Below, in pieces: positions 1 to 64,000 of a DNA stretch of 64,000 nt. How positions within the stretch are numbered: the first letter of the stretch is position 1; each line of letters begins with the position of its first letter. Where the stretch lies: assembly GCA_945861405.1 (NCBI GenBank), contig CAMAUL010000006.1, positions 1-64,000 of the forward strand, in the 5' to 3' direction. The DNA comes from Candidatus Methylobacter oryzae (lineage in GTDB: Bacteria; Pseudomonadota; Gammaproteobacteria; Methylococcales; Methylomonadaceae). The notes under the pieces were generated by a model. That model was not told the DNA's origin. It did no database searches and saw only the letters and a program-made list of their open reading frames with translations. The position numbers and the translations under genes were made by a program.

Positions 1-51
1 TACCTGAAAAACGTTTTTTGCAATATCTAAACCGATTGTCGTAATATTCAT
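1..51 (-). CDS. IS110-family transposase, N-terminal fragment
   Basis: Seventeen codons starting at the ATG complementary to 49-51 read MNITTIGLDIAKNVFQV, the typical start of IS110/IS1111 transposases. The GLDIAK segment contains the first acidic residue of the RuvC-like DEDD catalytic domain. The rest lies outside the window, so whether the gene is intact is unknown. Identification rests only on this short motif, which is characteristic. Confidence 0.75.
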   Translation of the reverse strand, partial: MNITTIGLDIAKNVFQV

Positions 52-160
52 GGCGGATTCCTCTTCTTCATTTAAGTGGTTGTTACTTTCTTCCACTTTG
101 GCACATCGCGATGCCGTTGGGAAGAGGAGGAGTCCATACCATTAACCTACGAATTTAATC
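1..160 (-). mobile_element. IS110-family element, 5' end (cut by window edge)
   Basis: The left edge carries the first 17 codons of an IS110-type transposase read leftward, followed upstream by about 100 bases of non-coding DNA (52-160). Short inverted pieces, CCTCTTC near 60 and GAAGAGG near 120, lie in this region. In IS110-family elements one non-coding end encodes the bridge (seek) RNA that directs target choice, so this stretch could hold that RNA if the element belongs to the subgroup with the RNA upstream of the transposase. The outer boundary cannot be fixed from the sequence; 160 is an estimate based on the next gene ending at 174. Confidence 0.55.
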
Positions 161-173
161 AAGAAAGTAGCGG

Positions 174-602
174 TTATTTCACTCGCTCAATATGAATCAT
201 GGTCGCCCGTAAAGAAGCCAGCACGTCGATAAACAAGCAAACCATTGAGCTGAAAATAAATAACACGCTGCACACGACAAACAAGATCAAAACTTCAGCG
301 TTGATTTGATCGCTAAACCGCAATGCTATTGAACCCAGCATAAACACGCCGCTGCTTATCGCGCTGCATAACAACAGGCCGAAACTCCACTTGAGCACGT
401 GGCATCGGTACACCATGGTGTTGAGTTCTATTTCCAGTTTTTCAGCTTCTTTACTGGTTTTCAGTTCGTTGTAAATGTCTCTGACCCGGCCGATGGCATG
501 GGTATAACGGGCATTCAAGGTCAGCACGAAAATGCCGATGCTGGAAAATAAAACCAGCGAGCTGGATACCAGTTCAACGATGCCATCCAGTTTGGATAGC
601 AT
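174..602 (-). CDS. DUF2721 family small membrane protein
   Basis: A 142-residue integral membrane protein with three hydrophobic segments, at about residues 8-30, 72-95 and 103-130, separated by a charged stretch (RVRDIYNELKTSKEAEKLE). This pattern and length fit the DUF2721 family, whose function is unknown. The start is ATG at 602; a TTG lies one codon upstream. The start codon overlaps the stop of the NnrS gene (TGATG), so it is the last gene of a tightly coupled three-gene operon with the secreted protein and NnrS. It ends close to the IS110 end. Confidence 0.75.
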   Translation of the reverse strand: MLSKLDGIVELVSSSLVLFSSIGIFVLTLNARYTHAIGRVRDIYNELKTSKEAEKLEIELNTMVYRCHVLKWSFGLLLCSAISSGVFMLGSIALRFSDQINAEVLILFVVCSVLFIFSSMVCLFIDVLASLRATMIHIERVK

Positions 603-1777
603 CAACCCTCCTGTCCGTCGATTCTGGCGCTGGCTAGTATCGGCGCATAAACAAACACGAATAACGAGAATGCCGCCAGCCAGAATAGCGTCGAGACATA
701 GATCAAGTTTTCGTACCAGCCCGGCATCGCTATCGGCAATAAAACCCGGAATAAGGCGGCGACATTAATCAATGCAAACGCGATAGCTATTGTGTTGGAC
801 GCTTTCATCGCCCGACCGGTGTGCCCCAGCGATACCCTCGCCATCATGCCCAGGGTTAACACGCCGATGCCTCCCAGCGTAAAGGCATGCAGCGCCAGTG
901 ACGGCAGCACCACCGAATAGGCCGACAATGCGGTCAACAAGAATCCCAGAATAATCCAGCCGTAACCGGCATAAAGCACCCACAACAACGGTATGTATAG
1001 GACGCGCTTTACATACCAGCCGGATAGTCTGGCGATGTTGACGGCAGCGGCAATAATCGCCGCCAAGGCCAGCAAGGTTCCTGAAATGCCGAACAGTTGC
1101 AGCGCAAATACGATGACGGCTGACGCTACCGACAGCTGATCCAGCAGCGGGTTTTTTATGATCAGCGTTCCCGGTATGCCGCGTTCGGTAAAGAAAGGAA
1201 ACACGCGCCCGGCGATGATCAAAATCAGGATGATGATCGTCGCAACGACCAGCTGGATTCCGTTTGCTGCGGTGTTAGTCTGCAAGCCCAGCATTTGAGC
1301 ATGGATCAAACCGTTGCCTATAGCCAACAGCAACAACAGCCCGATAAAAAATAGATTCCGGTATTGTCTGGCTTCAATGATCGGCTTGCTGACTTGATAG
1401 GCCAGGGTGGGCAGAAAGGAAAAATCCACCAGTGCGATTAAGGCGTCAGACAGTTCGTCGGCATAAAACGGCAGGATGCGGCCATAGAGCCATAGCAGGC
1501 ACAGGCTTGCCAACGGGTCGCCGGTGATGGTTTGCTTGCCCGTCCAGTTTTTAACCGCCGTCAATAAAAACCCTGCAATGACAGCTACGGCATAACCCAA
1601 CAGCATTTCGTGCGCATGCCAGTAGCTATCAGTGAAATAATGTTCCGTTGTTAAGCTGCCGTTGAACAGGGTATTCCAAAACAGGATCAGGATCAGCGCC
1701 GCGAGTCCTGCCAACGCGAAAAAGGCTCTAAAGCCCAGAGCGAAAAGGGGATAGTCAAAAATGGGGGGTGATTTCAT
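602..1777 (-). CDS. NnrS family polytopic membrane protein
   Basis: A 391-residue protein made almost entirely of hydrophobic helices (about 12). It carries NnrS-family signatures: a His-rich HAHEMLLGYAVAVIAGFLLT segment near residue 55, RVFPFFTERGIPG in the middle, and LHAFTLGGIGVLTLGMMAR toward the C-terminus. NnrS proteins are haem- and copper-containing membrane proteins found with denitrification and nitric-oxide stress genes; the biochemical role is not settled. It overlaps its upstream neighbour by 4 bp (ATGA) and its downstream neighbour by 1 bp. No NO reductase or NnrR-type regulator is visible nearby. Confidence 0.88.
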   Translation of the reverse strand: MKSPPIFDYPLFALGFRAFFALAGLAALILILFWNTLFNGSLTTEHYFTDSYWHAHEMLLGYAVAVIAGFLLTAVKNWTGKQTITGDPLASLCLLWLYGRILPFYADELSDALIALVDFSFLPTLAYQVSKPIIEARQYRNLFFIGLLLLLAIGNGLIHAQMLGLQTNTAANGIQLVVATIIILILIIAGRVFPFFTERGIPGTLIIKNPLLDQLSVASAVIVFALQLFGISGTLLALAAIIAAAVNIARLSGWYVKRVLYIPLLWVLYAGYGWIILGFLLTALSAYSVVLPSLALHAFTLGGIGVLTLGMMARVSLGHTGRAMKASNTIAIAFALINVAALFRVLLPIAMPGWYENLIYVSTLFWLAAFSLFVFVYAPILASARIDGQEG

Positions 1778-2421
1778 TGCATTTCCCGGATGATTCGTTT
1801 TATTTTGCCCAGCACTTGCTGTTGCTGGTCTGGCGACAGTTTGGCAAAGTCCTGTTCGAGTTCGCTCAAGCTATAAACAGGCTCACCGGTTGCGTTGCCG
1901 GACAAGCTAAGGCCGCAATCGGCAACGACGTGTTTAACGGGGTCGGCAGCGTTTTCTAACGGCATTGCGGCGGACAGAACCGTGCGTATCATGGTGTTGA
2001 CGCGAATAAATATGGACTGCCCAGTCAACAGGTCATCGACAATGCGCTTGGCCTGATCTTCGGTATAGCCTCTACGCTTGGTGTCTTTAAAGGTTTTCAT
2101 TTGCAGCGTAACGGGGGGATTCTTGTCGATTTGGTATTCAAAACCAAAGGCGCTGCCTTGCGAGGCAATCAAGCTGTCGGCGTCAACAGCCACATGCAAG
2201 GTATTGTCCTTGCAGACGACTTCCAGCCTGATGTTGTCATAAAGACCGCGAGGCGGCAGCGGCGACAACGCAAAGCTATAGCTTCGATTTGTTAAGCGGT
2301 CGTTTTCCTGGTGATAGCTCCAGGTATTGTCGGCGGATACGGATAAGGGGCATAAAATCAGCAGCGTCAACAGGAGTCGTTGGATGGCTTGGTTAAATGC
2401 TAAAAGACGGTTATGTTTCAT
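1774..2421 (-). CDS. Secreted protein of unknown function upstream of NnrS
   Basis: A 215-residue protein with an N-terminal signal peptide (hydrophobic LLLTLLILCPLSVSA, probable cleavage after SVSA near residue 30), so it is probably periplasmic. The mature part is soluble, with two cysteines near residues 70 and 168 that could form a disulphide, and a Gln/Lys-rich C-terminus. I do not recognise the family. Because it is translationally coupled to NnrS by an ATGA overlap, a role in the same membrane or NO-related process is likely, but that is inference. Confidence 0.7.
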   Translation of the reverse strand: MKHNRLLAFNQAIQRLLLTLLILCPLSVSADNTWSYHQENDRLTNRSYSFALSPLPPRGLYDNIRLEVVCKDNTLHVAVDADSLIASQGSAFGFEYQIDKNPPVTLQMKTFKDTKRRGYTEDQAKRIVDDLLTGQSIFIRVNTMIRTVLSAAMPLENAADPVKHVVADCGLSLSGNATGEPVYSLSELEQDFAKLSPDQQQQVLGKIKRIIREMQ

Positions 2422-2449
2422 GTTGGTGTCCCCAGATCCAAGTGTCCTA

Positions 2450-2620
2450 TCATTCCATTAACTTGAAGAAGCTTTTCGGCGCGCCGCATATCGGGCAATC
2501 CCAGCTGTCGGGAATATCCATCCAGCGGGTTCCCGGTGCAATGCCGCTGTCAGGATCACCTTTGGCTTCGTCATAAATATGCTCACATTCCAAACAGTGG
2601 TATTTTTTAAAGTCCGACAT
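2450..2620 (-). CDS. Rubredoxin
   Basis: A 56-residue protein with the two iron-binding motifs of rubredoxin: CLEC near residue 9 (CxxC) and CPICG near residue 42, with the conserved DPDSGIAPGTRW segment between them. Rubredoxins bind a single Fe with four cysteines and act as cytosolic one-electron carriers, for example for alkane hydroxylase or for oxygen and NO detoxifying enzymes. It starts at the ATG complementary to 2618-2620 and stops 29 bases before the secreted-protein/NnrS operon on the same strand, so it may be co-transcribed with it. Confidence 0.93.
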   Translation of the reverse strand: MSDFKKYHCLECEHIYDEAKGDPDSGIAPGTRWMDIPDSWDCPICGAPKSFFKLME

Positions 2621-2681
2621 AGGGCGCCTTATTAAAATAATTGAAAGGGTAGTCTACGCGTATTGGAAGCAAGCCGCACGG

Positions 2682-3626
2682 TTAACCTTTGCCGCGCGTA
2701 CGGGTTCTAGGGTTGGTGCTGGTAGGTGATTTGTCCTTGGAAATTTCCAGCGTCTCAAAGCGTTTTTCAATAAATTGAATGATTAAATCGGCAATATCCT
2801 TGCCGCTAGCGGCCTCGATGCCTTGTAGTCCGGGCGATGAATTTACTTCCATAATCACCGGGCCGTGATTGGATCGCAGCATATCGACGCCGCACACATT
2901 CAGACCCATGATTTTTGCGGCTCGCACGGCGGTAGAGCGCTCTTCGGGCGTCAACCGCACTAAAGCCGCAGAACCGCCACGGTGTAAATTCGAACGAAAC
3001 TCGCCTGTATTTGCTTGTCGCTTCATCGCGGCGACGACTTTGCCATCCACCACAAAGCAACGAATGTCACTGCCGCCTGCTTCCTTGATAAACTCCTGCA
3101 CCATGATGTTGGCTTTGAGTCCCATGAAAGCCTGAATAACGCTTTCTGCGGCATTATGGGTCTCAGCCAAAACTACGCCGATGCCTTGCGTGCCTTCCAG
3201 CAGTTTGATTACCAGCGGCGCGCCGCCGACTTGGGCGATTAAATCTTCAATATCGTCAGGGTTATTGGCAAAGCCGGTGACCGGCAGGCCGATGCCTTTC
3301 CTGGCCAGTAACTGGGTCGATCTTAATTTATCGCGCGACCGCGAGATGGCTACCGACTCGTTCAACGGAAACACATTCATCATTTCGAATTGTCTGAGTA
3401 CCGCAGTCCCGTAGAACGTGACTGAAGCGCCGATCCGGGGAATAACGGCATCGAAGCCCGTCAAGTCTTCGCCCCGATAATGAATGGACGGATTATGCGA
3501 GGTAATATTCATATAGCAACGCAATACATCCAAAACCCGTACCTTATGTCCCCTGGCTTCTGCGGCTTTAACCAGCCGAGAGGTCGAATACAGTTTGGGG
3601 TTACGGGACAAAATAGCAATTTTCAT
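2682..3626 (-). CDS. rimK: RimK, ATP-grasp ribosomal protein S6 modification ligase
   Basis: A 314-residue ATP-grasp ligase of the RimK family, which adds glutamates to the C-terminus of ribosomal protein S6. The N-terminal domain begins [19 protein letters not shown]. The ATP-grasp core contains a lid region (EGTQGIGV near residue 145), a QEFI strand, a [17 protein letters not shown] segment and the Mg-binding ending [15 protein letters not shown]. The final 20 residues are a basic, low-complexity tail ([13 protein letters not shown]) beyond the usual end of the fold. It stands alone, upstream of rubredoxin on the same strand. Confidence 0.92.
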
Positions 3627-3759
3627 AAAAAGGTAAAGTTCTCGATTTATTTAGTAAGGTAAAGACATATTTTGACACGAAATAAGGCTGGATGCTTTAG
3701 AAATAGGGGCGGGTAGGGCGGTCGAGTTAAAACCGCTTTAAAAACAGGATGGTAATTGG

Positions 3760-4401
3760 CTAAGTCGCGGCGTCTTTGGTATTCAGACTACCATGCAGGA
3801 ACAAGTCAATAGCCCGTCGCACCCAGACATCGATTTCCGCTTCATCGGGCGTTGGTTCCAAACCGAGTTGCAGTTTTTGAAACCGTTCACTGCGTAATGC
3901 GCTCAAGAATTGGTCGGCGAGAAAATGCGGATCCATGGCGGCAAAATAGCCCGCTTGCTGCTGCCGGGCGAAAAATTGAGTGAGGTGATCAAGGGTGCGC
4001 TGCGGCCCTTGTTCATAGAATTGGGTGGCGAGGTCAGGGAAGCGTAACGACTCGCCGATCAGTATGGCGCGTATGCGCACCACGTCCGGCCGTGTGATGC
4101 TGTGCAGGAATTGTTTGGCAAAAGAAGCTAGCGCTTCCTCTGGAGAACGCTCCAGAACGTGTTCTTCCGACAGGCTGGTGACGAATTGGTCGCTGCAACG
4201 TCGTATCACCGCGCCGAATAGTCCGGCCTTACCGCCGAACTGGCTATAGATGGTTCGCATAGACACCCGCGCTTCCTTGGCGATGGTTTCCAGACTGAGG
4301 TTTCCGTAACCGTATTCAAGAAAAAGGCTGATGGCGGTGTCCAGTAATCGATCTCGGCTTAGAAGTTCCTCTCCTTTACGAGGACGCCCGCATTTAATCA
4401 T
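3760..4401 (-). CDS. TetR/AcrR family repressor, probably of the adjacent efflux operon
   Basis: A 213-residue TetR-type regulator. The N-terminal helix-turn-helix spans about residues 15-60 (LLDTAISLFLEYGYGNLSLE, then IAKEARVSMRTIYSQFGGKA); the C-terminal half is a helical ligand-binding and dimer domain. It is divergent from the RND efflux operon that starts at 4568, the standard arrangement for a local repressor such as AcrR. An imperfect palindrome in the shared promoter region (4437-4460) is a candidate operator. The ligand cannot be told from sequence. Confidence 0.88.
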   Translation of the reverse strand: MIKCGRPRKGEELLSRDRLLDTAISLFLEYGYGNLSLETIAKEARVSMRTIYSQFGGKAGLFGAVIRRCSDQFVTSLSEEHVLERSPEEALASFAKQFLHSITRPDVVRIRAILIGESLRFPDLATQFYEQGPQRTLDHLTQFFARQQQAGYFAAMDPHFLADQFLSALRSERFQKLQLGLEPTPDEAEIDVWVRRAIDLFLHGSLNTKDAAT

Positions 4402-4423
4402 GGTGTAGTGCTCATAAAATTAA

Positions 4424-4460
4424 TTGACTCAAACTGTATCATATCTTAAATTAAATGATA
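4424..4460 (+). promoter_or_regulatory. Candidate efflux-operon promoter and TetR operator
   Basis: The divergent gap between the TetR gene and the efflux operon contains TTGACT at 4424-4429 and TAAATT at 4447-4452 (17-base spacing), and the inverted repeat TATCAT-N12-ATGATA at 4437-4460, which overlaps the promoter spacer and -10. A repressor bound there would block polymerase. The elements are visible; their function is inference. Confidence 0.35.
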
Positions 4461-4567
4461 ATATGTCTTACCATTTATTGCTATTAAAGATTCAGGGTGT
4501 AAAAAGGATGAAAACAGAAACGTCTATATCGGTAGTCATCCATCGCTCAAGCCCGTCTGGGAGATCA

Positions 4568-5722
4568 ATGCAACGCACACGAAACGGCCTGCTGGTCGCC
4601 ACCATTCTGATAGCGATGATCGGCTGCGGAAATCATAACGATTCGGGTTCTAAACAGGCCCCGTTGCCCAATGTCAAAATCGCACAGCCGCTGTCGCAAG
4701 AAGTGACCGAATGGGATGAATACACCGGGCGCATCGAGGCGGTCAACTCAGTCGATGTCCGTGCACGGGTCAGCGGCTATCTGGAGAAAGTGAATTTCAA
4801 GGCTGGCGACAAGGTCAGCAAAGGCGATCTGTTATTTCAGATCGATCCGAAACCCTACACTGCGCAATTAAACTATGCCCAAGCTGAATTGGAGCGCGCC
4901 AAATCCAAGCACGAATTGGCAAAAAACGACCTGTCACGCGCCGAGCGTTTGTTTCATGCCAAAGCCATCTCCGAAGAAGAGTATGATGCCCGCAGCAAGG
5001 GGCTGAGAGAGGCTGCTGCGGCAATTCAGTCTGCGGAAGCCAATGCTTACACGGCGAGGTTGAATTTAGAGTACACCCAAGTGCGCTCCCCGATAGACGG
5101 CCGGATTGGACGTGAGTTAATCACTGTCGGCAATGTGGTCAATGGAGGCGGAGGCGATGCGACCTTACTGACCTTCATCGTCTCCACCGACCCTGTTTAT
5201 GTTTACGTAGATGCGGACGAACGCTCGGTACTGAAATACCGCCGACAGGCTAAAAAAGGCGGTCGCGGCAGTCTAGGCGATGAACAGACCCCGGTAGAGT
5301 TGGCCGTGGCGGATGAGGTTGGTTTTCCGCACCAAGGCCATCTCGACTATATAGCGCCGCGTGAAGATGCAGCCACCGGCACCTTGTCGTTGCGGGGAGT
5401 GTTCGCCAACCCGGACGAATTGTTAAGCCCCGGTTTTTTTGCCCGAATGCGGATACGCCAAAGCGCGCCGTATCCAGCAATTTTACTTCCCGACCGGGCC
5501 ATCGGCACGGATCAGGCACAGCGCTTCGTGTGGGTAGTGAATCAGGAAAACCAGGTGGAATATCGTAAGGTGGAGCTAGGTGCGCATATCGGCCAGTCCC
5601 GTGTGATCACCCAAGGTTTGAAGTCTGAAGAATGGGCGGTCATCGAAGGCATTCAGAAGCTTAAGCCGGGCATCAAGGTGAATCCGGAACGTATCACGCT
5701 GACAGTGCAGGAGAAATTGTAA
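4568..5722 (+). CDS. RND efflux periplasmic adaptor (membrane fusion lipoprotein)
   Basis: Periplasmic adaptor of a tripartite RND pump, joining the inner-membrane transporter to the outer-membrane channel. The chosen ATG at 4568 follows GGGAG and gives a lipoprotein signal ending IAMIGC, so Cys near residue 20 would be lipidated. An upstream ATG at 4508 after AAAAAGG would add 20 residues. Family features follow: VDVRARVSGYLEKVNF (lipoyl half), a helical hairpin around AELERAKSKHELAKNDLSRA, and YTQVRSPIDGRIGR on the return strand. It is first in an operon with the RND permease and a damaged outer-membrane factor. Confidence 0.92.
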   Translation: MQRTRNGLLVATILIAMIGCGNHNDSGSKQAPLPNVKIAQPLSQEVTEWDEYTGRIEAVNSVDVRARVSGYLEKVNFKAGDKVSKGDLLFQIDPKPYTAQLNYAQAELERAKSKHELAKNDLSRAERLFHAKAISEEEYDARSKGLREAAAAIQSAEANAYTARLNLEYTQVRSPIDGRIGRELITVGNVVNGGGGDATLLTFIVSTDPVYVYVDADERSVLKYRRQAKKGGRGSLGDEQTPVELAVADEVGFPHQGHLDYIAPREDAATGTLSLRGVFANPDELLSPGFFARMRIRQSAPYPAILLPDRAIGTDQAQRFVWVVNQENQVEYRKVELGAHIGQSRVITQGLKSEEWAVIEGIQKLKPGIKVNPERITLTVQEKL

Positions 5723-5931
5723 AAAACATTTTTCAGTACAAAGTTCAAATAGAACACGGATGACACGGAATTAAACGGATAGGCACTGATTTAAAATTTA
5801 GCTTTTTAATAATCCGTGTAAATCTGTCCAATCCGTGTCGCCTAAAGCGCCTACTGTTGGCATCCGTGTTCTATTTATTGGCTTACTTCACATAACGCTT
5901 TCACAGCCATTAAAATGGCGAGCAATAGACC
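5723..5931 (+). repeat. AACACGGAT-type palindromic repeat between efflux genes
   Basis: The 209-base gap holds an element from about 5749 to 5876 with inverted ends: ATAGAACACGGAT on the left and ATCCGTGTTCTAT on the right, with further CCGTGT/CGGAT pieces inside. Related copies occur near 21659 (left part only) and at 47263-47429. It separates two genes that should be co-transcribed, so its RNA could fold as a hairpin in the operon mRNA. No gene is seen in the gap. Confidence 0.75.
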
Positions 5932-8900
5932 ATGAACCGATTCACCCATTTTTTCATCGACCGGCCGATTTTCGCATCGGTATTGTCCATCGTGATTGTG
6001 CTGGTCGGCAGCCTTGCGCTGATCGGCCTGCCGGTTGCCCAATATCCCGAGATTGCGCCGCCCACCGTGTTGGTGAGTGCGGTCTACCCCGGAGCCAACG
6101 CCAAGGTGGTGGCCGAAACCGTAGCGACGCCTATCGAGCAGGAAGTGAACGGCATCGAGGATATGTTGTACATGACCTCGCAGTCCACCAATAGCGGCAA
6201 CATGGCGCTGACCATTACCTTCAAGCCGGGAACCAATCTGGACAAAGCGCAGGTGCAGGTGCAAAACCGCGTGGCGCTGGCCGAACCCAAGCTGCCCCAG
6301 GAAGTGGCCAGGCAAGGCCTCAGTGTTAAAAAACGCAGCCCAGACCTGAGTCTGGTCGTCAACCTGATCTCCCCGGACAAACGCTACGACAGCGTATATC
6401 TGAGTAATTACGCGCTGCTGCAACTCAAAGACGCTCTGGCGCGGCTGCCTGGAGTCGGCGATATTGCGATTTTCGGCGCACGCGACTACAGCATGCGCCT
6501 GTGGCTGAACCCGGAGAAAATTGCCGCCCGCAACCTGACCGCCAGCGACGTGGTCAGCGCCATCCGTGAACAAAACGTCCAGGTCGCGGCGGGCGTGGTC
6601 GGCCAGCAGCCTGCAAAGCAAAGCGCCGATTTTCAGTACACGGTCAGCACATCGGGACGGTTGATGGAGGCCGAGCAGTTCGCCGAAATCGTGATTAAAC
6701 AGGGCAAAGACGGACAGGTGACCCGCCTGAAGGACGTGGCTAGGATCGAACTGGGAGCCAAGGATTATAATTCGGGGCTGCTGCTGGACGGCGAACCCAG
6801 CGTGGGGCTTGCCATTTTCCAGTTGCCGGGTTCCAACGCGCTGGAAACCAGAAAAGCGGTGTTGGACACCATGGAGAAGCTTAAGCCGCGCTTCCCCCAG
6901 GGACTGGATTACACGCTGATCTACGACACCGTGGTATTCGTGCAGCAGTCCATCGACGCAGTGCTCAAAACCTTGCTCGAGGCCATCCTGCTGGTGGTGC
7001 TGGTGGTGGTGATATTTTTGCAGAACTGGCGCGCCACCATCATCCCGCTGCTTGCCGTGCCGGTCTCATTGATCGGCACTTTCGCGGTGATGTCGGCTAT
7101 GGGTTTGTCGCTGAACACTTTGTCGTTGTTCGGTCTGGTGCTGGCTATCGGTATCGTCGTCGATGACGCCATCGTGGTGGTGGAAAATGTGGAGCGCCAT
7201 ATTGCCTTAGGCTTGACGGCAAGGGATGCGACCCGCAAAGCCATGGGAGAGGTCGTCGGCCCTATTATTGCCACGGCGCTGGTTCTGGTCGCCGTATTTG
7301 TGCCTACCGCTTTCATCACCGGCGTTTCGGGCGCTTTTTACAAACAGTTTGCGTTGACCATCGCAGTGTCCACGGTGATTTCGGCGTTCAATTCGTTGAC
7401 CTTAAGTCCGGCCCTGTGCGCGCTGCTGCTGGATCGGGCGCATGGCGACAAAGACTGGTTTACGCGGCTGTTCGACCGGCTGTTCGGCTGGTTCTTCGTC
7501 CGTTTCAACCGTTTTTTCGACTCGTTCAGCGCAGGCTACGCACGTCTGGTCGGCAGGCTGATTCGGATGACGGTAGTCGTGTTAGTGCTCTATGCGGGAC
7601 TCAATGGACTCAATTTGCTGGCTTTTGAAAAAGTGCCGACCGGCTTCATTCCCCAGCAGGATCAAGGTTACCTGATTCTGCATGTGCAGTTGCCCGATGC
7701 GGCCTCGCTGGCCCGTACCCAGGAAGTGGTTCAGCAGGCTACCCGTATTATCCTGAAAACGGAAGGGGTCAAGCATGTCATCGCCTATGCCGGTTATTCG
7801 TTTTTGGCCGGCTCCAATCAATCCAATGTCGCAACGATGTTCGCCAGACTGGAGCCTTTCGAGCAACGCGCAGGCCACCCTGAACTTCACTCCGACGCAG
7901 TGGTCAAGAGACTCCAACAGAATCTTGCCCAAGTCGAGGGGGCTTATATTGCCGCATTTCCGCCGCCTCCGATTCGGGGCATGAGCGTGGTTGGCGGTTT
8001 CAAACTGCAAGTTCAGGATCGCTCCAATGCCGGTATCGACGCGCTGCAAAGCACTGTCAACGAGCTGATCGCCAAGGGCAATCAACAACCGGGCTTGGCT
8101 GGGCTGTTTACGACCTTCCGCGCCGGAGTGCCGCAACTGTTCCTGGACGTGGATCGTACCCGAGTCAAGTCTATGGATGTGCCGTTGAAAGAGGTGTTTG
8201 ACACCTTGCAGATTTACCTGGGTTCGCTTTATGTCAATGACTTCAACAGTTTCGGGCGAACCTACCAAGTGGTGGCGCAAGCCGATTCGGAATTTCGGAT
8301 GAAACCGTCGGACATCGCCGAGTTAAAGACGCGCAACCTGCAAGGAGGCATGGTGCCGCTCGGGTCGCTGATGTCGGTTAAAGAAATTACCGGCCCTGAT
8401 AAAATCACTCACTACAACATGTATCCTGCGGCTGAAATTAACGGCAGTACCTTACCCGGAATCAGCACCGGCGATGCGATAACTACCATGAACAAGCTGA
8501 TGAACGCAGAGCTGCCGCCCGGGTTCGACTTCGAATGGACTGAACTCAGCCTGCAACAGATCTTGGCGGGTAACGTCGCGCTGCTGGTTTTTCCGCTGAG
8601 CGTGATCTTCGTGTTTTTGGCTCTGGCGGCCCAATATGAAAGCTGGTCGTTGCCGTTTGCGGTGATCCTGATTGTGCCGATGTGTATTCTGTGTTCCTTG
8701 GCAGGCGTGTGGCTGCGCGGCATGGACAATAATATCTTCACCCAGGTTGGATTCATCGTATTGGTGGGATTGGCCAGCAAGAACGCGATTCTGATCGTGG
8801 AATTCGCCAAGCGGCGTCAAGAAGACGGGCTAAACCGTTTCGATGCGGCCGTGGAGGCGGCGCGGATCCGATTGAGGCCCATTTTGATGACCTCATTCGC

Positions 8901-9117
8901 TTTCATCATGGGCGTGTTTCCGCTGGTCATAGCCCAAGGCGCGGGAGCCGAATCCAGGCGGTTGCTGGGTACTGCGGTGTTTAGCGGCATGCTGGGCGTG
9001 ACCTTCTTCGGACTGCTGCTGACACCGATTTTCTACGTGATTGCGCAGGCCTTGGCACAACGCTGGGAATCTTCTCGGCACAAGTTGCCTAATGCTTCTT
9101 CCACTCACGATTTATGA
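5932..9117 (+). CDS. RND efflux transporter permease (AcrB/MexF type)
   Basis: A 1061-residue HAE1-family RND transporter of normal length. It starts MNRFTHFFIDRPIFASVLS, typical of the family, with the first membrane helix at residues 10-30, a large periplasmic loop (about 35-340), helices 2-6 (340-500), a second periplasmic loop (about 570-870) and six C-terminal helices. The proton-relay Asp pair is present in VVDDAIVVVENVERH near residue 405. It exports drugs or toxic small molecules using the proton gradient with the upstream adaptor and downstream channel. The nearest well-known relatives look like MexF-type pumps; the substrate is unknown. Confidence 0.95.
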   Translation: MNRFTHFFIDRPIFASVLSIVIVLVGSLALIGLPVAQYPEIAPPTVLVSAVYPGANAKVVAETVATPIEQEVNGIEDMLYMTSQSTNSGNMALTITFKPGTNLDKAQVQVQNRVALAEPKLPQEVARQGLSVKKRSPDLSLVVNLISPDKRYDSVYLSNYALLQLKDALARLPGVGDIAIFGARDYSMRLWLNPEKIAARNLTASDVVSAIREQNVQVAAGVVGQQPAKQSADFQYTVSTSGRLMEAEQFAEIVIKQGKDGQVTRLKDVARIELGAKDYNSGLLLDGEPSVGLAIFQLPGSNALETRKAVLDTMEKLKPRFPQGLDYTLIYDTVVFVQQSIDAVLKTLLEAILLVVLVVVIFLQNWRATIIPLLAVPVSLIGTFAVMSAMGLSLNTLSLFGLVLAIGIVVDDAIVVVENVERHIALGLTARDATRKAMGEVVGPIIATALVLVAVFVPTAFITGVSGAFYKQFALTIAVSTVISAFNSLTLSPALCALLLDRAHGDKDWFTRLFDRLFGWFFVRFNRFFDSFSAGYARLVGRLIRMTVVVLVLYAGLNGLNLLAFEKVPTGFIPQQDQGYLILHVQLPDAASLARTQEVVQQATRIILKTEGVKHVIAYAGYSFLAGSNQSNVATMFARLEPFEQRAGHPELHSDAVVKRLQQNLAQVEGAYIAAFPPPPIRGMSVVGGFKLQVQDRSNAGIDALQSTVNELIAKGNQQPGLAGLFTTFRAGVPQLFLDVDRTRVKSMDVPLKEVFDTLQIYLGSLYVNDFNSFGRTYQVVAQADSEFRMKPSDIAELKTRNLQGGMVPLGSLMSVKEITGPDKITHYNMYPAAEINGSTLPGISTGDAITTMNKLMNAELPPGFDFEWTELSLQQILAGNVALLVFPLSVIFVFLALAAQYESWSLPFAVILIVPMCILCSLAGVWLRGMDNNIFTQVGFIVLVGLASKNAILIVEFAKRRQEDGLNRFDAAVEAARIRLRPILMTSFAFIMGVFPLVIAQGAGAESRRLLGTAVFSGMLGVTFFGLLLTPIFYVIAQALAQRWESSRHKLPNASSTHDL

Positions 9118-9132
9118 AAAGACTATGTCAAT

Positions 9133-9178
9133 TGGAGTGCAAGCTTTGCTTGCATTTGCAGGCGAAGCCTGCACTCCA
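9133..9178 (+). repeat. GGAGTGCA palindromic repeat
   Basis: A near-perfect hairpin with ends GGAGTGCA and TGCACTCC and inner arms GCTTTGCTTGCA and TGCAGGCGAAGC. Related units occur at 39279-39324, 47315-47372 and 59305-59350. Here it lies just after the RND permease stop, between it and the outer-membrane factor gene. Confidence 0.75.
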
Positions 9179-9194
9179 GTCTCACTATTTAACG

Positions 9195-10686
9195 ATGACA
9201 GATTCTATGGAAAAGATGCACTCGGCAAAGCTTCGCCTCCTCATGCTGCAACTTAAGCTTATGCTTGAACGAGGCAGGGTTTCAATCCTGGCCTTATTCT
9301 GCGCCACTGTACTAAGCGCCTGCGCAGTAGGCCCCGATTACCAGACCCCGACTACCGATGCCGGTCAAGCTTTCGCCAATGCCGTTCAACCGGAATTTTC
9401 AACGCAGAGTGTCGACGTAGCATGGTGGAAACTGTTTGAAGACCAAGAGCTAAATCAGCTGGTTGATCAAACAGTGCAGCATAACCGCAACCTTCAGGCC
9501 GCACGGGCTAATCTTCGCGAGGCGCGGGCTTTGTACCTCGATGCAGGCTTGAATATGCTGCCTACGGTGACCTCACATGCCAATGAAACGCAGCGCCGCT
9601 GCCTTAAACAACCTGTCTTACGCACCGCGTGAGCTGAAAATTTATAGCACCGGTTTCGATGCATTTTGGGAGCTTGACCTTTTCGGGCGAGTACGTCGCA
9701 ACCTGGAGGCGAGCAGCGATGAAGTCGATGCGCAGGAAGCCAATCTTCGGGATCTTGGCGTTAGCCTGATTGCAGAAACAGCCAGAAATTATTTCGAATT
9801 GCGCGGCCTGCAAAATCAGCTGGCAACGGCGAAAAAGAATGCCGAAAACCAGGCCAAAACGCTGGAAATAACCAAGGTCAGGCTAGAAGGCGGGCGTGGC
9901 ACCGAACTCGATACCTCGAGGGCAATAGCCCAGCTCGATACCACCCTGTCTACCATTCCCCCTCTGGACAACGCCATCCACCAAGCTATTCATCGCCTTG
10001 GCGTACTCACCGGCCAGCTTCCCGGCGCTTTGACTGAGAAATTATCGCAGCCCGCGCCGCTGCCCAAACTGCCCAAGACCATCAATATCGGTCAACCGGC
10101 TGAACTATTGCGCCGCCGCCCCGATATTCGTATTGCCGAGCGGGCGCTGGCAGCGGCTACCGCCCGCATCGGTGTGGCTACCGCCGATCTGTTCCCGAAG
10201 GTAACATTTGTAGGCACTATCTCGCTGGAAGCCAAAACTTTTACGGGATTGGGTGCTGCCAGTTCAGACGCCTATTCCTTGGGGCCGAAGATCACTTGGG
10301 CGGCACTGGATTTAGGTCGCGTCTATGCCAGAATTAAAGCTGCCGATGCCCGTGCCGAGGCCAGTTTGGCGCAGTACGAGCAGACGGTGCTGAGCGCCTT
10401 GGAAGAAACCGAAAACGCGCTGGTCAATTACAACCGGGAGCGAAATAGGCGCGATTTATTAACCTCGGCAGCCAAGTCCAGCGAAAGAGCCCATGAGTTG
10501 GCGCATCTGCGTTTTGCCGAAGGTGTCAGCGACTTTCTGACCGTACTGGATGCCGAATCGCGCCTGCTGCAAGACCAGGATCGCTTGGCTCAAAGCCAAA
10601 CCGCCTCGGCGACGGCACTGGCTGCGTTATACAAGGCATTGGGCGGAGGCTGGGAGTCGAACAGCGAGTTGAACAAAACAGATTAA
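9195..10686 (+). pseudogene. NodT/OprN-type outer-membrane efflux lipoprotein, frameshifted
   Basis: Outer-membrane channel of the RND pump, broken by one frameshift. The first part (9195 or 9261 to 9632) encodes a lipoprotein signal (VLSAC) and CAVGPDYQTP...WWKLFEDQELNQLV, typical of NodT-family channels. From about 9577-9605 homology continues in the +1 frame (RSAAALNNLSYAPRELKIYS, FDAFWELDLFGRVRRNLEA) through to NKTD at 10686. The switch lies in GAAACGCAGCGCCGC; loss of two bases or gain of one would explain it. If real, the pump lacks its own channel unless another one substitutes; a sequencing error is the alternative. The start is uncertain because no clear ribosome site is seen; 9261 gives the best signal peptide. 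Confidence 0.8.
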
Positions 10687-10695
10687 AATATAAGC

Positions 10696-10784
10696 GTGGG
10701 TTACATCTTTTCGTTACCCAACATTTTTGGCGTCCGATGATGCGGCGACCGGAATCCGTTGCAACATAATGCATATGGATGGTG
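10696..10784 (+). repeat. GCCCAACA-type MITE-like repeat, copy upstream of RelE module
   Basis: About 90 bases with the pattern GTGGGTTACATCTTTTCGTT, ACCCAACATTTTTGGCG, CCGGAATCCGTTG and GCATATGGATGGTGG. The same order of motifs recurs at 11362-11440 and, inverted, at 31651-31757, with a part at 30232-30260. The ends are roughly inverted. It encodes nothing. Two copies bracket the toxin-antitoxin pair at 10901-11351. Confidence 0.65.
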
Positions 10785-10900
10785 GATACAAGTGATTTGA
10801 TTTGAGTTTTGCAGATGTCTTGTGTGGTGAATATAAATTCACGTCGATTGGCCCTTTTTCGGTAAAATAAAACCTCTTAACCAATGGAGAGGCTCAAGCC

Positions 10901-11098
10901 ATGATCGAATTACCGTCACCTACCGAAACCCGCATTATTCAAGCGGCTCGCGACTCCGGTTTAAGCATTGCCACTTTTCTTGACCGATTACTTGAACAAT
11001 ATCAATTTGATCGGCAGGAAATAGATCAAGCCGAAGCCGCGCTAAAAGAAGAAGGGGGCATATCCCTTGAATCTTTCCGGGCGCAACATGGCATATAG
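10901..11098 (+). CDS. Putative antitoxin of RelE-type module
   Basis: A 65-residue acidic protein beginning MIELPSPTETRIIQAARDSG after a GGAGAGG ribosome site. It overlaps the RelE-like toxin gene by 11 bases, the usual antitoxin-toxin layout. The N-terminal half looks like a small helical DNA-binding or dimer unit; the C-terminal half (EAALKEEGGISLESFRAQHGI) would be the toxin-neutralising tail. The antitoxin family is not recognised with confidence; the call rests on size, position and overlap. Confidence 0.75.
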   Translation: MIELPSPTETRIIQAARDSGLSIATFLDRLLEQYQFDRQEIDQAEAALKEEGGISLESFRAQHGI

Positions 11099-11351
11099 CG
11101 TCATCATCAAGCCCAGTGCCAATAAAGCATTATTAAAATTACCGCGTAACATTCAAACCCGCATTGTCAATGTGCTTCAACAATTGGCCGATAATCCAAG
11201 GCCGCCCGGGGTTTTGAAATTGCAATCGTCATTTGATCTTTACCGGATACGTGTAGGCGACTACCGTATTGTTTATTCCATTGAAGACCAACAGATTCAG
11301 GTACTTGTTGCTACTATCGGTCACCGTAAAGACATTTACGATTCTCTTTAA
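11088..11351 (+). CDS. RelE/ParE-superfamily toxin
   Basis: An 87-residue protein from the ATG at 11088 (a TTG at 11067 in the same frame is less likely). It contains the RelE fold signatures FDLYRIRVGDYRIVYSIED and VATIGHRKDIYDSL, with Arg residues in the RIRVGDYR strand and the C-terminal HRKDIY typical of ribosome-dependent mRNA interferases. It forms a toxin-antitoxin operon with the overlapping upstream gene. A fragment matching its last 18 codons with three substitutions lies at 31594-31650. Confidence 0.9.
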   Translation: MAYSVIIKPSANKALLKLPRNIQTRIVNVLQQLADNPRPPGVLKLQSSFDLYRIRVGDYRIVYSIEDQQIQVLVATIGHRKDIYDSL

Positions 11352-11613
11352 TTGGCAGTGGGGTAGGGTGGGCAACATTTTGGCGTTTGATGGTGAGAAA
11401 CCGAAATCCGTTACCATATTGTGTATATGAATGTTGGGCGTAAACGAGGGTGTTCAATCTACAGAGCTTGTTTTCCAAGTGCCGTAGGCTGGGTAGGGCA
11501 ACGCGAAACCCAGATTTGATGCGAACAACGCTGGGTTTCATTGCATTCTACCCAGCCTACTGCACTTGTGTATAAAGACGAGAGCTGGAGCTTGGGAACC
11601 AGTAAATCATCGC
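11352..11613 (+). repeat. Cluster of three short repeat elements
   Basis: This gap has no gene. It holds a second GCCCAACA-type element at 11362-11440, then a palindromic element at 11483-11562 with inverted ends GTAGGCTGGGTAG and CTACCCAGCCTAC and an inner GAAACCCAG/CTGGGTTTC pair, then half of a TTCCCAAGCTCC-type repeat (GAGCTGGAGCTTGGGAACC) near 11579-11601. Confidence 0.7.
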
Positions 11614-13680
11614 CTAAAACCTAATCGACGCCGTCAGCCTCAACATACGCGGTTCCACCGGATGCTTGAGTATGCCATCCACACCACCAGCAGCTTCACC
11701 CTGCAAACGCGAAGTATAAGCATAAGCGGTGTCATTACTCTTGGAACCCAGCACATTGAATAGATCAAGCTCAAACTTTAAGTCCTTATGCTCATAACCA
11801 AGCCCCCAGTTAACCAGCGTCGTATTACCAGCGGTCAGGTTGCCGCTGTCATTCAGCGGAATATCGCCGAAATGGCGCAAGCGTAAGGTAGTAAAGGTGT
11901 GAAAGGGCAGTTGCACCACCGCCCCGGCGCTGATTACGCGGCCTACCGAATTGGGGATGTGGTTGGTCTCGCGCGGTACGCCGACATACTGCGCTTTTGA
12001 AAAAGACAGGTCGGCATCCAGGGTCAGGCTGTCATTGACTTGGTAGGTATTGCTCCACTCCACGCCGTGCCGTTCGCTACGTCCGCTGGGTTCGGTGCTG
12101 CTGGCATCGCCGACGAAAATAAGTTCTGAATTCATCTGCATCCACCACAGCGCCACAGTGGAATTCAAGCCCGGAATAAACTGATTGCGCAGCCCGATTT
12201 CACCGCCGCGCGACCGCACCAACGGCGAGACCGAATTGGCTGGATCACCGCTGACCGGGTTAACCTGCAAGGTAGCGCCGCGCGCGTCGTTGGAGTGGTG
12301 GCCGTAACCCAGATTAACAAATACTTCGTTATCAACCCAAGGGCCGAAAATCAGGCTGAGTTTGGGGCTGAGCAAGGATGCGTTGCGTTGACCTGAATTG
12401 GCCGCGAGTGTCCGGCTGCTGACATTAATATCCAAAAAATCGGCGCGTAGCCCGGAAATGCTGCGGAATTTTTCCAGCCACTGAACCTGGTTTTTCAGGT
12501 AGACCGCGACGCTGGTTTCGCTAATGTCATCCTGGCGCACGGTCTGGAAAATCCGCCGTTGTTCAGTGCGGTTTAACGCGGCTCCGATGACCTCGTCATG
12601 GCGGATTTGCAGGCCTAAGCTGTTATCGACATCCAGTCCGAACCATTTGGCAAACCAGGTTTGTTCGCCGTTGCCGCCGGTGACCACGCGGCGCTCGGTT
12701 TGATGTACTTGGTCGCCCTGCACGGGATTGTCAAGGAAGCCGGTAGGGTTGGAATAAAGGTTGAGGTCGTAATAGACAAGGTAGGCATTAAAGTCGTTTT
12801 TGTAGCCGTCGCCCCGGCTCCAGAGGTTGCTCGACAAGCTGTAACGATTGCTGTCGCCGCCATCGGATCTATCCATGCTGCCGTATAAATCAAGCGTACC
12901 GCTATCGATAGCCCGCGCCGGAATCTGGTTGGTCGCGTTCCAGCTGGAGTGATAGGCTTTGGCGTTGACCGACAAGCCCCAGTCTTTGTTGTCCACGGTG
13001 TAGCGCAGCATGCCGTTGTACTTGCCCAAGTCTTCCGGCTGTTGCCATACGCCGTTATAAGCATTGAATTCGCCAGCCGCCAGTAAATTGCCGGAACCGA
13101 TATTTTTGGAATCGGCCAGTAGCGCCCGGTAATAGCCGAACTCGCCGCCGGTAAATTTGAGCAGTCCCTTGGGCAACACCGGCATGGTGTGCATACGCGC
13201 ATAACCGGCGGAAGAAAAATCCCCTGCATCGGCGTAATAAGGCCCTTTGCCGTAGTCGATATTGTCGACCAGTTCGGGGATTACGCTGTTCAAATCCAGA
13301 TAGCCTTGCCCGTGCGCATGGCTGGGCATGTTCATCGGCACGCCATCCACCATCACCGAAAAGTCGGTGCCGTGATCCAGGTTAAAGCCGCGCAAATAAA
13401 ACTGGTTGGCCTTGCCCGAGCCGCTGTGCTGGGTTGCCAGCGCGCCGGGCACCATTTCGACCAGTTCACCGGGTCTAGCCAAGGGCCGAAAGCTAAGCTC
13501 CGCTTGTCCTGCCACGCCTTGCGATGCCGATGCCGCCACGCCCAACAAATCAGTGGCCCGGCCTTTGACCTCCATCGTGTCCAGCGTAACGGTTTTCGTT
13601 TTATCGGTGGATAAAGCTTGCGAGGGTTGTGCCTGGATAAATCCGGCGATGATTAATGAGCTGAAGATAAATTTTTGCAT
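11614..13680 (-). CDS. TonB-dependent outer-membrane receptor, probably for cobalamin or related corrinoid
   Basis: A 688-residue TonB-dependent receptor. The ATG at 13680 follows GAGGACACTC and gives a signal peptide (FIFSSLIIAGFIQAQPSQA); an upstream in-frame start at 13872 lies inside the riboswitch and is unlikely. The plug domain spans about residues 30-170 (VTLDTMEVKGRA, ELVEMVPGALATQHSGSGKA, FYLRGFNLDHGTDFSVMVDG); the rest is a beta-barrel ending in aromatic SIRF. A cobalamin riboswitch directly upstream shows B12-responsive control, so corrinoid uptake is the best guess. It is not a clear BtuB orthologue and could carry another ligand under B12 control. Confidence 0.9.
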   Translation of the reverse strand: MQKFIFSSLIIAGFIQAQPSQALSTDKTKTVTLDTMEVKGRATDLLGVAASASQGVAGQAELSFRPLARPGELVEMVPGALATQHSGSGKANQFYLRGFNLDHGTDFSVMVDGVPMNMPSHAHGQGYLDLNSVIPELVDNIDYGKGPYYADAGDFSSAGYARMHTMPVLPKGLLKFTGGEFGYYRALLADSKNIGSGNLLAAGEFNAYNGVWQQPEDLGKYNGMLRYTVDNKDWGLSVNAKAYHSSWNATNQIPARAIDSGTLDLYGSMDRSDGGDSNRYSLSSNLWSRGDGYKNDFNAYLVYYDLNLYSNPTGFLDNPVQGDQVHQTERRVVTGGNGEQTWFAKWFGLDVDNSLGLQIRHDEVIGAALNRTEQRRIFQTVRQDDISETSVAVYLKNQVQWLEKFRSISGLRADFLDINVSSRTLAANSGQRNASLLSPKLSLIFGPWVDNEVFVNLGYGHHSNDARGATLQVNPVSGDPANSVSPLVRSRGGEIGLRNQFIPGLNSTVALWWMQMNSELIFVGDASSTEPSGRSERHGVEWSNTYQVNDSLTLDADLSFSKAQYVGVPRETNHIPNSVGRVISAGAVVQLPFHTFTTLRLRHFGDIPLNDSGNLTAGNTTLVNWGLGYEHKDLKFELDLFNVLGSKSNDTAYAYTSRLQGEAAGGVDGILKHPVEPRMLRLTASIRF

Positions 13681-13805
13681 GAGTGTCCTCGTTGCGCCGC
13701 CCGCGCATGGAAAGTTGTTTTCACAACAGAGGACAAAGAAAGCGAGAGATGACGGGAGTTGGACTGTCACTTTCGCAGACAGCCCTCCGCTGTACCGAAT
13801 TAAAC

Positions 13806-13993
13806 TCTCGGGCCGGTCTCCGGGCTTATAAGTGGCGTTAGCCTGAATCATCGCCTTCCCATGCGTGAACACAGTGGCATCTCGATGAAACTTTACTTAT
13901 ATACCGTTGCGGGGGCAGCGTCGGATTTGGCCTAAACCTTACCGACTTCCCGTTTAACCATTGGGTCTGAAAAACCCTCTGGAACCTGAAAGC
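13806..13993 (-). promoter_or_regulatory. Cobalamin riboswitch upstream of the TonB receptor
   Basis: On the minus strand the conserved core appears in order: GGGAAGTCGGT, then AAATCC, then CTGCCCCCGCAACGGTAT, and at the 3' end GCCCGGAGACCGGCC. These match the GGGAA..GGT..TCC..GCCCCCGCAAC..GCCxGGAGACCxGCC pattern of the AdoCbl riboswitch family. It sits about 125 bases upstream of the receptor start, so high cobalamin should shut down receptor expression. The 5' boundary is approximate. Confidence 0.93.
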
Positions 13994-14116
13994 TGTGAGG
14001 ATTATAAAGGGTAGGGGGATAAAGCAACAAGCTGGATTGGGTTTTGTGGAATTAGTTTTTTGTATTTCAGTATGCCATAGCGTACGATAATGTTTATCTA
14101 ACTCAGGAGCACTAAA

Positions 14117-14359
14117 ATGCAGACACTCAGCGCAAGTGAGGCACGGGCGAATCTTTACCGGCTCATTGATGATGCCGCTACATCCCACGAACCACTCGTT
14201 ATTACCGGCAAACGCAACAATGCGGTTCTTATTGCGGAAGAAGATTGGTCTGCAATCCAGGAAACTTTATATCTGTTGTCCATTCCCGGTATGCGCGAGT
14301 CCATACGTGACGGCATGAATACCCCTGTTAGCGAATGCGAGACGGTGCTTGATTGGTGA
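14117..14359 (+). CDS. yefM: YefM-type antitoxin (Phd/YefM family)
   Basis: An 80-residue protein beginning MQTLSASEARANLYRLIDDA after an AGGAG site, the classic Phd/YefM N-terminal DNA-binding and dimer fold (SASEARANL, PLVITGKRNNAVLIAEEDW). The acidic C-terminus would wrap around YoeB. The toxin gene begins at its stop, overlapping by 4 bases. The complex normally represses its own promoter. Confidence 0.93.
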   Translation: MQTLSASEARANLYRLIDDAATSHEPLVITGKRNNAVLIAEEDWSAIQETLYLLSIPGMRESIRDGMNTPVSECETVLDW

Positions 14360-14619
14360 GTTGGCTGTTAATCTATACAGCACAAGCCAAGAAGGACGCG
14401 AAAAAATTGGCTCATGCAGGTTTAAAAGAAAATGCGCTTGCCTTGCTCAAACTGATCGAAACTAATCCCTATCAAAATCCGCCTCCATACGAAAAGCTTA
14501 TTGGCGATCTTTCGGGCGCTTATTCGAGGCGTATCAACATTCAGCACCGATTAGTCTATGAGGTGCTTAGCGATCAACAGTCGGTCAAAGTGCTGAAAAT
14601 GTGGTCGCATTATGAATAA
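14356..14619 (+). CDS. yoeB: YoeB-type mRNA interferase toxin
   Basis: An 87-residue Txe/YoeB toxin that cleaves mRNA on the ribosome. The GTG at 14356 overlaps the antitoxin stop (GTGA); a TTG lies one codon upstream. Family features are LLIYTAQAKKDAKKLA at the start, NPYQNPPPYEKLIGDLSGAYSRRINIQHRLVYEV in the core, and the C-terminal KMWSHYE containing the catalytic His-Tyr. It appears intact and converges with the lipid operon on the other strand, with a 9-base gap. Confidence 0.92.
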   Translation: MSWLLIYTAQAKKDAKKLAHAGLKENALALLKLIETNPYQNPPPYEKLIGDLSGAYSRRINIQHRLVYEVLSDQQSVKVLKMWSHYE

Positions 14620-14628
14620 TGTGTAGAC

Positions 14629-15219
14629 TTATCTTTGGCGATTATCCGGCGCGGAACGCTTCACCACATCCCAGACTGAACGCAGATTGGATTCAGGCTC
14701 ATGCAAAAGCCAAGTGATCACGATTTCTTCAATGGCCGCAACAATGCACATTACGGCAGCCACCTGGAACGGCCAGGGCGGGCCGCCCAGAAACAGCACA
14801 TACAAGGTTAAGCCCATTGCGGCAGCGGCGATTTTTACCCCCCAGGTGTGGTAGCTGGTAAAACGCCCGAATTTGAGCATACCTGCCAGGGCAGGCAGCA
14901 GGCAACTGGCGATAATCAGGCCGACATAAAGCAGCTCCCGGCCCATTATATCAGGCCATAACCACCAACAACACAGTGCAATGGTCAGGTAAGTAATAAC
15001 GTCTGCCCAGCTGTCGAGGGTGGCGCCAAACTGGGTAACTTGTCCGGTCAGGCGGGCGGCCAGGCCATCAAGCAAATCGGAAGCAAAGGTAATAGCAAGC
15101 AGCCCCATAAAGGCGATGGGGTAGTCATGCCATGCCATCCACAGCAAAACAGGCGCTGCGACAAAGCGGAACCCGGTCAGCAGGTTGGGCAATGTCAGTT
15201 TGGACTGTGCGTCATTCAT
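14629..15219 (-). CDS. CDP-alcohol phosphatidyltransferase family membrane enzyme
   Basis: A 196-residue polytopic enzyme. The CDP-alcohol phosphotransferase motif is present as ASDLLDGLAARLTGQVTQFGATLDSWAD (DG..AR....G..LD..AD). Such enzymes move a phosphatidyl group from a CDP-lipid to an alcohol such as glycerol-3-phosphate, serine or inositol. The ATG at 15219 overlaps the stop of the upstream phosphatase gene (ATGA). It is third in an operon with a CDP-archaeol-synthase homologue, so a pathway of CDP-lipid synthesis then head-group transfer is plausible. The head group cannot be deduced. Confidence 0.85.
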   Translation of the reverse strand: MNDAQSKLTLPNLLTGFRFVAAPVLLWMAWHDYPIAFMGLLAITFASDLLDGLAARLTGQVTQFGATLDSWADVITYLTIALCCWWLWPDIMGRELLYVGLIIASCLLPALAGMLKFGRFTSYHTWGVKIAAAAMGLTLYVLFLGGPPWPFQVAAVMCIVAAIEEIVITWLLHEPESNLRSVWDVVKRSAPDNRQR

Positions 15220-16070
15220 AAGGTAAACGTGGCGGTCAATGGCGCATGGTCTGACAGTGCATGCCATGGTGCATAAGTCAGCCGTTCGCAGGATACCGGT
15301 GTTAATCCGCGATAATAAATGCGATCCATCGGCAAGAACGGCAGCCAGGACGGAAAGCTTCGCGCATAGCGGCCATGCGTCTCGCGGAAAATCTCCTGCA
15401 AGCCCAGATGGTCATGGAACAGGCGGTCGGCCTGCCCCAGCCAGTCGTTGAAATCACCGGCGATAATCAGCGGCGCATCGTGCGGCACATGGCTGTCGAT
15501 CCGCGCGGATAATTTGCCTATTTGTAGGCGGCGCTCTTTGCCGATCAAGCCGAAATGAATGCACACAACATGCACATCCTGGCTGCTCCCAGGCAGTCGG
15601 TCGCATCGGTTCCCTACCGATTGCGACACCTCTGACCTCCAGGGAGGGAGGAAATGCCGAGGACTGCCGGGAGCAGTCTCGGCCGCCATCCCTGGCAGTC
15701 GAATAACGCCATGCAACAGGCTGCGACTGGCCCAGGGGAAGGGCGATACGTTAATGTTTTCCCAACGCTCGAACGGATGTTTGCTCAGAATCGCATTGCC
15801 GTGATGGCCGGCATTGTAAACTGCATTCTTGCCGTAGGCGTGGAAAGGCCAGGTGTTTTCAGCGAGAAACTCAAGCTGGGACAAGACAGGCCAGTCGGCG
15901 ATTTTTTGCTGATGGCGCTGGTGTTCGCCCTGCATTTCCTGCAAGAACATCAAATCGGCATCGGCGGCTATCAGTGCATCCCGGATTTGGTGCAGCACAA
16001 AGCGCCGATTGGTGGCACTGAAACCTTTGTGGATGTTATAGGTTAATACTCGTAATTCTTTTCCACTCAT
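15216..16070 (-). CDS. Endonuclease/exonuclease/phosphatase family protein (YbhP-like)
   Basis: A 284-residue EEP-fold protein. Conserved pieces are LRVLTYNIHKGF near the start (catalytic Asn), DLMFLQEMQGEH (metal-binding Glu), IIAGDFNDW (Asp/Asn pair) and the final LSDHAPLTATFTL (SDH). YbhP in E. coli sits beside the cardiolipin synthase gene clsB, and here the gene lies between two CDP-lipid genes, which favours a lipid phosphodiesterase role. About 35 residues near 125-160 (rich in Pro, Ser and Arg) come from a palindromic repeat inserted in frame. ATG 16070 was chosen; a GTG at 16076 is possible. Confidence 0.85.
   Translation of the reverse strand: MSGKELRVLTYNIHKGFSATNRRFVLHQIRDALIAADADLMFLQEMQGEHQRHQQKIADWPVLSQLEFLAENTWPFHAYGKNAVYNAGHHGNAILSKHPFERWENINVSPFPWASRSLLHGVIRLPGMAAETAPGSPRHFLPPWRSEVSQSVGNRCDRLPGSSQDVHVVCIHFGLIGKERRLQIGKLSARIDSHVPHDAPLIIAGDFNDWLGQADRLFHDHLGLQEIFRETHGRYARSFPSWLPFLPMDRIYYRGLTPVSCERLTYAPWHALSDHAPLTATFTL
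15583..15676 (-). repeat. Palindromic repeat inside the YbhP-like gene
   Basis: The outer arms are TGCTCCCAGGCAGTC (15584-15598) and GACTGCCGGGAGCA (15662-15675), complementary except for a one-base bulge. Between them lie a second hairpin, GTCGCATCGGT/ACCGATTGCGAC, and a CCTCC/GGAGG pair. The block keeps the reading frame and encodes the Pro/Ser-rich stretch of the protein. It looks like a structured repeat that landed in frame. Confidence 0.7.
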
Positions 16071-16075
16071 ACGCA

Positions 16076-16579
16076 CTAATAAGGCCGTTTTCGAATATGC
16101 AGCCGGTAAAGCACCGGCGAGACCAGTTCCTCAATCAGGAAAAAAATCGCCACAACCAGGACGATGTCGATCAGGCTCAGCGCCAGCGGCTCTTTTAACA
16201 GTAATATCGGTAACAATGACTCAGGCACTGTATCGAGACCTCGCGCACGGCTGCTTTCAGTTCGACTCATTCGGCGTTTGATAAAGCTTGCCAGCAAGTC
16301 GCCGGTCATTGCCAGAGCGCCGAATAACGCCCCGGTCAAAGGTTCTAATCCGCATAAAACTGCTACCAGGGTGGTGAAAAAAACAGCTGAACACAAGCCG
16401 CGCCAAGTTTTGCTGTTGCCGAACAAGCGATGACCGTCGCTTAAGGTTAATCTGTTATCCACCGGCCATGCCCAGCGCTTACTCAGCATTTTATTGACCA
16501 GCACCGGCGCGCCGTTCGCAGCAACCAGCAATGCGACAGCCTGAGTGACGCAATATAAACTCACCGATAACTCAGTCAT
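16076..16579 (-). CDS. CDP-archaeol synthase (CarS/DUF46) homologue
   Basis: A 167-residue membrane protein with about five helices. It shows signatures of the CarS family: N-terminal NGAPVLVNKM, DGHRLFGNSKTWRG, a GALFGALAMTGDLLASFIKRR segment and DTVPESLLP. In archaea CarS transfers CMP from CTP onto unsaturated archaetidic acid; bacterial homologues are little studied. The ATG at 16579 is preceded by GAGG at good spacing; an ATG at 16594 would add five residues. It heads an operon with the YbhP-like phosphatase and a phosphatidyltransferase. Confidence 0.85.
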   Translation of the reverse strand: MTELSVSLYCVTQAVALLVAANGAPVLVNKMLSKRWAWPVDNRLTLSDGHRLFGNSKTWRGLCSAVFFTTLVAVLCGLEPLTGALFGALAMTGDLLASFIKRRMSRTESSRARGLDTVPESLLPILLLKEPLALSLIDIVLVVAIFFLIEELVSPVLYRLHIRKRPY

Positions 16580-16635
16580 ATTGATAAACCTCATGCTCTG
16601 AAACGCTAATTTTTTCTGATTAGCAAGAAACCTCA

Positions 16636-16842
16636 GCCAACACCGTCATACTGGCAGGGATGCCAGTATCCAGTCACATGGATGTGGTGGCTGAACCCTT
16701 GAAAAATTACCATCCATGGCGCTGGATTCCGGCATAACCCACAGGGCCGATATTGCATAAGGCCATGGATGGCCTGTAGTAGAGCAACGCAGGAGCAGTT
16801 GCCGAGGAGCAAATATCTGTCCTTGCCGGAATGACGAACCTT
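16636..16842 (+). repeat. Nested repeats: CGTCATACTGGCA element with a GCTCCTCGGCAA insert
   Basis: The 16595-16996 gap has no gene except the promoter region of trm112. An outer palindromic element has the ends ACCGTCATACTGGCAGGGAT and CCTTGCCGGAATGACG, with GATGCCAGTATCCAG and GCTGGATTCCGGCAT inside. Another repeat (about 16747-16828) lies inside it. Read on the minus strand this is nearly identical, over about 75 bases, to 35487-35569. A related outer element lies inside the MITE at 21799-21944. Confidence 0.75.
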
Positions 16843-16996
16843 TTAGCATCATGTTAATCATGATCTTATTTGACCATAGTTGGCAAACTCTGTCGATTCA
16901 GTTTGTCGCCGGTTAAGCCCACAAAACAGGCCGCTTAAAAATACTGTAAAATGCTGTAAAATACCCAAACAGTAAAAATCACTTTAAGAGAAAACC

Positions 16997-17191
16997 ATGA
17001 TAGATAAAAAACTGCTCGATATTCTGGCCTGTCCTTTATGCAAGAGTCCGTTGATTTATGACAAGTCCAAGCAGGAACTTATCTGCAAAGCCGACCGTAT
17101 CGCTTTCCCGATTCGTGACGATATTCCGGTCATGTTGGAAGATGAAGCCCGCGAATTAACCCATGACGAAATCGAAGCATTAGCCAAATGA
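16997..17191 (+). CDS. Trm112 family small zinc-ribbon protein
   Basis: A 64-residue protein of the Trm112/YcaR family. It starts [19 protein letters not shown] with the CPLC motif, followed by [20 protein letters not shown], the conserved C-terminal pattern. In other organisms Trm112 proteins stabilise methyltransferases; bacterial YcaR is often encoded next to kdsB, as here. Its stop overlaps the kdsB start by 4 bases. Confidence 0.93.
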
Positions 17192-17958
17192 CTGTGCATT
17201 TTAAAGTCGTGATCCCGGCAAGATACGGATCGACACGATTGCCGGGCAAGCCGTTGCTGAATATTGCCGGAAAACCGATGATTGCTCATGTCTGCGAACG
17301 TGCCAAGGAAGCCGATGCTGACGAAATTATTGTCGCCACCGACGATGTCCGTATTTTTCAAGCCGTCAGCGATTTGGGCTTTACAGCGGTGATAACCCGC
17401 GCTGATCACCAAAGCGGCACCGAGAGAATTGCCGAGGTAGCACAGCTATGCGGCTGGGCGAGTGATGACATTATCGTTAACCTGCAAGGCGATGAACCGC
17501 TGATTCCTCCTGCCTATATCCGTGATGTCGCTGAGACATTAGCCGGTCAGCAGCAGGCAGGGATAGCGACTCTGGCTGCACGAATCACCGATCCCGACGA
17601 GATTTTCAGCTCCAGCGCCGTCAAAGTGGTATTGAACAAGGCCGGTTACGCGCTTTATTTTAGCCGTGCGCCGATTCCTTGGGATAGGGATACATTTGGC
17701 CGACCAGGTGTAGAGCCTTCTGAGAAAATGCCTTATCTAAGACACATCGGCATGTATGCTTACACGGTTGATTTTTTAAACCGCTACTGCCAATGGGAGG
17801 CTTCAGTGCTTGAATCGGTCGAATCGCTGGAGCAGCTGAGAATCCTGTGGCACGGCGAAGCTATCAGGGTGGCAATCGTTGATAAAACGCCCGCCGCCGG
17901 TGTTGATACTAAGGAAGACCTGATGCGCGTAGAACAAATATTGCACTTGGCTCATTAG
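17188..17958 (+). CDS. kdsB: 3-deoxy-manno-octulosonate cytidylyltransferase
   Basis: A 256-residue CMP-Kdo synthetase that activates Kdo with CTP for lipopolysaccharide inner-core synthesis. The nucleotide-binding start [16 protein letters not shown] is intact, followed by [21 protein letters not shown] and the C-terminal [15 protein letters not shown]. Length matches the family. It overlaps trm112 by 4 bp and forms an operon with it. Its presence indicates a Gram-negative with Kdo-containing LPS. Confidence 0.96.
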
Positions 17959-18050
17959 CCTGTTTCCATTTGACATAGCGTAATAATAACAGTACCTTGG
18001 ACGACATTTTTTAACTTTCACTTAAACACCGGTTTTTTTAAGAGCTGTCA

Positions 18051-19235
18051 ATGGAACAATTTCAAAGAATAAGTCGCTTACCCCCTTACGTTTTTAACAT
18101 TGTTAATGACCTAAAAGCCAAGGCGCGTGCGGCAGGAGAAGACATTATCGATTTTGGCATGGGTAATCCCGATCAAGCCACGCCTGAGCATATCGTCAAT
18201 AAATTGGTTGAATCGGTCAAACGCCCCGATACGCATCGCTATTCAGTGTCTAAAGGCATACCCCGGTTAAGAAGGGCCATTTGCAACTGGTATAAAGATC
18301 GCTTTGATGTCGATTTGAACCCGGAAACCGAGGCCATTGTTACCATAGGCTCTAAAGAAGGTTTGGCGCATTTGGCGTTAGCAACTTTAGGGCCGGGCGA
18401 TGTCGTTTTAGTGCCTAATCCCGCTTATCCGATCCATCCTTATGGCGTGGTGATTGCCGGCGCCGATCTTAGGCATGTGCCGATGGTGCCGGGTGGCGAT
18501 TTCTTTGAAGAGCTGCAAAAAGCCATTACCGATTCATGGCCCAAGCCGAAAATGCTGATCCTTAATTTTCCCGGCAACCCAACCAGCCAGTGCGTGGAGC
18601 TGGATTTTTTCGAGAAAATCATCGCTGTCGCCAAAGAGCATAAAATCTGGGTGGTACAGGATATTGCTTACGCGGACATCGTGTTCGACGGCTATAAAGC
18701 GCCGTCTATTCTTCAAGTCGAAGGCGCAAAAGACATCGCGGTCGAGTTTTTCTCGCTGTCGAAAAGTTACAACATGCCGGGCTGGCGTGTCGGCTTTATG
18801 TGCGGCAACAAAGAACTGGTTGCAGCGTTGGCGCGGATTAAATCTTATCTGGATTACGGCACCTTTACGCCGATACAAATTGCCGCGATTGCAGCGCTTG
18901 AAGGCCCGCAGGAATGCGTGGCTGAAATTGCCGAAATGTACCGGAAAAGGCGCGACGTGCTGTGCGACGGCTTGACGGCGGCAGGCTGGCCGGTTGAAAA
19001 ACCCAAAGCCACGATGTTTGTCTGGGCGCGTATACCAGAAGCGTATCAACATATGGGTTCGCTTGAGTTTTCTAAAAAACTGTTGTTGGAGGCCAAAGTG
19101 GCGGTTTCTCCGGGCATCGGTTTCGGCCAGCATGGCGACGATCATGTCCGGTTCGGCCTGATCGAGAATGAACACCGAACCCGCCAAGCAGTTCGCGGCA
19201 TACGCAATATGATGAAGAAAGACAAGGCTGTATAA
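18051..19235 (+). CDS. alaC: Alanine-type PLP aminotransferase (AlaC-like)
   Basis: A 394-residue class I/II aminotransferase. The PLP-binding lysine lies in [17 protein letters not shown] near residue 245. Other family features are [15 protein letters not shown] near the start, [14 protein letters not shown] and [15 protein letters not shown]. The NMPGWRVGF pattern and overall match favour AlaC, which interconverts pyruvate and alanine, over aspartate aminotransferase. It is 23 bases upstream of homoserine dehydrogenase on the same strand, so the three amino-acid genes may form one unit. Confidence 0.88.
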
Positions 19236-19258
19236 TAATTTTTTAACTGGAGTTTGAT

Positions 19259-20569
19259 TTGAAACCGGTAAAAGTAGGTGTATTAGGATTGGGTACTGTC
19301 GGTGGCGGCACCGTCAATGTGTTGAAGCGCAATGCGGCGGAAATCGCCCGCAGGGCAGGGCGTGAAATCATCATCACCCGCGCGTCAGCCAAGGATTTAA
19401 ACAAACAGCGTATTTGCGATACGCAAGGCATCGCCTTAACTACCGATCCTTTTGAAATCATCAATGACCCTGAAATTGAAATCATTCTGGAATTGATCGG
19501 CGGGGCAGGGCAGGTCAAAGACATGGTGTTAAAAGCCATCGAAAACGGCAAGCATGTCGTGACCGCCAACAAGTCGCTGATTGCGTTGCACGGCAACGAG
19601 ATTTTCGCCAAGGCCAGCGAAAAAGGCGTGATCGTCGCGTTCGAAGCCGCCGTCGCCGGTGGCATTCCGATCATCAAAGCCATCCGCGAAGGCTTAAGCG
19701 GCAACCAAATCGAGTGGTTGGCGGGCATCATCAACGGCACCGGCAATTTCATCCTGACCGAAATGCGCGATAAAGGCCGCGATTTTGCCGATGTATTGGC
19801 CGAGGCGCAAGCTCTGGGTTACGCAGAAGCCGATCCTACTTTCGATGTGGAAGGCATAGACGCAGGCCATAAACTGACCATCTTGGCATCTATCGCATTC
19901 GGCATTCCGTTACAGTTTGACAAGGTTTATACCGAGGGCATTACCAAAATCACCCGTACCGATGTCGAGTACGCGGAACAATTGGGTTACCGCATCAAGC
20001 ATTTGGGCATCGCCCGCAAGACGCCGACGGGTATCGAATTAAGAGTGCATCCGACGCTGATCCCCGAGCGTCGTCTTATCGCCAACGTGGACGGAGTGAT
20101 GAATGCCGTCTTAGTTAAAGGCGATGCGGTCGGCGCTACGCTTTATTACGGAGCCGGGGCCGGAGCAGAACCCACTGCGTCCTCGGTCGTCGCGGATGTG
20201 ATCGATGTGGTCAGAGCCTTAACCTCCGACCCTGAAAACCGCGTGCCTCATTTGGCTTTCCAGGCTAATGCCTTGGCCGACATACCGGTGTTGTCTGCGG
20301 AACAGTTTAAAACTGCTTATTATTTACGGCTTCATGCCGAAGATAAACCGGGCGTTTTGGCCGAAGTGACCCGCATTCTGGCCGACCATCAAATCAGCAT
20401 TGAAGCTATCAGCCAGAAAGTGCCGTTGACCAATGAAACGTCTGTGCCGATTATCATATTGACTCAGGTCACGCTGGAAAAAGAAATGAACGCGGCTATC
20501 GCTGAAATCGAAGCGTTAAAAACCGTTACCGGCAAAGTCAACCGCATCCGTCTGGAAACTTTAGGATAA
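19259..20569 (+). CDS. hom: Homoserine dehydrogenase
   Basis: A 436-residue monofunctional homoserine dehydrogenase, which reduces aspartate semialdehyde to homoserine. The N-terminal NAD(P) motif is VLGLGTVGGGTVN; the catalytic core includes VTANKSLIALHGNEIF, AAVAGGIPIIKAIREGL and INGTGNFILTEM. A C-terminal ACT domain (residues about 350-430: LHAEDKPGVLAEVTRILADH) probably binds a feedback amino acid. The start is TTG at 19259, supported by CTGGAGT eight bases upstream and by alignment of the N-terminus. Four bases separate it from thrC. Confidence 0.95.
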   Translation: MKPVKVGVLGLGTVGGGTVNVLKRNAAEIARRAGREIIITRASAKDLNKQRICDTQGIALTTDPFEIINDPEIEIILELIGGAGQVKDMVLKAIENGKHVVTANKSLIALHGNEIFAKASEKGVIVAFEAAVAGGIPIIKAIREGLSGNQIEWLAGIINGTGNFILTEMRDKGRDFADVLAEAQALGYAEADPTFDVEGIDAGHKLTILASIAFGIPLQFDKVYTEGITKITRTDVEYAEQLGYRIKHLGIARKTPTGIELRVHPTLIPERRLIANVDGVMNAVLVKGDAVGATLYYGAGAGAEPTASSVVADVIDVVRALTSDPENRVPHLAFQANALADIPVLSAEQFKTAYYLRLHAEDKPGVLAEVTRILADHQISIEAISQKVPLTNETSVPIIILTQVTLEKEMNAAIAEIEALKTVTGKVNRIRLETLG

Positions 20570-20573
20570 AAAC

Positions 20574-21653
20574 ATGTCTACGCATAAACACTACACCGGC
20601 TTGATTGAACGCTACAGAGACCGTCTGCCGGTCAGCGCAAGCACCCGCATCATCAGCTTGAACGAAGGCAATACGCCGATGATTCAGCTGCAAAATATCC
20701 CCCGTTTGATCGGTAAGGATGTTGATATTTACGTCAAGTTTGAAGGCTTGAACCCTACCGGTTCATTCAAGGATCGCGGCATGACCATGGCGGTCACCAA
20801 AGCGGTGGAAGACGGCAGCCAAGCCATTATCTGCGCTTCAACCGGCAACACTTCTGCTGCTGCCGCAGCCTACGCGGCGCGTGCCGGAATTAAAGCTTTC
20901 GTGTTGATACCTGACGGCAAGATTGCCCAAGGCAAGCTGGCGCAAACCCTGATGTACGGCGCTGAAATCATCCAGATTAACGGCAACTTCGATAGAGGCA
21001 TGGCGCTGGTAAAAGAAGTCGCCGAACAGGCACCGGTCACCATCGTTAACTCGATCAACCCATTCAGAATCGACGGACAAAAAACTGCAGCGTTTGAAAT
21101 TGTTGACGACCTTGGTAGCGCACCTGATTACCATTGCCTACCGGTCGGCAATGCCGGAAATATCACCGCTTACTGGAAAGGCTATACCGAATATGCCACC
21201 AGCCGTGTGTGCAGTACTCGCCCGGTCATGTGCGGTTACCAAGCAGCCGGAGCCGCGCCGTTCGTCGCCGGACACATGATCGATGAGCCGGAAACCATCG
21301 CCACAGCGATACGCATCGGCCATCCGCAATCCTGGGATTTTGCTTGGGCTGCGCAAAAAGAGTCCGGCGGCTGGTTCGACAAGTTCGCCGACGAGCAGAT
21401 TTTAGCCGCGCAAAAAATGCTGTCCCAGTATGAGGGCATTTTTTGCGAACCGGCCTCGGCAACTTCGTTAGCCGGAGCCTTACAAGACATTGGCTCAGGA
21501 AAAATACCCGAAGGCAGTAAGATTGTCTGCACCTTAACCGGCAACGGCTTAAAAGATCCCGATACGGCTATAGCGCAATGTTCCGCTGCACATCCGGTGA
21601 CCATTGAAGCCAGCCTGGATGCGGTTAAGCGGGCTATTTTGGATTGTTTGTAA
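20574..21653 (+). CDS. thrC: Threonine synthase
   Basis: A 359-residue PLP enzyme that converts O-phosphohomoserine to threonine. The PLP lysine is in GLNPTGSFKDRGMTMAV near residue 60; CASTGNTSAAAAAYAARAG and LPVGNAGNITAYWKG are the phosphate-binding loops. It is the short (about 350-residue) type without the long N-terminal extension. It lies immediately downstream of hom, forming a hom-thrC unit; thrB is not in the window. Confidence 0.96.
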   Translation: MSTHKHYTGLIERYRDRLPVSASTRIISLNEGNTPMIQLQNIPRLIGKDVDIYVKFEGLNPTGSFKDRGMTMAVTKAVEDGSQAIICASTGNTSAAAAAYAARAGIKAFVLIPDGKIAQGKLAQTLMYGAEIIQINGNFDRGMALVKEVAEQAPVTIVNSINPFRIDGQKTAAFEIVDDLGSAPDYHCLPVGNAGNITAYWKGYTEYATSRVCSTRPVMCGYQAAGAAPFVAGHMIDEPETIATAIRIGHPQSWDFAWAAQKESGGWFDKFADEQILAAQKMLSQYEGIFCEPASATSLAGALQDIGSGKIPEGSKIVCTLTGNGLKDPDTAIAQCSAAHPVTIEASLDAVKRAILDCL

Positions 21654-21720
21654 TTTAAAATAGAACACGGATGACGCAGATTTAAACGGATTTGCACAGA
21701 TAAAACCGATTGAGTTGTTC

Positions 21721-22028
21721 GGGTGCGATTCAAACTGATGTGGTTATGCTGGTTCCCAAGCTCCAGATCTCATCTTTATACACAAGTGCCTTCGGGACAC
21801 CGTCATTCTGGCAGGGATGCCGGAATCCAGTCACATGGATGTGAAGCTATCGACTGGCACTTCGCTTCGATCAAACTCTTGCTTTTAGCTGTCAAGTTAC
21901 CGTCCATGGCGCTGGATACTGGCATCCATGCCGGTATGACGACTCTTGGACAGGGTTGTGTATAACGACGAGAGCTCCAGCTTGGGAGCTAGCGAAATCA
22001 GGATTTCACATCAGTTTGAATCGCACCC
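21721..22028. mobile_element. 308-bp MITE with 22-bp perfect terminal inverted repeats
   Basis: The left end (21721-21742) starts GGGTGCGATTCAAAC and the right end (22007-22028) is its exact reverse complement over 22 bases. The element is flanked on both sides by GAGTTGTTC (21712-21720 and 22029-22037), a 9-base target duplication, so this is a transposed non-autonomous element. It encodes no transposase. The interior holds older repeat pieces (a TTCCCAAGCTCC-type repeat and a CGTCATTCTGGCA palindrome at 21799-21944). It fills most of the 525-base gap after thrC. Confidence 0.88.
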
Positions 22029-22178
22029 GAGTTGTTCGTCCGCCTTGAATTACTTTGTCGGACATGACATATTCGACCTACGAAAATGCTACTCGTAAAT
22101 GGTGCGTGAATGCGCTCTTGTTTTGGTTATATGTGTAGCTTACACTTAGCAAATAGTTATTTTTTCAGGAGATGCGTC

Positions 22179-22461
22179 ATGACAGCTGTAACATTTGATA
22201 CGCTTAAGTTCGTTGAAAAACTAAAATCTGCGGGTGTACCCGAAGAACAAGCCAAAGCAATGTCGGAAGTTTTTCGTGATGCAAACCGGTGAGGCTGATT
22301 TAACAACCAAGCGTGATCTTAAAGATACTGAATTAAAGCTAGAGGCACGCATTGATAAGCTTGATACTCGCATAGGAGGGGAGTTGATGCTTGTGAAATG
22401 GATGTTGGGCGTTATTATTGCGGCTGAGGCTATGCCGTGGTTTGTTAAGCTATTTACATAG
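22179..22461 (+). pseudogene. DUF1640-like coiled-coil membrane-anchored protein, frameshifted
   Basis: The reading starts MTAVTFDTLKFVEKLKSAGV after an AGGAG site and then stops in frame at 22290-22292. The continuation (GEADLTTKRDLKDTELKLEA, then a C-terminal membrane helix LVKWMLGVIIAAEAMPWFV) is open in the +1 frame to 22461. One extra C in AAACCGGTGAG would account for the switch. The paralogue at 29283-29534 has the same plan without the break. Either a recent mutation or a base-call error. Confidence 0.75.
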
Positions 22462-22528
22462 TCCTGTAACACGGTAAGGCGCAATTTGTATAGCGTCAAT
22501 AGCGTAGCGAATATGATCAAATAATCTA

Positions 22529-22553
22529 AAGCCGACAAACGTCGGCTTTTTTA
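22529..22553 (+). terminator. Rho-independent terminator upstream of recJ
   Basis: The hairpin AGCCGAC-AAAC-GTCGGCT is followed by TTTTTTA. It ends transcription of the small coiled-coil gene just before recJ. Confidence 0.88.
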
Positions 22554-22564
22554 TTGGAAAAACA

Positions 22565-24310
22565 ATGTATTATCAAGGCGTTAAAAAAAACATCGTTACC
22601 CGTCCTGTCGCTAAAAAGCGCGTTAATTTGGGGGAAATGCATCCAGTATTGGAACGTATTTTTTTAGCCAGGGGCTTAACGTCTATAGCCGAACTCGACC
22701 GGACGCTGGTAAAACTCCCGTCGCCGTGGCTGTTATCGGGCATGGAAGAGATAGTCGGTCATTTGATCATTGCGATCAATCAGCAACAGCGTATTTGTAT
22801 CGTGGCCGATTTCGATGCCGACGGCGCAACCAGTTGTGCGGTGGCAATCAAAGGCCTGCAATTACTGGGGGCAGGGGAGGTATCGTTCGTCGTGCCTAAC
22901 CGGTTTGAATACGGTTACGGACTGACGCCTGAAATCGTCGATCTGGTTCAACAGCAAAACCCGGATGTGATCATTACTGTCGATAATGGCATATCGAGTA
23001 TCGACGGAGTTAAAGTAGCCAAAGATTTGGGCATCAAAGTCCTGATTACCGATCATCATTTGCCAGGCCATCAGTTGCCTGTTGCAGACGCCATCGTCAA
23101 CCCCAATCTGGTCGATGACAAATTCCCCAGCGGCGCATTGGCCGGTGTCGGTGTGATGTTCTATGTGTTAATGGCGTTAAGGAGCCGATTGCGGGAGCAA
23201 AACTGGTTTGAGCTGCATCAGGTTCAAGAACCTAATCTGGCCCAGTTGCTTGATTATGTCGCCTTGGGTACGGTCGCCGACGTGGTGGCGTTGGATCAAA
23301 TCAACCGGGTTCTGGTGCATCAAGGATTGTTGAGGATACGCACTGGGCGGGCGCATCCCGGAATCAATGCGCTGATCGAGGTATCGGGCAGAAAACCGGA
23401 AGCCATTTTTGCGACCGACTTGGGCTTTGCATTGGGGCCACGACTTAATGCTGCCGGACGTATGGATGATATGTCGTTAGGGATTCAATGTCTGCTGACC
23501 GAAGACCCGACGCTGGCAAAACAAATGGCGCTGCAACTCGACGAGCTGAACAATGACCGGCGGGAAATTGAAGGCCAAATGAAAAACGAGGCCATGGCCT
23601 TGTTAAGCGAGATGAAAAAACTTGATGAGCACCATTTGCCTGCGGGCGTTTGCCTGTACGACGCAAACTGGCATCAAGGTGTTATCGGCATTTTGGCATC
23701 GCGGATTAAAGATCAGCTGCATCGCCCGGTTGTTGCTTTTGCGCCTGCCGGAAAAGATGAGATAAAAGGCTCGGCGCGGTCAATTCCCGGCGTTCATATC
23801 CGCGATGTGCTGAGCGACATTGCCGTAGCGCATCCTAAATTGCTGAGCAAATTCGGCGGGCACGCAATGGCCGCAGGCATGAGTTTAAAAATGCATGATT
23901 ATCCGCCGTTTGCGTTGGCTTTTGATGAAATGGTCAGAAAGCGGTTGGCAACTATCGACCTGGAGCAGAAAATCTATTCCGATGGCGAATTGACTGAAAA
24001 AGAGATGACCATTGAGTTTGCCGATTTATTGCAAAACGCGGGTACTTGGGGGCAGGAATTCCCCGAGCCTGTTTTTGATGGTGTTTTCGATGTGATTCAG
24101 TCGAGGATAGTCGGGCAGCGCCATCTTAAGTTGGTGCTGAGAAGGCCGCACGGCGATTTGTTAATTGATGCGATAGCTTTTTATGTGGATCAGCCTGAAA
24201 ACTGGCTGGGGTTGCGGCACATCAAGGTAGCTTACAAGCTGGACATCAATGAGTTCAGGGGCAATCGCAGTGTGCAGTTTATCGTGCAGTATCTGGAAAA
24301 AATCACATAA
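22565..24310 (+). CDS. recJ: Single-stranded-DNA-specific 5'-3' exonuclease RecJ
   Basis: A 581-residue DHH-family nuclease acting in recombination and mismatch repair. Metal-binding motifs are present: VADFDADGATSCAVA near residue 80, VDNGISS and ITDHHLPGHQLP (the DHH motif) near residue 160. The DHHA1 domain follows (HQGVIGILASRIKDQL, GSARSIPG, KFGGHAMAAGMSL near residue 435), and a C-terminal OB-like domain ends the protein. Length fits the family. It lies between a terminator on each side, so it is probably transcribed alone. Confidence 0.95.
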   Translation: MYYQGVKKNIVTRPVAKKRVNLGEMHPVLERIFLARGLTSIAELDRTLVKLPSPWLLSGMEEIVGHLIIAINQQQRICIVADFDADGATSCAVAIKGLQLLGAGEVSFVVPNRFEYGYGLTPEIVDLVQQQNPDVIITVDNGISSIDGVKVAKDLGIKVLITDHHLPGHQLPVADAIVNPNLVDDKFPSGALAGVGVMFYVLMALRSRLREQNWFELHQVQEPNLAQLLDYVALGTVADVVALDQINRVLVHQGLLRIRTGRAHPGINALIEVSGRKPEAIFATDLGFALGPRLNAAGRMDDMSLGIQCLLTEDPTLAKQMALQLDELNNDRREIEGQMKNEAMALLSEMKKLDEHHLPAGVCLYDANWHQGVIGILASRIKDQLHRPVVAFAPAGKDEIKGSARSIPGVHIRDVLSDIAVAHPKLLSKFGGHAMAAGMSLKMHDYPPFALAFDEMVRKRLATIDLEQKIYSDGELTEKEMTIEFADLLQNAGTWGQEFPEPVFDGVFDVIQSRIVGQRHLKLVLRRPHGDLLIDAIAFYVDQPENWLGLRHIKVAYKLDINEFRGNRSVQFIVQYLEKIT

Positions 24311-24339
24311 AAAAAGGGCGGATAAACCGCCCTTTTTTT
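24310..24339. terminator. Bidirectional terminator between recJ and ppiC-type gene
   Basis: The hairpin AAGGGCGG-ATAAA-CCGCCCTT has an A-tract on the left and a T-tract on the right, so it can end transcripts from both converging genes. Confidence 0.9.
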
Positions 24340-24404
24340 GTAATGCGTAATGCTATTTTTTGGGCTCGGCTGCTGGCGCGGCAGGTGCCGGTTCAGCAGT
24401 TTTT

Positions 24405-25400
24405 TCAGTTGTTTTTTCCAACTGTTTTTTCAGCCGGTTTTGCTGGCTCAGCCGCAGGAGCGGCAGGTTTTTCTTCGGCTGCTTTTGGTGTGGCCGCTGC
24501 GGGTTCCGCAGCAGGGGCCGCTTCTGTTTCAGCTTTAGGTTGTTCGTCAGTCAATGGCACCAAGATTTCCACTTTGGCTTGTTTACGCAAAGCTTCTATC
24601 ATGCCCTGAACTTTTTTGCGTTGCAGGAAAGGCGTCAGTTGTTCTTTAACCGCTTCCAATGACGGAGGCGTCAGCGGACGGGAATCTTCCTTTAAAATCA
24701 CATGAAAGCCAAACTGGGTCTTGACGGGTTCTTTGGTGTACTTGCCTTTTTCCAGTGCAGCGACGGCTTCTGAGAAAGGTGCAACCATTTGTCCTGCAGA
24801 AAACCAGCCTAAATCGCCGCCGTTTTGGGATTCTTTAGCATCCAATGAATTCTTGTTAGCTAATTTGGCAAAATCAGCACCCTTGTCCAATTCAGCAATC
24901 AGTTTTTTAGCTTCTGCTTCGGTTTTAACCAGGATGTGGCTTGCTTTGTACTCGATACCCTTTTCAGCGGCAATTTTGCTGTCGTACTCGGCTTTGATTT
25001 CTGCTTCAGTGACCGGATTGGCTTTGATGAAGTTTTGCAAGTCAGCTTGCGTCAACAATGCCTTTTTAGCGGCCTCAAGCTGCGCCAGAACTTCAGGCGA
25101 TTTGTCCAGTTGCTTTTGTGCAGCATCCTGAACCAGCAATTCACGCTGAATCAGTTCTTCGATCAACTTTTCTTTAGGGAACGTTTGTCCGTGGCTACGC
25201 TCGGCGATTTCTTTTTCCAATGCCTCTAGCGTTGATTTGGCAATGTACTGACCGTTGACCACAGCTACGGCATCGGCTTTGTTAATTGCAGGCGCTACTG
25301 CTGCAGCAGGGGTACTGCCGGTATCAGCGGCTTTTTCTTGGTTACACCCGGCAAGCAATGCTGTGCCGACAACAAGCAAGGGGATAAATTTATTTTTCAT
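24405..25400 (-). CDS. PpiC-type peptidyl-prolyl isomerase lipoprotein
   Basis: A 331-residue parvulin-type foldase. The signal ends ALLAGC, a lipobox, so it should be membrane-anchored and periplasmic. A SurA-like N-terminal domain (residues about 45-145) is followed by the parvulin core (about 145-245: YKASHILVKTEAEAKKLIAE, GGDLGWFSAGQMVAPFSEAV, TQFGFHVILKED). The C-terminal 60 residues are Ala/Pro/Glu/Lys-rich. The frame stops at KNN, but the next frame continues the same composition to about 24358 (TEKTAEPAPAAPAAEPKK), so the tail looks frameshifted. It is the last gene of yciB-yciI-bolA-ppiC, with its ATG directly after the bolA stop. Confidence 0.9.
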   Translation of the reverse strand: MKNKFIPLLVVGTALLAGCNQEKAADTGSTPAAAVAPAINKADAVAVVNGQYIAKSTLEALEKEIAERSHGQTFPKEKLIEELIQRELLVQDAAQKQLDKSPEVLAQLEAAKKALLTQADLQNFIKANPVTEAEIKAEYDSKIAAEKGIEYKASHILVKTEAEAKKLIAELDKGADFAKLANKNSLDAKESQNGGDLGWFSAGQMVAPFSEAVAALEKGKYTKEPVKTQFGFHVILKEDSRPLTPPSLEAVKEQLTPFLQRKKVQGMIEALRKQAKVEILVPLTDEQPKAETEAAPAAEPAAATPKAAEEKPAAPAAEPAKPAEKTVGKNN

Positions 25401-25679
25401 TTATAATCTTCCTTTGGTTTCTTCAGAGGGGGAAAGAGCATTAATGCCTAAGGCATGAATTTGTTGTTTCATCATGTCGCCCAGCGCATTGTAAATAAGT
25501 TGATGTCGCTGAACTAGGGATCTGCCTTCAAATACTTCAGCGACGATGGTAACATGATAATGACCTCCGCCGCTACGTGCGCCTGCATGTCCGGCATGAG
25601 CATTGCTATTGTCAATGATTTCCAAAATCTCGGGATTAAAGGAATCATTTAACAGCTTTCTGATCAGTTCTGATGTCAT
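25401..25679 (-). CDS. BolA family protein
   Basis: A 92-residue BolA-like protein. The conserved core is [20 protein letters not shown] followed by [19 protein letters not shown], the class-II KH-like fold; the His in the loop before it (NAHAGHAG) is a possible Fe-S ligand. BolA proteins partner with monothiol glutaredoxins in iron-sulphur handling or regulate transcription. It overlaps yciI by 4 bases and abuts the PpiC gene. Confidence 0.93.
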
Positions 25680-25978
25680 TGTGGAAAGACCTTTTTAAAT
25701 GGTTTAACGGTTACCTGGGAGTAAACCCCGGCATCGATATAGGGATCAACGTTCGCCCATTGCTGGGCATCGGTCAGGCTGTCAAACTCGGCAACCACTA
25801 GGCTACCGGTAAAACCGGCAGCTCCTGGGTTATCGCTATCTATTGAGGGATGAGGGCCTGCCAAAACCAGCCTGCCTGCATCCTGTAATTCTTGCAATCT
25901 TTTGAGATGCGCCGGGCGTACGGACAGTCTTTTCTCCAGGCTATCTGCTACATCTTCACTGATTATGGCGTATAACAC
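25676..25978 (-). CDS. yciI: YciI family protein
   Basis: A 100-residue YciI-like protein. Family residues include [22 protein letters not shown] (conserved His-Leu and GP) and ADDFDxL-type [23 protein letters not shown] with the conserved DPY. The fold is a dimeric ferredoxin-like barrel with a putative His-Asp active site, but no reaction is known. It starts with GTG after an AGGAA site and is coupled to bolA by ATGA. Confidence 0.9.
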
Positions 25979-25981
25979 GAT

Positions 25982-26518
25982 TTATTCCTCGGTATCGGGG
26001 ATGTACTTATATAAGAAAACCATTTGCAGCAAAATGAAAACAACCATCAAAGCCGGTACGCCAAATGTTTTAAAAGTAACCCAATCATCGGTATTGTAGT
26101 TGTACATCACGTAAAGGTTGATAAAGCCTACGCTGATGAAAAAGCAGCCCCATAGGGTGTTCAATCGTTTCCAGATTAAATCGGGCAAGGTTAGACTGCT
26201 GGACATCATTTTTTCAATGAAAGGTTTTTTGCCGACAAACTGACTGCCTAGAAAGGCAATGCCAAACAGCCATTCTATGATAGATAGCTTCCATTTGATG
26301 AATTGCTCGTCCTGCAAATAGAGGGTTGCGCCGCCCATCACCAGAATCAGCCCTAAGGTAATCCATTGCATGGTTTCAACCTTGCGGTGCTTAAACCAGG
26401 CATAGGCTACTTGAATAACGGTTGCCGCAATGATAACGGCGGTAGCGACATAAATATCGTAAAGTTTAAACGCGATAAAAAATAAAAGGATCGGGAAGAA
26501 TTCGAAAAGCTGTTTCAT
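25982..26518 (-). CDS. yciB: YciB/IspZ inner-membrane septation protein
   Basis: A 178-residue protein with five membrane helices. It starts MKQLFEFFPILLFFIAFKLYDIYVATA, the family hallmark, with GKKPFIEKMM, LPDLIWKRLNTLWGCFF and a C-terminal VFLYKYI. In E. coli YciB interacts with cell elongation and division proteins and helps maintain envelope integrity. First gene of the yciB-yciI-bolA-ppiC block, only 3 bases before yciI. Confidence 0.95.
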   Translation of the reverse strand: MKQLFEFFPILLFFIAFKLYDIYVATAVIIAATVIQVAYAWFKHRKVETMQWITLGLILVMGGATLYLQDEQFIKWKLSIIEWLFGIAFLGSQFVGKKPFIEKMMSSSLTLPDLIWKRLNTLWGCFFISVGFINLYVMYNYNTDDWVTFKTFGVPALMVVFILLQMVFLYKYIPDTEE

Positions 26519-26539
26519 TAGTCGATGAAAGTAGGGTGG

Positions 26540-26845
26540 TCAGGCGTAAGCATCTATTCCTGTTATAGATTGAGCAAGTTGAGCTTGATGCGGTGCATTA
26601 AACTCCTGCCTGTAAGCGGAAAGCGCTCTTTGAGTTTTTGTGTCGGTTGGTTTGATAATATTGCTTTGGCCGGTTGCATCAGCTTTAGCCAGCGCTTTTT
26701 TTATCTGCTCAGGCGATGAGGGGGTACTTTTGCTTTGCGCATCCTTTTCAACAGGTTGGCCTTTATTCTGCGCGTTAGCATTCTGGCCAGTTTTCTGGCT
26801 GGAACCTGCGGGCGAAAGAGCCAATGATGATGGATGAATTTTCAT
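26540..26845 (-). CDS. Hypothetical 101-residue low-complexity protein
   Basis: A soluble, Gln/Ser/Lys/Ala-rich protein starting MKIHPSSLALSPAGSSQKTG, probably disordered over its first 65 residues, with a helical C-terminus (RALSAYRQEFNAPHQAQLAQ) ending in SITGIDAYA. The family is not recognised. It lies 21 bases upstream of yciB on the same strand and may share its transcript. No membrane segment or signal peptide is seen. Confidence 0.55.
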   Translation of the reverse strand: MKIHPSSLALSPAGSSQKTGQNANAQNKGQPVEKDAQSKSTPSSPEQIKKALAKADATGQSNIIKPTDTKTQRALSAYRQEFNAPHQAQLAQSITGIDAYA

Positions 26846-26967
26846 AATATATAAAGCAAGTTGTTATGCAAACCTAACTATAGATCATTGTAAAATCTTT
26901 GGTAAGGAATGTACATGCTTGAATAACTGTTTCTGTTAAAATAACAATTTAATTTTGGAGCACAGTA

Positions 26968-27267
26968 GTGGATAAAGACGCGCAAATAGCACTAGAGGCG
27001 GGCGCATTCAGACGCCTAGTCGGTCATTTACAAAAACACACTGAGGTTCAGAATATCGATTTGATGATCCTGGCGGATTTTTGCCGGAACTGTATGGCTA
27101 AATGGTATATGGCCGAGGCGGCAGAGCAAGGCGTAGCGATGGATTACGAGCAGGCCAGGGAAATCGTTTACGGCATGCCATACAGTGAATGGAAAGACAA
27201 ATTTCAAACGGAAGCCACGCCTGAGCAAATGGCCGCTTTCGACCGCAAGCAACAAGCCAAAGCATAA
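26968..27267 (+). CDS. DUF1244 family protein
   Basis: A 99-residue soluble protein matching DUF1244: FRRLVGHLQKHTEVQNIDLM, LADFCRNCMAKWYMAEA with the CRNC motif, and EAREIVYGMPYSEWK-like segments. Function is unknown; the Cys pair may bind a metal. It starts with GTG (a GGAGCAC site lies upstream). Its stop overlaps the start of the methyltransferase by one base, so the two are co-transcribed. Confidence 0.88.
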   Translation: MDKDAQIALEAGAFRRLVGHLQKHTEVQNIDLMILADFCRNCMAKWYMAEAAEQGVAMDYEQAREIVYGMPYSEWKDKFQTEATPEQMAAFDRKQQAKA

Positions 27268-28007
27268 TGACTGACAAAGCACAATTCGATGCGATGTTTT
27301 CCGGCGTGATCGGCCAGGATTACGAGCTGCTCAACCTGATCTGTCCCTTAGCGACTCAGATGAGCCGACTGGTAGGCGTTGCCGCTTCCGACTATGCCGC
27401 GCAAACGCCCGGCAATCTCAACGTTGTCGAGTTGGGCGGAGGCACCGGCATTACCACTTTGGCGTTGTTAACCGCGTCGGATAAGTTCACTATATTAAGT
27501 ATCGATAACGAGCCAGTCATGCAGGATCAGGCCAAGAAGCACCTACACAACTGGGCGGCACAAGGCAAGCTGGCTTTTTGCGGCGATGATGCGTTGACCG
27601 CGCTAACTAACATTGCCACCGGCAGCGTCGATATCGTGGCGAGCGCCTATACCTTGCACAACTTCCTCGATACCTATCGCGAGCAAGTCATCCAGCAGAT
27701 TTTCAGGATTCTAAAACCCGGCGGCCAATTCATTAACGGCGACCGTTACGGCTTGGACGATGTATCCCAGCATACGCTTACCATCCAGCATGAAGTCTGC
27801 GGCTATTTCAAGGTGCTGACCCAGCTCAACAAACTGGACGTACTGGAGCACTGGATCGTGCATTTGTTTAGCGACGAGTCGGAAAACCACGTCATGCGTG
27901 AAACGGTAGCGTTAAACCAGCTGCGTGATGCCGGATTTTCAAACATCACTCTTACCAACAGACTAGAAGTCAATGCGCTGGTGACAGTTACAAAGCCCGG
28001 TTTATAA
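27267..28007 (+). CDS. Class I SAM-dependent methyltransferase
   Basis: A 246-residue Rossmann-fold methyltransferase. The SAM-binding motif is VVELGGGTGITTLALLT near residue 55, followed by the acidic ILSIDNEPVM, DDALTAL and VASAYTLHNFL (post-motif), with RILKPGGQFINGDRYGLDD in the C-terminal half, typical of small-molecule methyltransferases. The substrate is unknown. It is co-transcribed with the DUF1244 gene and is followed 8 bases later by the lipoprotein gene. Confidence 0.88.
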   Translation: MTDKAQFDAMFSGVIGQDYELLNLICPLATQMSRLVGVAASDYAAQTPGNLNVVELGGGTGITTLALLTASDKFTILSIDNEPVMQDQAKKHLHNWAAQGKLAFCGDDALTALTNIATGSVDIVASAYTLHNFLDTYREQVIQQIFRILKPGGQFINGDRYGLDDVSQHTLTIQHEVCGYFKVLTQLNKLDVLEHWIVHLFSDESENHVMRETVALNQLRDAGFSNITLTNRLEVNALVTVTKPGL

Positions 28008-28015
28008 CATCATCC

Positions 28016-29257
28016 ATGAAACATATCATTAACGCTTTCTTGTTATTTATTGCCACAACTCAACTAAACGGCTGTGCAAGCTTTGGCAGGGGTATAGCTG
28101 AAGCCTATCTGGACAAGCAACAATCGACCGATACCCGTCTTTGCGAAATATGGGGGAAACCTTTTAAAGGACTTGCGCCATTTCTGGGCAATAAACAAGG
28201 CAAAATGAAGGTGTTGATGGTTCATGGTGTCGGTGACCATTCGCCGGGATACTCCACGCAATTTGTAGAAAAATTGGCTGAAGAACTGGATTTACCGGTC
28301 ATGTCAACGCAATACAAAAACATCTTACTGACGAGTCGGCTTGATTCAAGCAAAAATTTGGGCAACTTAAGAATTAACCGGTTGCTCAGTAAAGACAAAA
28401 GCAGAGAGCTAATGTTTTATGAATTAACTTGGTCTGTCATAACCGCCAAGCAAAAAGAAGTATTGGCCTATGATAATTCAGGAGAATATTCATTTCGCAG
28501 AGCCGAAGTGAATAATATGATGAAGAAGTTCTCCAATGATACCGGCCCCGATCCAATAATCTATCTGGGAGAGAGCAGGGAAGACATACTGGTTTCATTC
28601 GGCCAGTCGTTATGTTGGATGACAAAAAGCAATTGGGACGACTTGCCGGATGATGTAAAGCAAGCCTGTTCATTTAATGATGACAGTACAGCAGTTAATA
28701 TTAAAGTTGATCAGTATGCCTTTATTTCACACAGCTTAGGTAGTCGCATCATTATTGACGGCATGCAGCGCATTGCTTCTTTGATGGATAAACGCGATGC
28801 CGATTTTGCTGAAGCCTTAAAAGCCAAAGAAATTCCCATTTATATGATGTCCAATCAACTGCCCATGTTGCAGTTAGGGCGCAAATTACCCGATGTGAGC
28901 AATCAAAAATCTGCGTATTGTCAGCCTGATGGCGAAAAATATAAACAGCGCATGCTGACTAAAACGCCGATCATTGCCTTCAGCGATCCCAACGATCTGT
29001 TAAGTTACGCAATTCCGCATGGCTTTGTAGAAAAATATCTGGATTCAAGGTTGTGCATTGATGTTACTAATATTAGTATCAATGTAGCGACCATTTTTGA
29101 CGCATTTGGCCTAGGCAAGCTAGCCAATCCTATTGATGCACACGTAGGTTATGATACCGATAGTCGAGTAGTTGCACTGATCGCCAAAGGCATAGGCAAC
29201 AAGAATACCGCCAAGGTTGTGAATGACCGTTGTCGTTGGGTTGAAACGATAGATTAG
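28016..29257 (+). CDS. Alpha/beta-hydrolase-like lipoprotein
   Basis: A 413-residue protein with a lipoprotein signal ending QLNGC, so it is probably anchored to an envelope membrane. VLMVHGVGDHSPGYSTQF (oxyanion HG region) near residue 65 and FISHSLGSRIIIDGM near residue 242 (a SHSLG nucleophile elbow) mark an alpha/beta-hydrolase with a putative catalytic Ser. A later acid and a His near VGYD and HGFVEKY could complete the triad. Larger than a minimal lipase, with an inserted region between the two motifs. Family-level relatives are poorly described; lipase or esterase is an inference. Confidence 0.75.
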   Translation: MKHIINAFLLFIATTQLNGCASFGRGIAEAYLDKQQSTDTRLCEIWGKPFKGLAPFLGNKQGKMKVLMVHGVGDHSPGYSTQFVEKLAEELDLPVMSTQYKNILLTSRLDSSKNLGNLRINRLLSKDKSRELMFYELTWSVITAKQKEVLAYDNSGEYSFRRAEVNNMMKKFSNDTGPDPIIYLGESREDILVSFGQSLCWMTKSNWDDLPDDVKQACSFNDDSTAVNIKVDQYAFISHSLGSRIIIDGMQRIASLMDKRDADFAEALKAKEIPIYMMSNQLPMLQLGRKLPDVSNQKSAYCQPDGEKYKQRMLTKTPIIAFSDPNDLLSYAIPHGFVEKYLDSRLCIDVTNISINVATIFDAFGLGKLANPIDAHVGYDTDSRVVALIAKGIGNKNTAKVVNDRCRWVETID

Positions 29258-29282
29258 GCTGTGCCGTGTAGGGGGGAATATT

Positions 29283-29534
29283 TTAAATAGGAAAGAACGC
29301 TTTAAGAATTAAAGCCGAGATACCACCAAGCACTAAACCTACCATCCACTTGAGCACTAATAATTCGCGCTCTAAACGATTAATATCCGATTTTGTCGCC
29401 AACTGTGAATCCATTGCTTCAGAAAAAGCAGTTACCAAGGCTTCTGCTTCTGCCTTAGCTTGTGACTCGGGAACACCGCCAGCTTTGAGCTTTTCAACAA
29501 ATTTCAAAGTATCAAAAGTAATTGTCGCCATCAT
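29283..29534 (-). CDS. DUF1640-like small coiled-coil membrane-anchored protein
   Basis: An 83-residue protein (ATG 29534 or 29531) starting MATITFDTLKFVEKLKAGGV, then a helical coiled-coil region (AEAEALVTAFSEAMDSQLAT, KSDINRLERELL) and a C-terminal membrane helix (VGLVLGGISALILKAFF). It is an intact paralogue of the frameshifted gene at 22179-22461, with the first 20 residues almost the same. Proteins of this type often occur in multiple copies near mobile elements; function is unknown. Confidence 0.8.
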   Translation of the reverse strand: MMATITFDTLKFVEKLKAGGVPESQAKAEAEALVTAFSEAMDSQLATKSDINRLERELLVLKWMVGLVLGGISALILKAFFPI

Positions 29535-29757
29535 TCGCCCACTTCAATGAACTTAGTAAGAGTTACAGTGTAACATAACTGGGAGAACGTCAAAATTCTA
29601 TTGAATTTTGTATAATGAGAAAGGTATTTTTAATTTAACATAATATACATTATGCGAAGTGGTTAGCCACCATGAAAGGTACAGCGTGGATATAATCCCT
29701 TCTTTAAATTTTTCTAAAATCGAATACTTTCACAATCTCTTAAGAAATCAAGAAAAC
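29535..29757. other. Gap without a recognised gene
   Basis: An AT-rich 220-base stretch. A TATAAT-like box lies near 29690 (GGATATAATCC), but no coding or folded RNA signal is convincing. Confidence 0.4.
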
Positions 29758-30174
29758 TCAATCCTTAGTGTGTGGGGAAAAATGACTGAACCGCAGAAAA
29801 TGAGATCCGTACTGCTCACGTAAAAAATCCTCTGTCGGTTCTTCCCGAAAGAAAACCAGTTCGCAAACTGGAAAAAGGCCAATCTTGTCGGTATGAACGA
29901 CCCATGCTCCATAGCAGTAGCCATTGTTGTACATTAGCCTGTCCAGCTTATTGATCTGAGCGAAATTGACCGAATTCATCGGACAATCACTATGCGAATC
30001 TCGATGATCCGTAAGACAGGGAAACGAGTTATCATGCGCCGCGACACAATTGTTTTCACATGGCGATTTCCAAAGTATATGCAATTTATAGCCTCCATTT
30101 TGTAATCTGGGAATTATGCGACAAGCTGAAACAGGGTGGTTCTTTATTCTAAACTCTGGAAGCGGGCTATCCAC
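29758..30174 (-). CDS. Hypothetical protein, weakly supported
   Basis: An open frame of 138 codons from a GTG. The C-terminal part (about 70 residues from MNSVNFAQINKLDRLMYNN) looks protein-like, with several aromatic residues and FFREEPTEDFLREQYG. The N-terminal half is Cys/His-rich (CENNC, HRDSHSDC) and may not be translated. No family is recognised. It lies beside an IS3 element and could be a remnant; a start at the internal Met giving about 72 residues is equally possible. Confidence 0.35.
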   Translation of the reverse strand: MDSPLPEFRIKNHPVSACRIIPRLQNGGYKLHILWKSPCENNCVAAHDNSFPCLTDHRDSHSDCPMNSVNFAQINKLDRLMYNNGYCYGAWVVHTDKIGLFPVCELVFFREEPTEDFLREQYGSHFLRFSHFSPHTKD

Positions 30175-30231
30175 TTAACAAAAAAGCTCTGGTGTTTTTT
30201 ATTTTATACACAATCCATGGAGTCAGTCAAA

Positions 30232-30260
30232 ATGTTGAGCAACGAAAAGATGCTGCCCAA
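30232..30260 (-). repeat. Partial GCCCAACA-type repeat at the IS3 border
   Basis: GAGCAACGAAAAGATGCTGC plus CCAAC is a piece of the same element as 31651-31757 and 10696-10784. It abuts the left end of the IS3 element. Confidence 0.6.
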
Positions 30261-31259
30261 CTAAAGTGGACCCCAATTTAAGATAGAGCCCTGTTCACAT
30301 TCCAGCTGAATGGCACTGTCCCAGTTTTGCAGTACGGGGTCTGATGTCTCACCCGTAGCCTTAAATTTATCGACAATCTTTGCCCCGCCGCCCCTAGCCG
30401 TTTTATAGACTTCATTCGGCGTTTTGTAATCCAGCGATTGGCGCCAGCGTTCCTGGTTATAGAATTGGAAGTACTGGGTCAATCCCATCAACAAGTCCGG
30501 CATGTTGCCGTCTTGCTTTAAATAAACTTCTTCATATTTCACCGTTCGCCACAGCCGCTCGACAAAAATGTTGTCCAGTGCCCGGCCTCGCCCATCCATA
30601 CTGATCGTGATGCTATTCTTGAGCAACACGCCGGTAAAGGCATCGCTGGTGAATTGCGAGCCTTGGTCGGAATTGAAAATGGCCGGTGTACCGTACAGCT
30701 GGATAGCCTCTTCCAAACAGTCCACACAAAACCCAGCATCCATGGTATTCGATAGTCGCCACGACAGCACCTTCCGACTGTGCCAGTCGATGATCGCCAC
30801 CAGATAAACAAATCCGCGGGGTAGCCGGATATAGGTGAGGTCAGTGCTCCACACCTGGTTGGGCCGAATAATGTCCACGCCACGGAGTCGGTACGGATAA
30901 ATTTTGTGCTGTGGATACGGTTTACTGGTATTCGGGCCGGGGGACATGCCGACCAAGCCTAATTTTTGCATCAATCGCTGCACCCGCTTGCGATTGACGG
31001 TATAGCCGCATTCACCCAGATATTTCTTCATGCGGCGCGAGCCATAAAACGGGTGCCTTGTGTACTCTTCATCTAACAATCGCAGTAACACGAGTTCGTC
31101 CTTATCTGTTTCTTTCTGCAAACGCTTTTTCTGCTCATAAACCACTGAACGCGTGACCTTGAGAAGCTTGCATTGCGTTGATAACGGGACAGAGGCATCC
31201 GGTTCTATCCAGCTCTGGCGTTCGTTTAAAGGCTGATCCCAGACTTTTTTTTCAGCCAA
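30261..31259 (-). CDS. IS3-family transposase OrfB (DDE integrase)
   Basis: Encodes the catalytic part, made as an OrfAB fusion by -1 frameshifting. It contains an HTH_21 region (HPFYGSRRMKKYLGECGYTV) and the rve integrase core with all three acidic residues: VWSTDLTYIRLP (D), IFNSDQGSQFTSDAF (D) and NIFVERLWRTVKYEEV (E), followed by W-Q-L-type IS3 tail residues YKTPNEVY. The stop codon TAG at 30261-30263 lies just outside the inferred IS end, so it may be supplied by flanking DNA. Confidence 0.93.
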   Translation of the reverse strand: MAEKKVWDQPLNERQSWIEPDASVPLSTQCKLLKVTRSVVYEQKKRLQKETDKDELVLLRLLDEEYTRHPFYGSRRMKKYLGECGYTVNRKRVQRLMQKLGLVGMSPGPNTSKPYPQHKIYPYRLRGVDIIRPNQVWSTDLTYIRLPRGFVYLVAIIDWHSRKVLSWRLSNTMDAGFCVDCLEEAIQLYGTPAIFNSDQGSQFTSDAFTGVLLKNSITISMDGRGRALDNIFVERLWRTVKYEEVYLKQDGNMPDLLMGLTQYFQFYNQERWRQSLDYKTPNEVYKTARGGGAKIVDKFKATGETSDPVLQNWDSAIQLECEQGSILNWGPL

Positions 31260-31519
31260 TCCAACTCCATGTTCAATTGCCCAATCTTGGCATATAACCG
31301 GTCAGGATCACTCTCTGCGTTGATCGGTTTCGGCCCACGCTTGCCTTCAAACAGGCTGCCCGCATTCTCCAACAACTCTTTTTTCCATTGACTTACCTGG
31401 TTCGGGTGTACGCCATGTTCTTGAGCAATTTCATTGAGGGTCTTTGTGCCTTTGACAGCTTCTAAGGCAACCTTCGCTTTTTGCGCCCCGGTAAAAATCT
31501 TCCGTTTCTTTTCACTCAT
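31226..31519 (-). CDS. IS3-family OrfA (helix-turn-helix)
   Basis: A 97-residue protein starting MSEKKRKIFTGAQKAKVALE with the HTH TLNEIAQEHGVHPNQVSQWK and a leucine-zipper-like tail (LYAKIGQLNMELDWLKKK). It binds the IS ends and regulates transposition. A run of eight A on the sense strand (complement of 31245-31252) near its end is the slippery site that moves ribosomes into OrfB. Confidence 0.92.
   Translation of the reverse strand: MSEKKRKIFTGAQKAKVALEAVKGTKTLNEIAQEHGVHPNQVSQWKKELLENAGSLFEGKRGPKPINAESDPDRLYAKIGQLNMELDWLKKKSGISL
31245..31252 (-). promoter_or_regulatory. Programmed -1 frameshift slippery site
   Basis: Sense strand CTGAAAAAAAAGTC: eight A within the OrfA/OrfB overlap. A -1 slip joins LDWLKK of OrfA to KVWDQPLN of OrfB, as in other IS3 elements. 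Confidence 0.8.
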
Positions 31520-31593
31520 TTTCGGTCTCTAATTTAGGTCAGAGCGCAGCTTAAACTAATGTCTGGATTTCGGGGGCACTATAATACCCCACT

Positions 31594-31650
31594 TTAAAGA
31601 GTATCGTAAATGTCTTTACGGCGACCGATAGTAGCAACAAGTATCTGAAT
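31594..31650 (-). pseudogene. relE toxin 3' fragment
   Basis: The minus strand reads IQILVATIGRRKDIYDTL and a stop, matching the last 18 residues of the intact RelE-like toxin (IQVLVATIGHRKDIYDSL at 11298-11351) with three changes. Immediately upstream (31651) coding sequence is replaced by a GCCCAACA-type repeat; downstream (after 31581) lies the IS3 element. The post-stop AGTGGGGTA is also shared with the intact locus. It is a decayed second copy of the module. Confidence 0.85.
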
Positions 31651-31757
31651 ATGCCCAACATCCATATGCATCAATGTAGAAACGGTTTCCGGTTTTTCCT
31701 ACCGTCATCGCATCACAAGACGCCAAAATATTGGGCAACGAAAAGATGCTGCCCAAT
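31651..31757 (-). repeat. GCCCAACA-type MITE-like repeat next to relE fragment
   Basis: On the minus strand: TTGGGCAGCATCTTTTCGTT, GCCCAATATTTTGGCGTC, AAACCGGAAACCGTTTC and GCATATGGATGTTGGGC. It matches the two copies that flank the intact relE module and ends directly at the relE fragment. Confidence 0.7.
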
Positions 31758-32111
31758 CTACGAAGCTTGCGGCTCGTCTTCTTTAGAATCTTCAATCGAC
31801 CATAGCTTTTCAAGCTGATAAAAGTCACGCGCTTGGGCATTCATCGCATGGACGATCACATCACCCAAATCCAGCAACACCCAGTCAGAACCTAAGTCGC
31901 CTTCTATGCCTAACGGTTTAATGCCGCTTTCCTTGAGTTTTTCTGCGACGTAATCGCATAACGACTTCAGGTGACGATCCGAGGTGCCGGTTACTACGAC
32001 CATATAATCGGTGAAACTGGTCTTGCCCCGGACATCGAGTGTCGTTATGTTTTGTCCTTTGCGTTCATCCAAAACTTCCTGGACAATTTTCAATATATCT
32101 TCTGCTTGCAT
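31758..32111 (-). CDS. rsfS: Ribosomal silencing factor RsfS
   Basis: A 117-residue RsfS/YbeB/Iojap protein that binds L14 and blocks subunit joining under nutrient stress. Signatures: LDVRGKTSFTDYMVVVTGTS, SLCDYVAEKLKESGIKPLG and WVLLDLGDVIVHAMNAQARDFYQLEKLW. It is last in proA-nadD-rsfS; rlmH, the usual next gene, is missing because the relE fragment and IS3 element follow. Confidence 0.95.
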   Translation of the reverse strand: MQAEDILKIVQEVLDERKGQNITTLDVRGKTSFTDYMVVVTGTSDRHLKSLCDYVAEKLKESGIKPLGIEGDLGSDWVLLDLGDVIVHAMNAQARDFYQLEKLWSIEDSKEDEPQAS

Positions 32112-32136
32112 TCAAATTCCTAGTGTAAAAATGAGA

Positions 32137-32775
32137 TCAACGTGTCTCGTAAAGCTGGTGTTGCTTGATGTATTCTATGACAGCATCGGGTAATAAAAAA
32201 CCCGGATTCTGTTTTCTTGCAATTATGTCCCTGATCGCCGTCGCTGAAATATCCAGTTGGGTGACTTGCTGGAAGCATAATTTCCCTGCGCTTGCTTGCG
32301 CCAGTTCGTTAATATCTTTAGCCAGTCTGGCCTTAAAAAAATCATCGAGTTGCTGTGTTTCAAAGCCCGGCCGGGTCATCACCACAATATGCGCATAGTC
32401 GAATAACTGTTGCCATTGATGCCAGCCGGTTAAATATGTGAACGCGTCAGTGCCAATAAACAACAGCAACGGTTCGCTTGGAAATTCCTGCCGTAAGGAC
32501 TTCAATGTATCCACCATAAACGACGGCGTTTGCTCGGACTCCTTGTACCTATCCAGTTCCCTGGTATCGATCTTTAGCCCCGGCTGGTTTTCTATCGCCA
32601 GCTCCAGCATCTGCAAGCGCATATTGGCTGTTACGGCGGGCTGCTCGCGGTGCGGCGGACTAGCGCAGGGAATCAATCGGACTTCATCCAGCCCGAAGAT
32701 ATCTTTGACTTCAAGCGCCGAACGTAAATGCCCGTAATGGACTGGGTCAAAGGTGCCGCCGAAGATGCCGATCAT
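32137..32775 (-). CDS. nadD: Nicotinate-nucleotide adenylyltransferase
   Basis: A 212-residue enzyme that joins nicotinate mononucleotide and ATP to make deamido-NAD. The nucleotidyltransferase motif is MIGIFGGTFDPVHYGHLRSA; the second is DISATAIRDIIARKQNPGFLLP (the SxTxxR-type site as SATAIR). Length matches the family. It lies 25 bases upstream of rsfS and 27 bases downstream of proA on the same strand. Confidence 0.96.
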   Translation of the reverse strand: MIGIFGGTFDPVHYGHLRSALEVKDIFGLDEVRLIPCASPPHREQPAVTANMRLQMLELAIENQPGLKIDTRELDRYKESEQTPSFMVDTLKSLRQEFPSEPLLLFIGTDAFTYLTGWHQWQQLFDYAHIVVMTRPGFETQQLDDFFKARLAKDINELAQASAGKLCFQQVTQLDISATAIRDIIARKQNPGFLLPDAVIEYIKQHQLYETR

Positions 32776-32802
32776 ATCATACGGGCGACCAGCCGGTAGC
32801 CC

Positions 32803-34059
32803 CTACAACCTGATATGGCCGTCACCCAAAACGATATATTTTAACGAGGTCAAGCCCTTTAAACCCACTGGGCCGCGCGCATGCAGTTTGTCTGTGCTGA
32901 TGCCGATTTCAGCGCCCAGTCCGTACTCGAAACCGTCGGCAAAGCGGGTCGAGGCATTCACCATCACCGAGCTGGAATCGACTTCCCGCAAAAAGCGCCG
33001 GGCTAATGTGTAATCTTCGGTCACTATCGCTTCGGTATGCCCGGAACTGTGCTGATTGATGTGCTCCATCGCTTGATCGATACCGTCGACTATCCTGATC
33101 GATAAAATCGGCGCCAGATATTCCGTATCCCAGTCTTCTTCAGTCGCTCTGATGCAGTTTGGAATCAGGGAACAAGTTTTCAGGCAGCCGCGTAATTCGA
33201 CGCCCTTTTCGATATACTTTTCAGCCAGCAGCGGCAAAACTTTGGCGGCAATGCTCTCGGCAACCAGCAGGGTTTCCATCGCATTGCAGACGCCGTAACG
33301 ATGGGTTTTGGCGTTGACGGCAATCCTGACCGCTTTGTCTATGTCGGCTTTATCATCGATATAGACATGGCAAATGCCGTCCAGATGCTTGATAACGGGA
33401 ATCGTGGCGTCTTTGGAAATGCGTTCGATCAAGCTTTTTCCGCCGCGCGGTACGATCACATTGACGTATTGGCTCATGGTGATTAATTCGCCCACCGCCG
33501 CACGATCCGCCGTCACCACAATTTGCACGGCTTCCACCGGTAAACCTGCCGCTTCCAGACCTTGAGAAATACACGCTGCAATCGCCTGATTGGAATGTAT
33601 GGCTTCCGAGCCGCCCCTTAAAATACAGGCATTGCCGGATTTAAGGCACAAGGCCGCCGCATCGACCGTCACATTGGGGCGGGATTCGTAAATGATGCCG
33701 ATCACGCCCAGTGGGACGCGCATCTGGCCGACCTGTATGCCGCTGGGCCGGTAGCTTAAATCGCTGATTTCGCCAACCGGATCGGGTAATGCAGCAACCT
33801 GTTTTAGGCCTTCAACCATTGCCTGAATACCGGCAGGCTTTAGTTCCAGTCTGTCTAGCGACGCTGCATCCAGACCGTTTTTCTTGCCCGCATCCAAATC
33901 TTTACGATTTTCCGCAGTTAACAACCCTTGGCTATTTTCAATAAATCTGGCAATTTCCAGCAAGGCTTGGTTTTTTTTGCCCGACTCGGTACGGCTTATT
34001 TCACGTCCCGCTTTCCGGGCCTGCTGACCCAGCGTTTTCATGTATTTTTTAATATCCAC
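32803..34059 (-). CDS. proA: Gamma-glutamyl phosphate reductase
   Basis: A 418-residue aldehyde-dehydrogenase-fold enzyme of proline synthesis that reduces gamma-glutamyl phosphate to glutamate semialdehyde. The family's N-terminal pattern is [20 protein letters not shown]; the catalytic Cys lies in [17 protein letters not shown] near residue 255. The GTG at 34059 gives the usual length; a TTG at 34095 would add 12 residues. It heads the proA-nadD-rsfS operon. Confidence 0.95.
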
Positions 34060-34220
34060 TGCAAGCTCAATTAACTGGATGAATGTTTTGTGCAATTATA
34101 CCGTTTAACCCAGTTTGATGACAGCCTTTAAATTCAACAACTATCGGATATTAAACAGTTTTATTGATTGATGATATTTCCATTAACGTGATTATTCAAG
34201 AAACAGCAAAATTCTGAACA

Positions 34221-34252
34221 AAAAAAGGGCGGATTACTCCGCCCTTCTCCTT
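34221..34252 (-). terminator. Rho-independent terminator of the SmbP-like gene
   Basis: On the minus strand GAAGGGCGGAGTAATCCGCC forms a stem (GGGCGGA/TCCGCCC) followed by TTTTTTTG, just downstream of the stop at 34265. Confidence 0.88.
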
Positions 34253-34264
34253 AAAACACAGAAA

Positions 34265-34600
34265 TTATTGGTTGCTGGCTTTAATATGTTCTACTGCGGC
34301 TTCAGCATGTTTGGTAGCCACGTCTGCATGACCCAAATTACCATGATCAATGGATTCTTGCAGCTCCTTGGCAGCTTCATCCAAATGGCCTTTTGGCACG
34401 CCCTTAGCTATTATGGCGGCGGCTAGCGTATGCTCCAAAGCCGCCTTTGCGTGTTGGACCAAAATCGGAGCATGACCGGCTTTACCGTGAATTACCGCTT
34501 GATTGGCGTGTTCCAGTGCCGCTTTAGCATGTTCTTCGGCGAAAACCGCCATGCTTAGAAATAACAATATACCTGCACATGCGAATGCTAATTTTTTCAT
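34265..34600 (-). CDS. smbP: SmbP-like small periplasmic metal-binding protein
   Basis: A 111-residue exported protein. The ATG at 34600 follows AGGACAGAATT, and the signal peptide ends SMAVFA. The mature part is helical with a repeated pattern of His every seven or so residues (EEHAKAALEHANQAVIHGKA, HAPILVQHAKAALEHT, GHADVATKHAEAAVEHI), as in the Nitrosomonas copper-binding SmbP. It probably binds Cu or other divalent metals in the periplasm. It has its own terminator and is monocistronic. Confidence 0.88.
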   Translation of the reverse strand: MKKLAFACAGILLFLSMAVFAEEHAKAALEHANQAVIHGKAGHAPILVQHAKAALEHTLAAAIIAKGVPKGHLDEAAKELQESIDHGNLGHADVATKHAEAAVEHIKASNQ

Positions 34601-35270
34601 AATTCTGTCCTCAATTAAGATGTGGGTGATTATTTTTAAAAAAATCAAACGACAAAAGCATGGAAGCCCAGCCATTTGTCAATGACATGCCAAACTAAAA
34701 GATAAGTTGGCATGTTTAAAGCATCTACAGCATAGGGGGGGCAATTTATTTATACAATCAGTAGAATTACCTATAATGATTGACGCAGATTATCAGCACA
34801 GGCGCGGGGTCGTTGTTTAGTCAGCGTTTATATTTTGATAAAGATTTCTGGCATGGAATGACCATTCAGATCGCCCAACGATTTTGAGATTAGGCCTAGA
34901 AATGATGCTGTGAACGATTAGTGAACGGTAGCAACGTAAAATTAAGCCTAAATAAATTTTACAGAATAATATCTAAAGATTAACCTGTAAATCAAGTAAT
35001 TAGGTGTTGGCACTTATTGATTAAAGAAAACTAACGTTCTATCCTATAAATAAATAGATTTTACGTTTACTCGCAAACTGTCAATAAACAAGAAACAATC
35101 TATTGCTTTATGATCGTATTGTAAGCATATATCTACATACGTATAATATTAATCTTGAGATAGCAAACCGCATCATGATTGATGCTTATCATTAGAATAT
35201 AGGGACTTATTCAATTTCAACCGTTATTTGCAAGTGTTGCTATTTAAGCAACTTTGCCATGAGATCAAGG
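34601..35270. other. Long AT-rich gap without a recognised gene
   Basis: About 670 bases upstream of the SmbP-like gene. It is AT-rich with many stops in all frames. It should contain the SmbP-like promoter. TTGATGCTTATCATTAG near 35180 resembles a weak half Fur-type site, but nothing else supports that. I saw no RNA gene. Confidence 0.4.
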
Positions 35271-35652
35271 CTTGAGCCTATCTCCAAAAGTTTCATGTAC
35301 CTCCTCGTAGTGTGAAAGTTCAGAACTCTCCAGTCTCTGTGCACCTTACCGCCCTTTGCCTCTGGCACTGGGAGGTTTTTTTTGCCTACAGGGATGTAGG
35401 TAAGGAGCGTGAGCACGACTGCAAGGATGCAGGAGGTAGAGCAATGCATGGAGCAATTGCCGAGGAGCGGAAGCTTTGCCTACAGGGACAGATATTTGCT
35501 CCTCGGCAACTGCTCCTGCGTTGCTCTACTACAGGCCATCCTTGGCCTTATGCAATATCTGCATTCACCACATCCATGTGGATTATGTAGGTAAGGGGCG
35601 TGAGCACGACTTGCATGGATGCAGGAGGTAAAGTGCCTACTTTTGGTGCCGG
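35271..35652. repeat. Repeat cluster with GGATGTAGGTAAGG and GCTCCTCGGCAA units
   Basis: A block of about 95 bases (35391-35485: TACAGGGATGTAGGTAAGG, ATGCAGGAGGTAGAGCAATG, GAGCAATTGCCGAGGAGCGG) is nearly identical to the stretch inserted in the MlaE-like gene at 39050-39145. A second unit (35487-35569) is nearly identical to 16747-16828 in the opposite sense. The units are joined head to head. A reading frame of 69 codons at 35240-35449 (minus) ends in KLLEIGSSLDLMAKLLK and may be a gene remnant; I do not recognise it. Confidence 0.75.
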
Positions 35653-36198
35653 TTATTCCCGGCGTTCCGATAATCCCTTGAACCAATCCTGAATTTTTCC
35701 AGCAGCCTGCTGGGTCAAGTCCGTAAAGCCGCTAATTGCTCCAGCCGCATCGGGTGTTTTAGTGGCTTGCTCCAGATGAAATTCCTGCGTAGCGATAGCC
35801 TGATTATCGTCGGCAGAATGTGCAACTGCGGAAAAACGCAGCACCACGCGCGCCCGGTCAGACGCATCGAATTGCTGCTCAAAATCCTGTAATCGAATTA
35901 TCAATGTGTAGCCTTGTGCTTTGCCGCTGGAGCTTAGTAATTGCTCAAACAATTCAGGCGGCGAAGCGATCCAGCGATCCAGTCCGTAAAACCTGACCTG
36001 GGATGGCGAGGCAAAAAGCAATCGATAGCGAATGCGATTATCCCAAAGCCAGGTCGGCGCGTTGACGGTAATCGATGCCCTGCCCTGTTGAATCGCGGCT
36101 GACACAGGCAAACCGAAATCATGTAATGCAGGCTGTTTGCCGGTAACGCTGCAACCCGCACTAATAAATGCCAACCAGCCGATTAAAAAGTATCTCAT
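35653..36198 (-). CDS. ABC-type transport auxiliary lipoprotein (PqiC-like)
   Basis: A 181-residue lipoprotein (signal ending FISAGC). It has the ABC-transport auxiliary domain pattern: IRYRLLFASPSQVRFYGLDRW in the middle and ALxxF-like EFHLEQATKT near the end. Such proteins sit at the outer membrane and receive lipid from MlaD/Pqi-type bridges. It is the last gene of the four-gene Mla-like operon, coupled to MlaD by an ATGA overlap. Confidence 0.85.
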   Translation of the reverse strand: MRYFLIGWLAFISAGCSVTGKQPALHDFGLPVSAAIQQGRASITVNAPTWLWDNRIRYRLLFASPSQVRFYGLDRWIASPPELFEQLLSSSGKAQGYTLIIRLQDFEQQFDASDRARVVLRFSAVAHSADDNQAIATQEFHLEQATKTPDAAGAISGFTDLTQQAAGKIQDWFKGLSERRE

Positions 36199-37088
36199 TG
36201 TTGCTCCTTATAGTCCGGCTCACCGGGCCCTGAATCTCGTTGGCTGGGCCCCAGCAACAATTCCTGCGGATTATTTTCCAGCGTTTCGGCAACTCTTTTT
36301 ACCTGTTGCGTCGTCGATTGCAACTCAGCCAGCAACTTGTTCAGTTTCGGTAACGTCGATTGCGCCAACGCATCGCCGCTATTCTTTCCGCTATCTACTA
36401 GGCCGCCCGCTTTAACGCTAAGTTTTTGCGCTTCTTTAGTCAACGCATCAATATTACTGAGGGTTTTTCGGGCGTCAGTAGTCAACGCGGGCACCCCGGC
36501 TAGCGCCTTATCGACGCTTTTTTGCAACTCGGAAAGCTTGTCGGTCAATGATTTCATGTTGCTTAAAATGCCGCCGATATTCTTTTCGTTTTCATCGGTT
36601 AATAGCGCGCTCAGCCGCAGCATTAAATGATCGGCTTTATGCAAAAGTTCTTCCCCGGAATCCATCAGCTTGTCGGTCAACGACGGCACCAGCGGAATAC
36701 GGGATACGGGATCATCCCCCGGCAATAATTCTTCGGAAATAGTACCGGAATCTTCCAATTGAATCTGGGTAAGGCCGGTTACCCCCTTCAAGCGTAAGGT
36801 CGCGTAAACCCCTTTACTCAGCACGATGTTCTTATCGACCTCAACCGGAACGAGAATGGTGCCGGAATCTAAAGGATCGAATTGAACTTTAAGTACCTTC
36901 CCTACCGCTATGCCCCGGTAAAACACCGTCGATTCAGGATTAAGGCCCGACACCGATTTCCTGGTTGAAATTACATAATGATTGCGCTCCTGATCCATGC
37001 TGCCGATCCAGTAAACAATCGCCGTCGATGCGGTCACCAAAGCAATCAAAAACAGCCCGGTAATCAGCGCATGATTTTCTCTACCCAT
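36195..37088 (-). CDS. MlaD/MCE family lipid-transport substrate-binding protein
   Basis: A 297-residue protein. The ATG at 37088 follows CAGGAG and overlaps the ATP-binding gene's stop. It has one N-terminal membrane helix (LITGLFLIALVTASTAIVYW), then the MCE domain (about residues 40-120: VSGLNPESTVFYRGIAVGKV, VTGLTQIQLED) and a long coiled-coil tail (about 150-280, with LSELQKSVDKALAGV and LLAELQSTTQQVKRVAETLE). MCE proteins form hexameric rings that shuttle phospholipids between membranes. Confidence 0.9.
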   Translation of the reverse strand: MGRENHALITGLFLIALVTASTAIVYWIGSMDQERNHYVISTRKSVSGLNPESTVFYRGIAVGKVLKVQFDPLDSGTILVPVEVDKNIVLSKGVYATLRLKGVTGLTQIQLEDSGTISEELLPGDDPVSRIPLVPSLTDKLMDSGEELLHKADHLMLRLSALLTDENEKNIGGILSNMKSLTDKLSELQKSVDKALAGVPALTTDARKTLSNIDALTKEAQKLSVKAGGLVDSGKNSGDALAQSTLPKLNKLLAELQSTTQQVKRVAETLENNPQELLLGPSQRDSGPGEPDYKEQQ

Positions 37089-37983
37089 CAACAGTCTCCT
37101 GAACCGCGCCCGCTCCCGGCGGGCTTGCGGTATACACACCATCCTTGGCGATAACCGCGCCCGCTCCCGGTGGGTTTGCAGCATACACACCATCCCTGGC
37201 GATATACTGGAATACCCGTTCAGCGCGTCTATTATGAAAAAATTCTTCTACAAAAGGATGCTTGCAATCTAAAACTTCGGACAGTGATCCAAAAGCAACC
37301 AAGCGATTATCCGCCAACACCGCAACCTTGGTACACAAATCCCTCAATATATCCAAATCGTGGGTCACCATGACTACGGTAAAATGCAGATCCTTATGCA
37401 GCTCCGATAACAGCGTAACAAAGTCCTCGCTGGAGATAGGATCAAGCCCCGAGGTCGGCTCATCAAGCAACAACAACCCCGGCTCCAGTACCATGGTACG
37501 AGCCAATGCCACCCGTTTGATCATACCGCCCGACAAATCGGCAGGTTTGAGCCATGCGTCAGATGCCGCCAAACCGACCATAGCCAGCTTCATGAATACG
37601 ATGTGCGCAATCAATTCTTCGTCATGGAAACCCAGTTCCCGCAGTGGAAAGGCAATATTATCAAAAACATTTAAAACGCTAAATAACGCACCTTTCTGGA
37701 ACAACACGCCGCAATTGTTGCGCAGTCGCTGACCGTGATCGGAATTGGCGCTTTTTAGCGACTGCCCCATCACGAACACTTCGCCCTGCGTGGGCGATTG
37801 CAGGCCGACGATTTCGCGCAGCAATGTAGTCTTGCCGCAACCGGATGCGCCGACCAGTCCCAAAATCTCGCCATGCTCCAGACGAAGGTTAATATCATGA
37901 TGAACAACCTTGGCAGCCCCCGTATGAGGATCGTCAAAGCTGGTGTAAACATGTTCAAACTGTATTGCGTAGGAATCGCTCAT
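37081..37983 (-). CDS. MlaF-like ABC transporter ATP-binding protein with a duplicated tail
   Basis: A 300-residue ATPase of the Mla-type lipid transporter. Walker A is GLVGASGCGKTTLLREIV near residue 41, signature LSGGMIKRVALAR, Walker B LLLLDEPTSGLDPIS and the H-loop VTHDL. The C-terminus carries two tandem copies of a 17-residue unit (DGVYAANPPGAGAV and DGVYTASPPGAGAV) coded by a 51-bp direct repeat at 37102-37203. It overlaps the MlaE-like gene by 4 bases and the MCE gene by 8. Confidence 0.92.
   Translation of the reverse strand: MSDSYAIQFEHVYTSFDDPHTGAAKVVHHDINLRLEHGEILGLVGASGCGKTTLLREIVGLQSPTQGEVFVMGQSLKSANSDHGQRLRNNCGVLFQKGALFSVLNVFDNIAFPLRELGFHDEELIAHIVFMKLAMVGLAASDAWLKPADLSGGMIKRVALARTMVLEPGLLLLDEPTSGLDPISSEDFVTLLSELHKDLHFTVVMVTHDLDILRDLCTKVAVLADNRLVAFGSLSEVLDCKHPFVEEFFHNRRAERVFQYIARDGVYAANPPGAGAVIAKDGVYTASPPGAGAVQETVDG
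37102..37203 (-). repeat. 51-bp tandem duplication at the 3' end of the MlaF-like gene
   Basis: Two adjacent units (37102-37152 and 37153-37203) share ACCGCGCCCGCTCCCGG, TATACACACCATCC-like and TTGGCGAT pieces with only a few differences. 51 is divisible by three, so the frame is kept and the protein gains 17 residues. Confidence 0.85.
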
Positions 37984-39209
37984 GGCATCCCCACATGCAT
38001 GAACAGGATCGCGAACACCGCATCGACCATAATCACCACGGTAATGGCTGCCACTACGGAATTAGTGGTCTCACTGCCCAGACTTTCGGTGTTCGGCTTG
38101 ATCCGAAAACCGAAGTGACAGGCAATCAGCGCAATCATCAAGCCGAAAACCGCGCTTTTTAGCAAGCCGATAAACAGGTTAACCAGCGGCACTGCATCCG
38201 GCAATCTAAGGAAGAATTGCTGATAACTGATGTCCAGCGTATTTTGCGCCGAAACCATTCCGCCCATCAGCGCCAACGAGCTTGTCCAAACGCCTATCAG
38301 CGGTAGGACGATGGTCAACGCCATCACCTTGGGCAGGATCAGACGCAAGGAATGGGATATGCCCATCGCCGACAGCGCATCAAGTTCCTCGGTGACCCGC
38401 ATGATACCGATTTGCGCAGTCATGGATGAACCGGAGCGACCGGCTACCAGAATAGCAGCCAGCAATGGCCCCAGCTCACGGATGACGCTCAGGCCTAGAA
38501 TATCGATGATATAAATTTCCGCCCCGAAAATCTTCAATTGCAGTGCCGACAAATAACTGAGCACGATGCCGATCAAAAAACCCACCAATGCAGTAATGCC
38601 CAAAGCCCGAACCCCGGATTCATAAATGGTAATGGAAATTTCCGACCAGGGAATTTCGTTCGGATGCAGCAACAGATAGCCGATATCTAAAACCAGCTGA
38701 CCTAACAAAGTCACAAATTCCAGTAACTGCCCCCAAAAGTTGGCAAGCGTTTGGTAGATGTATTTAATGATCAGGCTTGAACTGTATCTGGCCGGTTCGG
38801 ATTCTGGTATTTTCTGCGCTTGCCAGCGCTCGAACAAGCGCTGATGCTCAGGTCGTAGTTGCAACGCAACCGGCAGCTTTCTCCCCCATGCTTTCCAGAG
38901 TATCAACGCGCTGGCGCTGTCGAGTACGTTAATCGAGTTCAGATCCCATTGCATGTTTTTATTGGCTGCGTGGGAACTGATTTTTTGTCTGAGCTCGGGT
39001 GCTATGACTAGGCTGCGAAGATTCCAACTGCCGGACAATTTGACGCAAAGCTTCCGCTCCTCGGCAATTGCTCCATGCATTGCTCTACCTCCTGCATCCT
39101 TGCAGTCGTGCTCACGCCCCTTACCTACATCCTGTAGGCACTGTTGCCCGGAGTCTTCAACGACTTCCAGTGTGGGGGGTATATCCTGATCGGTAAGGGT
39201 GTCAGTCAT
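37980..39209 (-). CDS. MlaE-like ABC permease with N-terminal STAS domain and an inserted repeat
   Basis: A 409-residue protein. The C-terminal 255 residues are the MlaE permease (five helices; VGFLIGIVLSYLSALQLKIF, RELGPLLAAILVAGRSGSSM, EELDALSAMGISHSLRLILP). Residues about 50-130 form a STAS-like domain (LNSINVLDSASALILWKAWG). Residues about 22-55 (DVGKGREHDCKDAGG and AMHGAIAEERKL) are coded by a mobile repeat inserted in frame. It is the first gene of the mlaE-mlaF-mlaD-lipoprotein operon. Confidence 0.9.
   Translation of the reverse strand: MTDTLTDQDIPPTLEVVEDSGQQCLQDVGKGREHDCKDAGGRAMHGAIAEERKLCVKLSGSWNLRSLVIAPELRQKISSHAANKNMQWDLNSINVLDSASALILWKAWGRKLPVALQLRPEHQRLFERWQAQKIPESEPARYSSSLIIKYIYQTLANFWGQLLEFVTLLGQLVLDIGYLLLHPNEIPWSEISITIYESGVRALGITALVGFLIGIVLSYLSALQLKIFGAEIYIIDILGLSVIRELGPLLAAILVAGRSGSSMTAQIGIMRVTEELDALSAMGISHSLRLILPKVMALTIVLPLIGVWTSSLALMGGMVSAQNTLDISYQQFFLRLPDAVPLVNLFIGLLKSAVFGLMIALIACHFGFRIKPNTESLGSETTNSVVAAITVVIMVDAVFAILFMHVGMP
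39046..39149 (-). repeat. GGATGTAGGTAAGG/GCTCCTCGGCAA repeat inside the MlaE-like gene
   Basis: On the minus strand this stretch matches 35391-35485 over about 95 bases with one indel and one substitution. It lies in frame near the start of the permease gene. Confidence 0.85.
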
Positions 39210-39278
39210 AGGAATGTGTATTGTTTACTGAACCAAAGGCCATGTCATCGTTAAGTGTTTAAGCCATGCCGCAAAAAT

Positions 39279-39324
39279 GGAGTGCAGGCTTTGCCTGCTT
39301 AGTGACAAGCAAAGCTGGCACTCC
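39279..39324 (+). repeat. GGAGTGCA palindromic repeat
   Basis: The ends GGAGTGCAGGC and GGCACTCC with an inner GCTTTGCCTGC/GACAAGCAAAGC pair form a hairpin of the same family as 9133-9178. It lies between the MlaE-like and ferritin-like genes and could fold in either transcript. Confidence 0.7.
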
Positions 39325-39346
39325 GCACACTTAACAATCAAGTACC

Positions 39347-40141
39347 TTAACATTCCAGCCAATCGATCTCGGCATCCGAAAATCCCGCTACTTTACGCAG
39401 CTCCCTGTTAAACGGGCCTTTAGGCTTGCCGCCGACATAGTATTGATCAATCAGCTCCCGGTATTTGGCTTCAGGCTCAAAACCGCGCTGCTGACAAACA
39501 AACTTAAACCAGTAAGAACCCAGTTCCACATGCCCTACTTCATCGGTCAAAATGCGTTCTAAAATTGCCACACTTGCATCATCACCCAATATGCTGAATT
39601 TTTCAATAAGCGCGGGCGTCACATCCAATCCACGCGCTTCCATGCAGCGGGGAACCATCGCCAACCGCCCAGACAAATCTTCGGCCGTGTCTTTGGCATG
39701 ATCCCATAAACCGCTGTGCGCGGGCAGATCTCCGTAATCAAGCTGCATGACCCGCAAATGCGTCCTGATTAATGCAAAGTGCTGCGCTTCCTCATCGGCA
39801 ACACGCAGCCAGTCCAGATAGAATTGCTCGGGCAGGCCGCGAAAGCGATACAAAATATCCCAGGCCAGATAAATGGCGACGAATTCGACATGAGCAATGG
39901 CATGGAAAAAGGCCGCAACACCGGCGGGCGTCGTCAGTTTTCGCCGGGGCATCTGGCGTGGAGCTAATAACTCAGGCCGCTCGGGAAATGTCACCTGCTC
40001 TATCGGCAATACCGACCGATCTGAGGTAAACGTTAATTCTCCGGCAATGTGAGCCTGCCAAACCTGATGTGTCAACGCCAGCTTTTCATCGACATCGGTC
40101 AGCTGAAAAAACGCCTCGGCAAATTCAAACACATTTTTCAT
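39347..40141 (-). CDS. Ferritin-like DUF455 family protein
   Basis: A 264-residue helical protein. Conserved metal-ligand motifs of the ferritin-like fold are AAFFHAIAHVEFVAIYLAWD, RVADEEAQHFALIRTHLR and LERILTDEVGHVELGSYWF (E..H pairs). DUF455 proteins have a di-iron-type four-helix bundle; the reaction is unknown, though relatives include tRNA hydroxylase (MiaE)-like enzymes. Single gene, divergent from the VanZ-like gene. Confidence 0.9.
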   Translation of the reverse strand: MKNVFEFAEAFFQLTDVDEKLALTHQVWQAHIAGELTFTSDRSVLPIEQVTFPERPELLAPRQMPRRKLTTPAGVAAFFHAIAHVEFVAIYLAWDILYRFRGLPEQFYLDWLRVADEEAQHFALIRTHLRVMQLDYGDLPAHSGLWDHAKDTAEDLSGRLAMVPRCMEARGLDVTPALIEKFSILGDDASVAILERILTDEVGHVELGSYWFKFVCQQRGFEPEAKYRELIDQYYVGGKPKGPFNRELRKVAGFSDAEIDWLEC

Positions 40142-40175
40142 TCACAAAGCCACGATTAAGATTTTAGATTTCACG

Positions 40176-40511
40176 TTGCTATCCCTATACTGCCTGTTCA
40201 TATACTGGCTTTCCGACCAGAGTCCCCTGCCGGTACCGAAGTTGTTTTCCTTTCAGGATAAAATCTTCCACGCCGGAGCCTATTTTATAATGGCTGTATT
40301 GGCATGGCGCAGTTTCAAACACCTGCTGACCAAGCCTATTATACTGGCTTTGCTCGGCGTTACCTTTTGCAGTTTATACGGCATGTCCGATGAATGGCAT
40401 CAGTCTTTTGTTGAAGGGCGTTTTTCAGATGTTGCCGACTGGATCGCCGATACCGGCGGCGCTGGGTTGGCGGTATTTTTGTTGTATAAGGGCAAGTACC
40501 TGCACATCTAA
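40176..40511 (+). CDS. VanZ-like membrane protein
   Basis: A 111-residue protein with about four hydrophobic segments and the VanZ-family pieces SDQSPLPVPKLFSFQDKIFHAGAYF and YGMSDEWHQSFVEGRFSDVADWIADTGGA. Members are small membrane proteins of unknown role; VanZ itself gives low teicoplanin resistance. The start is uncertain (TTG at 40176 used). Confidence 0.82.
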   Translation: MLSLYCLFIYWLSDQSPLPVPKLFSFQDKIFHAGAYFIMAVLAWRSFKHLLTKPIILALLGVTFCSLYGMSDEWHQSFVEGRFSDVADWIADTGGAGLAVFLLYKGKYLHI

Positions 40512-40590
40512 AAAAAGGGGATAAGTGGTTTCCGAACATGATGCTCATTTATAACACTTTAAAACTCGGCATCTTTATCACCTCTCCAGC

Positions 40591-41013
40591 CTACAACAGA
40601 AGCAATTCAATCCCCGCCATTTGCGCAGCTTTCTGCAATTCTTCATCCAGTGTTGCTATTGGCAGTTTATTTCTGATAGCAAGTTCAAGATAGGCAGCGT
40701 CATATCCGGTCAGGCCATAATTTACAGCGACAATACGGACATCGTTCATAATACGATCTATACCGCGATAATCTATAGTAATTGAAAAAGCGCTTAAGTC
40801 ATCAAGAAAACCGCTAACTTTATCTGCTGATAACGAGCCAAGTCTTTGTGCTTTTGATAGTACAGCGATCACTTCATAACGCCATAACACTGGCACTATT
40901 GCTTTGCCGTTATCGCTCATAAGTTGCAAAACAGCTTCCGCGTAGTCATTCGCGCTTCCATCAAAACACCAGCGCATGACTACGGAATTATCAAGCACAA
41001 AGGGCTGAGTCAT
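40591..41013 (-). CDS. PIN-domain toxin (VapC type)
   Basis: A 140-residue PIN ribonuclease. Four acidic residues typical of the fold are visible: VLDNSVVMRWCFDGSAND (D), ALWRYEVIAVL-type VPVLWRYEVIAVLSKA (E), YGLTGYDAAYLELAIRNKLP (D) and IATLDEELQKAA (D). It overlaps the antitoxin gene by 4 bases and appears intact. Confidence 0.9.
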   Translation of the reverse strand: MTQPFVLDNSVVMRWCFDGSANDYAEAVLQLMSDNGKAIVPVLWRYEVIAVLSKAQRLGSLSADKVSGFLDDLSAFSITIDYRGIDRIMNDVRIVAVNYGLTGYDAAYLELAIRNKLPIATLDEELQKAAQMAGIELLLL

Positions 41014-41261
41014 GCCCGCCCTTCATTGATCAAGTCACGGATAGTGATGCCATTTGGAAGAAAATTACCTTTTCGTTGTTCGCGGATATGTTTTGCGGCT
41101 TGCTGCGGCGTACGACGAAGATTGTCACTCGCAGTCTTATTGAGTTTATCGCGCAGGCTTTCCAGGCCAATATCAAGCGCATCTATTTCGTTTGCTATTA
41201 AGCCCGCTTTCATAGCTTCCTGTATGGCTAACTCTTGGTCTGGACGTGGATGTATATTCAT
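41010..41261 (-). CDS. Antitoxin of the PIN-toxin module
   Basis: An 83-residue protein starting MNIHPRPDQELAIQEAMKAG, with helical DNA-binding-like N-terminus and a charged C-terminus (HIREQRKGNFLPNGITIRDL). Its family resembles ParD/VapB-like antitoxins encoded with PIN toxins. The 4-base overlap with the toxin gene supports the pairing. Confidence 0.82.
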   Translation of the reverse strand: MNIHPRPDQELAIQEAMKAGLIANEIDALDIGLESLRDKLNKTASDNLRRTPQQAAKHIREQRKGNFLPNGITIRDLINEGRA

Positions 41262-41630
41262 GGCATTATCTTTTTGATTGATGTCGGCAAGTAATAAAGC
41301 TAAAGAGTTACTGAGAGCTTGTCAAGCGGCGAGTTTAGCTCTGTTGGTCTTCAGTTGATTGGTCGGAATCACAAAAAACGATGTTTCATAGTTCATCTTT
41401 CACAGCCCCAGCTCCGTAGACCGGAATAAGCCTGTTTGAGCGACAGCGAGAACAGGTGTTTCCTACATGGATGTAGGTAAGGGGCGTGAGCAGGAGCGGA
41501 AGCTTTTCCGGCAAGCAGCCACCCAGATTCGCCGACAACGCCACCTCGCGCTACGCTTGGGTGGTCTTATTCCGGCCTACCCGGTTATAGAATATTCGTC
41601 TGATTATTTTTTCCGAACTTGTGCCAACAC
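41262..41630. repeat. Repeat-rich gap with nested elements
   Basis: No gene seen. A palindromic element at 41416-41580 has the ends GTAGACCGGAATAAG and CTTATTCCGGCCTAC; a piece of the ACATGGATGTAGGTAAGG-type repeat (41464-41510) lies inside it, so one repeat landed in another. Confidence 0.7.
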
Positions 41631-41808
41631 TCACACCGTCTTTGATTCACCAAGTTGTTTCAACGGGTTTACGACACGCAAAACACCTTCGAAAACCAAG
41701 CTATCTTGCATGTCCTCGGAATACAAAACAGTGCAATCAGATTGTAAAGCCGCGAATGAAAGCATAAAGCCAGATATTCGAATCGACAAAGCACCGCTCA
41801 TCGTTCAT
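41631..41808 (-). pseudogene. VapC-type PIN toxin with an internal deletion
   Basis: On the minus strand the start reads MNDERCFVDSNIWLYAFI, a clear PIN N-terminus with the first Asp, then runs into a stop. In another frame right after it comes ALQSDCTVLYSEDMQDSLVF, then LRVVNPLKQLGES, a typical PIN C-terminus. About two-thirds of the domain is missing between them. The start overlaps the upstream antitoxin gene by 11 bases. Non-functional toxin remnant. Confidence 0.8.
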
Positions 41809-42019
41809 GAGCTTGTTCCCGCGTCAATGGCTGGAAATCGTCGAACACCATAGGATTGTCGAACAAGTCGGCAATGGCGTCGTAGGACTCAACGACGCGA
41901 TCTTCACTCTCTTCAAGCAGCAACAAAACTCGTACCCGTCGGCCATCGACTAGATGCAGAGATTCTGGAACCGGTATGGCACCGTGGGATAGTTGGCTCT
42001 CAAATTCGATAGCTTGCAT
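41798..42019 (-). CDS. Orphan antitoxin of the deleted PIN toxin
   Basis: A 73-residue protein starting MQAIEFESQLSHGAIPVPES, followed by VDGRRVRVLLLLEESE. This is the pattern of small VapB-like antitoxins paired with PIN toxins. Its stop overlaps the start of the broken toxin gene, so it is now an antitoxin without a functional partner, which could still repress the shared promoter or neutralise related toxins. Confidence 0.75.
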   Translation of the reverse strand: MQAIEFESQLSHGAIPVPESLHLVDGRRVRVLLLLEESEDRVVESYDAIADLFDNPMVFDDFQPLTREQAHER

Positions 42020-42136
42020 GGGGTTGTCTCCTGTATGAAAGGATTATAAGGGAATACCACGCCGAAAGGTACGCTAAAGGCTTACATCAGCAGGCATAGC
42101 CGTTTTGTAGTATTTTTTATACGTGCTTAACTCGCT

Positions 42137-43487
42137 TCAATCCGCTATTTTCAGGTTATATTTTCGCACCCGATAACGTAGCGTTTCCCTGGTTGCTCCC
42201 AGCGCCCTGGCTGCTGCGGTCAGGTTGTTATCCGCCCGTTCCAGGGCTGTCTTGATAATAAACGTCCAGCGCCATGCTGCCATCCAAGGGCAACCAAATA
42301 CCCTGTTCGGTTTGCATCGCTTCGACGGAAAGCTGTCCGGGCAATTGCAGCCATTGTCCGGGGAAGGTCGGCCCGTCGGAAAACAATACGCAACGCTCGA
42401 TGACGTTACGCAGTTCCCTGACGTTGCCCGGCCAGTAATGCGCTTTAAGCTTGTCCCACACCGCATCGGGGATGTCTTTAACCTGCCGCCCGGCTTTGGC
42501 GTTGTACTCGGCAACAAATAACGGCACCAGTTCGTCCAGGTCTTCCACCGCTTCGCGTAACGGCGGCAAGATTAGCTTGAACACGCTTAAACGGTGGTAT
42601 AAATCAGCGCGAAAGCTGCCGTCCTGGGCCATTTTTTCCAGATCGCGGTTGCTGGCGGCGACTATCTGCACATCGACCTGGATTTCCTTTTCCCCGCCCA
42701 AGCGCCGGACTTTGTGATCTTCAATCACTTTGAGCAATTTGGCCTGCAAATCCAGCGGCATTTCGCCGATTTCGTCCATGAACAATGTGCCGCCGTCGGC
42801 CTGTTCGAGCAGGCCGCGATGCCGTCCTGCGGCTCCGGTAAATGCGCCGGGTTCGTGGCCGAATAATTCCGACTCCAGCAGCTCCCGTGGCAGCGCCGCA
42901 CAGTTCACTTCGATCATCGGTTGCTGGGCGCGAGAACTCCCGTAGTGCAAGATACGCGCACTCTCACCGCCGATAATCAACGCGCTGAACGGCACTTGGG
43001 TCAGCTTTACCAATAATTGCCGTACACCCTGCGCCTGCCGACTATGGCCGACATAAGCATCCGCTGTATAACGCCGATGCCGGTGCTTGGTTTGATCAAC
43101 AACCCGCCGTTGAATCGACGCACTACGCGCCGCGCTGGCGACGATCAGATCAAGCCGATCCAGATCGCAGGGCTTTTCCAGAAAATCATATGCGCCCAGC
43201 CGCAGAGCCCTGACCGAATCCGGTACGTTGCCGTAGCCGGTTAAGAACAGCCATTCAGCATAACCAATCTCTTTTTTTATCTTTTCCATGAAATCCAGCG
43301 CGTTACCATCCGGCAAATTCATGTCGGAAAGAATCAGTAACGGCTCGACTTTTTTGTTCAGCAATAACTCCCTAGCCTCACGTAGATTGGTTGCCAACAC
43401 CACGTCCCAACCGGACTGCCGGTAATGACGTGACAGCTCGGAACCTAACAGTTTTTCATCTTCAATGATCAGCAGGGTTTCTATCAT
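42137..43487 (-). pseudogene. NtrC-type sigma-54 response regulator, P-loop deleted and C-terminus frameshifted
   Basis: It has a receiver domain (residues 1-115; phospho-Asp in LLILSDMNLPDGNALDF), an AAA+ domain and a Fis-type HTH. The AAA+ domain keeps GAFTGA, Walker B ([12 protein letters not shown]) and the sensor region, but the Walker A is gone: ALIIGGES is joined directly to [11 protein letters not shown] (near 42960), lacking the usual GxGKE piece by an in-frame deletion of about seven codons. Near 42265 the frame shifts, and the HTH (ADNNLTAAARALGATRETLR) is read in another frame to 42137. It cannot hydrolyse ATP as written. Its histidine kinase overlaps it by 4 bases. Confidence 0.82.
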
Positions 43488-44935
43488 GATTTATCTCTGG
43501 CTAGGCATTCATTGGGCAAAAAAATAGATACGCAGGCACCATGAGTTTCTTGATTGGTCAGACTGATTGTACCGCCGACATCTTTGACAAAGCGCTGCAC
43601 CATCGCCAGCCCCAAACCGGTGCCGCGTTGCCTGCTGGTGCGAAATGGCCGGATACCATGCTCCAGCATGTCCTTGGAAAAGCCGATGCCGTCATCCTGC
43701 ACGTCGATGCGTAGTCCTTGTTTGGATGTGCGAGCCTTGATGCGGATGGTTCCTGAATTACCTTCAAGGGCATCGGCCGCATTCAATATCAAATTCAACA
43801 AGGCCTGCCGCAATCCGCTCTCAGGCAGGTGTACCGGCAACGCACAGGGAGCCTCAATTTCCAGCTGTATGGCTTCGGGAATCTGGTAACGAGTCAACGC
43901 GACCAAATCCCAAATTAACGTCCGTACATCAAAAGCGGTGGTTTCTTCCGGCGAATGACGACTTTGATCGAGCATGTCGTTAAGCAAACTCGCCATCCGT
44001 TTCAGTTCGGCATTGATTAAATCCAGCCTTTCAAGCTGATCCCGGTCATCAATTTCACGGCGTAAATTAAGAATTGCCATTTGAATCCCCGCCAACGGAT
44101 TGCGTATCTCATGGGCTAGCTCTGCCGCCACTTCACCAATTGCCGCCAGCCGGTCGGCTCTCGCCAGACTGTATTGCTGTTCCAGTAAAGCTTGGGTCGC
44201 CAACCTGACTTCATGTTGCAGCGATTGAGCATGCAAACGGTTGGCATCTTCCAGTTCCGCCAGATGTTTAACCATCTCGTTATAGCTGATAAATACCGGC
44301 AACAGCAGAGGATCAAGATGGTCGGTGGTGATCGGGGTAAAATTTTCTTCGGTCAAATGTTGCAGCAATTCCTTCAAATCGTTAAGCGGATGCAAGATTC
44401 TATAGCGTAAAAATAATACTGCCACAACCAAAATTGCTGTGAATATTGCCAAGGCTACATATAGTTCGGCTTGCGTATCCAGACTGATATTTTCCAGCAA
44501 TTCATCGCGCTGCAAGGTCTCGTTATCCAGCGTTTTATCCATCAAGTTAAGCGCCGCCAACAGATGCTTATGCTGGTCTTCTTTTTTTAATGCGGTCAAG
44601 TCAGACAGCATGGTTCTGACTGTTTCCAGGCTTGCTCTGGTCTCCGCCGACAAATAACGCTTATCTGCCATTAAAGCATCCATCTCACCCAGGGTTTTGG
44701 TCAGCGCCTCAGGGTGCGAATCCGACACCGTGTCGGTCAGATATTCAATCAGCGATTGCTGTAGTCCCACCGACACATTTTGTATGCGGTGCGAATAATT
44801 GACATAAGAAAAAACCGTTTCAAAGTGATGTACATTCCGCCAGATCATGCCGCCGAGTATGGCGAGCGCCATCAACAATAAACCCAGGAAGGCCACGCCA
44901 CGCCGCTGGGCAGGACGGTAAAAAATCGGTGTCAT
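43484..44935 (-). CDS. Membrane sensor histidine kinase
   Basis: A 483-residue kinase with a first membrane helix (residues about 13-32), a periplasmic region of about 130 residues, a second helix (LYVALAIFTAILVVAVLFL), a linker, and the catalytic parts: H box (AAELAHEIRNPLAGIQM; phospho-His), N box (LLNLILNAADALEG), and G boxes (VQDDGIGFSKDML, GTGLGLAMVQRFV). All motifs are intact. Its cognate regulator downstream is degenerate, so signalling may be lost or redirected. Confidence 0.92.
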   Translation of the reverse strand: MTPIFYRPAQRRGVAFLGLLLMALAILGGMIWRNVHHFETVFSYVNYSHRIQNVSVGLQQSLIEYLTDTVSDSHPEALTKTLGEMDALMADKRYLSAETRASLETVRTMLSDLTALKKEDQHKHLLAALNLMDKTLDNETLQRDELLENISLDTQAELYVALAIFTAILVVAVLFLRYRILHPLNDLKELLQHLTEENFTPITTDHLDPLLLPVFISYNEMVKHLAELEDANRLHAQSLQHEVRLATQALLEQQYSLARADRLAAIGEVAAELAHEIRNPLAGIQMAILNLRREIDDRDQLERLDLINAELKRMASLLNDMLDQSRHSPEETTAFDVRTLIWDLVALTRYQIPEAIQLEIEAPCALPVHLPESGLRQALLNLILNAADALEGNSGTIRIKARTSKQGLRIDVQDDGIGFSKDMLEHGIRPFRTSRQRGTGLGLAMVQRFVKDVGGTISLTNQETHGACVSIFLPNECLARDKS

Positions 44936-45061
44936 TTAAAATAAAATTGTCGTGGTGAAAAAAGTTGGTTTTTTAGCCTGGAGCCTGATCAATAACTTAG
45001 CTACAAATAAACTGATAAGATAATCCGCTCTGATTGTCTTATGCGTATACTGGTTCATAAG

Positions 45062-45425
45062 TTAAATAATTTCAAAGGAGAAAATCACCGTAATCAGTGT
45101 CATTGAAACCAATCCAAGCAAGAAGATTATTTCCGCCCAGCGCTCCAAACGTTCGGTGCTTTGCTCTAAACGAATCGATGAAAATGAAAGTAAAGCGCTG
45201 GCGTTGCTGAGCAAGCCCTGTTTAGCCAGTAATTCGGCTTCAACAAAATGCGCCTTGGCGCTGTGTCGGGATGGTCATGCAGCACCTTGTCCATCTAGAC
45301 TGCGCTTCATTAAATTTCCCCGCTTCAGCCGCCAAATAAACTTGATGCATCGTGGGTTCTTCTTCAGCAAAAGCGGGCGCGGCTAAAAACAGCAGTGCGA
45401 GGGTAATAATAGAAGGTTTTAACAT
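45062..45425 (-). pseudogene. Exported TPR-like protein, multiply frameshifted
   Basis: The frame begins MLKPSIITLALLFLAAPAFA (signal peptide) and EEEPTMHQVYLAAEAGKFNEA, then shifts. MDKVLHDHPD is in a second frame, and SAKAHFVEAELLAKQGLLSN in a third that runs to 45062 and ends in a hydrophobic segment (WAEIIFLLGLVSMTLITVIF). The TPR-like A..Y..AG....A and LxxHPxSAKAH patterns fit a small periplasmic TPR protein; the C-terminal helix seems fused from another gene. At least two frameshifts, so it is broken. Confidence 0.65.
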
Positions 45426-45718
45426 GGTTCAACTCCTAGCCTAAATTGTGTAGTTTATAAGTTTGATACGACAAAGAAAATAATCCCGTTTCATTATCGC
45501 TCATACCCGCCTGCACCGATACCTGATTGTTTGTGCCGGGGTTGGGACTGGTTAAAACATGGCTTGAACATCGTATTTTTAAATCTTTTGCAAGTAATAG
45601 ACCGCTGATAACGAACGCATACAATTCAAATGATAAGAGTACTCTTCCAACAAAACAGCTCATTAAAGAGGAGGGGGAACAACCGGTCAATATCAGTTTT
45701 CTCGGTGCATAACAACCA
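45426..45718. other. Gap without a confident gene
   Basis: A 97-codon frame on the minus strand (45436-45729) ends in SVQAGMSDNETGLFSLSYQTY, which looks protein-like, but no family is recognised and the start is a TTG inside mop. It may be a remnant. No hairpin or RNA gene is obvious. Confidence 0.35.
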
Positions 45719-46147
45719 TCAATCTGCAACAGCCAGAATCACCGCACCGGCTTTAAATACCGCCGTGGCCGGTTTGCCTTTGCTCAAGCCCAAGGCTTCG
45801 ACGCTGTCGTTGGTGACGGTGGCGGCAACCTGCTCGCCGCCTTTTAGCTCGATATCGACTTCGGCGTTGACAGCGCCGGGTTTAACCTGGGTTATCGTGC
45901 CTTGCAGCTGGTTGCGCGCCGAAAGCCGGTAGCCGCCGAAATCGGTGACAATGATGATTTGCGGAGCCTTGACCAGCGCGACCACTTCCAGGCCGATCTT
46001 GATCCCCAGCGTTTCGACGGACTCTTTGGTAATCGAGGCGACGATGGCTTCCCCGCCCTTCAAGCCGACATGAACTTCGGCATTAACCGCGCCGATAATT
46101 ACTTGGCTAACGGTACCGGTAAACTGATTTCGAGCACTTACTTTCAT
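45719..46147 (-). CDS. Molybdopterin-binding (Mop) protein with two TOBE domains
   Basis: A 142-residue protein made of two Mop/TOBE repeats: SARNQFTGTVSQVIIGAVNA at residue 4 and SARNQLQGTITQVKPGAVNA at about 76. Each contains the SARNQ..G.V and NAEV..L.GGE signature that binds molybdate or tungstate. Such proteins store or buffer the oxyanion. It is last in the molybdate operon, 21 bases after modC. Confidence 0.93.
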   Translation of the reverse strand: MKVSARNQFTGTVSQVIIGAVNAEVHVGLKGGEAIVASITKESVETLGIKIGLEVVALVKAPQIIIVTDFGGYRLSARNQLQGTITQVKPGAVNAEVDIELKGGEQVAATVTNDSVEALGLSKGKPATAVFKAGAVILAVAD

Positions 46148-46168
46148 GATAAATCTCCTCAGTATTGA

Positions 46169-47245
46169 TTAATTTAATATCGATGTACCCTTGATCTGCA
46201 CATAAACCGCCATGCCGATCTGCAAATCCAGCAATAGCGCCGATTTGCGGGTTATGTGCGCCAGCAACGCTTGATCGCCGACCTGAAACCTAATCACACT
46301 CTGACTGTCGCGACCGTCGGCGATGCCGGTGATAGTCGCGGGCAGCACATTGAGAATGCTGGTGGCGGTCGGCGCTTCAAGCGCGATGCTGACGTCACGG
46401 GCGTAAATCTGTACCCGCAATGGTGTACCGACCGGGGCATCGACTGCCGGTAGGCTGAGAGAGCCTCCGGCAAAAGCGACGCGGGTCAGATGGTAGTCGG
46501 CTTCATGTTCGGCCACTGTCGCCTGCCAAACCGTGGCGGCCTCCCGGTCTTGCGCCAGCGGCACGTCGAGACGGCTTTGCGTTTCCGACAGCGGCCCCGA
46601 AGCCAATGCCTGACCGTCTTCCAGAATCACCAGCGTGTCGGCCAATTGCGCGACCTCCTGCTGAGAGTGGGTGACGTACAGCACCGGAATGTCCAGTTGC
46701 TGATGCAGGCGACTTAAAAACGGCAGGATTTCCTGTTTGCGCTTGAAATCCAATGACGCCAGCGGCTCATCCATCAGCAGGATTTCCGGGTTCAGCGCCA
46801 GCGCACGGGCGATGGCGACCCGCTGCCGTTCGCCGCCGGACAAGTGTTCCGGCATGCGCTCCATTAAGTGGCCGATGCCCAGTAACTCAAGGGTTTGCTC
46901 CAGCTTGACCGTGCCAGGATTTTGTTTAGCTCGCTTCAAACCGTAGTGCAGATTACCCCGCACCGTTAAATGTGGAAACAGGTTGGCTTCCTGAAATACA
47001 TAACCCAATGGGCGTTTATGCGTGGGTAGAAACAGGTCGCACTCGCTGTCTTGCCAAACATGGCCGTTGATTGCCAGAAACCCTTGCGGTGCACGTTGCA
47101 GTCCGGCGATGCAGCGCAGCAAAGTGGTTTTGCCGGAGCCGGAATGGCCGAACAAAACCGTAATGCCGGAGCCGGGCAACTTTAAATCGACGTCTAATTT
47201 AAAGTCGCCGTAATCGAGCTGGAAGCGGGCTAGTATTGTTGTCAT
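46169..47245 (-). CDS. modC: Molybdate ABC transporter ATPase ModC
   Basis: A 358-residue ATPase. Walker A is VLFGHSGSGKTTLLRCIAGL, signature LSGGERQRVAIARAL, Walker B EILLMDEPLASLD and H-loop VTHSQQEV; a C-terminal TOBE/Mop domain (residues about 290-355) senses molybdate, as in ModC proteins. It is downstream of modB but separated by a 207-base repeat-filled gap. Confidence 0.96.
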   Translation of the reverse strand: MTTILARFQLDYGDFKLDVDLKLPGSGITVLFGHSGSGKTTLLRCIAGLQRAPQGFLAINGHVWQDSECDLFLPTHKRPLGYVFQEANLFPHLTVRGNLHYGLKRAKQNPGTVKLEQTLELLGIGHLMERMPEHLSGGERQRVAIARALALNPEILLMDEPLASLDFKRKQEILPFLSRLHQQLDIPVLYVTHSQQEVAQLADTLVILEDGQALASGPLSETQSRLDVPLAQDREAATVWQATVAEHEADYHLTRVAFAGGSLSLPAVDAPVGTPLRVQIYARDVSIALEAPTATSILNVLPATITGIADGRDSQSVIRFQVGDQALLAHITRKSALLLDLQIGMAVYVQIKGTSILN

Positions 47246-47452
47246 AATATTTTTTTAAATATATGGAACACGGATTTTACTGATTTTCACTGATAGAAAT
47301 GCCTATGAAATGGCCAAAGCAAGCTTTGGACTCCAAAAAAGCCAGTCGCCGGAGTTCAAAGCTTGCTTTGAAGGGCGGGCAAAGACGATAAATGACAATC
47401 CGTCTAATCCGTGCGATCCGTGTTCCATTTCTATCACTTAATAAATTGCCGA
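47246..47452. repeat. Nested repeats between modB and modC
   Basis: An AACACGGAT-type element (47263-47429, ends ATGGAACACGGAT and ATCCGTGTTCCAT) contains another palindrome at 47315-47372 (AAAGCAAGCTTTGGACTCC and GGAGTTCAAAGCTTGCTTT) of the GGAGTGCA-like class. No gene is seen. Confidence 0.8.
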
Positions 47453-48139
47453 TTATTTAAGCGGGTGGGCGACGGGATGCGTTTTCAGCACGGTATACAA
47501 CACCAGCAATACGCTAAATGAGAATAACAGCAAGCAGCCTGCCAGCCAGTGGGCTTCTGTGTATTCCAGGGCTTCGACATGGTTGTAGATTTGCACCGAC
47601 ACCACGCGGGTCTTGTCGGGAATATTACCGCCGACCATCAGCACTACGCCGAATTCGCCGACGGTATGCGCAAAGCCTAAAATAGCGGCAGTTAGGAAGC
47701 CGGGTTTCGCGAGCGGCACGACAACGCTGAAAAAACTATCCAAAGGGCTGGCGCGCAAGGTTGCCGCCGCTTCCAGAGGATGTTCGCCGATCGTAGCGAA
47801 CGCGGTTTGTAAAGGTTGCACGACAAACGGCAACGAATACAGCACCGATGCCACCACCAGACCGGGGAAGGTGAACGGCAATGTGCCCAAACCCAGCCAA
47901 ATCGTGAGTTTTCCGATTGCCCCGGCCGGCCCCATCAGCACCAGCAAATAAAAGCCCAATACCGTCGGCGGCAGCACCAGCGGCAGCGCTACGACGGCAT
48001 TGATGACGCCTTTCCATGCGGATCGCGTCCGGGCAAGCCACCAAGCCAACGGAGTGCCGAACAGCAACATCAATAAGGTGGCGATGCTGGCGACCTTGAA
48101 TGTTAAGAATAATGCGCCGAGATCGGCAGGGGTTAGCAT
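47453..48139 (-). CDS. modB: Molybdate ABC transporter permease ModB
   Basis: A 228-residue permease with five to six helices. The ATG at 48139 follows GAGG and gives MLTPADLGALFLTFKVASIA. The EAA loop HPLEAAATLRASPLDSFFSVVVPLAK and the C-terminal AHTVGEFGVVLMVGGNIPDK are typical of ModB. A longer frame to 48250 is made of repeat DNA. A diverged copy of its first 14 codons lies upstream at 48364-48405. Confidence 0.95.
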   Translation of the reverse strand: MLTPADLGALFLTFKVASIATLLMLLFGTPLAWWLARTRSAWKGVINAVVALPLVLPPTVLGFYLLVLMGPAGAIGKLTIWLGLGTLPFTFPGLVVASVLYSLPFVVQPLQTAFATIGEHPLEAAATLRASPLDSFFSVVVPLAKPGFLTAAILGFAHTVGEFGVVLMVGGNIPDKTRVVSVQIYNHVEALEYTEAHWLAGCLLLFSFSVLLVLYTVLKTHPVAHPLK

Positions 48140-48418
48140 AAAAATGCCTCGTTTGCTGGTTCCCAAGCTCCAGCTTGGGAATTCGGTACTGGAAGCTCCA
48201 GCTTCCCGTCTCGCGAAGCTACGACTTGCATGGATGCAGGACGACTGCATGGATGCAGGAGGTAGAGTAACGCAGGGAGCAGTTGCCGCGGTAGAGCAAC
48301 GCAGGAGCGGTTGCCGAGAGCTTCGCCATCTGGGTTCCCAAGCTGGAGCTTGGGAACCAGCAATAATGTTAAAAGCAGTGTGTCGAGATCAGCTGGGGTT
48401 AGCATGTGCACCTCGTTT
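48102..48418. repeat. Repeat block flanked by a duplicated modB start region
   Basis: An element at 48155-48361 has perfect 27-base inverted ends starting GCTGGTTCCCAAGCTCC and contains GTAGAGCAACGCAGGAGC-type repeat pieces. It is flanked by two imperfect copies of about 51 bases (48102-48153 and 48368-48418) that both read MLTPADL on the minus strand. So the modB start region exists twice, with the repeat between modA and the intact modB. The upstream copy runs into repeat DNA after LLLTLL. Confidence 0.8.
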
Positions 48419-49183
48419 ATGCGTGGGTAAACCATACCCGTATTTTTCGATAATCGTCAACGCCGGGGCGGATTTTAAATAGTCCAACAACGCCGGTGCA
48501 GCCGGATTTTCGGCTCCCTTAGTCAATAGCACTGCATCTTGCCGGATCGGCGCATGAAGGTCGTCTGGAATAATCCAGCCTGAACCGGCAGCGATTTTAC
48601 CGTTTTCTATGACTTGCGATAAGGCCACAAAACCCAGTTCGGCGTTGCCGGTGCTGATGAATTGGTGAGTTTGCGCGATGTTTTCGCCCAATACAAATAA
48701 CGGGCTTAGCTTGTCTTGTAGATTCAGGCCTTTTAATACGTCCACTGCCGCCGCTCCGTAAGGGGCAAGCTTAGGATCGGCCAGAGCCAGATGCTTAAAG
48801 CCGCCGGTTGTCAGAATTTTCCCCTGATCGTCGACATAGCCGGGTGTAGCCGACCACAGCACCAGTTTGCCCAGCGCGTAGGTAAAATGACTGTTCGGTA
48901 CGGCCAGACCGGCTTGCTCTAATTTCTGTGGACTTTTTTCGTCCGCCGATAGCAAGACTTCAAAAGGTGCGCCGTTTTCCAGTTGCGAGACGAATTTGCC
49001 GGATGAGCCAAACGATAATTTGGCGCTATGGCCGGTCGCTTTTTCAAATTCGGCGGCGATTTCGGTCATCGGCTTGCTGAAATTGGCTGCGACAGCGACC
49101 AGGACTGTTGCGGCTATGCTGGTTTGGCTTAATAGCAGCAACGTTAAGGCTATGGCAGGGCGGAAAAAAGTGGTTGGTAGCAT
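48389..49183 (-). CDS. modA: Molybdate-binding periplasmic protein ModA
   Basis: A 264-residue substrate-binding protein. The signal peptide (ALTLLLLSQTSIAA) is followed by LVAVAANFSKPMTEIAAEFE, LSFGSSGKFVSQLENGAPFE (oxyanion-binding Ser), LALADPKLAPYGAAAVDVL and a C-terminal YLKSAPALTIIEKYGYGLP. All are typical of ModA. Its stop overlaps the duplicated modB start region by 17 bases. Confidence 0.95.
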   Translation of the reverse strand: MLPTTFFRPAIALTLLLLSQTSIAATVLVAVAANFSKPMTEIAAEFEKATGHSAKLSFGSSGKFVSQLENGAPFEVLLSADEKSPQKLEQAGLAVPNSHFTYALGKLVLWSATPGYVDDQGKILTTGGFKHLALADPKLAPYGAAAVDVLKGLNLQDKLSPLFVLGENIAQTHQFISTGNAELGFVALSQVIENGKIAAGSGWIIPDDLHAPIRQDAVLLTKGAENPAAPALLDYLKSAPALTIIEKYGYGLPTHKRGAHANPS

Positions 49184-49226
49184 GAGCTATCTCCAAAGGT
49201 GAGGGAAAGAAGGCCTGGCAAGCGCC

Positions 49227-50732
49227 TTAAAATCTAAGCATGCTTTGCACATAGAAATAATCGATGTCTTGGGCATTGGGGGCCGACGGCGCTTTTCTGG
49301 CAAACTCGCCCTTAAACAAATGCGCCCAACCTGTTTCAAGGCTTAGGCTGCTGTTGACATCCCAGCGAGCCGACAAGTCCAGCTGATGGCCGACAAAATC
49401 GCCGCTGCGGCCGGTTGTGTCTTGTAGTCCGGCGGTGATCCAGCTGTCTTTGGCCGATGCCAGCCAGAATACGCGATGGCTAAGCGTGGCTTGCACATCG
49501 GAACGCGGTGAAACGTTGATGCGGTAGCCAGGGCTGTTGATGTTGCTGCGGGCAAAAGCGCCGTAAATGCCGGTGGGGCCGTATTCGAAACGGCGGGCGC
49601 CGTACAGGGTGTCGAAGCGCTGATCTTTGCCGTCATTGGGGTTGTCATCGCCGCCGGCGTAGTCGTATTCCAGTCCCAGGCGCGGCGACCACGGTATATC
49701 GAAGGTATAGCCGACATCGGCATGCTGATACCAGGCCTGATGCTGTAAATCTTTACCGTCGTTGGCGGCGGTGGTGGCCCGTACCGTGCCGAACTGGCCG
49801 ATGGTTTCCAGTTGAAAGTCGAATTCAGATTTGGCGGGTTTGATGTAAAAACGCATGCCGGGCGTAAAATAGCGGCGATTGCGGGTCGGATTGCGGACGC
49901 TGTCGCTCTCGTCAAGATGATACAGATAAACCTCGCTGTTGATGCCCCAGCCCAGGTTGTACAGCTCCAAAAAACCGCCGGAAAACAAGGTGTGGGTGTC
50001 CTTTTCGTCCCATTCATGTTTTTCGTTGAGTATGTCGGCGGCGGCAGTCGGGTAGCGGATGACCGGCATGGTGACAAAGCCGTTGAATTGCCAGTTACCG
50101 TAATCCAGCAGGCGCAGGTTTACCCCGGTAAAGCTGTTGATGGTGTTGCGCATTGCGTTCCTGGCAATCAATCGGCGGCTGCCTAAATTCAGGGTTTGCC
50201 GACCGGCAGTCACCTCGGCGCCGATGCCGCTGTATAAAACATTTTGGTCTGCCCAGGCGGCATAACCTTGGATAAAATCGGCTTGGTCGGCATGGGTGTT
50301 ATTCACCCCGGAACCGCTATCCGCACCCAATGCTCTTGCATCCAGAAATTCCGCGCCGAGCCGGAACGAGCCCAGAGTGGCTTGCAGCCAAAGGTCGGTT
50401 TGCAGCGGAATTTGCTGGTCGCCGCCTTTGCCGTTGGCATTGAATCTGCCGTCCATTGTTTCGTAGCGGGTGCGTTGCTCTAAAGACATTGATAGCCATT
50501 TCGGCAACTTCAGTGTGTCGTGCAGGTTCCAGACCGGTTTTTCGTATTTATCGGATCCCAGCAACGCATCGGGCATCTGGCTGGCAAAGGGCGCGACAGG
50601 CGGTTTGCTGTATTTTTTCTTTTCAGCTGCCTGAATAGTATCGCTGCCGCCCATGCAAAAGCCGCCGGCGACAATTAAGCTGAGTGTATGGCTGACAGCA
50701 GCACCGGCAAGAGGTATTCTTCGCATCATCAA
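49227..50732 (-). CDS. Alginate-export-like outer-membrane porin in the molybdate operon
   Basis: A 501-residue outer-membrane beta-barrel protein of the alginate_exp/AlgE-like family. It starts with a long signal-like region, then KLPKWLSMSLEQRTRYETMD, LGAEFLDARALGAD, VTAGRQTLNLGSRRLIARN and a C-terminal YFYVQSMLRF ending in Phe, the outer-membrane insertion signal. It lies 43 bases upstream of modA on the same strand and behind a ModE-type operator. No alginate genes are nearby, so an oxyanion or molybdate porin is likely; this is inference. Confidence 0.85.
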   Translation of the reverse strand: MMMRRIPLAGAAVSHTLSLIVAGGFCMGGSDTIQAAEKKKYSKPPVAPFASQMPDALLGSDKYEKPVWNLHDTLKLPKWLSMSLEQRTRYETMDGRFNANGKGGDQQIPLQTDLWLQATLGSFRLGAEFLDARALGADSGSGVNNTHADQADFIQGYAAWADQNVLYSGIGAEVTAGRQTLNLGSRRLIARNAMRNTINSFTGVNLRLLDYGNWQFNGFVTMPVIRYPTAAADILNEKHEWDEKDTHTLFSGGFLELYNLGWGINSEVYLYHLDESDSVRNPTRNRRYFTPGMRFYIKPAKSEFDFQLETIGQFGTVRATTAANDGKDLQHQAWYQHADVGYTFDIPWSPRLGLEYDYAGGDDNPNDGKDQRFDTLYGARRFEYGPTGIYGAFARSNINSPGYRINVSPRSDVQATLSHRVFWLASAKDSWITAGLQDTTGRSGDFVGHQLDLSARWDVNSSLSLETGWAHLFKGEFARKAPSAPNAQDIDYFYVQSMLRF

Positions 50733-50760
50733 TGGCCTATAATCGCAAATATCGAATTCA

Positions 50761-50782
50761 CATCGACATTGGTTTGTCGATG
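50761..50782. repeat. Short inverted repeat in the mod intergenic region
   Basis: CATCGACA-TTGGTT-TGTCGATG, an 8-base perfect stem, lies between the porin start and the ModE-type site. It could be a leader hairpin or a second regulator site. Confidence 0.55.
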
Positions 50783-50802
50783 CACACGGCCTTAGTTTAA
50801 TA

Positions 50803-50826
50803 CGTTATGTACAAAAGTAAATAACG
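50803..50826. promoter_or_regulatory. Candidate ModE operator
   Basis: CGTTAT-N12-ATAACG, an inverted repeat with the same half-sites and 12-base spacing as the ModE operator of E. coli modA. It lies between the divergent porin-mod operon (start 50732) and modE (start 50923), where ModE-Mo would repress. Known architecture; binding itself is inference. Confidence 0.7.
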
Positions 50827-50922
50827 AATACGGAAACAGGCTGTTTCCTTATGGAAAATAATGTTTGTCGCAACAAGATCCAATCCCCCTGCAAAGCAGG
50901 TTATTAATCCCCCCGTTGATTT

Positions 50923-51744
50923 ATGTCCGAAACCATCAATAGTAACAACACTGGGCCAACCTGGATCAAGGGCGAATTGCGGCTGGCCGACATGCTGGAT
51001 AGCCGCATGATCGGTTTGCTAAGGGCGATAGATCAAAGCGGCTCCATCAATCAGGCCGCCAAGCAGGTGGGCTTGAGTTACAAAGGCGCCTGGCAGATCA
51101 TCGAAAGAGCCAACAACGGCGCGCCGAAAACATTAGTTTCCACCGCCACCGGCGGCAGCAAGGGCGGCGGGACTTGTTTAACCGAGGCGGGACGTTCTTT
51201 GTTGGCGCTGTTTACCGACCTGGAACAACAACATCGGCAGTTTCTTGAGCAGCTCAATCGTAGTCTCGCCGACGATCCCGAAACGGTTTTGCTGTTGCAG
51301 CGCCTGGTGGTTAAAACCAGCGCCCGCAACCAGATTTTCGGCAGCATTGTCGCGATTCAAGCCGATGCGGTCAATGCAGAGGTTATCGTGAAATTGAAAG
51401 GGGGCGAACAGATTATTGCCACCATCACCCAGACATCGCTCAGCGATCTTGGGTTACAGGTCGGCGCCGATGCGGTATTGTTGATCAATAGCACCGATAT
51501 AATGCTGACAACCGATCCCGGCACCAATCGCTTTTCAGCACGCAACCGTTTGTCCGGCAACGTGATTCGCGTCCAGCAGGACGAGGTGAATGCAGAGGTG
51601 ATTATTTTGTTACCCTGCGGTGAAACACTGGTCGCCATGATTACGCAGCAAAGCGCAAAGAGTCTGGCGCTTATGCCCGGCATATCGGTATGGGTGATGT
51701 TTAAAACCAACGTACCGGTTCTGGGAGTCATGCAGCCACTTTGA
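50923..51744 (+). CDS. modE: Molybdate-responsive regulator ModE
   Basis: A 273-residue regulator. The N-terminal winged HTH reads DMLDSRMIGLLRAIDQSGSI then NQAAKQVGLSYKGAWQIIE, with GGSKGGGTCLTEAGRSLL in the wing, as in ModE. Two C-terminal TOBE/Mop domains follow (SARNQIFGSIVAIQADAVNA and SARNRLSGNVIRVQQDEVNA), which bind molybdate. It is divergent from the porin-modABC-mop operon. Confidence 0.96.
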   Translation: MSETINSNNTGPTWIKGELRLADMLDSRMIGLLRAIDQSGSINQAAKQVGLSYKGAWQIIERANNGAPKTLVSTATGGSKGGGTCLTEAGRSLLALFTDLEQQHRQFLEQLNRSLADDPETVLLLQRLVVKTSARNQIFGSIVAIQADAVNAEVIVKLKGGEQIIATITQTSLSDLGLQVGADAVLLINSTDIMLTTDPGTNRFSARNRLSGNVIRVQQDEVNAEVIILLPCGETLVAMITQQSAKSLALMPGISVWVMFKTNVPVLGVMQPL

Positions 51745-51790
51745 TACAGGCGCCCTTCCCGCCAACCAAATCCGCATTATCCATATTCTA

Positions 51791-52678
51791 TTAATCACTC
51801 CATTGTTCGCTGAACGCACGATAGAACGCCCTGTCGGAGACGGTTGCACCGCGTCTGCAGACCAACTCGCAGGCAAAAGTTTGCGCTCGTTCCAAGGTTG
51901 TTTCTAAAGGCCATTGCTTGCTTAATCCCAGTAACAACAACGCGGCGAAAGCATCGCCCGCGCCTACCGTATCAACCACCGCAGTGCTGGGCGGTGGCTT
52001 TACGGTTACGAAGTGTTGCTGGCTGTCATAAGCGATAGCGCCTTGTTCGCCGCGTGTTACCACCAGCGTTTCAAGATCGAACTGCGCACAAAAAGCCTGC
52101 ATGGCCGCTTCCAATCCAGATACTTCCGGGCATAGCGCGCTCAGTTCGGCTTCATTGAGTTTGACCCAATCCGCATCGTGAAGCAACGGCAGTAGCGTTT
52201 CCCGCTCCCACCAAGGCGGGCGCAAATTGACATCGATAAGCACCTTGCCTTGATGTTGAGCTTTGGCGGTTTGCAGCGCCCTGCGCGAGACCGGATTTCT
52301 GATTGCCAACGAACCGTGATACAAAATACCTTGCGTCTGTTTTTGCTCAAGTAAATTGCCGTCGATAAAATCGTAGGCGCTATCGGCAACGATGTCGTAA
52401 TGCGGTTCGCCTTTGTGGATAAGCACTTGGACGCTACCGGTAGGATGTGCGAGGTCTGTTTGCACCGCGTCACGACTCATATTCCAGCCGTCCATTAATG
52501 CGGCGATTTCGTGTCCCGACGGATCATCGCCAATCCGGCTGATGAAGCGGGGCGCTTGTCCGAACGCCTGTAGATGCCAAGCGACATTGAACGGCGCCCC
52601 GCCCAAAACACGGCTGCCGTCGGGAAAATGGTCGAACAGCACTTCGCCGAAAACGTGAAAAAGGGGATTATTATTCAT
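51791..52678 (-). CDS. PfkB-family carbohydrate kinase
   Basis: A 295-residue sugar kinase. The N-terminal FGEVLFDHFPDGSRVLGGAP (GG motif) and C-terminal VVDTVGAGDAFAALLLLGL (catalytic Asp, PfkB signature 2) are intact; IDVNLRPPWW is the family's strand. Closest in appearance to fructokinase-like members, but the substrate cannot be fixed. Single gene converging with modE. Confidence 0.9.
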   Translation of the reverse strand: MNNNPLFHVFGEVLFDHFPDGSRVLGGAPFNVAWHLQAFGQAPRFISRIGDDPSGHEIAALMDGWNMSRDAVQTDLAHPTGSVQVLIHKGEPHYDIVADSAYDFIDGNLLEQKQTQGILYHGSLAIRNPVSRRALQTAKAQHQGKVLIDVNLRPPWWERETLLPLLHDADWVKLNEAELSALCPEVSGLEAAMQAFCAQFDLETLVVTRGEQGAIAYDSQQHFVTVKPPPSTAVVDTVGAGDAFAALLLLGLSKQWPLETTLERAQTFACELVCRRGATVSDRAFYRAFSEQWSD

Positions 52679-52828
52679 AAGCTTGTTTTATAAAAAGCTA
52701 AGGCTCAGGGTGAGATAATGGGCGCGCTCAATTGCCTTTCATGCCCAGAAAGTAGTGTAGTATAAAGAAATATTCATATCATCAGCTAAAAGCAATGAGT
52801 ACAAGCCCGTCATAACCAGGACTTAATC

Positions 52829-55357
52829 ATGATGAACACTAAAAAAATAAACAGGGTCGATACCACCAGCGCATTCTGGAGCACCTCTGCCGATCAGCAA
52901 CTAAAACAGCTGAACACAACAACCCAAGGCTTGAGCAATGAAGAAGCCAACCAGCGTATAAAACGCTATGGCGCAAACCGGCTGAACAACAAAAAACAAA
53001 CCGGAAACTTGCGGCTGTTTTTGGCCCAGTTCAAAAGCTCCATCATCCTGATACTGCTGTTTGCCACCGGTTTGTCATTCTATTTACATGACCGGCTGGA
53101 TGCGGCAATCATTTTATCGATAGTGCTGGTCAGCGGTTTGCTGGGCTTCTGGCAGGAAAAAGGCGCGGCCAGCGCCATCGAAAAACTGTTGGCTATCGTG
53201 CAAATCAAGGTCAGTGTGCTTCGTGACGGTATTGCGAGCGAGATTGCCGCCGAAAACCTGATTCCCGGAGATATTATCCTGCTCAAGGCCGGTGACGTTA
53301 TTCCGGGAGATTGCTTGATCCTGAAGTCCGACAACCTGTTTGTCGACGAAGCCATCTTGACCGGCGAGAGTTACCCTGTCGAAAAATTGCCCGGCGTGTC
53401 GCCGAGCAAAACTGCATTAAGCCAGCGCACCAACGCCTTGTGGATGGGAACGCATGTGCAGAGCGGCGATGGCACGGCGCTGGTAGTTGCCACGGGACAA
53501 ACCACCGAATTCGGCAAACTGTCCTTGCGCATCAAATTGAAAGCGCCTGAAACCGAGTTCGAAAGCGGCATCCGGCACTTCGGTTATCTGTTGATGGAAA
53601 TCACGCTGATACTGGTGATGCTGATTTTTGCGGTGAATGTCTATCTCGAAAAAGCGGTGCTGGATTCGTTTTTGTTCGCGCTGGCGCTGGCCGTGGGCTT
53701 AACGCCGCAATTGTTGCCCGCAATCATCAGCATCAATCTGGCTCACGGTGCCAAACGCATGGCCGAGCAAAAAGTCATCGTCAAGCAATTGGCCTCCATC
53801 GAGAACTTCGGCAGCATGAACGTACTGTGTTCGGACAAAACCGGTACCTTGACCGAAGGCACCGTGCATCTGCACGATACGCTTGACCTATCCGGCAAGG
53901 CCAGCGACAAGGTGGCTTTTTATGCTTACCTCAATTCCATTTATGAAACCGGATTTGGCAACCCTATCGATGAGGCGATCCGGCAATATCGGCAATTCGA
54001 TGTAACCGGCTGCGCAAAACTGGCAGAAATTCCCTATGATTTTTATCGCAAACGCTTAAGCCTGTTGATTTCAAAGGAGGGTGAAAACATCTTGATCACC
54101 AAAGGAGCGTTAATCAATATCCTTGACGCATGCTCTGAGGCGGAAAATGCCGATGGTACGCTGGTACCTATTGAGTCAGCAAGTGAGCAGATTCAGCAGC
54201 GTTATGAAGATTTCAGCCGCCAGGGATTTCGCACCTTAGGGTTGGCCTATAAGCCGATGGATACCCAGGCGCGGATAGCTAAAACCGACGAGACCGGAAT
54301 GCGCTTTTTAGGTTTCCTGCTGTTTTTCGACCCGCCCAAAGCGGACTGCGCCGAGACCATCAAACAGCTGCGCGAACTGGGCGTGACGCTAAAAATCATT
54401 ACCGGCGATAATCGGCTGGTAGCCGCCACCGTCAGTAAGCAATTGGGTTTGGCCGAACACGAAATCCTGACCGGCCCGGAAATAGATCAAATGAGCGGCA
54501 GAGCCTTGATGCATAAGGTAGCAAAAGTCGATTTATTCGCCGAAGTCGAACCCAACCAAAAAGAACGCATTATCATTGCGCTGAAAAAAGCCGGTTTTGT
54601 GGTCGGCTATATGGGCGACGGCATTAATGACGTGTCCGCTCTCCATGCTGCCGATGTCGGCATTTCGGTCGATAGCGCCGCCGACATCGCCAAACAAACT
54701 GCCGAAATTGTGCTGCTGGAAAAAGACTTAGGCGTTCGCGAAGGACGCATCACCTTTGCCAACACGCTGAAATACGTGTTCATGGCAACCAGCTCCAATT
54801 TCGGCAACATGTTCAGCATGGCGGGCGCATCGTTATTTTTGCCGTTTCTGCCGCTATTGCCCAAGCAAATCCTGCTGACCAACTTGCTGACTGATTTCCC
54901 GGAAATGACCATCGCCTCGGATAATGTCGATGCGGACATGGTCTCAGAACCCCGGCGCTGGGATATTAAATTCATCCGTAAATTTATGATCACCTTCGGT
55001 TTTGTCAGCTCGTTGTTCGATTTTATGACCTTCGGCTTACTGTTATTGATGGATGTTTCGGTGGAGCAATTTCGCACCGCCTGGTTTGTCGAATCGGTGG
55101 TTTCGGCCGCGCTGATCGTGTTTGTGGTGCGCAGTAGCAAGCCGTTTTTTTCTACGCGTCCCGGTAATTATTTGATTGCCGCTACGCTGACCATCGTCGC
55201 CATCACCGTGGCCTTACCCTATACGCCGATAGCGTCGTTAATAGGTTTTGAGCCGCTGCCGCTTAAGTTACTCGGCTTGCTCGGCATCATAGTTGCGCTG
55301 TATATCTCAACGGCTGAGATAGCAAAGCATGTTTTTTATCGTTTGGTGAAAATGTAA
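52829..55357 (+). CDS. mgtA: Magnesium-translocating P-type ATPase MgtA
   Basis: An 842-residue P3B-type ATPase. The phosphorylation motif is NVLCSDKTGTLTEGTV; TGES in AILTGESYPVEK and hinge MGDGINDVSALHAADVGISV are intact, with about ten membrane helices. It imports Mg. It is slightly shorter than E. coli MgtA (898). The leader (52684-52828) shows no clear Mg riboswitch. Confidence 0.93.
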   Translation: MMNTKKINRVDTTSAFWSTSADQQLKQLNTTTQGLSNEEANQRIKRYGANRLNNKKQTGNLRLFLAQFKSSIILILLFATGLSFYLHDRLDAAIILSIVLVSGLLGFWQEKGAASAIEKLLAIVQIKVSVLRDGIASEIAAENLIPGDIILLKAGDVIPGDCLILKSDNLFVDEAILTGESYPVEKLPGVSPSKTALSQRTNALWMGTHVQSGDGTALVVATGQTTEFGKLSLRIKLKAPETEFESGIRHFGYLLMEITLILVMLIFAVNVYLEKAVLDSFLFALALAVGLTPQLLPAIISINLAHGAKRMAEQKVIVKQLASIENFGSMNVLCSDKTGTLTEGTVHLHDTLDLSGKASDKVAFYAYLNSIYETGFGNPIDEAIRQYRQFDVTGCAKLAEIPYDFYRKRLSLLISKEGENILITKGALINILDACSEAENADGTLVPIESASEQIQQRYEDFSRQGFRTLGLAYKPMDTQARIAKTDETGMRFLGFLLFFDPPKADCAETIKQLRELGVTLKIITGDNRLVAATVSKQLGLAEHEILTGPEIDQMSGRALMHKVAKVDLFAEVEPNQKERIIIALKKAGFVVGYMGDGINDVSALHAADVGISVDSAADIAKQTAEIVLLEKDLGVREGRITFANTLKYVFMATSSNFGNMFSMAGASLFLPFLPLLPKQILLTNLLTDFPEMTIASDNVDADMVSEPRRWDIKFIRKFMITFGFVSSLFDFMTFGLLLLMDVSVEQFRTAWFVESVVSAALIVFVVRSSKPFFSTRPGNYLIAATLTIVAITVALPYTPIASLIGFEPLPLKLLGLLGIIVALYISTAEIAKHVFYRLVKM

Positions 55358-55401
55358 AGTCAGTTTGTAAGCAGCAGTACATTAACTTGTTTGCCTACAT
55401 T

Positions 55402-55551
55402 CTAGTCCCGGTCATATATCTTAATTACCCATTCATAAAACCATGCCGGTCGAAACAACACGACGTAAATCAACACTATCGGAGTAATGGGAATGGGGCC
55501 AATCTCAATAATTGAGATAACTATAAGAGCAAGAATACAGAGAATGCGCAT
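55402..55551 (-). CDS. 49-residue membrane protein
   Basis: A short frame reading MRILCILALIVISIIEIGPI, then PITPIVLIYVVLFRPAWFYE and a final WVIKIYDRD. It has one or two membrane segments with a conserved-looking FRP-W-F-x-E ending that I associate with small bacterial membrane proteins of unknown role. It lies in the gap between mgtA and the next gene, opposite strand. No strong ribosome site is seen, so confidence is moderate. Confidence 0.6.
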   Translation of the reverse strand: MRILCILALIVISIIEIGPIPITPIVLIYVVLFRPAWFYEWVIKIYDRD

Positions 55552-55692
55552 AATTAATCTGGATTTATGTTAAGTAGAGCAAATGGACTATTAATTAAAT
55601 ATTAGTAAATTTGAAAAACAATAATGACATGTCATATAAAAATGCGGAGAATAAATAACCTAACGGCAAACCCTTGATAAGGAAAAAACAGC

Positions 55693-56286
55693 ATGAATTT
55701 ACTCGAAAAACTGTTTTCTTACGAACGTTTCGAAATGGATTGGCGGCGTTTGCTGATGCAAGGCGCGCTAATTGTACTGACCGGCGTCACGCTCGCAATG
55801 GCCAGCGCACTCAACCCTGATGCGATGGTTCTGACCGCGCGGCATCTTTCCTGGCTTCCTGTCAGCGGCATGGTTGTTTTATCGCTCGGCTTGCTGGAAT
55901 GTCTCGATGCCGCTCTTGCCAAGGAAACGCGCGATTTCCTCCAGAACCTGCAAGTCGGAGTGCTTGATGTGGTTATCGGCGGACTGATTATCCTAAGCGT
56001 AACGGCAGAGCCCGCCCGCCTAAGTATGATGATTGCGGCTTTTTTAATCGTTCGCGGCATCGTGCGGGTCACCCTGGTTTATGCGTTACGCCTGCCTCAT
56101 ACCCTATCCACCTCGCTCGGCGGTTTGCTATCGATCATCATGGGATTGTTAGTCTGGCTGGAGTGGCCTACCGGGGATGGCTGGTTTATATCCCTGTGCC
56201 TGAATGCCGAAATTGCAGTACGGGGCTGGGCGATGATGACCTTCGCGCTGTGGGTGAGGACGCAAAAGGCGGATGAGGTTGAATAA
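55693..56286 (+). CDS. HdeD-like six-helix membrane protein
   Basis: A 197-residue protein with about six hydrophobic segments (for example LLMQGALIVLTGVTLAMASA, WLPVSGMVVLSLGLLE, VLDVVIGGLIILSV). Topology and pattern resemble HdeD-type DUF308 proteins linked to acid resistance in enterics. The N-terminal cytoplasmic stretch LFSYERFEMDWRR is distinct. Function unknown; annotation is by topology. Confidence 0.65.
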   Translation: MNLLEKLFSYERFEMDWRRLLMQGALIVLTGVTLAMASALNPDAMVLTARHLSWLPVSGMVVLSLGLLECLDAALAKETRDFLQNLQVGVLDVVIGGLIILSVTAEPARLSMMIAAFLIVRGIVRVTLVYALRLPHTLSTSLGGLLSIIMGLLVWLEWPTGDGWFISLCLNAEIAVRGWAMMTFALWVRTQKADEVE

Positions 56287-56316
56287 CTTTTGCCCGCCTA
56301 AAGCGATGAGCAAAAG

Positions 56317-56541
56317 TTACTCATCAACCCACTCATAAATCTCTGTCAAAGCGGTATCGCACTGGCAGCAACTGGTACCGCAAGACGCGGTCAACGGCAG
56401 TTTGCGTACTTTGCCTTTGCTGATCCATTTATCCAGCATGCCCCTCAGGGCATCGGCATCCATATTGAAGTGAGTAATTAAATCCGCCAGCGCAACCCGG
56501 CGCTGCTCCTTTAAATAAGCCCTTAAATCAGACAGGATCAC
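56317..56541 (-). CDS. feoC: FeoC-like regulator
   Basis: A 74-residue winged-helix protein starting (GTG) MILSDLRAYLKEQRRVALAD, with LRGMLDKWISKGKVRKLP and a cysteine cluster (CGTSCCQC) typical of FeoC that may bind an Fe-S cluster. It overlaps the end of feoB by 14 bases, so it is translated from the same mRNA. Confidence 0.85.
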   Translation of the reverse strand: MILSDLRAYLKEQRRVALADLITHFNMDADALRGMLDKWISKGKVRKLPLTASCGTSCCQCDTALTEIYEWVDE

Positions 56542-58900
56542 TTAAAGACTCCGGGTTTGGTTTTACGCCTGTTGCATCGGCGTTTTTACCGAGCAGCCAC
56601 AAGCCTAATAATACGGCAGAAAAGGCAACGATTAATCCGGCTATCCAGACCAATGAATAGTCGGGATGCAGGCTGTAGGTTATCGCCTGATAAAAGATTG
56701 TTGCGGTCATATAGGCAATGCCGGTAGTCCAAAACAGCACAAACAAAGTCCAGTTGATATTGGTTTCCCGGTAGATTGCGGCAGTTGCGGCGACACACGG
56801 CGCATACAGCAAGATAAACAACAAATAGGCGAAGGCCCCGGCTTTGCCGTCAAAACTTTGCTGCATTGCGGCGAAGGTGCCGGTATTGACTTCCTGCTCG
56901 CTGGCTGCCGCTGCCATATCATCGACGGTGCCTATATTCAGGCCCAAGGGGTCTAACAGGTTGTCGGCAACATCTTGCAGGTTTTTAGGCACGGTCAAGC
57001 AGGCGCCGATTAAAGCCTGTTCGAGACTGAATGGCGCTTTTTCGGCGTCTGTGTCGGTCGCCGCCATCTGGCTGTACAAGGCATCCAAGGTTCCAACCAC
57101 CGCTTCTTTGGCTAAAACGCCGGTAAATATGCCGACCGTTGCAGGCCAGTTGTCTTTATCTATGCCCATCGGCTTGAACGCCGGGGTCAGGCTGCGACCG
57201 ATCTCGCTTAATACCGATTTATTACTGTTTTCCTGGCCGAATGTGCCGTCTGTGCCCAGTGCATTAAGAAAATTCAGCACTAACACCATCGGCACGATGA
57301 CTTTGCCTGCGTTGAACAAAAAGGACTTTAGCCGATCCCAGGTTCTGATAAAAACGCCGCGCACTGTCGGCATGTGGTAGGCGGGCAGTTCCATAATAAA
57401 GGGAGACGACTCCCCTTTAAATAAAGTGTGGCGCATGATTAAGCCGGTCAACACCGCAACGGCTATGCCCAATAAATACAAGCCGAAAACCAGGTTCTGG
57501 CCGCCGACCGGAAAAAATGCAGCGGCGAACAGGGCGTAAACCGGCAACCGTGCACCACAGGACATGAACGGGTTCATCAGGTTGGTCAATATCCGGTCGC
57601 GCTGGCTTTCCAGCGTCCGCGTCGCCATAATCGCCGGGACATTGCAGCCGAAACCGACGATCATCGGCACGAAGGATTTGCCGGGCAAGCCGATCATGCG
57701 CATGAACCTGTCCATCACGAACGCCGCCCTGGCCATGTAGCCGGAATCTTCCAGCGCCGACAGGAACATGAACAGGAAACCGACAATCGGGATAAAGGTG
57801 GCGACGACCTGGATGCCGCCGCCTATGCCATTGGTAATTAATACCACCAGCCATTGCGGCCAATTCAGATTAGTGAGCGCCAAGCTTAGGCTGTCGATCA
57901 ATAAAGCGCCTACGGCTTGGTCGAAAAAATCGACGAAGGCGCTGCCGATATTGATGGTGAACATGAACATCGCATACATGACCAACAGGAAAACCGGAAT
58001 ACCCAAAAAACGGTTCAAGACGATGCTGTCGATTTTATCAGTGGTGTGCCGGGGCACTTCGTTTAGCTTGCAGACCGCGCCGCTGGTCAATTCGTTGACG
58101 AAGCCGTAACGGGCATCGGCGGCGAGGATGTCGATTTCATCATCGGTTTCGCTCTCCACCCGGCGCTGTAATTCGGCGGCTTCTTGTAGGGGCGACTTCA
58201 GTCGCCCAAGGGCGAATAAATTCGCCCCCACAATCTGTTTGGCCAAGGTATCGTCTTCCAGCAAGCGCACGGCCAGCCAGCGCAGGTCGCAATGGTGTCG
58301 CTGTGCGGCCTCAATCAACGACGGGGAAATATCATCGATGGCCTGCTCCAGTGCGGAGATATAGCTGATTTTTGCGCTAGGTATCGGCTTGGCGATGGCG
58401 GCGCTGTTGATTGCCGTCATTAATGCGCCGATGCCGCCTTTGGTCGAGGCGGTAATCGGGATAACCGGACAACCTAGTGATTGCGCAAGAAAATCGACAT
58501 CTATCTTAATGCCGCGTTGCTTAACGGCATCCATCATATTGAGCGCTAAAATCATCGGCACCCGCATCTCGATCAGTTGCGAGGTCAGATACAGATTCCG
58601 TTCCAAATTGGAGGCATCGACGATGTTGATGATCAAATCGGCTTGTTTGGACGCGACATAATCACGGGCGACTTTTTCATCCAAAGAGACTTGGTCGTCG
58701 GCGGATTCCAAGGAATAGGTGCCGGGTAAATCGACCAGTTCGATCAGCTTATGATCGAACGTATATTCGCCGGTTTTTTTCTCGACCGTAACACCGGGCC
58801 AGTTGCCGACATGCTGCCGAGCGCCGGTCAGCGCATTAAACAGCGTCGTCTTGCCGCAATTAGGGTTGCCGACAACGCCAACGGTAAAATCAGTTTTCAT
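56528..58900 (-). CDS. feoB: Ferrous iron transporter FeoB
   Basis: A 790-residue Fe(II) transporter. The G domain has G1 (GVVGNPNCGKTTLFNALTG), G3 (LVDLPGTYSL) and G4 (LALNMMDAVK). The membrane part has two Gate motifs with conserved CNVPAIMATRTLES and LMNPFMSCGARLPVY, plus a C-terminal IYRETNINWTLFVLFW. About 16 residues near 222-239 (VGANLFALGRLKSPLQ) are coded by a palindromic repeat that landed in frame in the linker after the G domain. It overlaps feoA by 1 base. Confidence 0.95.
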   Translation of the reverse strand: MKTDFTVGVVGNPNCGKTTLFNALTGARQHVGNWPGVTVEKKTGEYTFDHKLIELVDLPGTYSLESADDQVSLDEKVARDYVASKQADLIINIVDASNLERNLYLTSQLIEMRVPMILALNMMDAVKQRGIKIDVDFLAQSLGCPVIPITASTKGGIGALMTAINSAAIAKPIPSAKISYISALEQAIDDISPSLIEAAQRHHCDLRWLAVRLLEDDTLAKQIVGANLFALGRLKSPLQEAAELQRRVESETDDEIDILAADARYGFVNELTSGAVCKLNEVPRHTTDKIDSIVLNRFLGIPVFLLVMYAMFMFTINIGSAFVDFFDQAVGALLIDSLSLALTNLNWPQWLVVLITNGIGGGIQVVATFIPIVGFLFMFLSALEDSGYMARAAFVMDRFMRMIGLPGKSFVPMIVGFGCNVPAIMATRTLESQRDRILTNLMNPFMSCGARLPVYALFAAAFFPVGGQNLVFGLYLLGIAVAVLTGLIMRHTLFKGESSPFIMELPAYHMPTVRGVFIRTWDRLKSFLFNAGKVIVPMVLVLNFLNALGTDGTFGQENSNKSVLSEIGRSLTPAFKPMGIDKDNWPATVGIFTGVLAKEAVVGTLDALYSQMAATDTDAEKAPFSLEQALIGACLTVPKNLQDVADNLLDPLGLNIGTVDDMAAAASEQEVNTGTFAAMQQSFDGKAGAFAYLLFILLYAPCVAATAAIYRETNINWTLFVLFWTTGIAYMTATIFYQAITYSLHPDYSLVWIAGLIVAFSAVLLGLWLLGKNADATGVKPNPESLSDPV
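58184..58234 (-). repeat. GTAGGGGCGACTTC palindromic repeat inside feoB
   Basis: TGTAGGGGCGACTTCAGTCG and GGGCGAATAAATTCGCCC form two adjacent hairpins (GGGCGACT/AGTCGCCC and GGGCGAAT/ATTCGCCC). This is the known GTAGGGGCGA type of intergenic repeat, here within a coding region and in frame. Confidence 0.8.
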
Positions 58901-59133
58901 TAAATCTTCTCTATCAACAATATCGCCGCTTCGTCCTTGCGTAGCGTTAATGAAAAGCCACGCAATTTTATTTCAACCGGATCCCCCATCGGCGCAAAAC
59001 GGGTCACGCTAAACTCGGTTCCTGGCGTCAAGCCCATGGCCAGCAAGCGTTTGCGATAAGCTTTGCCGGATTGTTCAAAGCCGACGATCTTTCCAGAATC
59101 GCCCACGCCCAAATTTTTTAGGCTTATTGCCAT
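58900..59133 (-). CDS. feoA: FeoA
   Basis: A 77-residue SH3-like protein that assists FeoB. It reads MAISLKNLGVGDSGKIVGFE, RKRLLAMGLTPGTEFSVTRF and GDPVEIKLRGFSLTLRKDEA, the family pattern. It heads feoA-feoB-feoC with a candidate Fur box upstream. Confidence 0.95.
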   Translation of the reverse strand: MAISLKNLGVGDSGKIVGFEQSGKAYRKRLLAMGLTPGTEFSVTRFAPMGDPVEIKLRGFSLTLRKDEAAILLIEKI

Positions 59134-59185
59134 AAATTTAGCATCGAAACAATGTGCATTAAAAACCTTCCAAAACAGCAGTTAT

Positions 59186-59205
59186 CAACAATCATTCTCA
59201 TTTAA
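59186..59205 (-). promoter_or_regulatory. Candidate Fur box of feoABC
   Basis: On the minus strand AAATGAGAATGATTGTTG resembles a Fur box (AATGATAATNATTATC-like; typical variants contain AATGAGAATGATT). It lies about 55 bases upstream of feoA, in the expected promoter position. Binding is inference. Confidence 0.6.
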
Positions 59206-59304
59206 GAGAACTATATCATAATAACCAGGATTTTCTGTATTTTTAAGCGAGTGATTTGAAGGGGAGAGTGTAAAGCAATGCGTCGCGTTTTAGGCTTGAT
59301 GGCA

Positions 59305-59350
59305 GAACGAGCAAAGCGAGCTTTGGACTCCAAAAAACTGATGCCAGAGT
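59305..59350 (+). repeat. Imperfect GAGTTC/GGACTCC repeat
   Basis: GAGCAAAGCGAGCTTTGGAC, TCC and then GAGTTCGAGGC make a degenerate copy of the family at 9133, 39279 and 47315. It lies between feoA and the H-NS-like gene. Confidence 0.5.
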
Positions 59351-59462
59351 TCGAGGCGACGGATGTGTAGGTAGGGGGAGCGGTTGGTAAGCTAATGCCA
59401 TATGGGAAACGGAGCTATCGCTCAGCGTTCCCATATAGTTATTCTTGGAACTATCCTGAACT

Positions 59463-59777
59463 TTATACTTCGAATTCAGAGCGCTGATGACCTGCATTTT
59501 GCAATTCCTGCATCCATTTTGGTGCAACTCCACGGCCTGTCCATGTTTTGAAAGGATCGTCAGGATGACGATATTTAATGGCAACTTTTGCGCCCTTACG
59601 AGCAGCTCTCTTGTCGGGTTCGTGAATTTCCACAACAACGTCAATAGAAGCGGCCAATTCTTTAATCTGCGCGATAACTTCTTTACGCTTATTAGACTGC
59701 TTATTTTTTAATGCTTTTTCTGCATTTTCAATAACAGCTTGCAATTCATGTTCAGAAAGATTTTGATATTCGGTCAT
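59463..59777 (-). CDS. H-NS family DNA-binding protein
   Basis: A 104-residue H-NS-like protein. The N-terminal helical oligomerisation region (about residues 5-50) is followed by the C-terminal DNA-binding core KYRHPDDPFKTWTGRGVAPKW with the T-W-(T/S)-G-R-G AT-hook-like motif. It silences AT-rich and horizontally acquired DNA, which fits a genome rich in mobile elements. Single gene. Confidence 0.92.
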   Translation of the reverse strand: MTEYQNLSEHELQAVIENAEKALKNKQSNKRKEVIAQIKELAASIDVVVEIHEPDKRAARKGAKVAIKYRHPDDPFKTWTGRGVAPKWMQELQNAGHQRSEFEV

Positions 59778-59851
59778 TTTTTAATCCTTAAAATAAAAAA
59801 ACATAGTAAAATTATATCATATATTTAATTATATTGATAACCACAGTATAA

Positions 59852-60604
59852 CTATTCGACCTTAAAATTTTTCTCATTTAATAAACGGTTGTTTTTATCA
59901 ACCAGTCTTACAGTCCAGTTGCCTTTCTCCGAACCAGACAATAACTTGCGGCTTGATGTACGCCATGTATCATTCAATATAGCCAACTCCTGCCTGGAAA
60001 CAACCGTGCCATTTTTGAGCCACTCATGATAAACCTTGCTACCTTTCATGGACTTTAATTCAGTAAAGTAATAAAGCCATACCGGATTTTTATGGCTAAC
60101 ATCCACAGCCTTGACCATATCACCTGTTGGCTCTTTATTATTAATCGCGTAAGTTAATAATGCTCTCGGTACATTAGAATTAACCTTTAAATATGCGTGC
60201 TCTTTAATAACTTTTTCTTGGTCTTGTTTTTTTATAACTGGCTTGGCAGGAGTATTGTCAGCTTTCTTATTAAGTTCTTTTTTCGAATTAATTAAGGGGT
60301 TGGTCTCAGCTACTGTCTGCCTGATTTTCGCCAATTTTTTTATCTCGGCTTTCTTTACCTTAATCTGCGGGACTGCCTGATTTTCTAGAGCATTAACTGA
60401 CACCTCAACATTATTGACATCGGCCTTTTGCGTGCCAGTGCTAATAACATAAATCAGCCCCGCTAACACAAAAAGCAGCGCACAGGCAGCCATCACAATC
60501 CTTTTAATATTCCATTCCGTTACCATCACGGGTGCAACGTTCTCCGTCGCTTTTCCAGCTACCGGATAGCTAACTTTAATTACAATATTTTTTTTGTCTG
60601 TCAT
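59852..60604 (-). CDS. DUF2914 domain membrane-anchored protein
   Basis: A 250-residue protein with one membrane helix near residues 33-52 (IVMAACALLFVLAGLIYVIS), a Lys-rich linker (KVKKAEIKKLAKIRQ), and a C-terminal DUF2914 domain (KNPVWLYYFTELKSMKGSKV, YHEWLKNG, WRTSSRKLLSGSEKGNWTVR). The C-terminal part is probably periplasmic. Function unknown. It is divergent from sucA. Confidence 0.82.
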   Translation of the reverse strand: MTDKKNIVIKVSYPVAGKATENVAPVMVTEWNIKRIVMAACALLFVLAGLIYVISTGTQKADVNNVEVSVNALENQAVPQIKVKKAEIKKLAKIRQTVAETNPLINSKKELNKKADNTPAKPVIKKQDQEKVIKEHAYLKVNSNVPRALLTYAINNKEPTGDMVKAVDVSHKNPVWLYYFTELKSMKGSKVYHEWLKNGTVVSRQELAILNDTWRTSSRKLLSGSEKGNWTVRLVDKNNRLLNEKNFKVE

Positions 60605-60751
60605 AAAATCACATCAAACCTGCATTAGGTGAAAACATTTAGCTGGCTAAGCTCCGTACATTTTAGTCGGAGAGCACATTAAATCTTGGTATATACTACT
60701 TAAGAGTTCAGACAAAGACAAAATCCTTGCAGAATAAATTGGACATTCATA

Positions 60752-63577
60752 ATGAGTAAGCTGCTTAAACTTTTTCAAGATTCCTCTTCCCTCTATGGCA
60801 GCAATGCCGGTTTTGTTGAAAATTTATATGAACGCTACCTGGAAGACCCCGACTCGGTTGAACCCAGCTGGCAAGAAAAATTCAGCGAAATCCACAACGG
60901 CGCTGATTTTGAGACTCCTCACAGTCCTGTCATAGAACGCTTTGCACAACTGGCGCTTAAATCCCAAGGCAGATTGGCAAAATTACAAGGCTTTACCGAA
61001 GAAAGCGTCAAAAAGCAATCGGCTGTTGCCCGGCTGATTAATCATTACCGGGTTCGCGGACATCAAATTGCCGCCAATAATCCGCTGGGTAGAACCCTGC
61101 CTCCCCCGCCTGATATGGATCCTGCTTATTACGGCCTTTCCGAGCCCGACATGGATACGCTGTTCGACACCGGCACGCTTTACGGCGTTGACCGGTTGCC
61201 TTTGCGTGATATTATCGCCAACCTGCAAGAAATCTACTGCGGCAGCATCGGTTCCGAGTACATGCACATTGTCGACACTAATATCAGGCGTTGGATCATA
61301 AACCACCTGGAAAGCTCCAAAACCAACCTGGAACTGGAGCCTGAAAAAAAACACTGGCTGCTCAAATTACTGACTGCCGCCGAAGGCATAGAAAGCCATT
61401 TGCACAACCGGTTTGTCGGGCAAAAGCGTTTTTCCCTGGAAGGCGGCGAATCGCTGATTCCGATTCTGGACGAACTGATCCAAGGGTTCGGGACAAAAGG
61501 GATTAATGAAATCGTGATCGGCATGGCCCATCGGGGCCGGTTAAACGTATTGGTTAACATTCTGGGCAAAAGCCCAGCCAGCCTGTTCAATGACTTTGCC
61601 GGTACGTCGCCGCTTTCGCCGGGCGTCAGCACCGGCGATGTCAAATACCACATGGGTTTTTCATCCGACATTAGCACGTCCGGCGGCCCGGTACATTTGA
61701 CGCTGGCATTCAACCCGTCGCATCTTGAAATCATCAACCCGGTGGTCGAAGGTTCGGTTAAAGCCCGTCAGGACAGAAAGGGCAAAGACGGCAAAAACAC
61801 GGTCATCCCGATATTAATCCACGGCGATGCAGCCTTTTCCGGGCAAGGCATCATCATGGAAACCCTGAACATGTCGCAAACCCGCGCTTTTTCGACCGGC
61901 GGCACCGTGCATATCGTCATCAACAATCAAATCGGCTTTACCACCAGCAATCCGAAAGATGCGCGCTCCACGCTGTATTGCACCGATGTGGCCAGCATGA
62001 TCCAGGCACCGGTTTTTCATGTCAACGGCGATGATCCCGACGCGGTCATATTCGTCACCAAACTGGCGATGGATTACCGGATGACCTTTAACAAGGATGT
62101 GGTGATCGACCTTATTTGCTATCGCAGGCTTGGTCACAATGAAGCCGACGAACCTTCGGCCACCCAGCCCTTGATGTACAAAAAAATCCGCAAACTGAAA
62201 ACGACGCGGAAGCTTTATGCGGAAAAACTGATTAAAGCCGGGCTGATCACCGATGAACAAGCGGCAGAGCTGGAACAAAATTACCAACAGCTGCTGGAAG
62301 CCGGTGAAGTTGTTTCGCGGCCTGTTTTGGCCGACGGCCCCTACCCTTACACCAATCAATGGAATGAATTCCTGAACGCTGACTGGAAGTCAGCCTGCAA
62401 TACTTCGGTATCCATGGATCGCCTGCGCTTTTGCAACGACAGAATGCAACGGCTGCCAGCCGGTTTTGAAATGCATCCCAGAGTCGCCAAAGTCATGGAG
62501 AACCGCCGTAAAATGGCGGCGGGTGCCATGCCGCTGGACTGGGGTTTTGCCGAAAACATGGCCTATGCGACGCTGCTGATGGAAAAGTATCATGTCCGTT
62601 TGACCGGGCAGGATGTCGGACGCGGCACCTTTGTGCATCGCCATGCGGTGTTGCATAACCAATTGCACAATAAAACTTATACGCCGATCAAACACCTGGA
62701 CAAAGACCAGGGCAATGCGCAGATTTTCGACTCGCTGCTGTCCGAAGCGGGCGTGTTGGGTTTCGAATACGGCTACAGCACTACAATGCCGAATACCCTG
62801 GTTATCTGGGAAGCGCAATTCGGCGATTTTGCCAATGGCGCGCAAGTGGTTATCGACCAATTTATCAGTTCCGGCGAAACCAAATGGGGCCGCCTATGCC
62901 ATCTGGTGATGTTGCTGCCACACGGCTTTGAAGGCCAGGGGCCGGAGCACTCCTCCGCCCGGCTGGAGCGCTACCTGCAACTGTGCGCCGAACATAATAT
63001 CCAGGTTTGCAGCCCGACCACGCCTGCGCAAATATTCCACCTGCTGCGCCGCCAGATGCTGCGCCCGTACCGCAAACCGCTGATCGTAATGAGTCCCAAG
63101 AGCTTGCTGCGGCATAAACTTGCTGTTTCCACACTGGAGGATTTAACCGACGGTCAGTTCCTGCCTTTGATCGGTGAGCAGGACGACATCAACCCCAAAA
63201 AAGTGACCCGCCTTATCATGTGTTCCGGCAAAGTCTATTACGACCTGCTGGAAGCGCGTCGTCATGACGAGCTAAAGCATGTCGCTATAGCTCGCATAGA
63301 GCAACTCTACCCTTTCCCTGACGAGTTGTTTAGGGCGGAAGTGGCCAGATACCCGCAACTGAAAGAGTTCATCTGGTGCCAGGAAGAGCCGCAAAATCAG
63401 GGCGCATGGTATCAATCACGGCATCACTTCAGCGATAATCTCGACCCCAAAATCAGCATGACTTATGCCGGTCGCGAGGCCTCGGCCGCGCCTGCGGTCG
63501 GTAATTTCCGCGTCCATATCGAACAACAAAAAGCCGTCGTTCAATCGGCTCTTTACGGCAAACTTTCAGGAAAATAA
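60752..63577 (+). CDS. sucA: 2-oxoglutarate dehydrogenase E1 component
   Basis: A 941-residue thiamine-diphosphate enzyme that decarboxylates 2-oxoglutarate in the TCA cycle. The N-terminal YERYLEDPDSVEPSWQEKFS region is typical. The ThDP pocket includes GMAHRGRLNVLVNILGKSP, HGDAAFSGQGIIMETLNMSQ, VVIDLICYRRLGHNEADEPS and the pyrimidine domain LTGQDVGRGTFVHRHAVLH. The C-terminal region (LPHGFEGQGPEHSSARLERY) is intact. It is followed after 2 bases by sucB. Confidence 0.97.
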   Translation: MSKLLKLFQDSSSLYGSNAGFVENLYERYLEDPDSVEPSWQEKFSEIHNGADFETPHSPVIERFAQLALKSQGRLAKLQGFTEESVKKQSAVARLINHYRVRGHQIAANNPLGRTLPPPPDMDPAYYGLSEPDMDTLFDTGTLYGVDRLPLRDIIANLQEIYCGSIGSEYMHIVDTNIRRWIINHLESSKTNLELEPEKKHWLLKLLTAAEGIESHLHNRFVGQKRFSLEGGESLIPILDELIQGFGTKGINEIVIGMAHRGRLNVLVNILGKSPASLFNDFAGTSPLSPGVSTGDVKYHMGFSSDISTSGGPVHLTLAFNPSHLEIINPVVEGSVKARQDRKGKDGKNTVIPILIHGDAAFSGQGIIMETLNMSQTRAFSTGGTVHIVINNQIGFTTSNPKDARSTLYCTDVASMIQAPVFHVNGDDPDAVIFVTKLAMDYRMTFNKDVVIDLICYRRLGHNEADEPSATQPLMYKKIRKLKTTRKLYAEKLIKAGLITDEQAAELEQNYQQLLEAGEVVSRPVLADGPYPYTNQWNEFLNADWKSACNTSVSMDRLRFCNDRMQRLPAGFEMHPRVAKVMENRRKMAAGAMPLDWGFAENMAYATLLMEKYHVRLTGQDVGRGTFVHRHAVLHNQLHNKTYTPIKHLDKDQGNAQIFDSLLSEAGVLGFEYGYSTTMPNTLVIWEAQFGDFANGAQVVIDQFISSGETKWGRLCHLVMLLPHGFEGQGPEHSSARLERYLQLCAEHNIQVCSPTTPAQIFHLLRRQMLRPYRKPLIVMSPKSLLRHKLAVSTLEDLTDGQFLPLIGEQDDINPKKVTRLIMCSGKVYYDLLEARRHDELKHVAIARIEQLYPFPDELFRAEVARYPQLKEFIWCQEEPQNQGAWYQSRHHFSDNLDPKISMTYAGREASAAPAVGNFRVHIEQQKAVVQSALYGKLSGK

Positions 63578-63579
63578 CA

Positions 63580-64000
63580 ATGAGCATTGAAATCCTAGTT
63601 CCGAATCTACCCGAATCCGTTTCCGATGCAACGCTAATCACTTGGCATAAGCAGCCCGGCGACACCGTGGTCAAGAATGAAAACCTTGTCGACCTTGAAA
63701 CCGACAAAGTGGTACTTGAAGTTCCCGCACCGGAATCCGGTATCCTTGGAAAAATACTCAAGCAAAACGGCGCCATTGTGGTCGGCGGCGAAATATTGGC
63801 TTTGCTGGAACCCCAAGCCGTTGAGGCAAGCTCCAAAACGACGGCCGCCAGTGCAGAACCCGAGCAAGAAGAATCCGACATACCGCTAAGCCCTTCGGTA
63901 CGCCGGTTAATCGCTGAAAATGCGTTGGATCCTTCTGTGATCAAAGGCTCAGGAAAAGACGGTCGCTTAACTAAAACCGATGTGATGGATTATCTGCATA
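63580..64000 (+). CDS. sucB: Dihydrolipoyl succinyltransferase (E2), partial
   Basis: The first 140 codons of sucB. The N-terminal lipoyl domain has the lipoylated Lys in VDLETDKVVLEVPAPESG near residue 43. A Glu/Ser-rich linker follows, then the E1/E3-binding domain LSPSVRRLIAENALDPSVIK and GSGKDGRLTKTDVMDYL. The catalytic domain lies beyond the window. It forms the sucAB operon. Confidence 0.96.
   Translation, partial: MSIEILVPNLPESVSDATLITWHKQPGDTVVKNENLVDLETDKVVLEVPAPESGILGKILKQNGAIVVGGEILALLEPQAVEASSKTTAASAEPEQEESDIPLSPSVRRLIAENALDPSVIKGSGKDGRLTKTDVMDYLH

Follow-up and report, generated by a model that had tools for sequence, protein, structure and literature searches.

In a 64,000-nucleotide stretch of DNA from Candidatus Methylobacter oryzae (positions 1 to 64,000 of contig CAMAUL010000006.1, hereafter the window), a gene of the 'alginate export' type stands just ahead of the molybdate importer genes modABC, and we consider it likely that its product is an arginine-lined outer-membrane molybdate channel, repressed by ModE and expressed with ModABC; in this statement repression, the pore-facing position of the arginines, passive uptake and the preference for molybdate are all inferred. 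Genomic comparison gives good support to the porin being a member of an operon with modABC and mop under ModE control, in the absence of expression or binding data. What is new concerns the barrel, whose fold is known, whose new role is inferred, and whose family contains clades linked to importers.

The genome carrying the window is of Methylomonadaceae type and 3.58 Mb long, and its closest named relatives are Methylobacter, Methylomonas and other Methylococcales names. The porin gene (49227-50729, minus strand) starts with an ATG at 50729, a TTG at 50732 being also possible, and encodes an AlgE-like outer-membrane barrel, our proposed molybdate/oxyanion channel. It meets the threshold for membership of Pfam PF13372, Alginate_exp (E 3.8e-62, 210.8 bits for a cut-off of 25.2), whereas none of the NCBIfam models matches it up to E 0.1. 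Its final residue is a phenylalanine, as is common at the carboxyl terminus of outer-membrane barrels. Four genes follow on the minus strand: modA (48389-49183; TIGR01256, 239 bits, cut-off 62.5), for a periplasmic molybdate-binding protein; modB (47453-48139; TIGR02141, 234 bits, cut-off 182.6), for a permease starting with MLTPADL; modC (46169-47245; TIGR02142, 449 bits, cut-off 285), for an ATPase with a TOBE domain; and a gene for a molbindin-like, molybdate-binding double Mop protein (45719-46147; two TIGR00638 domains, 154.5 bits, cut-off 55). On the plus strand, modE (50923-51744) encodes the divergent regulator, with an HTH and two Mop/TOBE domains (TIGR00638, 119.5 bits for a cut-off of 55; Pfam TOBE match, E 1.4e-26); the HTH model TIGR00637 scores 90.6 bits, slightly below its cut-off of 98.5. 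The immediate neighbours of the porin gene are, then, modABC, mop and modE. Only 43 bp (49184-49226) separate porin and modA, and a scan for terminator-like sites found none in this gap. Coordinates and Pfam and TIGR matches agree with the initial annotation, made from the sequence alone, which had placed an alginate-export-like barrel 43 bases before modA, with modE divergent.

Between porin and modE, at 50803-50826, lies a putative ModE-type operator, CGTTATGTACAAAAGTAAATAACG, an exact CGTTAT-N12-ATAACG palindrome found precisely where it had first been noticed. Half-sites and spacing are the same as in the ModE consensus from E. coli, ATCGNTATATA-N6-TATATANCGAT, i.e. CGNTAT-N12-ATANCG, as it appears in PMC545781; a near-identical form is given in PMC2700814. 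Two sequence criteria for a ModE regulon are satisfied, namely a ModE-type palindrome upstream and a genome-encoded ModE with HTH and Mop domains. The exact palindrome occurs once in the 3.58-Mb genome. Sites with at most one mismatch number 12 genome-wide, fewer than the 20 obtained with the reversed control pattern, and within the window there are 7 sites with at most two mismatches for 2.09 expected. Since matches with at most one mismatch are no commoner than the control, only the exact site stands out in this genome, and we therefore put weight on exact or conserved sites. A chance match was considered as an explanation of the palindrome and rejected, the exact copy being unique in the genome. 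A sigma-70 promoter near the operator is unsupported: five promoter-like sites were counted in the region and 5.1 in shuffled sequences.

Searches with the porin gave matches in 152 of 201 genomes of the family (E <=1e-10, distant paralogues included), in 91 of 151 genomes of the order (E <=1e-40), and in 12 of 369 and 12 of 398 genomes at the level of the class and the phylum, respectively. The 199 rows tabulated correspond to 181 distinct porins, 180 of which were kept after one of less than 330 amino acids had been dropped; the loci from named genomes (L031-L063) are not in this table and were tallied separately because many of them share contigs with other rows. Close orthologues were defined by a profile score of at least 590 (108 distinct proteins). 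It had been suggested along with the initial annotation that the porin be looked for beside modABC in other genomes, and this is indeed where it is mostly found: modA lies within 2.5 kb in 84 of the 108 close orthologues, downstream and on the same strand in 83 of the 84, and the gap between the two ORFs does not exceed 150 bp in 70 of the 84. One further close orthologue is accompanied by modB and modC only. Among the remaining 23 without modA, less than 1.5 kb of downstream sequence was available for 8 and more for 15. The named-genome orthologues give a similar result, with a modA match in 26 of 33 and less than 1 kb of downstream sequence in 4; in the other 3 (L042, L045 and L052), no modA was found within 9 kb. 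At L042 the porin comes after mop, modE is divergent, and a site with one mismatch is located between modE and mop.

The operator was sought in the 200 bp upstream of the porins of 97 mod-linked, 21 sulfate-labelled and 14 (out of 15) tungstate-linked rows, and of 47 rows with no recognised partner, the expected counts being derived from dinucleotide shuffles. A site with at most one mismatch precedes 55 of the 97 mod-linked porins (30 of these sites are exact), for 0.03 expected; the corresponding figures are 1 of 21 for the sulfate-labelled group (0.03 expected), 0 of 14 for the tungstate-linked group and 7 of 47 for the porins without partner. With two mismatches allowed, they become 68 of 97 (1.50 expected), 3 of 21 (0.23 expected; of the three, one comes from the mislabelled mod locus L234), 0 of 14 (0.20 expected) and 11 of 47 (0.50 expected). 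Even at this tolerance, 29 of the 97 mod-linked porins have no site within 200 bp upstream; for some of the mod-linked porins lacking one there, a site is present at a greater distance or in the modE-mop interval. Read towards the porin, the fuller consensus from 58 sites of close orthologues is CGTTATTTACTTTTATACATAACG. As judged from these genomic comparisons, both the porin-modA linkage and the putative operator are conserved over several genera.

One could still argue that the porin is merely carried along by its linkage to modA. We rejected this explanation on the basis of porins that have left the mod genes and keep exact operators. At L045 (Methylomonas koyamae SM2, on a contig of G011) and L052 (Methylomonas sp. 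SURF-1, on a contig of G147), the porin is found among genes without any mod match, and the exact palindrome is located about 135 bp upstream of it, with a spacer differing from the usual one. A survey of exact sites in 24 genomes, hand-picked from a longer list of genomes with close orthologues, returned 35 sites, while the control pattern yielded 18. Of the 35, the porin has 20 upstream of it, modE 3 and modA 2; the other 10 lie elsewhere. One of these last ten lies 3.4 kb from modE, and the other nine have no mod match in the stretch examined. In G011 and in G079, the only two exact palindromes of the genome precede modA and the porin lying apart from it, respectively; they are on different contigs in G011 and 380 kb apart on a single contig in G079. 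The sole exact site of G147 is the one upstream of its porin, and two of the 24 genomes surveyed, G003 and G023, have no exact site. Exact half-sites at both the unlinked modA and the unlinked porin are noteworthy because this is what ModE control predicts, and retention of the operator by unlinked porins implies that linkage alone cannot explain the site. ModE control of the porin is in our view strongly inferred, no transcription or binding data being available. The initial annotation had proposed a dedicated outer-membrane channel for molybdate or another oxyanion within a ModE-controlled molybdate operon: conserved linkage, conserved operator and its retention at unlinked porins strengthen the part about membership of the operon, while the dedicated molybdate channel remains an inference.

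Counter-evidence comes from nine close homologues (L124, L151, L152, L153, L160, L216, L217, L220 and L224) which, with about 3-7 kb of flanking sequence on both sides, have neither an operator nor any gene recognised as mod, tup or cys. A tenth exception, L154, falls within the mod clade of the tree described below and is located beside a sulfate transporter. Some of these ten are second copies in multi-copy genomes (G118, G127 and G199).

An AlphaFold model was obtained from an alignment of 31 sequences, one from the window and the others from the 33 named-genome loci, of which 30 were used (L047, L061 and L062 were excluded). The model is weak (mean pLDDT 59, pTM 0.62), and its best 17 matches among solved structures are all to AlgE, the alginate exporter of P. 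aeruginosa (E 4.0e-11 to 2.9e-8), with TM-scores of 0.43-0.56, an rmsd of about 11 and some 15% identity. Next comes the Occ channel group, with OccD2 at E 2.3e-6. Sequence searches of the PDB do not reach AlgE: one gave a single chance-level match (E 0.33) and the other none. Among 22 diverse members, five arginines do not vary (R86, R88, R132, R177 and R186; ATG numbering) and five more are almost constant (R225, R293, R350, R403 and R455); invariant arginines are thus common to the three clades described below. R86 and R88 are two residues apart in a predicted strand, as expected if they are on the same side of the barrel wall. The conserved arginines most likely line the lumen, their pore-facing position being inferred. 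Mean net charge of the barrel is negative in every clade; an anion preference is favoured by the arginine pattern only.

AlgE being the nearest fold, and PF13372 being named for alginate export, the protein could be taken for an exporter of alginate or of another polysaccharide, lying by chance between a ModE site and modA. We find this scarcely tenable. Linkage and operator are conserved across genera, porins separated from modA keep the operator, and relatives often adjoin oxyanion importers; the genomic partners are these importers and not alginate genes, and the direction is inferred to be uptake. The first residues of the window's ORFs, read by eye, suggested no alginate or polysaccharide gene; a search of the genome with ALGX gave no match, but the control queries gave none either. 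On genomic context, an export role is disfavoured. Two other assignments were tried and rejected. For a TonB-dependent receptor, with its plug and barrel domains, and for a porin of the OprP/OprO or OprD type there is no Pfam match; Alginate_exp is the only one up to E 0.1.

Twenty distant paralogues (about 32-36% identity), hand-picked from a longer list and fetched as controls, have sulfate-importer genes next to them in 18 cases, mod genes in one and neither in one. NCBIfam is the basis of the sulfate label at L165, whose neighbours are a sulfate-binding protein, CysT and a sulfate ATPase, and of that of the ATPase at L154, the remaining loci being labelled from local HMMs; the initial 21 'cys' labels were reduced to 20, L234 being a mod locus with modB and modC and no modA match. 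A third group, found in other gammaproteobacterial families as well as in the same order and family, comprises 15 cases with a TupA-like protein. TupA was the sole NCBIfam match of the five proteins scanned, at 220-247 bits for a cut-off of 400, and the other tup labels come from a local HMM built on these five. Since the matches are below the curated cut-off, tungstate is a probable, not a certain, partner. Near five porins of this group (L106, L110, L130, L136 and L162) there is a regulator with a ModE-type HTH match below cut-off and a carboxyl-terminal part matching the last domain of PRK14498; in the L110 regulator this part corresponds to Pfam PBP_like.

A tree of 150 of the 177 rows, retained after thinning (quick search, midpoint rooting, several long branches flagged), separates three clades. 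The mod clade (102 of the 150 rows, SH-aLRT 98) contains 77 mod-linked, 10 partnerless, 13 short-flanked and 2 cys-labelled rows. The tup-linked clade has 29 rows (SH-aLRT 93), only 14 of which have a TupA-like gene, the others being 10 without partner, 3 short-flanked and 2 mod. The cys clade has 19 rows (SH-aLRT 98), with a core of 17 (SH-aLRT 100). Some partners have been swapped: L154, of the mod clade, lies beside a sulfate importer, and L178, of the cys clade, beside modA; TIGR01256 confirms a molybdenum-type ModA beside the distant porins L120, L126, L137, L139, L142 and L178. That sister porins adjoin importers of sulfate and, probably, of tungstate speaks for an oxyanion channel rather than for a role with alginate. 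We incline, without great assurance, to the broader view that many 'alginate export' proteins are dedicated oxyanion channels with importer partners, in clades serving Mod, Tup and Sbp-CysTWA.

The same data raise the possibility that the porin of the ModE-controlled operon is a broad, little-selective anion pore that raises permeability under molybdenum shortage and is not specialised for molybdate. One barrel family accompanies importers of molybdate, of sulfate and, probably, of tungstate, with exchanged partners at L154 and L178; porin selectivity may therefore be loose. Against such looseness, the clades are separate and, where a partner is recognised, mostly have one each, and clade-specific further arginines suggest tuning: each clade has its own extra arginines, and the cys clade many additional invariant basic residues. 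We regard a broad pore as unlikely, without dismissing it. Much less plausible still is a channel for a molybdenum complex, e.g. a catechol chelate, or mainly for tungstate, in place of free molybdate. TupA-like genes do accompany part of a sister clade, and ModA can bind tungsten as well, according to PMC8264917; but the porin has no plug or TonB-dependent receptor domain in Pfam, which makes energised chelate uptake unlikely, and its partner here is ModA by TIGR01256. Channel function, with molybdate as the main substrate, remains the most likely reading in the absence of conductance, selectivity or transport data.

The order is putative operator - porin - modA - modB - modC - mop, and modE diverges from the intergenic region that contains the operator. 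On our reading, molybdenum-loaded ModE would bind 50803-50826 and repress the operon as long as molybdate is ample; when it is scarce, derepression would provide the inner-membrane ModABC and, with it, an outer-membrane channel. The AlgE-like barrel would let molybdate pass passively to the periplasm for capture by ModA, and other tetrahedral oxyanions would probably pass too; the barrel is one member of a wider set sorted into molybdate-, probable tungstate- and sulfate-importer-linked clades. The working analogy is with OprP and OprO of Pseudomonas, oxyanion-specific porins made under starvation for their anion; these belong to another Pfam family, however, the window porin matching only Alginate_exp. 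The OprD/Occ substrate-specific channels resemble it to the extent that they form the second tier of structural matches (OccD2), but it has no OprD Pfam match. In E. coli the mod gene order is also modABC. ModE there likewise has an HTH and two Mop domains, and the palindrome spacing is equal; the difference is that the operon of the window opens with a barrel gene. The E. coli mod operon is not known to contain a barrel gene. Diffusion through porins is the presumed route of molybdate into enteric bacteria according to a Salmonella review (PMC8264917), and among the open-licence literature matches listed we recognised no description of a mod-operon porin or of an oxyanion channel of this type. 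If our reading is correct, molybdate uptake has in the ModE-controlled channel an outer-membrane component dedicated to it; on the broader view, such barrels would supply for these oxyanions the outer-membrane step usually credited to general porins. For methane oxidisers whose nitrogenase, nitrate reductase or formate dehydrogenase requires molybdenum, the finding would be of consequence. It would also call for a correction of labels, a set of 'alginate export' genes then being anion uptake channels, and the tungstate- and sulfate-linked sister clades offer matched proteins for asking what sets the oxyanion selectivity of an outer-membrane pore.

The porin is not universal in the family: 49 genomes lack it, 20 of which, mostly drafts, were checked for modA. 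In 10 of them no modA was found at 1e-15. A close modA (65-82% identity) without porin is present in G063 and G186, as well as in G050, with an internal stop, and in G041, as a contig-end fragment; in the remaining six, modA is distant (31-42% identity). Since some porin-less genomes have a close modA, members of this family can probably take up molybdate without the porin, with the reservation that most of these genomes are drafts. The make-up of the operon varies between relatives as well: at the three Methylomonas-type loci examined (L034, L057 and L279), the genes after modA are mop and one resembling an ATPase gene, and modB was not found in the sequence stretch around them. Lastly, several named-genome loci (L040, L047, L050, L058, L060 and L063) carry operator-like sites in two places, each with no more than one mismatch: in the interval between modE and mop, and before the porin.

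Sulfate-importer genes adjoin an Alginate_exp barrel in 18 of the 20 methane-oxidiser loci that we fetched for distant paralogues of the porin, picked from a longer list (for example L165:5169-11030), and these barrels may be sulfate-uptake porins. Near porins that are linked to TupA-like genes, and thus only probably to tungstate, five regulators were found that combine a ModE-type HTH match, below cut-off, with a PBP-like C-terminal domain (L106:3027-4115, L110:8452-9525, L130:4936-6030, L136:2490-3545 and L162:8006-9103); possibly, they represent a type of oxyanion-sensing regulator.

The operon differs among relatives. At the three Methylomonas-type loci inspected (L034:10519-13001, L057:10521-13010 and L279:5080-7642), mop and an ATPase-like gene come after modA, and no match to modB was found in the sequence stretch covered there. 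At two other loci the porin gene is broken, by a frameshift at L061:8510-10011, where modA remains downstream, and by stops at L093. The window's own genome contains two more weak Alginate_exp matches, of 35 bits (contig C42:626-1186) and 31 bits (contig C92:787-999).

Within the window, the modA-modB gap contains a repeat element (about 48148-48372, in the region 48099-48405), flanked by an imperfect 41-nt duplication of the modB start (80%). Because this element, used as query, gave 74 matches in its own genome, itself included, most of them covering only pieces of it, it looks, from sequence alone, like a MITE/REP-type insertion that would have left a remnant second modB start. Nested inverted repeats with arms of 38 nt and 20 nt, located in the modB-modC gap (47248-47443), likewise resemble a mobile element or one of the REP type.
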